Made by a program: the position numbers and the translations under genes | Notes under the pieces: model-generated | Databases searched by the model: none | What the model was told of the DNA's origin: nothing | The model's input: the letters and a program-made list of their open reading frames with translations, nothing else | Shown: positions 1-33,749 of the stretch, piece after piece | Layout: each line of letters starts with the position of its first letter | Position numbering within the stretch: the stretch's first letter is position 1 | NCBI GenBank assembly: GCA_001512885.1 | Contig: LFSZ01000096.1 | Location: 1 to 33,749 of the forward strand | Length of the DNA: 33,749 bases | Direction: 5' to 3' | From: Rikenellaceae bacterium DTU001 | GTDB taxonomy: Bacteria > Bacteroidota > Bacteroidia > Bacteroidales > DTU049

Positions 1-321
1 ATAGATACGATAGGTGCAGACATTATAATAAAAGATATTAGTACTTTTTATTTACCAAATGCTTTTACACCTAATAATGATGATTTGAATGAAGTTTTTA
101 ACTTTGTAGGTGCTGAAATAAATCCAATTAACTTCGAAATGCGGATTTTTGATAGATATGGCAAGCAACTTTTCTATACTACCGATATAAATCAAGGATG
201 GGACGGTACATATAAAGGTGAAACAGTACCTGAGGGTGTATACACCATAGCTATTAATTTTGTTAGTTCTATTACTGGAGAAAAGCATTTTATTATTGAT
301 AATTTAATAATAATAAAATAA
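1..321 (+). CDS. T9SS type B sorting / gliding-motility C-terminal domain (5' truncated)
   Basis: The window opens inside this gene; the frame is open from base 1 and ends with TAA at 319-321, giving the last 106 residues. The visible part is one CHU_C/type B sorting domain: a YLPNAFTPNNDDLNEVF-like motif near residues 18-34, then FDRYGKQLF and GWDGTYKGETVPEGVYTI, ending in a short basic tail. In Bacteroidota this domain sits at the C-terminus of large secreted proteins and directs export by the type IX secretion system and attachment to the cell surface. What the rest of the protein does (adhesin, PKD/Ig repeats, enzyme) cannot be seen. An internal ATG at position 85 is not a credible start because it lies after the conserved PNAFTPN motif. 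Confidence 0.93.
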   Translation: MDTIGADIIIKDISTFYLPNAFTPNNDDLNEVFNFVGAEINPINFEMRIFDRYGKQLFYTTDINQGWDGTYKGETVPEGVYTIAINFVSSITGEKHFIIDNLIIIK

Positions 322-443
322 TATTTATTAAGTACATAACTAAAGAAATATTAGTAGAAAAAAATATAAAATATCAAAAAACTATTACAGAAAAAATAGA
401 ACTAAGAAAACTTAAATATTTAAATAATCTTAAAAAAAAAGAC

Positions 444-451
444 AAGGAGGT
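444..451 (+). promoter_or_regulatory. Strong Shine-Dalgarno before yjbQ
   Basis: AAGGAGGT lies 7 nt before the ATG at 459. Nearly all other genes in this window have A/T-rich leaders without such a motif, as is normal in Bacteroidota, so this site is an exception and fixes the yjbQ start. Confidence 0.75.
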
Positions 452-458
452 TTGATTT

Positions 459-869
459 ATGATATCGACAATAGAGCTTACACTTCCTTCTCACAAAAGA
501 GGATTTCATTTAATAACTTCTATAATTGTAGAAGCTATTAAACCTTTACCAGAGATGGGACTCTTAAATATTTTTTTGCAACATACATCCGCTGCTCTTA
601 CTATAAATGAAAATTACGACCCTGATGTACGTGTAGATATGGAAACTATAATTAATAAATTAATTCCCGAAAATTTACCAGAAATTACTCACAATATAGA
701 AGGCAGTGATGATATGCCCGCTCATTTCAAAAGTTCTATTTTTGGTGTATCACTTTCTATTCCAATAGTTAATTATCAATTAGCATTAGGTACATGGCAA
801 GGCATCTATCTTTGTGAATTTAGAAATCATGCCTCATCACGTAAATTGATTTTAACTGTAATAAGTTAA
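459..869 (+). CDS. yjbQ: YjbQ family protein (UPF0047, secondary thiamine-phosphate synthase type)
   Basis: A 136-residue single-domain protein of the usual family length (about 130-140). Family signatures are present: LQHTSAALTINEN (His42, Asn50, Glu51), Asp60, HNIEGSDDMPAHFKSS (His78, His89) and LGTWQGIYLCEFRNHASSRK near the C-terminus. YjbQ homologues can show weak thiamine-phosphate synthase activity when over-expressed, but the physiological role is unsettled, so the enzymatic name is only a family label. The protein is probably cytosolic: no signal or membrane segment is seen. It stands alone, 137 bp after the T9SS cargo gene and 191 bp before prsW. The start is supported by the Shine-Dalgarno at 444-451, which hints at translational control unlike that of its neighbours. 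Confidence 0.92.
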   Translation: MISTIELTLPSHKRGFHLITSIIVEAIKPLPEMGLLNIFLQHTSAALTINENYDPDVRVDMETIINKLIPENLPEITHNIEGSDDMPAHFKSSIFGVSLSIPIVNYQLALGTWQGIYLCEFRNHASSRKLILTVIS

Positions 870-1060
870 GAAAAAATAGTTATGATATATTTACAAACTA
901 TATTTAATTTAAAAAAAAATTAAATTGTCCCTATAAATATCAAGAAATTACAATATGCAATTTTCTAAACCTCTAACTCCTCTTTTAGTATTTTTATTTA
1001 TGTAATTATTTTTTTATCAAATTCTCATTATAGTTATTATTTTTGCATAAATAAATAAAA

Positions 1061-1855
1061 ATGTTAGAAATCATTTTAGCACTAATACCTGCACTTTTTT
1101 TCTTACTTTTAGTATATTTCAAAGATAAATACAAGCCAGAGCCTTTTAAATATTTATTTTTTGCATTTTTTCTTGGTATGCTAGCCACTATACCAGCTTC
1201 ATTTTTAGAAAATATGCTTTTTTCGAATATCAAACTAAATTTACCATTAGAACTCAGTGCATTTATAGAAGCATTTTTTTTTGTAGCTTTAATAGAAGAA
1301 GGAATAAAATTTTTATTTTTTAGGTGGTTTATCTGGCCAAAAAAATACTTTGATGAGCCAATAGATGGGGTGGTTTATATGGTAGCTATTGGAATGGGGT
1401 TTGCTTTCTTAGAAAATTTGGCTTTTATTTTTAATGATTTGTCTCATATATGGACTGTTGCCCTTATGAGAGCCATCATGCCTACACCAGCACATTTTGT
1501 TTTTGCTGTAGCTATGGGTTATTATTTTGGTTATGCTAGATTTAATTTAGTAAAGAGAAAAAATAAACTGATGTTTATTGGTTTTATGATTACTTTTGGA
1601 TCGCATGGCTTTTATGACTATTTATTAATGTTAGTGCCTAAATACCCCATCAATCTATCAATAGCTATTTTATTTATTGCCACGTATTTGATTGTCGCTA
1701 TTCATCTAATTAATCGTCATCAAAAACTTTCACCATTTGTGAAAAGATATAAATGGATAAATGAGCAAAAAAGAAAAAATAAAGAAGAATTAAATGAGCA
1801 ATTAAATGAATTGAAAAATAAATTGAAAGAAAAATACAATGATAGAGATAGATAG
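1061..1855 (+). CDS. PrsW-like intramembrane metalloprotease
   Basis: A 264-residue polytopic membrane protein of the PrsW/CPBP-related family. Potential active-site groups sit in membrane helices: IEEGIKFLFF (Glu79-Glu80), FLENLAFIF (Glu118), PAHFVFAVAMGYYFGYAR (His145) and GSHGFYDYLL (His182, Asp186). PrsW family members cleave membrane-bound substrates such as anti-sigma factors (RsiW in Bacillus); the substrate here is unknown and no anti-sigma gene lies nearby. The last 35 residues are a charged, Lys/Glu-rich soluble tail (KRKNKEELNEQLNELKNKLKEK) that may form a coiled coil. The start ATG follows an A/T-rich leader. The stop codon lies inside the left arm of the palindrome at 1847-1884. 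Confidence 0.87.
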   Translation: MLEIILALIPALFFLLLVYFKDKYKPEPFKYLFFAFFLGMLATIPASFLENMLFSNIKLNLPLELSAFIEAFFFVALIEEGIKFLFFRWFIWPKKYFDEPIDGVVYMVAIGMGFAFLENLAFIFNDLSHIWTVALMRAIMPTPAHFVFAVAMGYYFGYARFNLVKRKNKLMFIGFMITFGSHGFYDYLLMLVPKYPINLSIAILFIATYLIVAIHLINRHQKLSPFVKRYKWINEQKRKNKEELNEQLNELKNKLKEKYNDRDR

Positions 1856-1884
1856 GAGGTAATTATAATTACCTCCTATCTATC
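1847..1884. terminator. Perfect 38-bp palindrome between convergent genes (bidirectional terminator)
   Basis: Bases 1847-1865 are exactly the reverse complement of 1866-1884, with GGAGGT/ACCTCC in the stem. It overlaps the stop of the PrsW-like gene and ends 4 bp before the stop of the minus-strand coiled-coil gene. Its position fits a terminator used from both sides. The flanking T-tracts are weak on both strands, so terminator function is inferred from position and symmetry. Confidence 0.7.
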
Positions 1885-1888
1885 GTTT

Positions 1889-2827
1889 CTACTTATTCTG
1901 GGGCGGTTTTAGTAGATTATTTATCTTTTCATTTATCTCAATGATATTATTTTCTAATTCTTTTTGTAAATTAGATATTTTAACATCTAATTCTGAATTT
2001 ATAGCAACTAATTTACTATCTAGCTCAGATATATTATTTTTTTGTTCATCCAAATTAGTGTTTATATTTGTTATCATTGTGTGTATAGTATTTATTTCTT
2101 TATTAACAGATGATTTTAAATTGTTCGAGTTATCTTTTATCTCATTAATAGTTATAGTTAAATTATCAATAGTATTTGATAATTTTTCGTTAAATTCATT
2201 AGTTAATAATTGATATTTTTCATTTATCGAGCTCTGCAAATTATTTACATTAGTCTCAAGGTTATTTCTAAAATCATTTTGAAATTTTATTATTTTTTCA
2301 TTAAATTCATTTTTGTTATTTTCTATCAAAATTTTAACGTTATTTATTTCATTATTAAAATTGTCATTGATTTCTGTTATTCTTTCATTTAGCTCATTCT
2401 CTTTTTGCTTGATAGTAGATTTAATTTTTGAAAAATTTTTTCTTAAGTAATACAAAATCAACAATAATATTATGATAGCAATAATAGAACCTATGATGAC
2501 ATATGTTTTCCTTTCTGCTAACGCATTATTAATATTTACAATACGTTTACTTAAAACATTTATGGATTCATTAATAGTTGCTTGATTAGAGCTACCTTCT
2601 TCTATTTCATTATGCAATACTGCTATTATTTTATTTAAGCTATCTATTTTATTATTTTGATTAGAGATGATTAGTTGTTGGTTCTTAATTTGTCTTTGTA
2701 CAATAGTCATAGATTTTTTTAGTGTAGCGATATCTTCGCTATAATTTTTACTTTCTTGGTTATTTACTTGACTTTGTAAAACCAAAAAACTGAAAATTGA
2801 AATGATAATTAAAAATAATTTTTTCAT
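1889..2827 (-). CDS. Hypothetical membrane-anchored coiled-coil protein
   Basis: I do not recognise a named family. The 312-residue protein begins with a signal-like hydrophobic segment (residues 3-19, ending near LQSQ), followed by a helical, Lys/Gln/Asn-rich stretch (about 25-105), one strong transmembrane helix (about 110-128, IIGSIIAIIILLLILYYL) and a basic stop-transfer (RKNF). Residues 135-305 are a continuous heptad-like coiled coil rich in Asn, Glu, Lys and Ile. A periplasmic coiled coil joined through one helix to a long cytoplasmic coiled coil is the simplest topology, with the reverse possible if the first segment is uncleaved. It is divergent from the restriction-modification gene at 3019, about 190 bp away; any link is unproven. 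Composition matches the rest of the window. Confidence 0.8.
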   Translation of the reverse strand: MKKLFLIIISIFSFLVLQSQVNNQESKNYSEDIATLKKSMTIVQRQIKNQQLIISNQNNKIDSLNKIIAVLHNEIEEGSSNQATINESINVLSKRIVNINNALAERKTYVIIGSIIAIIILLLILYYLRKNFSKIKSTIKQKENELNERITEINDNFNNEINNVKILIENNKNEFNEKIIKFQNDFRNNLETNVNNLQSSINEKYQLLTNEFNEKLSNTIDNLTITINEIKDNSNNLKSSVNKEINTIHTMITNINTNLDEQKNNISELDSKLVAINSELDVKISNLQKELENNIIEINEKINNLLKPPQNK

Positions 2828-3018
2828 AATTTGCGTTTTTTATTGTTTAAATACTAATTATATCTATATTTAATAAATTTTAAACATAGTTATATAAGCA
2901 AAATTAACAAATAATATTTAAAACTTATAATTATTTTGATAAATTATCAAAATAATTGTTCTTTTTTAATTATAAAAAATAACTATCTTTACCATTAATA
3001 TACATTTCATTAATTTAG

Positions 3019-6000
3019 ATGCTAAAACAATATTTAGCAAGCATACAAAATACATTAAATCGAGGTGATGCTCGTGAGGAGAACTATTATGGGCATTTAA
3101 AAGATTTGCTATTGGCTTTCGTAGAGCAAAATAATTATAATAAAGTTGAAATAACTATTTTGCCCAAGCAAACAGAGGCTGGTAATCCAGATTTTCGTGT
3201 CTGGGACGGGAAAAATCACATTACTGGTTACATAGAAGCTAAAGATCCGTCTGTAACCAATCTAGATAAAATAGAAAATTCAGAACAATTAAAACGATAC
3301 ATTAGTACTTTCCCCAATGTGATTTTGACAAATTTTTATGAATTTAGACTATATAGAAATGGTGATAGGATAAAAACAACAACTATAGCCAGATATGCTA
3401 TAGCTAAAAACCTAAATGTAGCTCCACCAGTAGAGAATACAAATGATTTTTATGAATTATTGGATACATTTTTTTCTTTTTCTTTACCCAAAGTTAACAA
3501 TGCTAAAAATTTAGCTGTAGAATTAGCTAATCGTACAAGATTTCTTCGTGATGAGGTTGTGAGTATAGAAATGGCAGAAGAATTAAAAAAGGGACAAAAA
3601 GCTATACGCCGATTCTATGAAGCTTTTCAGAAATATCTCATAGGCACTTTAACAGAAAAAACCTTTGCTGATTTGTACTCACAAACTATCACTTATGGAC
3701 TATTTGCTGCACGCACAAGGGCAAATGATGAGTTTAATAGAGAATTAGCTTTTAAATACATTCCTCAGACTATTGGCATTTTACGCGATATTTTTCGCTT
3801 TATTTCTCTCGAAGATGCTCCTAAATCACTGCAAATAATTGTAGATGATATAGCAGAGATATTGCAGGTAACAGATGTCAAAAAAATATTGCAAGATTTT
3901 TATTTAGATGGCAAAGGTCAGGATCCTATAGTTCATTTCTATGAGACTTTTCTCTCACAATATGATCCTAAAATTAGAAAAAAACGAGGTGTATATTATA
4001 CTCCAGAGCCAATAGTTAACTACATTGTACGTTCGATAAATGATATTTTAAAAACTCATTTCGATATTGCTGATGGGCTTGCTGGCAAAGAAGTTACATT
4101 ATTAGATCCTGCTGCTGGCACACTCACTTTCCCTGCCGAAGCTATTAAACTGGCTATAAATGAATATACTGATAAATATGGTACTGGTGGCAAAGAAAAT
4201 TTTATCAAAAATCATATTCTAGAAAATTTTTATGCCTTTGAGCTAATGATGGCACCATACGCTATAGGACATCTAAAGATAAGCTTTCTTTTTGATGAAT
4301 TAGGTTATAAAATGAGTAATGATGAACGCTTCAAACTATATTTAACTAATACTTTGGAAAAAGAAAATTTAGATCAAACAATTATTCCTGGCTTGAGTTC
4401 ATTGAGCGAAGAGAGCCATCTAGCTTGTGAAGTTAAAAAAGACAAACCTATTTTAGTGATTTTAGGCAATCCGCCATATAGTGGCATATCTGCTAATATT
4501 AATGAATGGACAGAGCAATTACTAAAAAAAGATATCAATGGAGCACTGAGTTATTACAAAGTAGATGGCATGCCACTAGGTGAAAAAAAATTGTGGTTAC
4601 AAGACGATTATGTGAAATTTATCAGATTTGCTCAATGTAAAATTCATAAAGCTGGCCAGGGTATAGTAGGTATGATAACTAATCATAGTTATTTAGACAA
4701 TCTGACTTTCAGGGGTATGCGTCAGAGTCTGATGAATACTTTTAATGAAATTTACTTATTAGATTTACATGGTAATGCTTTGAAGAAAGAAAAATGCCCT
4801 GATGGTAGTAAAGATGAAAATGTTTTCGACATTAGGCAAGGTGTAGTTATAGCTATATTTGTAAAACAAAAAAATAAAGAAGATTGTCGAGTTTATCATA
4901 AAGATCTCTATGGCATGCGTGAAGCTAAATATCAATGGCTACTAGATAATAATTTTGACAAAAAAAATTATACAGAGATCAGGCCTGCTTCTCCAGAGTA
5001 TTTTTTCATTCCCAGAAACATCGAAGATATTAAATATTATGAGAAATGGGACAAAATAAATGACATATTTCCTGTAAATGGTGTCGGTATTGTGACCGCA
5101 AACGATAATTTAGCTATAGATTTTACAAAAGAAGCTTTAGAAAATAAGATTAGAATATTTAGAAATAAAAATATTGACCACGAAACTATCAGAAAAACTT
5201 TTAAGATAAAAGATAATAATCAATGGAATTTATCTAAACAAAGAGAGCGTTTCATGCAATGTGATAATTGGATGAGTTGCATTAAAAAAATATTATATCG
5301 ACCATTTGATATTAGATATATTATATACCATGATGATATCATAGCCAGAACTAGAAAAAATTTGATGAGTCATATGCTTAATGAAAACTTAGGTCTAATA
5401 ACAACTAGATTTGTCTTCAAAAAGAATGATGATTTTTGCCATGCATTTATTACAAATAATATTATTGATATTAATCAAATACAATCACCAGGTACCGCTC
5501 AAATATTTCCACTTTATTTATACACCGAACAACAAAATAATACTAAAACCCCATCCGCTCACACTATGATGCTTTTCGAAAGATCAGTGGAATATCATAC
5601 TCGCCAACCTAATATAGATAAATCCATTTATGAGAAATTAAATAAAACATACAATAAACATTTAACTCCCAAGGAGATTCTATTCTATGTCTATGCTGTA
5701 CTTTATAGCAATATCTATAGGAAAAAATATGCAGATTTTCTCAAAATAGATTTTCCTAGAATTCCTTTTGCCAAAAATTATAAACTTTTTAATAAAATGT
5801 CTACATTAGGAAATAAACTTGTAGATTTACATTTAATGAAAAGTAAAGAATTGGATAATGTAATAGCAAAATATGAAGGTGAGGTTGGTACTAATAAAAT
5901 AGAAAAAGTAGAATATAATGAAAAAAAGAAAAGAATTTATATAAATAATGATAAATATTTCACTAATGTAAGCCCCCAATTGTGGAATTATCACATTGGT

Positions 6001-6165
6001 GGCTATCAAGTATTATATAAATTTTTGAAAGATAGAAAAAATCTCAATTTAGACAATCCAGAATATTACTGTAAGATCATCACAGCTATTAATAAAACAA
6101 TGGATATACAAAAACAAATTGATAAATTATATCCTTTGATAGAAAAAAATTTATATAATATCTAA
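3019..6165 (+). CDS. Type IIG/ISP-like fused restriction endonuclease - N6-adenine methyltransferase
   Basis: A 1048-residue single-chain restriction-modification protein. The N-terminus carries a PD-(D/E)xK nuclease signature: NPDF (Asp58) followed by YIEAK (Glu73, Lys75). A helical linker leads to a gamma-class adenine methylase with YYTPEPIV (about residue 328), motif I DPAAGT (363-368) and catalytic motif IV NPPY (484-487). The C-terminus (about residues 850-1040) resembles the Type ISP specificity domain, with WNYHIGGYQVLYKFLKDRK near the end. Unlike LlaGI-type ISP enzymes (about 1,570 residues) there is no helicase domain between nuclease and methylase, so it should behave more like a Type IIG/IIL enzyme that cuts and modifies with one target domain. 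No separate methylase, specificity or restriction gene flanks it. The reading frame is intact. The recognition sequence cannot be read from the protein. Confidence 0.9.
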   Translation: MLKQYLASIQNTLNRGDAREENYYGHLKDLLLAFVEQNNYNKVEITILPKQTEAGNPDFRVWDGKNHITGYIEAKDPSVTNLDKIENSEQLKRYISTFPNVILTNFYEFRLYRNGDRIKTTTIARYAIAKNLNVAPPVENTNDFYELLDTFFSFSLPKVNNAKNLAVELANRTRFLRDEVVSIEMAEELKKGQKAIRRFYEAFQKYLIGTLTEKTFADLYSQTITYGLFAARTRANDEFNRELAFKYIPQTIGILRDIFRFISLEDAPKSLQIIVDDIAEILQVTDVKKILQDFYLDGKGQDPIVHFYETFLSQYDPKIRKKRGVYYTPEPIVNYIVRSINDILKTHFDIADGLAGKEVTLLDPAAGTLTFPAEAIKLAINEYTDKYGTGGKENFIKNHILENFYAFELMMAPYAIGHLKISFLFDELGYKMSNDERFKLYLTNTLEKENLDQTIIPGLSSLSEESHLACEVKKDKPILVILGNPPYSGISANINEWTEQLLKKDINGALSYYKVDGMPLGEKKLWLQDDYVKFIRFAQCKIHKAGQGIVGMITNHSYLDNLTFRGMRQSLMNTFNEIYLLDLHGNALKKEKCPDGSKDENVFDIRQGVVIAIFVKQKNKEDCRVYHKDLYGMREAKYQWLLDNNFDKKNYTEIRPASPEYFFIPRNIEDIKYYEKWDKINDIFPVNGVGIVTANDNLAIDFTKEALENKIRIFRNKNIDHETIRKTFKIKDNNQWNLSKQRERFMQCDNWMSCIKKILYRPFDIRYIIYHDDIIARTRKNLMSHMLNENLGLITTRFVFKKNDDFCHAFITNNIIDINQIQSPGTAQIFPLYLYTEQQNNTKTPSAHTMMLFERSVEYHTRQPNIDKSIYEKLNKTYNKHLTPKEILFYVYAVLYSNIYRKKYADFLKIDFPRIPFAKNYKLFNKMSTLGNKLVDLHLMKSKELDNVIAKYEGEVGTNKIEKVEYNEKKKRIYINNDKYFTNVSPQLWNYHIGGYQVLYKFLKDRKNLNLDNPEYYCKIITAINKTMDIQKQIDKLYPLIEKNLYNI

Positions 6166-6251
6166 AGAGGATATATTTAAGCATACAAGTCAATAATTAT
6201 TCGTAACTCATTTTATTTCACACTATAATAGTTGTTAGATTATTTTCTTAA

Positions 6252-6644
6252 TTATATCTGTAAATTTTTTAATTGTTCAAATTCATTTTTTTCGATACTA
6301 ATAAAGAATGCTGCACTACCTATTTCACCTTTTATTGGTGGGTTTAATTTATTAATTTCTAATTCTATTTTTTGAATATTAGGATAAATTTGCCATAATT
6401 TATCTAAAATATGATATGCTGCATGCTCTATCAAATTATATTTAAGTTTCATTAGCTCAGAAATAATTTTATAAACATTTTGATAGTTTATAGTATCATT
6501 TATATTATCTGTTATCATAGGTTTAGTAAGGTCTAGCTCTATCCTTAAATTAAGATCAAATAACTGACCAATTAATTTTTCTTCATAGAAACAACCGATA
6601 TATGCATGAAATTTGAGATTTTTTAAATATATTACAGTTGTCAT
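6252..6644 (-). CDS. folB: Dihydroneopterin aldolase
   Basis: FolB converts 7,8-dihydroneopterin to 6-hydroxymethyl-7,8-dihydropterin and glycolaldehyde in folate synthesis. The 130-residue protein has the family pattern: IYLKNLKFHAYIGCFYEEK (Glu22), DTINYQNVYKII (Tyr54), LIEHAAYHI (Glu73) and LEINKLNPPIKG, where Lys99 matches the catalytic lysine. It is slightly longer than the ~120-residue norm because of a short C-terminal tail. It is cytosolic, normally an octamer. It is transcribed divergently from glnS with only 33 bp between the two start codons, so the promoters must overlap or lie inside the genes. No other folate gene is in the window. Confidence 0.93.
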   Translation of the reverse strand: MTTVIYLKNLKFHAYIGCFYEEKLIGQLFDLNLRIELDLTKPMITDNINDTINYQNVYKIISELMKLKYNLIEHAAYHILDKLWQIYPNIQKIELEINKLNPPIKGEIGSAAFFISIEKNEFEQLKNLQI

Positions 6645-6653
6645 TTTTCTTAA

Positions 6654-6661
6654 TAAATTTG
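6654..6661 (+). promoter_or_regulatory. Putative -7 box for glnS
   Basis: TAAATTTG matches the Bacteroidota -7 consensus TAnnTTTG and ends 16 nt before the glnS ATG. No well-spaced -33 TTTG is evident, so confidence is limited. Confidence 0.4.
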
Positions 6662-6677
6662 CAAAAAAATAATTTAA

Positions 6678-8360
6678 ATGTTAGTAAACAAAAATACAAA
6701 AGAAAATAGAAACGAAAATAAAAATTTCATAGAAGAGATTATAGACAGACATTTATTAGAAGGTAGATTCGAAACTGTGAAAACACGTTTTCCGCCAGAG
6801 CCTAATGGTTATCTGCATATTGGCCATGCTAAAAGTATTTGTCTCAACTTTGGTATAGCAAAAAAATATAATGGTACATGCAATCTTCGCTTTGATGATA
6901 CTAATCCATCAAAAGAAAATAAAGAATATATAGACTCTATCAAAGAAGATGTGAAATGGTTGGGATTTCAATGGGACAAAGAATGCTATGCATCTGATTA
7001 TTTCGAACAATTATATGAGTGGGCCATATTATTGATAAAAAAAGGTAAGGCTTATGTATGCGATTGTCCCCAAGAACTTATTAGCAAAAATAGAACTAAA
7101 CCTACTGAACCAGGAATACCTTGTAAACATAGAGATAGAAGTATAGATGAAAATTTATTATTATTTAACAAAATGAAAACTGGAGAATATTCTGCTGGTA
7201 GTCGCGTATTGAGGGCAAAGATAGATATGAATAGTCCCAATATGCATATGAGAGATCCCATAATGTACCGCATTATGTATGAGAATCATCCACGCACAGG
7301 AGATAAATGGTGCATTTATCCCACTTATGATTGGGCACACGGCCAGAGTGATTCGATAGAAAAGATTACCCATTCACTATGTACTTTAGAATTTGAAGTT
7401 CATAGACCCTTATATGAATGGTTCATTAAAGAATTAAATATATGGGCGCCTCAACAAATCGAATTTGCTAGATTGAATCTATCATATACTATTATGAGTA
7501 AACGTAAACTCTTGCAACTAGTGGAAGGTGGCTATGTAAGTGGATGGGATGACCCTCGTATGCCTACTATTTCTGGCCTTAGACGTCGTGGCTTTACTCC
7601 TGAAAGTATAAAAATGTTTATTGAGATTGTAGGTATAGCTAAAAGGGAAAATTTAATAGAATATGAGCTATTAGAACATTGTCTACGTGAAGATTTGAAT
7701 AAACGTGCTCCACGACGTATGGCCGTTATCAATCCACTAAAACTGGTGATAACAAATTATCCAGAAAATCAAGTAGAATGGTTAGAAGCTTTAAATAATC
7801 CTGAAGATCCCATGTCTGATACTAGATTGGTACCTTTTTCGAAAGAAATCTTCATAGAACATTCAGATTTCATGGAAAATCCTACTAAAAAATATCATCG
7901 TTTTTATGTAGGTAATGAAGTTAGACTACGTTGGGCATACTTCATTAAATGTACAGGATTCAAAAAAGATGATAATGGCAACATCGTGGAGATCTACGGT
8001 GAGTACGATCCTGCTAGTAGAGGCGGTAATAGCCCTGATGGACGCAAGGTAAAAAGTACAATACATTGGGTATCAGTCGAGCATGCTATACCTATTGTAG
8101 TGCGACTATATGAAAAATTATTTACAATACCAGATCCAGATAATGTGGAAGCAGATAAGACTTTCATTGATTATCTAAATCCTAATAGTTTGATAACTAC
8201 CACCGCTTATGGTGAGCCTGCCCTAAATAATTATTTGACACCAGCACATTATCAATTTGAACGCTTAGGCTATTTCGTAACTGATCCCGATAGTAATACA
8301 GAGCACATTGTCTTTAATCTCATTACAAAATTAAAAGATAGTTTTGCTAAAAAAATATAA
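6678..8360 (+). CDS. glnS: Glutaminyl-tRNA synthetase
   Basis: A class I aminoacyl-tRNA synthetase that charges tRNA-Gln directly with glutamine. The 560-residue chain matches the E. coli enzyme (about 554). FPPEPNGYLHIGHAKS holds the HIGH motif (47-50); IMSKRKLLQL is the KMSKS equivalent. The strings LRFDDTNPSKE, YPTYDWAHGQSDSIE, ITHSLCTLEFEVHRPLYEWF and GWDDPRMPTISGLRRRGFTP distinguish GlnRS from the closely related GluRS. The C-terminal half is the two-barrel anticodon-binding region (ISTIHWVSVEHA-type segment near residue 455). A GlnRS implies that this organism does not depend solely on the GatCAB route for Gln-tRNA. The gene is divergent from folB and ends 26 bp before the GT2 fusion gene. 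Confidence 0.97.
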   Translation: MLVNKNTKENRNENKNFIEEIIDRHLLEGRFETVKTRFPPEPNGYLHIGHAKSICLNFGIAKKYNGTCNLRFDDTNPSKENKEYIDSIKEDVKWLGFQWDKECYASDYFEQLYEWAILLIKKGKAYVCDCPQELISKNRTKPTEPGIPCKHRDRSIDENLLLFNKMKTGEYSAGSRVLRAKIDMNSPNMHMRDPIMYRIMYENHPRTGDKWCIYPTYDWAHGQSDSIEKITHSLCTLEFEVHRPLYEWFIKELNIWAPQQIEFARLNLSYTIMSKRKLLQLVEGGYVSGWDDPRMPTISGLRRRGFTPESIKMFIEIVGIAKRENLIEYELLEHCLREDLNKRAPRRMAVINPLKLVITNYPENQVEWLEALNNPEDPMSDTRLVPFSKEIFIEHSDFMENPTKKYHRFYVGNEVRLRWAYFIKCTGFKKDDNGNIVEIYGEYDPASRGGNSPDGRKVKSTIHWVSVEHAIPIVVRLYEKLFTIPDPDNVEADKTFIDYLNPNSLITTTAYGEPALNNYLTPAHYQFERLGYFVTDPDSNTEHIVFNLITKLKDSFAKKI

Positions 8361-8386
8361 TTAAAATAAACTTTTATTTTTTTTGA

Positions 8387-10345
8387 ATGACACTATCAAT
8401 TATCATTGTTAATTATAATGTAAAACATTTTTTAGAACAATGTTTACTATCTGTTTTTGATGCTTTAGAAAGCATAGATGGAGAGGTAATAGTAGTAGAT
8501 AATAGCAGTGTAGATGGTAGTGTAGCTATGATTAAGCAAAAATTTCCACAAGTTACCTTGATAGCTAATAATGAAAATTTGGGCTTCTCTAAAGCTAATA
8601 ACCAAGCTCTGAATATAGCAAAGGGTAAGTATGTATTGTTATTAAATCCTGATACTATAGTAGAGAGAGATACATTTACTAAAACGATCGCTTTTATGGA
8701 GCAACATCCCGATGCAGGAGCCTTAGGTGTCAAATTAGTTAATGGTAAAGGGCAGTATTTACCTGAGTCTAAAAGGGGTATTCCTACACCCTGGGTCTCA
8801 TTTTGCAAAATGAGTGGATTGATAAAACTTTTTCCTCATTCTAAAACTTTTGCTAAATATTACATGGGACATTTGGATCCTGATGAAATTAATGAAATAG
8901 AGATACTGAGCGGAGCCTTTATGCTCATCAGAAAGGAGGTATTAGATGAAATAGGATATCTAGACGAAACTTTTTTCATGTATGGTGAAGATATAGATCT
9001 TAGTTATAGAATATTGCAAGCGGGATATAAAAATTATTATTATCCACATACTCGTATTATACATTACAAGGGAGAAAGCACAAAAAAAGGCAGCATAAAC
9101 TATATTTACAATTTTTATAATGCTATGCTTATTTTTACTCAGAAACATTTATATACCAAAGGTGCTAAATGGATGAAATTTTTTATTTCGATAGCTATTT
9201 ATTCTAAAGCTTTCATTGCTTTCTTAAAACGATTATTCAAAAAAATATGGCTGCCCTTCCTAGATCTATTGATATTATATAGTGGACTATATGGCATTAC
9301 TATTTTGTGGGAAAAGATACGCTTTAGTTATGATTCTATAATTTACCCTAGGCCATTTCTATATTATGCCTTATTAATTTATTCCCTTGTTTGGATAATA
9401 GCAATTTTTTTAAATGGTGGTTATGACAAACCATTTCACAAAAAACATTTTTTTACTGGTATTATCAGTGGTAGTATAATTCTTTTACTTGCTTATGGTT
9501 TATTAAATGAACAATATCGGTTTAGCCGAGCTATTTTGCTATTAGGCACACTATGGGCTTTATTATCTCTTATAGCAATAAGATATTTAATCGAATGGTT
9601 GCATCTAGACTCTTGGGGATTATTAAAACAAAATAAACGAATAGCTATTTGTGGTGATGAGCAAGATATAAAAGCTGTAAAAAATGTTTTAGAACAGAGT
9701 AATGTGTCAGTAGACCAATTATTTTATATTGATCCTGAGGATATATCTGATTCAAATTTTTATCATGCTAATATCAACCAATTAATTGATATTATTAGAA
9801 TATACAAATTGAATGAAATAGTATATTGTACTAATAGTGTTGCCATGTCTAAAATAATTGATTCTATGAGTTCATTATCAGATCACCATGTAGATTTTAG
9901 AATATCTTCACCTACTAATGAATTTCTTCTGAGCTCAAGATATATTTTAAATCCTGAAGATGTATTTTTGTATGAATTAAATAGCATAGGTAAACCTGTA
10001 AATCGAAGAAGAAAAAGGGTTTTTGATTTTTTTACTAGTATTATACTTTTAATATTTTTTCCTTTTTATATGCTTTTTATTAAAAAATCAGGGCAAGCTT
10101 TTAAAAATATTATTAGTGTGCTATTAAATAAAAAAACATGGGTTGGTTATTGCACAAAAAACAAATTTCATAATTTACCTAAAATACCCGAAGGCGTTTT
10201 CACTCCTTTAGATGGCTTAGGCTTTAATCCACAATCAGATATATCAAATGAGATAGATTTTAATTATGCTAGAGATTATCATGTAATGACAGATTTATCA
10301 ATATTATTGAGAAATTTGAATAATTTAGGAAAAATAAATGACTGA
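8387..10345 (+). CDS. Membrane-anchored GT2 glycosyltransferase with Rossmann and sugar-transferase-like C-terminus
   Basis: A 652-residue multidomain protein. Residues 1-240 are a family 2 glycosyltransferase of the rhamnosyltransferase/WbbL kind: LSIIIVNYNVKHFLEQCL, VVDNSSVDGS, NPDT in LLLNPDTIV, and GEDIDLSYRI. Several membrane helices follow (about 260-410). Residues about 415-535 look like a Rossmann nucleotide-binding domain (KRIAICGDEQDIKAVKNVLEQ), as found ahead of polyprenyl-phosphate sugar transferases. The end (about 540-650) starts with RRKRVFDFFTSIILLIFFPFYM and later has LLNKKTWVGYC, resembling the anchor helix and the xWVGxR-type motif of WcaJ-like phosphoglycosyl transferases, but the catalytic core between them is missing. 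The C-terminus is therefore probably non-catalytic. Its role is presumably surface polysaccharide or O-antigen assembly at the inner membrane; acceptor and donor are unknown. Confidence 0.85.
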   Translation: MTLSIIIVNYNVKHFLEQCLLSVFDALESIDGEVIVVDNSSVDGSVAMIKQKFPQVTLIANNENLGFSKANNQALNIAKGKYVLLLNPDTIVERDTFTKTIAFMEQHPDAGALGVKLVNGKGQYLPESKRGIPTPWVSFCKMSGLIKLFPHSKTFAKYYMGHLDPDEINEIEILSGAFMLIRKEVLDEIGYLDETFFMYGEDIDLSYRILQAGYKNYYYPHTRIIHYKGESTKKGSINYIYNFYNAMLIFTQKHLYTKGAKWMKFFISIAIYSKAFIAFLKRLFKKIWLPFLDLLILYSGLYGITILWEKIRFSYDSIIYPRPFLYYALLIYSLVWIIAIFLNGGYDKPFHKKHFFTGIISGSIILLLAYGLLNEQYRFSRAILLLGTLWALLSLIAIRYLIEWLHLDSWGLLKQNKRIAICGDEQDIKAVKNVLEQSNVSVDQLFYIDPEDISDSNFYHANINQLIDIIRIYKLNEIVYCTNSVAMSKIIDSMSSLSDHHVDFRISSPTNEFLLSSRYILNPEDVFLYELNSIGKPVNRRRKRVFDFFTSIILLIFFPFYMLFIKKSGQAFKNIISVLLNKKTWVGYCTKNKFHNLPKIPEGVFTPLDGLGFNPQSDISNEIDFNYARDYHVMTDLSILLRNLNNLGKIND

Positions 10346-10475
10346 TGTTTAATAACCAACAACCGCATTAGTTTTATGATTTTAAATGATAGATATTTGA
10401 CATATTTGATTTTTTAAAATTTTAGAATTATATCATAGTAGTATTAGGTAATTAAATGTTAGATTTTAAAGTAAT

Positions 10476-12902
10476 ATGAAGGAATATATATTTTATATTT
10501 TGTTTTTTATTTTTTCAATCTCAGCTTTTACTCAAGAAAGGCAGATAACAGCATATCGTACAAATGAAGAAATCAAAATAGATGGTTTAATAAATGAAGA
10601 GGCATGGTCAAAAGCCGAATGTACGGGAGATTTTGTTACTTATAAACCTTATCAGGGGCAGATGCCTTATAAACCAACAAAAGTTTGTGTATTATATGAT
10701 GATAGAGCTCTGTATATCGGTGCCATACTATATGATGATGAGCCAGATAAAATACTGAAAGAATTGACAATGCGAGATCAGGACAATGGCAATACTGATA
10801 TGTTTATTTTACAATTAAATCCATATAATGACAAAAGGAATGTTTATGAATTTAAAGTGACTGCAGCCAATGTGCAAACTGACATTATGATATCAGATGG
10901 CAACTATGATTATAATTGGGATGCTGTATGGCAGAGTGGTGTAACGATTCATGAAAACAAATGGACCGTAGAGATAGCCATACCTTATTCTGCTATTAGA
11001 TTTCCTAATATACCTGAACAATCTTGGTCTGCTAATTTCTGGCGTGTAATTAGAAGAAATAGAGAATATAGCTGTTGGAATCCTGTAAAACAAGAGTTAG
11101 GGCCTGATATAGAACAAATGGGCAAAATAATTGGGATCAGAGATATAAAACCACCCATACGACTTGCATTTTATCCTTATATCTCGACTAATATAGATTT
11201 TTATACTAGTGCTAAAAAACCAGTATATGGTCTAAGTGGCGGCCTAGATATGAAATTGGGAATCACCAAAAGTCATACTTTAGATCTTACCCTTGTTCCT
11301 GATTTTTCACATATTAAATCTGATGAAGAAGAGCTAAATTTAGGTCCTTTCGAAACTTATTATTCCGAATATCGCCCTTTCTTTACCGAAGGAGTAGAGT
11401 TGTTCGAAAAAGTTGGCTTGTTTTATTCTCGTAGAATAGGTAAAATTCCTGCTAAATATGATGAGATTAGATCTATGAAAGATGATAATTATGTCATTAT
11501 TGATAATCCTAGATATGCACGCCTCATCAATGCAATTAAACTTTCAGGTAGGAATGAAAAAAAACTTGGTATTGGAGTTTTCAATGCTATTACTGCTAAT
11601 ACTTGGGCAGAAGTAAAGGACTCTGCAGGTAATATTCATAAAATACTTACCGAGCCATGGGCTAATTATAATATGGTAGTTTTAGATCAGAGTTTTTGGC
11701 ATAATTCTTATGTAAATTTGACAAATGCATTTGTCATCAGACCAGACATCAACTATCTGTCTAATGTCATCGGTACTGCCTTTAAATTTATGGACCCATC
11801 GAATAGATTTGGACTTTATGGTAAAGCTGCTTGGAGCTGTATCAATGATAGTATCGGAAATAATGATTTGGATAATGGATTTATGATTAATAGCGGGTTA
11901 GGAAAGTTAAATGGTAAGTGGCAATATGTTTATGAATTAAATTTATTGAGTGATCGCTACAATCCAAACGACTTTGGCTATCTACAGCAAAATAATATTA
12001 TAACTCACCATTTGAGTTTGAGCTATAATATCTTTCAACCTTTTGGTAAATTTAATAAAATGTCTATATATACAGATTTAGACCATCATAGATTGTTTAA
12101 AAGCAATGATTTAGTGCAAACAAAACTTTTATTAAATGCATACCTAGAGACTAATAAATTTTTTAGTACCTGGATATATTTAGATTTTAGCCTATCAGAT
12201 CATTATGATTATTTCGAAGCTAGAGCTCCAGGTAGACTTTATAGACGTCCAGCTATTCAGAGTACTTATATTTATCTTTCTACTGACTATCGCAAGGTTT
12301 TTGCTCTTGATTTTCGCATAGGTGCTTATTTAGATTTCATCAAAAGAAACGGATGGTGGGGTCTAATAAAACCTCGAGTGAGAATTAGTGATAAAATTAC
12401 TCTAATTTATGGTTTAGATTTTGACTTTGATCATAATGATTGCGGATTTGTAAATGATACTATTTATAATGATGAGATAATTTTTGGCTTACGTAATGTG
12501 AATACTATTACTAACTCATTAGAAGGTCGTTGGGTACTAAACAACAAAATGTATTTTAATTTAACTATTCGTCACTATTGGCGAACGGTAGATTATAGTG
12601 AGTTTTATTTTTTAAATCAGGATGGTAGTTTGTCTATTATTAATAATTATGCTCAAGATCATGATATTAATTTCAATGCTTTTAATGTGGATTTTATGTT
12701 TTCATGGAATTTTGCCCCAGGTTCATATATGAACATTATGTGGAAAAATCAAATTTTTTCTAATGAAATTATTCATTATTATACTAAGATGCCTTCTTTT
12801 AATGAAAATTTATCAAACTTATTTAAAAATGATCAAACTAATTCTATTTCGCTTCGTTTAATTTATTATTTTGATTGGCAATATTTGAAAAAAAATACAT
12901 AA
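10476..12902 (+). CDS. DUF5916 outer-membrane protein with CBM9-like N-terminal domain
   Basis: An 808-residue exported protein with a signal peptide (about residues 1-19, FSISAFTQ). Residues 25-215 form a carbohydrate-binding-module-9-like domain: IKIDGLINEEAWSKAE, LYDDRALYIGAILYDDEPDKI, TDMFILQLNPYNDKRNVYEFKV and WTVEIAIPYSAIRFP. Residues about 225-808 are the DUF5916 region, with alternating aromatic strands (for example LDLTLVPDFSHIKSDEEELNLGPFETYYSEYRPFFTEGVELF) and a terminal aromatic strand SISLRLIYYFDWQYL, consistent with an outer-membrane beta-barrel. The family is common in Bacteroidota and its substrate is unknown. The stop codon abuts the convergent kdsC-like stop with no bases between. 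The gene is about 130 bp downstream of the GT2 gene and probably has its own promoter. Confidence 0.88.
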   Translation: MKEYIFYILFFIFSISAFTQERQITAYRTNEEIKIDGLINEEAWSKAECTGDFVTYKPYQGQMPYKPTKVCVLYDDRALYIGAILYDDEPDKILKELTMRDQDNGNTDMFILQLNPYNDKRNVYEFKVTAANVQTDIMISDGNYDYNWDAVWQSGVTIHENKWTVEIAIPYSAIRFPNIPEQSWSANFWRVIRRNREYSCWNPVKQELGPDIEQMGKIIGIRDIKPPIRLAFYPYISTNIDFYTSAKKPVYGLSGGLDMKLGITKSHTLDLTLVPDFSHIKSDEEELNLGPFETYYSEYRPFFTEGVELFEKVGLFYSRRIGKIPAKYDEIRSMKDDNYVIIDNPRYARLINAIKLSGRNEKKLGIGVFNAITANTWAEVKDSAGNIHKILTEPWANYNMVVLDQSFWHNSYVNLTNAFVIRPDINYLSNVIGTAFKFMDPSNRFGLYGKAAWSCINDSIGNNDLDNGFMINSGLGKLNGKWQYVYELNLLSDRYNPNDFGYLQQNNIITHHLSLSYNIFQPFGKFNKMSIYTDLDHHRLFKSNDLVQTKLLLNAYLETNKFFSTWIYLDFSLSDHYDYFEARAPGRLYRRPAIQSTYIYLSTDYRKVFALDFRIGAYLDFIKRNGWWGLIKPRVRISDKITLIYGLDFDFDHNDCGFVNDTIYNDEIIFGLRNVNTITNSLEGRWVLNNKMYFNLTIRHYWRTVDYSEFYFLNQDGSLSIINNYAQDHDINFNAFNVDFMFSWNFAPGSYMNIMWKNQIFSNEIIHYYTKMPSFNENLSNLFKNDQTNSISLRLIYYFDWQYLKKNT

Positions 12903-13568
12903 TTAATCGAATAAATCTTGATATAAACGTTCTACAAATTCACGTACAGCCCCTTCACCTCCATTTTTGAATAAATGTATTTTAACCGCTTTGTGTACTT
13001 TTGCAACCGCATTTTGCGGGCATATTGATAAACCTACATTTTCTAAAACAAATAAATCGTTGATATCATCACCTATATAAGCCACATCTTCGGGGGTTAC
13101 ATTATTATCATTACAAAAATTATTTAATTTATCCCATTTAGATTCTCTACCTACGTAAAAAAGTGGAATTTTTAGCATTCTCGCTCTATAAGAAATGATT
13201 TCATCTCGGAGTCCTGAGCTTAATAAAATCACAATGATCCCTTTATTAATAGCATACTGGATAGCTATGCCATCTTGTGCATTGAATTTTTTTATTTCAT
13301 TTTCATTAGAAGCTATATACATACCTGCATCTGTGAGTACACCATCTACATCTAAAGCTAAGACTTTAATGCGATTACTAAAATCTTTTATCAGTATATC
13401 TTCTTTTCTCAAATCATATTTAAAACAATAATTAAAGGGCACATTAAATAAATCAGCTAAAGCTCTTATGTCTGATAAACTATATGCTTCTTTCCCTTTT
13501 GTTAGATCTTGTAAATCTGGCAATTGTTCTAAAAAATATTCTATATTTTTTTTTAAAATATCTAACAT
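12903..13568 (-). CDS. kdsC: KdsC-type HAD phosphatase with extra N-terminal segment
   Basis: The HAD core (about residues 67-221) matches 3-deoxy-D-manno-octulosonate-8-phosphate phosphatase, which releases Kdo for LPS: DVDGVLTD (Asp73, Asp75), FNAQDGIAIQYAINKGI, LLSSG, VGRESKWDKL and YIGDDINDLFVLENVGLSICPQNA. KdsC proteins are normally about 170-190 residues; this one has about 65 extra residues at the front. That part reads LTKGKEAYSLSDIRALADLF then NVPFNYCFKYDL, which looks like the second half of an XRE-type helix-turn-helix, though no complete domain is visible. The gene is 16 bp downstream of the DAHP synthase gene and is likely co-transcribed. Assignment to Kdo rather than another small sugar phosphate follows from family resemblance; no kdsA or kdsB is in view. 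Confidence 0.85.
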   Translation of the reverse strand: MLDILKKNIEYFLEQLPDLQDLTKGKEAYSLSDIRALADLFNVPFNYCFKYDLRKEDILIKDFSNRIKVLALDVDGVLTDAGMYIASNENEIKKFNAQDGIAIQYAINKGIIVILLSSGLRDEIISYRARMLKIPLFYVGRESKWDKLNNFCNDNNVTPEDVAYIGDDINDLFVLENVGLSICPQNAVAKVHKAVKIHLFKNGGEGAVREFVERLYQDLFD

Positions 13569-13584
13569 AAAAAAACTTTTTTTA

Positions 13585-14580
13585 TTAAATAATATTCTTG
13601 TCGATTGCTTTTGCTATCCTTTTTAAAGAAACCATTAAATCAGTAAATTCTTTATGATTTAGTTGTTGCTTAGCATCACTCAATGCTTTTTGAGGTGATG
13701 GATGCACTTCTATCAATAATCCGTCTATTCCCATAGCCATACATGCTTTAGTTAATGCTGGTACTCCATATGAATATCCCATCGCATGACTAGGATCTAC
13801 AACTACCGGTAGATTTAAGTATTTTTTCATATATGCTACACCAGTGAGATCAAGAGTAAATCTAGTTTTAGTTTCGAATGTTCTTATACCTCGCTCACAT
13901 AAAATTACTTTTTCATTACCAGCAGATAAAATAAATTCTGTAGCTTGTATAAAATCAGATATATTAGCCCCGAAATGCCTTTTTAATAATACAGGTTTAC
14001 TTGATTCTCCGCAAGCTCTCAGGATAGCTTGATCATACATGGCTTTAGCTCCTACTTGCAATATATCTGCTAGATTTGCTATTTTGTCAAAATTAGTAAT
14101 ATCTCTTACTTCACTTACAATGATTAAGTTAAATTCATTTTTAATTTTATATAAAAGATTTAATCCTTTATCCCCTAAGCCTTGAAAAGTATAAGGAGAA
14201 GATCTAGATTTATACAAGCCAGCTCTGAATGCGTTAATGCCTAATGATTTGATAAACTTTGCACTTTCAAAAATCTGCTGTTCAGACTCTACAGCACATG
14301 GACCAGCTATTATGATGGTATTTTTTTCATCTCCACCTATATATCCGCAAGGCAAATCTATTCGTTTAGTTTCTTTTTTGTATTCTCTCGAGCTTAATTG
14401 ACATTCAGAATTCAACTCAAATTTTTCAATAATATATTGTTGCCATTCATTCTTAATGTTTGAATTTTTTGAACTAATAATAATAAAATATTCATCTTTT
14501 TCTAGTAAAACACCATTATAATAATTTACAACATTATTTAATAAATTTTTATCTATATCTTTTTTAACATGCAAAATCAT
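13585..14580 (-). CDS. aroF: 3-deoxy-7-phosphoheptulonate (DAHP) synthase, type I beta
   Basis: Catalyses condensation of phosphoenolpyruvate and erythrose-4-phosphate, the first step of aromatic amino-acid synthesis. The 331 residues comprise an N-terminal ferredoxin-like regulatory domain (about 1-70) and a barrel with IIIAGPCAVES (metal Cys95), FRAGLYKSRSSPYTFQG, VGAKAM, PVLLKRHFGA, VILCERGIRTFE, VVVDPSHAMG and IEVHPSPQKALSDA. CERGIRTFE and the Arg/Lys PEP-binding residues separate it from Kdo-8-phosphate synthase, the closest alternative given the kdsC neighbour. No chorismate mutase domain is fused. It sits between the exonuclease and the kdsC-like gene on the minus strand, 59 bp after the exonuclease stop. 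Confidence 0.93.
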   Translation of the reverse strand: MILHVKKDIDKNLLNNVVNYYNGVLLEKDEYFIIISSKNSNIKNEWQQYIIEKFELNSECQLSSREYKKETKRIDLPCGYIGGDEKNTIIIAGPCAVESEQQIFESAKFIKSLGINAFRAGLYKSRSSPYTFQGLGDKGLNLLYKIKNEFNLIIVSEVRDITNFDKIANLADILQVGAKAMYDQAILRACGESSKPVLLKRHFGANISDFIQATEFILSAGNEKVILCERGIRTFETKTRFTLDLTGVAYMKKYLNLPVVVDPSHAMGYSYGVPALTKACMAMGIDGLLIEVHPSPQKALSDAKQQLNHKEFTDLMVSLKRIAKAIDKNII

Positions 14581-14639
14581 AAAGTCATATTTTTAGTAAA
14601 ATAATTAAAAAAAATCTTTTAATTGAATTGAAAATAATT

Positions 14640-15311
14640 TTAGAAATCTAACCTTTTGTATACCTCTATCAATGCACACACATCTTTTTCACAATATTCT
14701 TTTATTCTCTCTAAGTTATTTTCTTTATAGTATACACTGGCTACTTGACTACCATCTATATCATTTTTAGGTGTTGGAATACCAAAGAGTTCACACAATA
14801 GAGCGAGTGATGTAAAGTGCTTATAATCACCAAATTTCCACATTTCCATAGTGTCTAAGAAAGGTAATTCGTATCTAGATTTATTACGAGTATTTAAAAT
14901 ATATGGAACGGGAATTTGATTTATTATCATACGACGAATAATAAAAGGGAAGTCAAATTCTTTGCCATTGTGCGCACATAGATAAAGATTTGGAATGTTT
15001 CTAGTGAAAATATTCAAATCATTGGTAAATTCTTCTAATAGCTGTTTCTCATTGTGCGAATAATAAGATTTCGTTTTGATCTCATCATTTTGCACTCTAC
15101 CGGCTGAAATGCAAACAATTTTACCAAATTCAGCATATATACCTGCCCTTTCAAATACTGATGATGGATCATCTTCATCATTTTTAGTTAAAAAACTTGC
15201 TTTTTTATCCCAATGAGACTTTAAATTATCATCAAGGGTTTGATAATCAGGAGCTATTGGCACAGTTTCTACATCAATAAACAGAATGCTCTCAATAGGA
15301 ATTTTTGCCAT
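14640..15311 (-). CDS. DEDDy 3'-5' exonuclease (DnaQ/PolB-like, stand-alone)
   Basis: A 223-residue ribonuclease-H-fold nuclease. The four acidic motifs are visible: ILFIDVETVP (Asp13, Glu15), LCAHNGKEFDFPFIIRRM (the second Asp) and EYCEKDVCALIEVY, where Tyr and Asp four residues apart mark the DEDDy subclass. The family is annotated as predicted 3'-5' exonuclease related to the PolB proofreading domain; no polymerase is attached. It probably acts on DNA or RNA 3' ends in the cytosol, but the substrate is unknown. The start codon is 5 bp after the stop of the DUF2027-Smr gene, so the two are very likely one operon, possibly linking nucleic-acid cleavage functions. Confidence 0.88.
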   Translation of the reverse strand: MAKIPIESILFIDVETVPIAPDYQTLDDNLKSHWDKKASFLTKNDEDDPSSVFERAGIYAEFGKIVCISAGRVQNDEIKTKSYYSHNEKQLLEEFTNDLNIFTRNIPNLYLCAHNGKEFDFPFIIRRMIINQIPVPYILNTRNKSRYELPFLDTMEMWKFGDYKHFTSLALLCELFGIPTPKNDIDGSQVASVYYKENNLERIKEYCEKDVCALIEVYKRLDF

Positions 15312-15316
15312 AATTT

Positions 15317-16375
15317 TTATTTTTTTATAGGTTTAATATAAACTTCTGTAGCACCAATACCATATTGACGTATGGGCGCATCTCCATAATATAAATCAGG
15401 ATAATTTTTTAAGATTTGATACATCTCTCTCTTTAAAATACCTGCCCCTACACCATGAATGAAAATAATCTTATCAATATCTTTTGAAATTGCCGCATCT
15501 AAACATTGTTTGAAATATGATAGTTGAATGTTTAACGCCATATCAGGACTGATATTTTGTGGATCATCTACTAATTTTTCTAAGTGTAAATCTACCTCTG
15601 CTAACTCTGGTGATACTAAATACTTATCAATTATACTGGCATCTACGATTAATCTTTCTTTTGATTTTGAAAAATTTATTTCTAATTCATCTTTTTGTTT
15701 TTCAAAATTTTTTAATTCGTTTATTTCTTTTAAGTCTTTTATTAAAATCGATATTGTAGGCTCATCGAAAAAAGGATTTTCTGAATAATTATCTTCTTTT
15801 AATAAAGTAGATCTTTTGATAGCAAAGGTGCTGATAAAAGGTAAAAATATATGTTCTTTAGATATTATTATACTTTGCAAGGTACATAAGAGTTCATTGG
15901 GCATATCCTCTATTTTAAGATTTTCTAATTTAATAGCAGTGTAATCATTTAAAAAACTGTGATAAATATTAGTATTCCCAACTTTTATTTGATGTAATAA
16001 AAAATAAACATCATAAGAGGTGAAATTGACAAGATACAATTGATGAGGACTAGCGATAGGTACCTTTGGATTTTCAGGTTTTATAACTAGATAAATACCA
16101 TCAGTAAATTGTTGAATTTTGGATTTATTATGATTAGATAATATAGATAGATCTGTTTTTGTATCACCTTCTATAATATTATCTTGCATATCAGTAGTGT
16201 CGTCAATATTATTCATATTTTTTGAGTGTTCTACTAATATGAGCTTATTGGCTTTCATTGGTATTTCAAAGCCGAGGTCATCCTCTACTATTACTAGATC
16301 ACCATGAATTTCTTTTACTATACCTTCACCTATCTCATCGAGGTATTTTACTTTATCGCCTTTTTTAAATTTCAT
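15317..16375 (-). CDS. DUF2027 protein with C-terminal Smr domain
   Basis: A 352-residue protein typical of Bacteroidota. The N-terminus is a small KOW/SH3-like barrel (KFKKGDKVKYLDEIGEGIVKEI, residues 2-23, then VIVEDDLGFEIPMKANKLI). The middle (about 85-225) is the DUF2027 beta domain. A charged helical stretch precedes the Smr domain (about 265-352) with VDLHLEKL, IIFIHGVGAGILKREMYQIL and GATEVYI. Smr domains of MutS2 act as nucleases, nowadays tied to stalled-ribosome rescue; whether this stand-alone version cuts is not known, though the Asp-Leu-His and His-Gly-x-Gly motifs are intact. Its ATG overlaps the stop of the upstream cupin gene by 4 bp and the exonuclease follows after 5 bp. Confidence 0.9.
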   Translation of the reverse strand: MKFKKGDKVKYLDEIGEGIVKEIHGDLVIVEDDLGFEIPMKANKLILVEHSKNMNNIDDTTDMQDNIIEGDTKTDLSILSNHNKSKIQQFTDGIYLVIKPENPKVPIASPHQLYLVNFTSYDVYFLLHQIKVGNTNIYHSFLNDYTAIKLENLKIEDMPNELLCTLQSIIISKEHIFLPFISTFAIKRSTLLKEDNYSENPFFDEPTISILIKDLKEINELKNFEKQKDELEINFSKSKERLIVDASIIDKYLVSPELAEVDLHLEKLVDDPQNISPDMALNIQLSYFKQCLDAAISKDIDKIIFIHGVGAGILKREMYQILKNYPDLYYGDAPIRQYGIGATEVYIKPIKK

Positions 16376-16641
16376 TTTGGAAAATCATAATATTTGCGTA
16401 CTTTTTCTTTAATATCCCATATACAAGAGAGTCCCTTTTCGAAGCGAACAAAATCACCTGGTTCTATATGATATATGCCATCCTCAGTTTCTATTGTTAT
16501 TCTACCTTCTATGATATAACATTCCTCAGTATGATCATAATAATAAGGAAAACGAGAAATATCTTTTTCCCAAATAGGCCATTTTTTTATTTTTTCGAGT
16601 TTATCTTCTGTTATATTTTTATTAATTGTTATCATACTCAT
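16372..16641 (-). CDS. Small cupin (Cupin_3/DUF861-like) protein
   Basis: An 89-residue single-cupin protein. The core reads WPIWEKDISRFPYYYDHTEECYIIEGRITIE, then YHIEPGDFVRFEKGLSCIWDI, giving the two cupin motifs with His/Glu/Glu positions that could bind a metal. DUF861-type cupins occur alone or in EutQ-like proteins; the substrate is unknown. The gene overlaps the DUF2027-Smr ATG by 4 bp (ATGA type), so translation may be coupled. A second, unrelated small cupin is only 70 bp upstream, at 16711-17037. Confidence 0.8.
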   Translation of the reverse strand: MSMITINKNITEDKLEKIKKWPIWEKDISRFPYYYDHTEECYIIEGRITIETEDGIYHIEPGDFVRFEKGLSCIWDIKEKVRKYYDFPK

Positions 16642-16710
16642 ATATAATACTTTTTTATAATTTACAAAATTACAAGAAAAAATTTAAAAATTCAACTTTT
16701 AGTTACATTT

Positions 16711-17037
16711 TTAAATTTTAATAAACACTGCAAGCCAAATAGTAGTAAAATATTTACTCGTATAAGCCACTCTATGTTTCATATGAGCTGGGATAAGCAG
16801 GCTATCACCACGATGGAGTGTTATTATTTCATTTTCAAATTCTAATTTAGCCTTTCCTTTTAAGAGTAAAACCCACTCATCTTCATCTTGATCATACCAA
16901 TAATCTGGCGGACTTACCTGTCCAAAGGACAAAATACGTTGTATTCTGATATTTTCATTAGTAAAGATATTTTCAAAAATTTCCTCAGATTTTCTTTTAA
17001 CATTAAAATTAAAAAAATTAAATATTTTCTCCTTCAT
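16711..17037 (-). CDS. Small cupin_2-like protein
   Basis: A 108-residue single-domain cupin: PPDYWYDQDEDEWVLLLKGKAKLEF forms motif 1 and LHRGDSLLIPAHMKHRVAYTS motif 2. Bacterial cupins of this size often bind a metal through His/Glu, and here Asp/Glu in DQDEDEW replaces the usual paired His of motif 1, as in a common subgroup annotated only as cupin domain protein. The ATG lies inside the end of the upstream YciO-type gene, overlapping by 20 bp, so the two are very likely translationally coupled. No function is claimed. Confidence 0.8.
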   Translation of the reverse strand: MKEKIFNFFNFNVKRKSEEIFENIFTNENIRIQRILSFGQVSPPDYWYDQDEDEWVLLLKGKAKLEFENEIITLHRGDSLLIPAHMKHRVAYTSKYFTTIWLAVFIKI

Positions 17038-17665
17038 CTATTAAATCTAAAAAATCTACAGGCCCTAACCCTTTTCTAATCAAAATAGGCATGTCTTCGG
17101 TTGCATCTATCACGGTACTAGGTACCAAACTGCCAGGACCGCCATCCACTACTGCATCTACAAATTCTAAGTATCTTTCGTAAATCAATTCAGGATCAGA
17201 AATATATTCATTACCCAGTTGCTCTTCTACCCTAATAGAAGAAGAGACAATAGGATGACCAATAGTATCTACTATAGCCTGTACGATTTTATTATCCGGT
17301 ATGCGTATACCTATTGTTTTTCTACGATTTTCTAAAATTTTAGGTATTTTACTATTTATAGGAAGAATAAATGTATAAGGACCAGGCAAAACAGATTTCA
17401 TCAATCTAAAAATTTCATTAGGAATAGGCTTTGTGTATTCACTCAAAATAGATAAATTAGAACCTAAGAATGAAAATGTAGCCTTACTAGGATCCAATTT
17501 TTTTAGCATACACAATTTTTCTACGCCAGATTTTTTGAAAGGATTAGTAGCAAAAGCATATACTGTATCTGTAGGTATTATGACTATACCACCATCATTT
17601 AGTATATCTACTACTTTAACTATCAATCTCTGTTGAGGATTTTCTGGATGAATTTTTAAAAGCAT
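17018..17665 (-). CDS. yciO: YciO/YrdC/Sua5-family threonylcarbamoyl-AMP synthase
   Basis: A 215-residue YrdC-fold protein. The start LKIHPENPQQRLI, then GGIVIIPTDTVYAFA, LMKSVLPGPYTFILP, RRKTIGIRIPDN, HPIVSSSI and PSTVIDATEDMPILIRKGLGPV match the YciO subgroup closely. The family makes L-threonylcarbamoyl-AMP from Thr, bicarbonate and ATP for t6A at position 37 of ANN-decoding tRNAs. YciO proteins of enterobacteria are a side branch with much weaker activity than TsaC, so the exact role depends on whether a separate TsaC/Sua5 gene exists elsewhere in this genome. The 3' end overlaps the next cupin gene by 20 bp. It leads the tight minus-strand run. Confidence 0.88.
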   Translation of the reverse strand: MLLKIHPENPQQRLIVKVVDILNDGGIVIIPTDTVYAFATNPFKKSGVEKLCMLKKLDPSKATFSFLGSNLSILSEYTKPIPNEIFRLMKSVLPGPYTFILPINSKIPKILENRRKTIGIRIPDNKIVQAIVDTIGHPIVSSSIRVEEQLGNEYISDPELIYERYLEFVDAVVDGGPGSLVPSTVIDATEDMPILIRKGLGPVDFLDLIDEGENI

Positions 17666-17719
17666 ATAATTTTATTTTTTTTTAATTTCAAATATATAAA
17701 AAAATTTATTAACAAAATT

Positions 17720-18340
17720 TTACATTTTATTATTAGAAAAATTATTTTGAAAAAAAGAATAAATAGTTTGTATATCGCAACTAATACCATCTGCACCTAA
17801 TAAAGCCATTTGAGTTAATTCTATAGAACTACTGATACCATCAGCAATAATATAAGTATCGTAACCTTGCTCATTATATATATTGATTATTTGAGTCAAT
17901 AAATGCAAAGTATCAATTCCAAACTGCATAGCTTTTTTCATTGGTATAAAAATATAAAGTGCTCCAGCTTCGGCCGCCAAGATAGCTTGAGAAGTAGAAA
18001 AAATCGAACTACATACAATATCAAACTTTTGATTAGCTAATGTGTTGATAGCTTTTATACCATCTAAATTGGCAGGTATCTTTACAGTTATTAATTCATT
18101 TACCGAAGTTAATATATCTACTTCTCTTAATATACTTGAATAATCTTTAGCTTTTACATCTACTAATACTGTTTTGTTAAAAGTCTGACAAATTGCATTA
18201 TAGTGAGTCAAAATTTGATTTATATCTTTTACACCTAGGGCTTCCATCCCGGCCAGATTAGTATTGATACCATCTATTATTTGTAATTCTTTTATTTTTC
18301 TTACCTCTTCTATGTAAACTGTATTTAGAAAAAATTTCAT
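17720..18340 (-). CDS. Divergent fructose-6-phosphate aldolase / transaldolase-like protein
   Basis: A 206-residue TIM-barrel of the FSA/TalC class: MKFFLNTVYIEEVRKIKEL at the start, IDGINTNLAG, VDVKAKDYSSIL, LITVKIPANLDGIKAI, SIFSTSQAILAAEAGALYIFIP and GADGISCD. The Schiff-base lysine is retained (Lys87) and so is Asn28. However Asp6 of FSA is Asn here, the TTNPS motif is NTNLA, and the phosphate-binding NRIDAQ segment is replaced by MKKAMQ. The fold is clear, but these changes make ordinary transaldolase activity doubtful. It lies 54 bp upstream of the YciO-type gene and just downstream of the SRP RNA gene, all on the minus strand. Confidence 0.8.
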   Translation of the reverse strand: MKFFLNTVYIEEVRKIKELQIIDGINTNLAGMEALGVKDINQILTHYNAICQTFNKTVLVDVKAKDYSSILREVDILTSVNELITVKIPANLDGIKAINTLANQKFDIVCSSIFSTSQAILAAEAGALYIFIPMKKAMQFGIDTLHLLTQIINIYNEQGYDTYIIADGISSSIELTQMALLGADGISCDIQTIYSFFQNNFSNNKM

Positions 18341-18368
18341 AACTAAGAAAAAACAATAAAATCAAAAT

Positions 18369-18468
18369 AGGGGTAAGCACCCTACATCACACCGCTACAA
18401 CCACTTACCCTTGCTTCCTCTCGGACCTGGGGGAGTTCGTAGGAGCTGGTTGTGTAGGACCTACCCCT
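18369..18468 (-). ncRNA. ffs: 4.5S signal recognition particle RNA (small bacterial type)
   Basis: Read on the minus strand, the region contains CCAGGTCC-GAGA-GGAAGCA, the conserved Ffh-binding apical hairpin of SRP domain IV (tetraloop at 18419-18422). It is flanked by AGGGGTAGGTCCTACACAACC and by GGTTGTAGCGGTGTG, which pair, and the outermost bases AGGGGTA (18462-18468) pair with TACCCCT (18369-18375), closing a rod of about 100 nt. This RNA works with Ffh and FtsY to target membrane and secreted proteins. The tetraloop is GAGA instead of the common GGAA; both are GNRA loops. A TATCTTTG -7 box lies directly upstream. The region has no ORF. Exact ends are inferred from the closing helix. Confidence 0.93.
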
Positions 18469-18471
18469 CTG

Positions 18472-18479
18472 CAAAGATA
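18472..18479 (-). promoter_or_regulatory. -7 promoter box of the SRP RNA
   Basis: On the minus strand this reads TATCTTTG, matching TAnnTTTG, 3 nt before the first base-paired nucleotide of the SRP RNA. No well-spaced -33 TTTG is evident; an A/T tract takes that place. Confidence 0.55.
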
Positions 18480-18605
18480 CATAAACTTTTTAATTAAAAA
18501 AAATTTTTTATTAATTTATTAATTTGCAAAACTTTTTAAGATCAATACTTTATTAATAAATTTAAGATTTTGCTAAGTCAGTTTTTTGACAAAATGACCA
18601 TTAGT

Positions 18606-19592
18606 TCATTGTATATATACTTCTAAAGCTAAAATATCTTTATCAGACTGTATTATAACATTAGAAAAACAAGCTGGTATCAGACAACAATCACCTGCCA
18701 TAATTTCTACTACATAAGTATCACAAATTATTTTACCATTACCATTCAAAATTAGATAAACAAAGAAACTATCAAAAGGTTCAATATCTTTTTCTATTTG
18801 CTTACCACTAGATAAAACGATTCTATTAATCACAAAATTTTCTCCATTAAACAAATTAACAGTTCTATCAGCTATAATAGGTTGGTATTGTAAATCTTCT
18901 GGTATAGCATCATAATTAATTACTTTGAAAGCTTTATCTAAGTGTAATGGTCTTGGATTTTTTGGGTCCTGAGGTCTATCCCAATCATAGATACGATACG
19001 TTATGTCACTAGTTTGCTGTATTTCTGCTAAAAATAATCCAGGCCCCAATGCATGTACTGTACCTGCAGGTGTATAAATATAACTATGTGGACTTACATT
19101 TATATTACGAAAAATTCCTTCTATATTCTTTTCATTTAAGTATTTCATTATAATATCTTGATCAGCTAAACGAGATAAACCATGTAATATTTGCGCATTA
19201 TTAGCAGTTTTTATAAAATACCATAGTTCATTTTTGCCACAAGTTTGTTGCTTTTCTAATTTTTTAGCCCAATTATCATCGGGATGTACCTGTATACTTA
19301 GCCATTCCGAAGTATCTATTAGCTTGATTAATAAAGGAAAAGTGTCACCGTATGTATAAAAAATATGTTCTCCAAGGATATCATCCATAAAAACCTCGAT
19401 CATCTCTACAATATTATTACCTGCCCACTCACCGTTTATTATCTCACTTTCTTTGCCTTCTATACTACTTAGCAACCATGCCTCGCCCAATGTATCATCG
19501 TTTTCAAGATGATAAAGTTTTGTTAAATTTTTACCTCCCCATACTTTTTGAAAAAACTGGGGTTTAAATTTGAATGGATATAATTTATGCAT
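18606..19592 (-). CDS. manA: Mannose-6-phosphate isomerase, class I
   Basis: Interconverts mannose-6-phosphate and fructose-6-phosphate, feeding GDP-mannose and GDP-fucose for surface glycans. The 328 residues match the short bacterial type I PMI. Zinc ligands are visible: IQVHPDD (Gln101, His103), GKNELWY (Glu122) and GTVHALG (His180). FKPQFFQKVWGGKNL and GEAWLLSSIEGKES are typical of the N-terminus, and the second cupin at about 245-328 is degenerate, as usual. The gene lies on the minus strand. A complete IS sits between its start and the GT2 gene at 21310, so any former co-transcription with upstream genes is broken. Confidence 0.93.
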   Translation of the reverse strand: MHKLYPFKFKPQFFQKVWGGKNLTKLYHLENDDTLGEAWLLSSIEGKESEIINGEWAGNNIVEMIEVFMDDILGEHIFYTYGDTFPLLIKLIDTSEWLSIQVHPDDNWAKKLEKQQTCGKNELWYFIKTANNAQILHGLSRLADQDIIMKYLNEKNIEGIFRNINVSPHSYIYTPAGTVHALGPGLFLAEIQQTSDITYRIYDWDRPQDPKNPRPLHLDKAFKVINYDAIPEDLQYQPIIADRTVNLFNGENFVINRIVLSSGKQIEKDIEPFDSFFVYLILNGNGKIICDTYVVEIMAGDCCLIPACFSNVIIQSDKDILALEVYIQ

Positions 19593-19662
19593 ACTTTAAC
19601 TTATTACCTTAAAATTAAAAATTAACCATTTTCTAATTTATATACATTTACAAAAATAATTA

Positions 19663-19670
19663 AAAAAAAT
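19663..19670. repeat. Target-site duplication, left copy
   Basis: AAAAAAAT immediately outside the left inverted repeat; the identical octamer lies at 21214-21221 outside the right end. Eight base pairs is the duplication length known for IS1595-family transposition. The A-tract lowers the information content. Confidence 0.7.
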
Positions 19671-19696
19671 GGTTCTATAACGTTTTATATGGGTAA
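19671..19696 (+). repeat. Left terminal inverted repeat of the IS
   Basis: Begins GGTTCTATAACGTTTT and matches the reverse complement of 21188-21213 at 22 of 26 positions. Confidence 0.8.
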
Positions 19697-19734
19697 AGAT
19701 TAAAAAAAGAGTAATTTGTTAATATTGGTTTATT

Positions 19735-19900
19735 TATTATAGGACTGTTAAATATCAACCAAAAAGTTCTCAAAGAATGCACAAAAAACACAGAAAAGTA
19801 TGGAATTAAAAGGGCTACAAATGGTACTTTGTGATAAAAAAATTACCTAAATAATTAAAGATAGTTATTTTTTTGTAACAATCTATAATTTGATTACCCA
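19735..19900 (+). repeat. Internal direct repeat A of the IS
   Basis: Starts TATTATAGGACTGTTAAATA and ends TTTGATTACCCA; it corresponds to repeat B at 21051-21193, with about 85 percent agreement in the first 60 bp and again in the last 45 bp, and an unalignable or expanded middle. Includes the motif ATCAACCAAAAAGT (19754-19767), which is also found near the second transposase at the right edge. Confidence 0.75.
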
Positions 19901-19963
19901 AATTATAATCTTAGATATGTTGGATGAGGAGAATTGGAAACTTGAAACGGATCAGTCGGAAAA

Positions 19964-20974
19964 TTAACATATGTTTAAATTAACATATGTTATATTCACT
20001 AACTCTCTATACCGATACCACGCCCACCTGTCTGAGGATGCAAGGTTAAGCATTCGCCCAGTATTGCTTACAGTCTTGCCTGTGAGGTATTTACCCATCA
20101 CTACATACCACATAATGTAGTTTTGCAGGTATTTGGTAGCTACACCCCTAAATTTGAAATATATCCAATTCGTGAATTCACTAGCCTTTTTCTTGACAGT
20201 ACTTAGGTTATATATACCTCGCTTTTGCCTATTGCTAGTTACTATTTCCTTGTGCTTGATTACATTCCTTCTAACCTTTTTGAATGCTTTTTTATTACTG
20301 CTACACATGACTCCATCCTTTGGCATTTTAGCCTTCAGAAATTGCTCTATTTGTTCTGAACTTAGCTTTTTGTCATCAAATTTTTTGAATAATAAATTGC
20401 CAGCTCTGTCTGTAGCAGCCAATACGGCTACTTTCTTTGGCTTTTGTTTCCTAGCTCGCTTCAGCTCTTCGGCATTTTTGTATATTCTACCTTTTTCGGA
20501 ATAATCCATCAATAGTTCGTCCATCTCTACTACACCGAAAAAATTGATATTATCTTCGAAACTTTGTAAAGCTGCCAATATCTTGTGTCGCCAAGCAAAG
20601 CTTGTTGGTAGGCTGATGCCTACTTCTTTAGCACAAGCTCTGAGACTTTTGCCTGCTACCATACATCTGATGTAGTCGAGCATTTTCTCTTTCTTTTGCA
20701 ACCTGTAGACAAAAGTACCAGTGGTAACTCTAAATTGTCTGCCACAGTCTTTGCAGCGATAGTTTTGCATTCCATTTTGTAAACCATTTTTGATAATGTG
20801 ATTGCTACGACAGTCTGGGCATAGTGGCGGGGCGCTGAGTATTTTCAGACCTTGATAATCGACTACATCGGCTTTTAATTTTTTCATTAATGAATAAAGG
20901 TTGTCTAAGAATTCTTTATTCTCTTCCTTGCTCATAGCAAGGTATTTACTGGTATTTTCTACAATTTTTTTCAT
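19964..20974 (-). CDS. IS1595-family transposase (probably catalytically impaired)
   Basis: A 336-residue protein with an N-terminal zinc ribbon (Cys52, Cys55, Cys74, Cys77: CPDC...CKDC), a helix-turn-helix (about 105-135, GKSLRACAKEVGISLPTSFAWRHK) and an ISXO2-like transposase domain. The first catalytic Asp is present in VEMDE (Asp152). At the second site, where the family has C-S/T-D-x-x-x-A-F/Y, the sequence is CSSNKKAF with Ser226 in place of Asp. In the C-terminal block, usually HxNxVNxxHSxLK, the sequence is NLSTVKKKASEFT, so the expected Asn/His and Lys are missing, while the following FRGVATKYLQNYIMW is perfectly typical. The frame is open throughout. This alignment is from memory of the family and needs checking. 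Start is at ATG 20974, inside the element. Confidence 0.88.
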   Translation of the reverse strand: MKKIVENTSKYLAMSKEENKEFLDNLYSLMKKLKADVVDYQGLKILSAPPLCPDCRSNHIIKNGLQNGMQNYRCKDCGRQFRVTTGTFVYRLQKKEKMLDYIRCMVAGKSLRACAKEVGISLPTSFAWRHKILAALQSFEDNINFFGVVEMDELLMDYSEKGRIYKNAEELKRARKQKPKKVAVLAATDRAGNLLFKKFDDKKLSSEQIEQFLKAKMPKDGVMCSSNKKAFKKVRRNVIKHKEIVTSNRQKRGIYNLSTVKKKASEFTNWIYFKFRGVATKYLQNYIMWYVVMGKYLTGKTVSNTGRMLNLASSDRWAWYRYRELVNITYVNLNIC

Positions 20975-21050
20975 GAATTAAAATTTTTGTAAAAATATAA
21001 AAATTATTTAACATATAAACTTGAAAAACTTAAACATTTATTAATTTTTT

Positions 21051-21193
21051 TATTATTGGACAGTTAAATATCAACCAAAAAGTTCTCTGAGAATACACAA
21101 AGAACGCAAAGAAGAATGGGACTTTATATAATATCTTCGTACTCTTGTGGTAAAAAAATAACCTATTTGTAACAATCTAAAATTTGATTACCC
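21051..21193 (+). repeat. Internal direct repeat B of the IS
   Basis: Starts TATTATTGGACAGTTAAATA and ends TTTGATTACCCA, running directly into the right terminal inverted repeat. Corresponds to repeat A at 19735-19900. It includes ATCAACCAAAAAGT at 21070-21083 and a segment rich in CACAAAGAACGCAAAGAA, a type of word often seen in Bacteroidota dispersed repeats. Confidence 0.75.
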
Positions 21194-21213
21194 ACAATAA
21201 ACGTTATAGAATC
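21188..21213 (-). repeat. Right terminal inverted repeat of the IS
   Basis: Read inward on the minus strand it begins GATTCTATAACGTTTATTG and mirrors 19671-19696. The first two bases are GA rather than the GG of the left end. Confidence 0.8.
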
Positions 21214-21221
21214 AAAAAAAT
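21214..21221. repeat. Target-site duplication, right copy
   Basis: AAAAAAAT, identical to 19663-19670. Confidence 0.7.
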
Positions 21222-21309
21222 TGAATTATAATTAAAATAATTATATTGAAGATTTCAAATATTTCGAAAATTATATATTTTTATCTTAGATTTTTGTGTA
21301 TTTTGCTTT

Positions 21310-22134
21310 TTAGTTTCGCCACTGTGAGAGTTCTAAAAGTTTTGATAGGTAAATTATTAATTTTGCATGTATCTTATTATAGTAAAGATATAAAAATTGT
21401 GAGAGATTTTTATCCATCATGGCTCTAGCTCTTTCACTATGATTTTTACCCCCCAAATGCAACACTCGAGCTTCGGGTACAAAAACTATTTCATAGCCTT
21501 TTTGACTTGCTAACCAGCACCATTGCATATCTTCTATATACATCCAAAAAGTTTCTGGTAATAATTTATTTGGAAAAATATCTAACAATTTTTTATCAAA
21601 CATAAAAAATGTACCCCATACCCAGTCGGGATATGCTATTTCTGTGTAACTAAAAAAGGGACCATACAAAATTTTACCTGTTTTTTTAATAGGTAGCATT
21701 TTATTAATTCTAAAAATTTCAAATAGAATTTTACTTATTCTAGGAAATATTTGACAATTATTTTGAGGAGATCCATCCTCATTTTCTAATCTACACGTGA
21801 CTATTCCTACCTCTGGATGTTTTTTTAAAAAATTATATGTGATAGATATAGCATCGTTTAAAAGTTTTGTATCAGAATTAATAAGTAAAATTGTATCACC
21901 TTCAGCTACCTTGATACCATCATTACATCCACCTGCGAAGCCCTTATTTTTATAATTTTTTACTAATTTAATATAAGGAAATAATTCTAAAAAACTATCT
22001 GCCTGATCAGTAGTAGATGCATTATCTACAACTATTATTTCGAAATCCACATCTTTTGTATAGTCATATATAGATTTAATGCACTGACAGGTAAAATCAA
22101 AAGTATTATAATTTAAAATAACAATAGAAAGCAT
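21310..22134 (-). CDS. GT2 family glycosyltransferase (rhamnosyltransferase-like)
   Basis: A 274-residue soluble or peripheral GT-A enzyme: LSIVILNYNTFDFTCQCIKSI, IIVVDNASTTDQADSFLE, GFAGGCNDGIKVAEGD, INSDTKL (the DxD-type site) and FWMYIEDMQWCWLASQKGYEIVFVPEARVLHLGG. This resembles WbbL/RfbN-type transferases used for lipopolysaccharide or capsule chains. Donor and acceptor are not deducible. It is similar in its first 240 residues to the GT2 domain at 8387 but has no membrane region or C-terminal fusion. Its 3' end is about 96 bp from the IS, so the IS did not interrupt it, and no other polysaccharide gene flanks it here. Confidence 0.9.
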   Translation of the reverse strand: MLSIVILNYNTFDFTCQCIKSIYDYTKDVDFEIIVVDNASTTDQADSFLELFPYIKLVKNYKNKGFAGGCNDGIKVAEGDTILLINSDTKLLNDAISITYNFLKKHPEVGIVTCRLENEDGSPQNNCQIFPRISKILFEIFRINKMLPIKKTGKILYGPFFSYTEIAYPDWVWGTFFMFDKKLLDIFPNKLLPETFWMYIEDMQWCWLASQKGYEIVFVPEARVLHLGGKNHSERARAMMDKNLSQFLYLYYNKIHAKLIIYLSKLLELSQWRN

Positions 22135-22639
22135 TATTTTTGATAGTTTTATCTAAAATTTTTAATTAAAAACAAACAATTCTAAAACATAACATTTATA
22201 TTACTAAAATTATAAAAACCATGTCAAGGATCACACAAGATTTAAGAGTAAATTATTTATAGATAGTCTAAATTATGATTTTTATTTTATACAAATTTAA
22301 GAAAAAGTTTTACATAATAAAGTAAATAATATGAACATTTAGATTCAATAAAATTTATTGTAGATAATAAAATTTTAGCTTGATATATTGATAGCATTTT
22401 TTTTCTTATCGTTATCTATGCTTTTAAGATTTTACCTTTACTATTCAAAAAATATGCCCAATATTAGCATTTTATTTATAAAAATTACTAATTTTTATTT
22501 ACTCATACAAGACTTTATAGAACCTATTTTATTAATTAAAGTAGTGGAAATTTAAGTTGCATTTTTGTAAAACATAAAATAAACTATTAAATTATTTCAA
22601 ATTTTTGATTTAATTTTGCAAATATTTTTTTAAATAGAT
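22135..22639. other. 505-bp intergenic region before thrS
   Basis: Divergent spacer between the GT2 gene and thrS. It is very A/T-rich and holds no credible ORF, tRNA or T-box-like structure that I can see. The only notable sites are a TAATTTTG -7 box close to thrS and a short 15-nt palindrome CAATAAAATTTATTG at 22346-22360. Confidence 0.6.
22611..22618 (+). promoter_or_regulatory. Putative -7 box of the thrS operon
   Basis: TAATTTTG matches TAnnTTTG and ends 21 nt before the thrS ATG. A -33 element with correct spacing is not clear. Confidence 0.45.
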
Positions 22640-24589
22640 ATGAAAGATATAGTTATAACTTTTTCTGATAATAGTAAAAAAATATATCCCGCTGGCATTA
22701 CTGGTATGGATATAGCCCAATCTATTAGTCAGAGTTTAGCTAGAGAAGCTTTAGCTATCAAAGTAAACGATACGTTATTAGATTTAGAAAGACCAATAGA
22801 AAGTGATGCTAAAATACAAATTTTGACTTGGGAAGATAGAGAAGGCAAAGAAGTATTCTGGCATTCATCTGCTCATATAATGGCTGCGGCTGTATTTTCA
22901 CTTTTCCCTCATGTGAAATTTGGCATAGGTCCTAGCATAGAGCAAGGTTTTTATTATGATATTGATTTTGGTGATTATAAAATAACAGAAGATGATATAG
23001 AAAAAATAGAAAATAAAGCAAAAGATATAATAAAACAAGATTTACCCTTTATTAGAAAAGAGATTACAAAAGCTGAAGCTATTAATTTATTCGAAAAAAG
23101 TAATGATACATATAAACTTGAATTAATTCAAGAACTAGAAAATGAGCAAATTACCTTATATTGTCTTGGAGAATATATTGATTTATGTCGTGGTCCACAT
23201 TTACCATCTACTAAATATGTTAAAACTTTTAAATTATTAAATATTGCAGGTGCTTATTGGCGGGGCGATGAGCATAGACAAATGCTTACACGCATTTATG
23301 GTATTAGTTTTCCTTCAAAAAAATTATTAGATGATTATTTAACTTTTTTAGAAGAAGCTAAAAAGCGTGATCATAGGAAATTAGGCAAAGAATTAGAATT
23401 ATTTATGTTTAACCAAAAAGTAGGTCAAGGCTTACCAATGTGGCTTCCCAAAGGTACAATAGTTAGAGAGGAACTCGAAAAATTTTTAAAAAAAATACAA
23501 ATTCAATATGGGTATCAACATGTAATCACACCGCACATTGGACAAAAAGAGCTGTATATGACATCTGGACATTACGAAAAATATGCTAAAGATTCATTTC
23601 GTCCTATATCTACTCCTAATGAAAATGAAGAATTTATGTTAAAACCAATGAACTGCCCTCATCATTGCGAGATATATGCTTTTAAACCCAGATCATATAA
23701 GGATTTGCCATTGAGAATAGCAGAATTTGGAACTGTTTACAGATATGAGCAGAGTGGCGAACTTCACGGTCTCACACGAGTACGGAGTTTTACTCAAGAT
23801 GATGCTCACATATTTTGTACTAATGATCAACTAAATGAAGAGTTTCATAAAGTAATGGAAATAGTTTTGCTAATACTTAATACTTTTGATTTTAAAAATT
23901 TTACAGCTCAAGTTTCTCTAAGGGATCCTGATAACAAAGAAAAATATATAGGTACAGATGAAAATTGGGATAAAGCAGAGGAAGCAATCTTAGAAAGTGT
24001 AGCTAATACCGAATTTAATATAATAATTGCTAAAGGTGAAGCTGCTTTTTATGGTCCTAAATTAGATTTTATGGTGCAAGACGCCATCGGACGCAGCTGG
24101 CAATTGGGCACAATACAAGTAGATTATAACTTACCTGAAAGATTTAACCTAGAATATATTGGTCCAGACAACCAAAAATACCGTCCAGTAATGATTCATA
24201 GAGCTATTTTCGGATCTATGGAAAGATTTGTATCTTTGTTATTAGAACAAACTGCTGGTAAATTACCACTTTGGTTAGCTCCTGTACAAGTTATAGTATT
24301 ACCTATTAGTGAAAAATATATTGAATATGGAAAAAAAGTTGTATCTTTGCTCTCAAATTTTGATGTAAGAACAGAAATGGATGATAGATCTGAAAAAATA
24401 GGCAAAAAAATACGTGATGCTGAGTTAGAGCACATACCTTATATGCTTATAGTAGGCGAAAAAGAACAAAACGACAATGCTCTATCTGTACGTCGTCAAG
24501 GAATAGGAGACATCGGCGTAATGCCTATTGAGAGCTTTATGAATATATTTTCAGAAGAGATTAATAAAAGTTTAACTAATAAAAATTAA
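22640..24589 (+). CDS. thrS: Threonyl-tRNA synthetase
   Basis: Class II synthetase charging tRNA-Thr; 649 residues, the full bacterial length. Domains in order: TGS (about 1-62, [25 protein letters not shown]), the editing domain (about 70-225, with [17 protein letters not shown] and [18 protein letters not shown]), the catalytic core with [16 protein letters not shown] (zinc Cys), [31 protein letters not shown] (motif 2) and [11 protein letters not shown] (motif 3), and the anticodon-binding domain (about 550-640). With an intact editing domain it should clear Ser-tRNA-Thr. It heads the thrS-infC-rpmI-rplT cluster, with infC starting only 8 bp after its stop. Confidence 0.97.
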
Positions 24590-24597
24590 TTAAAATC

Positions 24598-25131
24598 TTG
24601 GCAAAACAGGCAGAAAAATTTAATTATAGGATAAATGATGAAATCACTGCAAGAGAAGTAAGAGTAGTGGGTGATGGAATAGAATCACAGATTTTACCTA
24701 TAGATAAAGCATTAGAGATGGCTATTGAAAAAAACTTGGACTTAGTAGAAATTTCGCCACAGGCAAACCCACCTGTCTGTCGCATAATGGACTATAATAA
24801 ATTTCTATTTGAACGTAAGAAAAAAGAGAAAGAAATTAAAGCAAAAACTTTTCAAGTAGTGGTTAAAGTTATTAGACTAGGCTTTAATATTGATGAGCAC
24901 GATTTTAATTTTAAACTAAAACACGCTCAAAGATTTCTCGAAGAAGGTAATAAAGTAAAAGTAGAAATAATTTTTAAGGGTCGAACTATCATATATAAAG
25001 AACAAGGCGAATTACAATTACTTAAGTTTGCTGATGCTCTATCTGAAATAGCCAAAGTAGAGCAATTACCTAAACTGCAAGGTAAAATAATGTCTATGAT
25101 ATTAGCTCCTAAAATAAGTAAGAAAAAATAA
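24598..25131 (+). CDS. infC: Translation initiation factor IF-3 (non-AUG start)
   Basis: IF-3 binds the 30S subunit, prevents premature 50S joining and monitors start-codon choice. The 177-residue protein has the N-domain (YRINDEITAREVRVVGDGIE, IDKALEMAIEKNLDLVEISPQANPPVCRIMDYNKFLFE), a linker helix (RKKKEKEIKAK) and the C-domain (VVVKVIRLGFNIDEHDFNFKLKHAQRFLEEGNKVKVEIIFKGR). The most likely start is TTG at 24598, directly preceded by an in-frame ATC; no ATG is available near the conserved N-terminus. This fits the known habit of infC to use a poor start codon so that IF-3 limits its own synthesis. It is 8 bp after thrS and 14 bp before rpmI. Confidence 0.95.
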   Translation: MAKQAEKFNYRINDEITAREVRVVGDGIESQILPIDKALEMAIEKNLDLVEISPQANPPVCRIMDYNKFLFERKKKEKEIKAKTFQVVVKVIRLGFNIDEHDFNFKLKHAQRFLEEGNKVKVEIIFKGRTIIYKEQGELQLLKFADALSEIAKVEQLPKLQGKIMSMILAPKISKKK

Positions 25132-25145
25132 AAAATTAATTAGAT

Positions 25146-25340
25146 ATGCCTAAAATGAAAAGTAAATCTGGTGCAAAAAAACGTTTCGTAATCACTGGTA
25201 CTGGTAAAGTGAAACGTAAACATGCTTACAAAAGTCATATTTTGACAAAAAAAAGTAAAAAACGTAAAAGAAATCTTGGGCATTATGCCATTGTAGAAGG
25301 CAAAGATGCTAAAAATGTTAAAAAAATGTTATTGAAATAA
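25146..25340 (+). CDS. rpmI: 50S ribosomal protein bL35
   Basis: A 64-residue basic protein of standard length: [20 protein letters not shown], then [24 protein letters not shown], the conserved bL35 core. A component of the large ribosomal subunit. It lies 14 bp after infC in the standard infC-rpmI-rplT order, separated from rplT by a structured 104-bp gap. Confidence 0.97.
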
Positions 25341-25359
25341 AAAATTGTTTTTTAAAAAA

Positions 25360-25430
25360 TTGTTTTCAGCCCCTAAGAGCATTTTTAATTATTTGATAAA
25401 AATTAGAATAGTAAAAAGCCGCTGAAACAA
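25360..25430 (+). promoter_or_regulatory. Structured leader before rplT (candidate bL20 operator)
   Basis: TTGTTTTCAGC (25360-25370) pairs with GCTGAAACAA (25421-25430), 10 base pairs with one bulge, enclosing an A/T-rich 50-nt region. The 3' arm ends immediately before AAGGAGG, the Shine-Dalgarno of rplT. bL20 represses its own operon through mRNA structures in E. coli and B. subtilis; a similar role here is inferred from position, not from recognised primary sequence. Confidence 0.45.
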
Positions 25431-25431
25431 G

Positions 25432-25439
25432 AAGGAGGT
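25432..25439 (+). promoter_or_regulatory. Strong Shine-Dalgarno before rplT
   Basis: AAGGAGGT, with 5 nt between it and the ATG at 25445. It decides the start: an in-frame TTG at 25439 overlaps the motif itself and is not used. It is one of only two such sites noticed in the window. Confidence 0.75.
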
Positions 25440-25444
25440 TGATT

Positions 25445-25792
25445 ATGTCAAGAAGTGTTAATCATGTAGCATCAAAAGCTAGAAAAAAGAAAATTCTACG
25501 CCTTACAAAAGGATATCGTGGGCGTAATAAAAATGTGTGGACTGTAGCTAAAAATCGATGGGAAAAAGGACAAACACATGCGTATGTGGGTCGTAAATTA
25601 AAAAAAAGAGACTACAGAAAATTGTGGATCCAACGTATCAATGCAGCAGCTAGGTTGAATGGCATGTCTTATTCTCAATTTATAGGACTAATTCACAAAA
25701 ACAATGTGGCTCTTAATAGAAAAGTATTAGCTGATCTCGCAATGAATGAACCTGAAGTTTTTGCTAAAATCGTAGATAGCGTTAAAAATTAA
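25445..25792 (+). CDS. rplT: 50S ribosomal protein bL20
   Basis: A 115-residue basic protein, needed early in 50S assembly: [20 protein letters not shown], then [20 protein letters not shown] and [27 protein letters not shown] chose ATG 25445 because the conserved bL20 N-terminus begins there and the Shine-Dalgarno lies at the correct distance. In other bacteria this protein also represses infC-rpmI-rplT translation by binding the mRNA. The 104-bp gap after rpmI and its hairpin suggest separate control here. Length is within the usual 114-120 residues. Confidence 0.97.
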
Positions 25793-25864
25793 TTTCTTTA
25801 AATCTTAATTATTAAAATCTTGTAATAAAATTTATTAATTGCAGATTATAATAATATTTATTAA

Positions 25865-25928
25865 AAATTAAATTAATTAAAAAATATATTTGATACAAAT
25901 AGAATATATTTTTTAATTAATTTAATTT
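25865..25928. terminator. Long, almost pure A/T perfect hairpin between rplT and bcp
   Basis: Arms of 26 bp (25865-25890 and 25903-25928) are exact reverse complements around a 12-nt loop TGATACAAATAG. All stem pairs are A-T. It follows rplT by 72 bp and precedes bcp by 47 bp, so a terminator or mRNA-stabilising end for the thrS-rplT operon is plausible. There is no G/C stem as in a standard terminator, hence the modest confidence. Confidence 0.45.
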
Positions 25929-25975
25929 AAGAATTTTATTTTTATAAATGTTTTGATTAATTTTACAAAAAAATT

Positions 25976-26437
25976 ATGTTAGAAAAAGGTCAAATAGCAC
26001 CTGATTTTAGTTTTAAACATGTTAGTGGCAAAGAGATAAAATTATCTGATCTCAAGGGTAAAAAAATAATTTTATACTTTTATCCTAAGGATAATACCAG
26101 TGGATGTACTAAAGAAGCATGCAATTTTAGAGATAATTATGAATATTTAACTAAACTTGGCTTTGAGGTTATAGGTGTCAGTCCAGATGACGAAACTTCT
26201 CATAATAAATTTAGAGAAAAATATAATTTAAATTTTACTCTTGTACCTGATCCAGAAAAAAAAATAATAAATCTATATGGTGTTTGGGGCAATAAAGTTA
26301 GATGTGGTAAAGAATCAGAAGGTTTGCTACGAACTACATTTATTATAGATGAAAATGGTATTATACAGCAAGTAATCAAAAATGTTGACACAGCTAATAG
26401 CACTCAACAAATATTAGATATTTTAAAAATTAAATAA
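25976..26437 (+). CDS. bcp: Thiol peroxidase of the BCP/PrxQ type
   Basis: A 153-residue peroxiredoxin that reduces hydrogen peroxide and organic peroxides with thioredoxin as donor. KIILYFYPKDNTSGCTKEACNF holds the peroxidatic Cys44 and the resolving Cys49, the atypical 2-Cys layout of PrxQ. GFEVIGVSPDDETSHNKFREKYNLNF, YGVWGNK and LLRTTFIIDENGII are typical. It is cytosolic with no signal peptide. The recA start codon follows 6 bp after its stop, so bcp and recA are probably co-transcribed, pairing oxidant defence with DNA repair. Confidence 0.95.
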   Translation: MLEKGQIAPDFSFKHVSGKEIKLSDLKGKKIILYFYPKDNTSGCTKEACNFRDNYEYLTKLGFEVIGVSPDDETSHNKFREKYNLNFTLVPDPEKKIINLYGVWGNKVRCGKESEGLLRTTFIIDENGIIQQVIKNVDTANSTQQILDILKIK

Positions 26438-26443
26438 TTTATT

Positions 26444-27445
26444 ATGGCAACAGAAGATAATGAAAAATTAAAAGCACTAAAGCTAACAATAGATAAATTG
26501 GATAAAACTTATGGCAAAGGATCAGTGATGAAGTTAGGAGATAATACTGTAGAGCCTATAGAGACTATCTCATCAGGCAGTATCGGATTGGATTTAGCTT
26601 TAGGAGTAGGTGGCTATCCTAGGGGTAGAATAGTAGAAATTTTTGGTCCTGAGAGCTCTGGAAAAACTACTTTAGCTATACATGCTTTAGCAGAAACACA
26701 AAAGGCAGGTGGCATAGCAGCTTTCATAGATGCGGAGCACGCATTTGATATATCTTATGCACAAAAACTTGGTGTAGATATTGAAAATTTATTAGTATCA
26801 CAACCTGATCATGGAGAGCAAGCTCTAGAGATAGCAGATGCTCTCATACGTAGTGGTGCAGTTGATATAATAGTGATAGACTCAGTAGCAGCTCTGACAC
26901 CACGCAGCGAAATAGAAGGTGAAATGGGGGACTCTCAGATGGGTTTGCAAGCACGTCTGATGTCTCAAGCGCTTCGTAAACTCACTGCTAATATAGGCAA
27001 AACTAAATGTCTATGTATCTTTATTAATCAGTTACGCGAAAAAATCGGCATAATATTTGGTAATCCAGAAACTACTACAGGTGGTAATGCTTTGAAATTT
27101 TATTCTACCGTACGTGTAGATATACGACGTGTGAGTCAGATAAAAGAGGGTGATAAATATTTAGGTAATCGCGTGCGTACTAAAGTAGTTAAAAATAAAG
27201 TGGCTCCACCTTTTAAACAGGCTGAATTTGATATTATTTTCGGCGAAGGCATTAGTAAAATCGGCGAAATAATAGATCTAGGAGCTGAATTAGATATAAT
27301 ACAAAAAAGCGGATCTTGGTATTCTTATAATAATAATAAACTAGGACAAGGTAGAGAACAAGTGAAAAAATTATTTAAAGATAATCCTGACTTAGCCGAT
27401 GAAATAGAAAAGAAAATAAGAGAAAAATTAACCCAAAATTTATAA
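26444..27445 (+). CDS. recA: Recombinase RecA
   Basis: DNA strand-exchange protein and LexA co-protease. The 333 residues include Walker A GPESSGKT (68-75), [10 protein letters not shown], Walker [25 protein letters not shown], loop L1/L2 regions [16 protein letters not shown] and [28 protein letters not shown], and the C-terminal DNA-gathering domain. It is shorter than E. coli RecA (352 residues) because the acidic C-terminal tail is absent, as in many Bacteroidota. No LexA-like operator was recognised upstream, which is expected given the 6-bp gap after bcp. The TPR lipoprotein follows 14 bp downstream. Confidence 0.97.
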
Positions 27446-27459
27446 TTGACATTCTCATT

Positions 27460-28464
27460 ATGAAAAAATTAATTCTTTATAGTGGCTGTTTATTAATTTT
27501 ACTTACTTCATGTTATAGAGATCCATCTAAAAATAAAGAAATTGAATTATCTAACTGGGAAAAAAAATTAAAATATATAGATTCACTTTTGGCTAAAAAT
27601 CCAAAAAATGATTCTTTGTGGGCTGAAAGAGCTTTAATATTTTTATCTGTAGATCAAATAGATAGTGCTTATTCTTCTATTAGTAAAGCATTATTAATAA
27701 ATTCTAATGTTTCTAGATATCATGTGATATTGAGTGATCTATATTTAGCTAGAAATTCTATAAACAATTGCAGGGAAGCTCTTCTAAAAGCTATTGATCT
27801 GGATGATGAGAATATAGACGCCCTATCTAAAATTGCCGAACTTTACTTTTTATTAGGTGATTATGAAAAAAGTTTTGCTTATTTAAATAAAATCACAAAT
27901 TTAGACCCCAACAACGCTAAAGCATATTTTATGAAGGGCTATGGTTTATTAGAACAAGGTGATACCACTAGAGCCATAACCGCTATGCATCGTGCTACTC
28001 AGGCAGATCCTGACTACTATGAGGCATTTCTGAAATTAGGACAACTACTTAGTAGCAAAGATCCTCCTCTAGCAGATGAGTATTTCAATGCAGCTATAAG
28101 AATAAAACCTAATTCTGAAGAAGCTCTTTATATGTATGCATATCACCTCCAGTCTACTAATCGTATAAATGAAGCTATTCAGCAATACGAAAAATTAATT
28201 ATATTAAATCCAGTAAATAAATATGCATATTACAATCTGGGCTATATTTATCTAGTCTATAAAAATGATTATAATAAATCAATTTATAACTTTACAAAAT
28301 CGATAGAGATAGACTCCAGCTACGCCGAGGCATACTATAATCGCGGATTAGCCTATGAACAATTAGGTCAAGTAGATAAAGCAATTGCAGATTATAAAAC
28401 CAGCCTTAGATATAAAACTAATTTTGATAAAGCTATTGAAAGATTGAATAAGTTGAAATCTTGA
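27460..28464 (+). CDS. TPR-repeat lipoprotein
   Basis: A 334-residue exported lipoprotein. The signal sequence ends in the lipobox LTSC with the lipidated Cys18; the next residues YRDPSKNK leave the mature start polar. From about residue 35 to the end it is a solenoid of roughly eight tetratricopeptide repeats, best seen in AKAYFMKGYGLLEQGDTTRA, YAYYNLGYIYLVY and AEAYYNRGLAYEQLGQVDKAIADY. TPR lipoproteins scaffold envelope complexes; no particular partner is implied here. It lies 14 bp after recA, probably in the same transcript, although a functional link with recombination is unlikely. Confidence 0.9.
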   Translation: MKKLILYSGCLLILLTSCYRDPSKNKEIELSNWEKKLKYIDSLLAKNPKNDSLWAERALIFLSVDQIDSAYSSISKALLINSNVSRYHVILSDLYLARNSINNCREALLKAIDLDDENIDALSKIAELYFLLGDYEKSFAYLNKITNLDPNNAKAYFMKGYGLLEQGDTTRAITAMHRATQADPDYYEAFLKLGQLLSSKDPPLADEYFNAAIRIKPNSEEALYMYAYHLQSTNRINEAIQQYEKLIILNPVNKYAYYNLGYIYLVYKNDYNKSIYNFTKSIEIDSSYAEAYYNRGLAYEQLGQVDKAIADYKTSLRYKTNFDKAIERLNKLKS

Positions 28465-28679
28465 AATACAGTACTTCAAAAACCATAATTTATAACATTC
28501 GAATTCTAAATTCTAAACAAATATAATACTCATAGATAACATTATCTACAACAAACCAAAAAAATCAAATAAATATTTAAGTTATTTGTAATTTAATTAT
28601 AGTGGTTCATTTTTAATTTTTTACTTTTGAGTAATTCATTTTAGATTTTTGTACACTAAGTACAATCAAATATTTTAAA

Positions 28680-28687
28680 TAATTTTG
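28680..28687 (+). promoter_or_regulatory. Putative -7 box of the MFS gene
   Basis: TAATTTTG followed by C, 34 nt before the ATG at 28722. It matches TAnnTTTG; the upstream TTTG at 28648-28651 is 28 bp away, longer than the usual spacing, so only the -7 part is supported. Confidence 0.35.
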
Positions 28688-28721
28688 CTTATTATTTTCT
28701 TTAAAAAAATCTGATATAGTA

Positions 28722-30086
28722 ATGAAATTAAAAGAAAACAAATGGTTATTGATATCTATTATTATAGGTTCATTTTTTAATAGTTTTATGTCTTCTTCTT
28801 TAAACATAGCTATGCCCGTTATAGACATAGAATATGGTATAGGAGTGGATAAAGTAGCTTGGATTACAAAATCATTTTTATTAGCATCAGCGATAGGATT
28901 ATTATTATCTGGATGGTTAGCAGATAATTATGGACGCAAAAAAGTATTTTTAATAGGAAATATAGCTTTTGGTTTTATATCTTTAATAATAATTTTTCTA
29001 AAAAATTTTTATTTTATAGTAATATTCAGATTTTTACAAGGTTTGGGAAGTTCTATGATCTTAGCTTCAGCACCAGCATTGATAGCTTCGGCCTTTGAAT
29101 CAAATAAACGTGGATTTGTATTAGGTATTCAGACTACTTTCACATATATAGGCCTTTTATTAGCACCATTATTAGGTGGAATATTAACCCAATATTTTGG
29201 TTGGAAAAGCTTGTTTTTATTTAATTTTATTTTTACACTTATAGCATTAATTGTTATATTTTTTGGAGTAAAAAGTGAATGGAAAAATGAAGAGAAAGGA
29301 AAGTTTGATCTCTATGGTTATAGCTTATTTGTAATAGTAATTATAGGAATAGTTTTAGCCCTTGAGTGGATTAATTGGAATTCATTATTTGCATTAGCAA
29401 TAAGTTTTTTTGTAGGATATGGATTTATAATTTACGAACTTCAGCATCCACAACCATTTATTTCTATACCATTTATTAGAAGTAATAAATATTTTACTAA
29501 TTCTATTCTAGCTGCCTTGATTAACTATGCTACTACTTTTGCTATTAGTTATGTTTTGAGCATATATTTACAAATTGTTAGAGGTTTAAATCCATTGAAA
29601 GCTGGCATAATCTTAAGTTTTCAGCCTTTGATGATGGCGCTTTTTTCTGCATATTTTGGACATTTATCAGATAAACATAATCCTGGGAAGATAGCTTCTA
29701 GTGGAATGGCTATCATTTCTGCATCACTTCTACTAATTGGTTTATTAATTAACGAATCCTTGCCATTATATATTTTGGCTATACTTTTAGCAATTCTTGG
29801 CTTTGGTTTTGCTGTATTTACATCACCCAATACTAATGCTGTTATGAGTTCTATTAATAAAAATGCTTATGGCTTTGCTTCGGCTTTTTTAGCCTTTAGT
29901 AGACTTTTTGGTCAATTTATTTCTATGGCTCTAGCTTCTAGTATTATTTTATTAATAAATACTAAGAATATTGTTATTTTTAAATTTCATTCTTTATTAT
30001 TATCTACAAAAATTATATTTATTATCTTTTCTTTGCTCAGTGCCTATGGAGTTTATCTATCAGCACAAAGAGTAAAGAAAACTTGA
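28722..30086 (+). CDS. MFS transporter, DHA2 (EmrB/QacA-like) drug:proton family
   Basis: A 454-residue integral membrane protein with about 12-14 hydrophobic helices. The first helix pair is typical: SFFNSFMSSSLNIAMPVIDIEYGIGVDKVAWITKSFLLASAIGLLLSG. Motif A follows between helices 2 and 3 (GWLADNYGRKKVFLIG), and the helix-4/5 region has FRFLQGLGSSMILASAPALI and the antiporter-type LLLAPLLGGILTQYFGWKSLFLF. The substrate cannot be determined, but this branch mostly exports hydrophobic drugs or siderophore-like compounds using the proton gradient. No periplasmic adaptor (HlyD/EmrA) or TolC gene is adjacent. It has its own promoter region after a 257-bp gap. Confidence 0.88.
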   Translation: MKLKENKWLLISIIIGSFFNSFMSSSLNIAMPVIDIEYGIGVDKVAWITKSFLLASAIGLLLSGWLADNYGRKKVFLIGNIAFGFISLIIIFLKNFYFIVIFRFLQGLGSSMILASAPALIASAFESNKRGFVLGIQTTFTYIGLLLAPLLGGILTQYFGWKSLFLFNFIFTLIALIVIFFGVKSEWKNEEKGKFDLYGYSLFVIVIIGIVLALEWINWNSLFALAISFFVGYGFIIYELQHPQPFISIPFIRSNKYFTNSILAALINYATTFAISYVLSIYLQIVRGLNPLKAGIILSFQPLMMALFSAYFGHLSDKHNPGKIASSGMAIISASLLLIGLLINESLPLYILAILLAILGFGFAVFTSPNTNAVMSSINKNAYGFASAFLAFSRLFGQFISMALASSIILLINTKNIVIFKFHSLLLSTKIIFIIFSLLSAYGVYLSAQRVKKT

Positions 30087-30154
30087 TTTTATTTTATTAA
30101 AACATTAGTTAAAACTTCCTATATTTATTTCAAATCATAATCTTTATTATCTTC

Positions 30155-30649
30155 TTATATTCGTTTTCTATTAGAATTATATTTTTTATTAAAAATGCTT
30201 CTTTCTGGTTCAAATAGTTTGAAAGTAATATCATTAATATCTATAATTGCATGAAACAAATTATCTGTTATGAAAGGTTTATTTTTATTTGAATAAATAA
30301 TATTTAATTTATTAGGATATAATGATTGATATCTGGCAGAGTACCAAACAATAAATGGAATTTCCACATTCGCTTTTGGTAATACATCTGCATAGTCATG
30401 CCCTACATTATCGTTTTCATCATAGACATTCTCACCGTGATCTGAAAAATAAATAGCTGTTGCTATCACTTCATGATTTTCTATACAATATTGTTTTTTA
30501 ATATATAGCAAACTATTTACTACAAAATCATTATATAGAATAGAATTATCATATTCATTGATTATTTTCTCTTTATTATTCTTAGCAAGGTTAAATTTAT
30601 TATATTTCATCGGATATCTTTTAGAATACTTAGAATGGCTACCCATCAA
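30155..30649 (-). pseudogene. 3' fragment of a phosphoethanolamine transferase (EptA/CptA-like sulfatase fold)
   Basis: The readable 164 residues match the C-terminal end of LPS phosphoethanolamine transferases: HLMGSHSKYSKRYP and YFSDHGENVYDENDNVGHDYADVLPKANVEIPFIVWYS, which contains the metal-binding DHG and the later His. Such enzymes are normally over 500 residues with five N-terminal membrane helices; those and the nucleophile-Thr half are gone. Upstream of the fragment the frame gives NKNKFIVIHLMGSH preceded by a TAA, and in another frame YYELIKLFDLVK, a likely remnant joined to it by a one-base frameshift. A TTG or ATG could allow translation of the fragment, but it would be inactive. 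It is convergent with the MFS gene. Confidence 0.8.
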
Positions 30650-30841
30650 GTGAATAACAATAAATTTATTTTTATTTTACCAAGTCAAATAATTTAATTA
30701 GTTCATAATAACTTTAATAATTGCTTAATTTATGTGATAATTTAAGCATATTATAGTGTTTTTTTTACACTTTATCTTTAAATATTTTAATTTAAAATAA
30801 TAAACTTTTTGATTTTTATATTGTCTAATAAAAAAAGTAGC

Positions 30842-30928
30842 ATGAATACCAAAAAAGAAGCCTTTTATTGGATTGTTTATCTTTTATTTATGGGAATAGT
30901 AGTTGTATTGACGATAATATTTTTATAA
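30842..30928 (+). CDS. Possible 28-residue single-pass membrane peptide
   Basis: ATG at 30842 opens a 28-codon frame ending at TAA 30926-30928: a charged start MNTKKEAF followed by WIVYLLFMGIVVVLTIIFL, one ideal membrane helix, and nothing after it. It ends 6 bp before the rpmG -33 element. Small single-helix proteins of this form are common but hard to tell from chance in such A/T-rich DNA; no Shine-Dalgarno is present, which is uninformative here. Function is not assigned. Confidence 0.4.
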   Translation: MNTKKEAFYWIVYLLFMGIVVVLTIIFL

Positions 30929-30933
30929 TTTAT

Positions 30934-30965
30934 TTTGTTTGTTATAAAAATTATTATTAACTTTG
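30934..30965 (+). promoter_or_regulatory. Promoter of rpmG-DUF4295
   Basis: TTTG (30934-30937), a 20-bp spacer, and TAACTTTG (30958-30965), matching the Bacteroidota -33/-7 consensus TTTG-N19/20-TAnnTTTG. It is the best promoter in the window. The rpmG ATG follows 27 nt after the -7 box. Confidence 0.7.
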
Positions 30966-30992
30966 CAAACTAAAATAAATATTAAGGTAAAT

Positions 30993-31181
30993 ATGGCAAG
31001 GAAATCAAAAGATGCAAGAGTGCAGGTAATTTTAGAGTGCACAGAGCAGAAAAATACTGGAGTACCTGGCATATCTCGATATGTAACTACAAAAAATCGC
31101 AAAAATACTCCAGAGAGATTAGAATTAAGGAAATATAATCCATATTTAAAAAAATATACTATACACAAAGAAATCAAATAA
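30993..31181 (+). CDS. rpmG: 50S ribosomal protein bL33
   Basis: A 62-residue ribosomal protein: [20 protein letters not shown], then [23 protein letters not shown] and a Lys-rich end. I use ATG 30993 because the conserved bL33 N-terminus starts there; an upstream in-frame TTG at 30963 lies inside the -7 promoter box. It has only one Cys (ECTEQK), i.e. the zinc-free C- type rather than the four-Cys C+ type. In many Bacteroidota the order is rpmB-rpmG-DUF4295-ftsY; here neither rpmB nor ftsY is adjacent. It is followed by DUF4295 after 12 bp. Confidence 0.96.
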
Positions 31182-31193
31182 GTTTAAAATAAT

Positions 31194-31361
31194 ATGGCAA
31201 AGAAAACAGTAGCAGGTTACCGCGATATTAAAAGTAAAAATGTAACCAAAGTGATACGTATGGTGAAATCACCTAAAACAGGTTCATATCAATTTAAAGA
31301 ATACATCATGGATAGTGATAAAGTAAACGATTTTTTATCAAAAAATAGTAATAATAAGTAA
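31194..31361 (+). CDS. DUF4295 protein, probable ribosomal protein bL38
   Basis: A 55-residue basic protein: MAKKTVAGYRDIKSKNVTKV, then IRMVKSPKTGSYQFKEYIMD. The MVKSPKTGxYxFKE core is diagnostic of DUF4295, which almost always follows rpmG in Bacteroidota. The F. johnsoniae ribosome structure revealed a new phylum-specific protein, bL38; I believe it corresponds to this family, but that identification is from memory. The gene is 12 bp after rpmG and is followed by a strong terminator, so the pair forms a two-gene operon. Confidence 0.88.
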   Translation: MAKKTVAGYRDIKSKNVTKVIRMVKSPKTGSYQFKEYIMDSDKVNDFLSKNSNNK

Positions 31362-31382
31362 AATTTAAAATATTATTCTTAT

Positions 31383-31420
31383 AAAAAAGATAAGCTTCTT
31401 ATAAGAAGCTTATCTTTTTT
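31383..31420 (+). terminator. Rho-independent terminator after rpmG-DUF4295
   Basis: A perfect 38-bp palindrome: an A-tract and GATAAGCTTCTTA, then TAAGAAGCTTATC and a run of T. The stem is followed by seven T residues, the classical form on the plus strand. It starts 21 nt after the DUF4295 stop. Confidence 0.85.
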
Positions 31421-31457
31421 TGTTTATATATATTTGCAAGAAAATTAAAAAAAAATT

Positions 31458-32600
31458 ATGATGCAATTAACATGGGATATACCTACTAGACTACATTTTG
31501 GGAAAGATTGTATTCAAAAATTAGGGGAGATAATATCGTCATATGCTTCAAATGTATTGATAGTAACAGGAGCAAATTCTTCCAAAAAAAATGGCAGTCT
31601 AAATGATGTAATAGATCAATTAAAAAGGTATAATATCAAATATCACATTTTAGATAAGATAAAATCTAATCCAAGAGTGGAAGAAGTAAGAGAGGGAATA
31701 TTAAGAGCAAAAAAAGAAAATGTCGATGCAGTGTTAGCAATAGGTGGTGGAAGTGCTATTGATAGTGCTAAAGCTATAGCAATGGGTTATTATTATGATG
31801 GTGATGTATGGGATTTTTATGAAAATATTTTGAAACCTTTTAAAGCTTTGCCAATTGTAGCCGTTAATACTTTAGCTGCTACTGGTAGCGAGATGAACGG
31901 TACATCGGTATTGCAAAATGAATCTAGACAATTAAAAATTTCTGTACGTTCTACAATACTTTTTCCTAAAGATTCTTTTTGTGATCCCACTTACACTATC
32001 TCTGTACCGCAAGATTATACTATTTATGGTATAGCAGATATTATAGCTCATTTGTGGGAGGCCTTTTTTGGCATGGGAGAGGCTACTTTGTCAGACAGAT
32101 TTGGTAAAGCCATTTTCGATGAAGTAATGGAATTCGGACCGCAATTGATAGATGATCTTATAAATTATGATCTTCGCGAAAAAATTATGTATGCATCTAC
32201 TTGTGCATTAAATGGAATAACTATAATGGGCAAAAAAACAGGTGATTGGGGAGTACATGCTATAGGTCATCATCTTTCTCTTTTATATGATGTACCTCAC
32301 GGTGCCTCTCTTTCAGTTGTATACCCTATTTGGCTGAAATGGCTGCAAAATAAAAGTGCTTATGGAATTACTAAATTTGGACTTACTTATTTCGATACTG
32401 AGGCCCCTGATGAAACAATAGACAAAGCAATTGAATCTTTTAGATCTATAAATGCGCCAATTAAATTAGAAGATTTGAATATTAAAAATTTTGATAAAAA
32501 TTATTTCTTGCAACTTCTTATTAATAATAAAGCTAGTGGTGCTATTTATCCATTAAATGAGTCTGATCTTAAATGGATAGTAGATGAAATGGTAAAATGA
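31458..32600 (+). CDS. Iron-containing alcohol dehydrogenase (butanol dehydrogenase type)
   Basis: A 380-residue type III NAD(P)-dependent alcohol dehydrogenase, closest in form to YqhD/BdhA enzymes that reduce aldehydes with NADPH. The nucleotide motif AIGGGSAIDSAKAIA (GGGS 97-100) and NTLAATGSEMNGTSVL are present. Metal ligands fall in the expected places: Asp194 and His198 (GIADIIAHLWE), His267 (VHAIGHHLS) and His281 (VPHGASLSVVYPIW). It is cytosolic. No fermentation partner genes are nearby, so the physiological alcohol or aldehyde is unknown. A 5' ATG-ATG pair at 31458 allows either methionine as start. Confidence 0.93.
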   Translation: MMQLTWDIPTRLHFGKDCIQKLGEIISSYASNVLIVTGANSSKKNGSLNDVIDQLKRYNIKYHILDKIKSNPRVEEVREGILRAKKENVDAVLAIGGGSAIDSAKAIAMGYYYDGDVWDFYENILKPFKALPIVAVNTLAATGSEMNGTSVLQNESRQLKISVRSTILFPKDSFCDPTYTISVPQDYTIYGIADIIAHLWEAFFGMGEATLSDRFGKAIFDEVMEFGPQLIDDLINYDLREKIMYASTCALNGITIMGKKTGDWGVHAIGHHLSLLYDVPHGASLSVVYPIWLKWLQNKSAYGITKFGLTYFDTEAPDETIDKAIESFRSINAPIKLEDLNIKNFDKNYFLQLLINNKASGAIYPLNESDLKWIVDEMVK

Positions 32601-32678
32601 ATTTATGAGTATTAAATAATTTATAATAAATAATAAAAAAACATTAACACTTAATTAAATCACTATTACAAAGCTATA

Positions 32679-33380
32679 ATGAAAAAAGGAGTGAAAAAAT
32701 TTTGGAAAATACTATATAAGATCATATTAATTTTTCTGTGTATTACTGTAGGATTAGTAATTTTGTATCGTTGGGTAAATCCTCCTATCACTCCTTTGAT
32801 GGTAATCAGATGTGTAGAACAAAAAAAAGAAGGTAAAACAATTAAACTTGAAAAAAAATGGGTATCTATCGAAGAAATCAGTCCTTATATGGTGCAGGCG
32901 GTAGTAGCTGCCGAAGATAATAAATTTACTAAACATTTTGGTTTTGACTTTGATGCTATAAAATACGCGATAGAGTATAATAAAACGCACAAAAGAAAAA
33001 TAGGTGGAAGCACTATAACACAACAAGTAGCAAAAAATGTTTTTCTATTTCCTCATCGTACATGGATTCGCAAAGCCTTTGAAGCATATTTTACGGTTCT
33101 GATAGAAATTTTCTGGTCAAAAGAACGCATAATGGAAGTTTACCTAAATGTAGTAGAATTGGGAGATGGTATTTATGGTGTAGAAAAAGCAGCACAGATA
33201 TATTTCGGTAAACCAGCAAAAAAATTAAATAGAATCGAAGCAGCTACATTAGCAGCATCATTACCAAATCCTCGAAAATGGAATCCTCATACTCAACATC
33301 CAAGATTATATAGAAGAAGAGATAAAATCTTATCGCTTATGAATAAAATCGGTCCAGTGGAGCTGAAAAGAAGTAGATGA
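32679..33380 (+). CDS. mtgA: Monofunctional peptidoglycan glycosyltransferase
   Basis: A GT51 enzyme that polymerises lipid II into glycan strands at the inner membrane. The 233 residues have one N-terminal membrane anchor (about 11-30), then AVVAAEDNKFTKHFGFD with the catalytic Glu79, GGSTITQQVAKNVFLFPHRTWIRKAFEAYF, the second acidic site in WSKERIMEVYLNVVELGDGIYGVEKAAQIYFGK, and LAASLPNPRKWNP. No transpeptidase domain is attached, and the length is normal for MtgA (about 230-240), so the gene is complete and not a truncated class A PBP. It stands alone between the dehydrogenase and the second IS remnant. Confidence 0.95.
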   Translation: MKKGVKKFWKILYKIILIFLCITVGLVILYRWVNPPITPLMVIRCVEQKKEGKTIKLEKKWVSIEEISPYMVQAVVAAEDNKFTKHFGFDFDAIKYAIEYNKTHKRKIGGSTITQQVAKNVFLFPHRTWIRKAFEAYFTVLIEIFWSKERIMEVYLNVVELGDGIYGVEKAAQIYFGKPAKKLNRIEAATLAASLPNPRKWNPHTQHPRLYRRRDKILSLMNKIGPVELKRSR

Positions 33381-33585
33381 AAGGAAATCCCCAAAACAAA
33401 TGTATATATTATAATTTTTTGATAATAAGAGATGTAAGTACTAAATTTAATTCTAAAATATAATATTATATTAATTTAATTATTCAAGAATAAGCATTAT
33501 ACTTTTTTTATATCGTTAATAATAAAAAAATTAATCAAAATTACTACAAATATAACTTATCAAAATAAATATAAATGGTAAGATA

Positions 33586-33599
33586 ATCAACCAAAAAGT
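33586..33599 (+). repeat. Third copy of the IS-associated motif ATCAACCAAAAAGT
   Basis: Identical to 14-bp segments at 19754-19767 and 21070-21083 in the complete IS. It lies 57 bp beyond the stop of the second transposase, on the same side as repeat A of the first element. The rest of 33381-33656 holds no other recognisable feature and no matching inverted repeat. Confidence 0.6.
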
Positions 33600-33656
33600 A
33601 TTGTAAAATAAAATAAGAAATGTTTTGGAAGGGGGAGTAATATTATTCTTCAGTGT

Positions 33657-33749
33657 TTAAATATACACAGGACTTGCTCTCAAGTCTCTGTATACATACC
33701 ACGCTCGCCTGTCTGATGATGCGAGATTGAGCATCCTACCTACATCTGG
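33657..33749 (-). CDS. IS1595-family transposase, C-terminal 30 codons (cut by window edge)
   Basis: On the minus strand the window edge is open and the frame ends at TAA (33657-33659). The 30 visible residues PDVGRMLNLASSDRRAWYVY plus RDLRASPVYI match the C-terminus of the complete transposase (NTGRMLNLASSDRWAWYRYRELVNITYVNL), so this is a related but not identical element, about 70 percent similar over the shared part. Whether the rest is intact lies outside the window. Confidence 0.8.
   Translation of the reverse strand, partial: PDVGRMLNLASSDRRAWYVYRDLRASPVYI

Follow-up and report, generated by a model that had tools for sequence, protein, structure and literature searches.

The unit at positions 19671–21213 of the window, that is, of the whole stretch of 33,749 nucleotides that was analysed, is probably a composite in which two clipped, directly oriented MITEs of about 290 bp bound an IS1595-family passenger, and which would be moved in trans by an ISL3 transposase (we give this reading a probability of about 0.7). 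Its features, outermost included, are the following.

19663..19670, no strand: left 8-bp target duplication AAAAAAAT, from the sequence
19671..19696, plus strand: left outer terminal inverted repeat (TIR) of ISL3/MITE type, 23 of 26 positions identical to the 5' end of an ISL3-type element
~19671..19900, plus strand: arm A, corresponding to the MITE without its last ~20 bp (the inner TIR), from the alignment with 20 solo MITEs
19901..19955, plus strand: G-rich spacer from arm A to the core, recognisable in 12 of 12 arm-A ends
19956..21048 (unit positions 286–1378), minus strand: IS1595-family core, the passenger, of which arm-less copies exist too
19964..20974, minus strand: IS1595-family transposase ORF of 336 aa, from profile matches
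21049..21213, plus strand: arm B, corresponding to a MITE from which the first ~95 alignment columns (the inner TIR and the subterminal part) are missing, and joined directly to the core, from the alignment and the junctions
21188..21213, minus strand: right outer TIR, the last 37 bp being identical at 32 of 37 positions to the 3' end of the ISL3-type element
21214..21221, no strand: right 8-bp target duplication AAAAAAAT

The two outer TIRs agree at 22 of 26 positions and are each followed immediately outward by AAAAAAAT, an 8/8 duplication. A match of this quality arose by chance in 26 of 154,449 pairs of 8-mers from two 400-bp flanks (1.7e-4), and in 8 of 2,809 pairs from A/T-rich 60-bp flanks (2.9e-3). 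The first-pass annotation had described these TIRs, the duplications and a single transposase, and the window sequence, its ORFs and a profile search bear it out on all three, as well as in the view that this is a delimited, compound element whose repeats are the ends of something nested or duplicated. The two long direct repeats that it reported are also there, with slightly shifted limits (~19671–19900 for A, ~21049–21213 for B); repeat B does continue into the right TIR, and arm A ends about 20 bp short of one. The repeats are 84% identical over 81 nt in a first ungapped block (19723–19803 and 21039–21119) and 91% over 34 nt in a second (19872–19905 and 21166–21199), and a gapped alignment of the two arms gives 71% over 182 aligned positions. 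The RNA fold of arm B is no better than that of shuffles (z 1.14).

The transposase in the core carries a DDE_Tnp_IS1595 domain above the curated cut-off, and scores 128.2 bits with NF033547 IS1595 (cut-off 75), 39.6 with PF12762 (27) and 53.8 with NF050000 (28). The IS1595 label given to the unit at first is therefore right for the gene, but not for the ends, which are of ISL3 type. The TIRs, taken earlier to define an IS1595 element, belong together with the long repeats to a MITE that also exists as solo copies, in this genome and in the genus.

Solo MITEs and an ISL3-type element with the same ends

A search of the own genome (1.9 Mb in 117 contigs, the window being contig C51) returned 52 matches with arm B and 43 with arm A plus spacer, many of them without a core. 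The MITE is about 290 bp long, the solo copies measuring mostly 235–330 bp (one has 133) with both TIRs present, and the TIR piece GTTCTATAACGTTT, allowing at most one mismatch, occurs 86 times in the genome versus 6 times for the reversed control. With fixed boundaries, the octamers outside the TIRs match at 7 or 8 of 8 positions in 13 of 24 solo-size TIR pairs, versus 13 of 552 cross-pairs, and fully in 6 of the 24 versus 2 of 552 between different copies; the 24 pairs include L013 and the 328-bp L078 pair, both probably chance pairings. Arms and solo copies are thus short, multicopy sequences with TIRs and 8-bp duplications, as expected of an ISL3-type MITE. When aligned with 20 solo MITEs, the composite is seen to keep both outer TIRs and to have lost both inner ones. 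The longest of these 20 has at most 327 bp, and we saw no sign of the lost left transposase that had been suggested.

Decayed remains of a second MITE lie in the window at 22343–22523 (181 bp, with ends ATTCAATAAAATTTATTG.. and ..GACTTTATAGAACC), between the ORF starts of 21310–22134 (minus strand) and 22640–24589 (plus strand).

Arm A plus spacer had 45, 43, 46, 5 and 2 matches in the five congeneric genomes compared, the MITE being abundant in three of these, and because of these numbers the MITE is more widespread than the composite and most likely older. They also bear on the idea that arms A and B of composites recombined and left the solo MITEs behind, as retrotransposons leave solo LTRs. 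Judging from the anatomy, an A x B crossover would yield exactly a full MITE; however, each of three congeners holds 43–46 MITE matches, and the relatives' loci examined (omitting L234, L240, L265, which is the window copy, and L213, which is from the own genome, and taking L197 and L275 as one locus) gave one MITE abutting a transposase and another 162 bp off, the abutting one (32 bp, left TIR toward the gene) being unlike arm A. As an origin for the MITE family we consider this highly improbable, although arm recombination may explain single solo copies.

The MITE ends are shared with an ISL3-type element. As a control for the similarity at the 5' end listed above, the best of 2,000 random 26-mers of the window reached 15 identities. 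The contig ends of C43, C82, C24 and C57 run into an element with the same left TIR as the MITE, and an ORF start, MKSKEIFSLALNLEKPWYIKDIIFE, is readable in two of the four (C43 and C57, with one residue different in C57). A congener, G005, holds on its contig C427 a 664-bp degenerate ISL3 copy between both TIRs, a copy of an ISL3 element that shares its ends with the MITE; it has PF01610 (ISL3) matches over the cut-off and the N-terminus of the C43/C57 ORF (70% over 27 aa, with stops). On contig C310 of the same genome, an ISL3 C-terminus ends inside the right TIR, with 34.1 bits for PF01610 (cut-off 23); this piece has 43 aa and scores 32.7 bits with NF033550, below the whole-protein cut-off of 180. 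No family model matched the 28-aa ISL3 N-terminal peptide alone. An intact ISL3 gene was not found in the assemblies, neither the own genome nor four of the five congeners having any PF01610 match; perhaps the interior, present in near-identical copies, collapsed out of the short-read assembly. ISL3 elements make 8-bp target duplications. By its ends, the MITE is related, as a non-autonomous form, to an ISL3-type element found in the genus.

The same observations weigh on a simpler account, namely that there is one IS1595 element with outer TIRs of its own and a non-coding end that was duplicated or nested, in which case the solo MITEs would be IS1595 MITEs moved by its transposase through their GGTTCTATAACGTTT ends. 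The 8-bp duplications suit IS1595 equally well: an IS1595 element with an 8-bp, A/T-rich duplication has been reported (PMC12561309), and since such an element makes one too, the duplication cannot identify the enzyme. The multicopy composite with its common junctions (see below) would also be accommodated. Nevertheless, six of the 13 complete loci have the same core but not these ends, the degenerate ISL3 element carries both ends, and the best IS1595 matches in the MITE-rich congeners are only 65–67% identical to the window transposase, so we regard this account as unlikely.

The IS1595 core and the junctions of the composite

With the whole unit as query, 45 matches of two classes were obtained in the own genome, which cover either most of the unit or positions 286–1378 only; relatives in named public genomes are Bacteroidales MAGs. 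The 13 complete cores are 94–97% identical, the similarity stopping within about 10 bp on both sides; the edges themselves seem by eye to have a weak, imperfect inverted repeat of ~20 bp, and the flanks farther out are mostly unrelated between copies. Both arms are present in five of them (C51, C55, C66, C112 and C104, the last near a contig start and without the outermost 42 bp), arm A alone in C83, arm B alone in C43, and none in six (C3, C13, C41, C45, C82 and C93). When cores cut by contig ends are included and a flank of at least 50 nt is required, arm A is found at 12 of 30 core 3' ends, and is hence not peculiar to the window copy as had been considered, and arm B at 10 of 29 core 5' ends. 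The rows D of C43 and U of C83 have no arm and do not contribute to the arms counted; C94, with a B-type flank in one comparison, is outside the 29 counted 5' ends. In C14, a whole MITE with its own duplication lies near the core.

At the A junction, recognisably the same spacer is present at all 12 ends (shortened in C44 and C53), and at the B junction the same joint is present at 10 of 10 ends, arm B of C66 having an inner deletion. Because arm-bearing copies at different loci, on different contigs, have common junctions, we conclude from the sequences that the sandwich formed once and then multiplied. A second type of junction, in which the MITE right end and an unrelated spacer of ~80 bp stand at the core 5' end, was found at C17 and C92 (L125 and L128) and apparently represents a second capture.

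At the contig ends L279 (C84), L280 (C104) and L281 (C79), a MITE is similarly placed next to an element of another IS1595 subfamily, a short derivative that keeps a C-terminal fragment only; L287 (C65) resembles these but is partly masked. This type is possibly a further amplified MITE/IS1595 compound.

As for the formation of the window composite, MITEs would have landed on either side of one core, after which both inner TIRs were lost. Since the outer TIRs of the composite are those of the MITE, an ISL3 transposase is the expected mover: supplied from elsewhere, it would move the whole composite and leave 8-bp duplications, while the IS1595 transposase inside would be cargo, acting on its own core ends. 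Given the ISL3-type outer ends, we infer that mobilisation in trans is the simplest route.

The arms could alternatively derive from a single MITE, into which the core inserted with a target duplication of ~180 bp (L-M-core-M-R), so that A is L+M and B is M+R. The contents of the two arms are indeed L+M and M+R. On the other hand, long target duplications, sought as direct repeats around the six arm-less complete cores, did not exceed shuffles; one-armed C83 was below its shuffles and C43 slightly above (36 vs 32). Moreover, the ~55-bp spacer of the A junction is not found in MITEs, and the arms of the window copy show only the 71% identity given above. Such an insertion is quite improbable in our view, and we return to the two-MITE composite.

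Direct repeats flanking the whole unit are found in the window copy, but not in C55, C66 or C112. Octamers could be compared in the four composites with both TIRs: the window copy matches, C55 and C66 have none, and the best for C112 is 7/9 with shifted bounds. Recurrence of TIRs and octamers at independent insertions, as asked for by the first-pass annotation, is thus seen for the solo MITEs (13 of the 24 pairs) but not for three of the four composites. The tree of the cores is an unresolved star with no well-supported branch, the composites forming one clade in 0% of 200 bootstrap trees; it is still compatible with one origin, provided that exchange between copies is added. Recombination among ~30 cores and at least 20 solo MITEs, shuffling flanks and arms, would fit both the missing duplications and the scattered tree.

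An empty site of the window locus was sought in five congeners; the genes of both sides occur only in G004, on different contigs and at ~75–81% identity, one of them standing at a contig end. For the flank duplicated between C3 and C41, considered for the same purpose, the other two homologous places do not reach the junction. Some IS1595 copies of the 66% subfamily share one flank between species (L202/L206 and L204/L207), reflecting old insertions held in common or else a preferred site.

G-rich tracts beside IS1595 cores

The arm-less flanks of the cores have an unusual composition. Read toward the core, the 50 nt lying 10–60 nt outside it contain on average 11.0 G and 2.6 C, versus 4.9 G and 4.3 C in the same flanks at 110–160 nt. 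Near the core, 19 of 32 flanks have a G-over-C skew of at least 0.5; farther out 3 of 32 do, and among the 50-mers of the window 7.1%. The skew is therefore frequent, not universal. These figures are for 32 arm-less flanks out of 34 and leave aside those of C43 and C83; the arm-less side of C83 does not look G-rich and abuts an ORF end 18 bp away. With all 34 flanks split by side, the G excess is present on both, and it therefore mirrors about the element and does not reflect a one-strand target. The same trend was observed in eight other IS1595 clusters, with 39 copies in six genomes of the genus, that of the window included. The tracts are ~60 nt long (loci L190–L229) and, apart from a few pairs, their sequences differ between copies.

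Among 43 IS1595 copies (six of this core, the rest of other subfamilies), neither an 8-bp nor any other convincing target duplication was found. A common 9-mer within 90 nt was seen in 15 of the 43 versus 22.6% of cross-pairs, a slight excess at no consistent position; there was little excess at 60 nt (6/43 vs 9.5%) or 150 nt (24/43 vs 51.4%). At none of 9 loci did a joint scan for duplication and TIR exceed the best of the 50 shuffles made for that locus, and TIRs hidden in the G-rich flanks were not apparent in 39 copies of other subfamilies, own pairs scoring 22.2 and cross pairs 21.6.

A scan of the window outside its listed ORFs, for 50-nt stretches with at least 12 G and no more than 4 C, gave the following tracts.

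19900–19967: spacer of the window composite
25392–25448: across the start, at 25439, of an ORF
30976–31039: at a small ORF, L33-like by eye
33588–33672: beside an IS1595 transposase fragment at 33678
in the SRP RNA gene

The gene in the last line is a Bacteroidales small SRP RNA gene at 18367–18473 on the minus strand (RF04183, 91.8 bits), and the fragment at 33678–33749 belongs to another IS1595-family transposase, of which the window, at its edge, includes the C-terminal end only.

Tentatively, and as a rather doubtful proposal, the ends of IS1595 elements in this genus might be set by strand composition and not by sequence, in which case capture between ISL3 MITEs would have given one such element a second, sequence-defined pair of ends, with two unrelated transposases serving the unit. 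If the G-rich tracts are real ends, they raise the question of how an IS1595-like transposase finds its substrate.

Relation to known systems

In a limited search of the open-access literature, we did not find a composite of ISL3 MITEs and an IS1595 element in print. With respect to the IS1595 family, the transposase is typical in matching NF033547, PF12762 and the IS1/IS1595 zinc domain, but the core shows at most a weak inverted repeat and no detectable duplication, and the outer TIRs are not its own. With respect to the ISL3 family and its MITEs, the outer TIRs and the last ~40 bp match the ISL3-type element of the genus, whereas the composite has no ISL3 gene inside. TIRs and a target duplication around one transposase gene are accordingly not proof that this transposase owns the ends, and caution is needed where elements are delimited in this way.

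An association of an insertion sequence with a MITE is also known from Coxiella, where, as summarised in a review (PMC10969869), IS1111 targets the palindrome of QMITE2; in our case two MITEs bound the element. The closest likeness is to TIME-COMPs, which the relevant parts of PMC4133298 and PMC13367494 describe as composites in which Tn3-derived MITEs, in direct or inverted orientation, enclose a passenger, and for which they give a tested precedent that the unit can transpose with the transposase in trans. There too, two MITEs bound a passenger, and some cases are likewise without flanking direct repeats. By comparison with those accounts, the MITE of the window is of ISL3 type with 8-bp and not 5-bp duplications, the inner TIRs are lost, a complete insertion sequence from a different family serves as passenger, and the unit has been amplified in one genome. 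MITE-bounded composites are a known kind; the joining of the ISL3 MITE and IS1595 families seems new within the literature searched, and would mean that a MITE outside the Tn3 group, too, can build and multiply a composite with the insertion sequence of another family as cargo.
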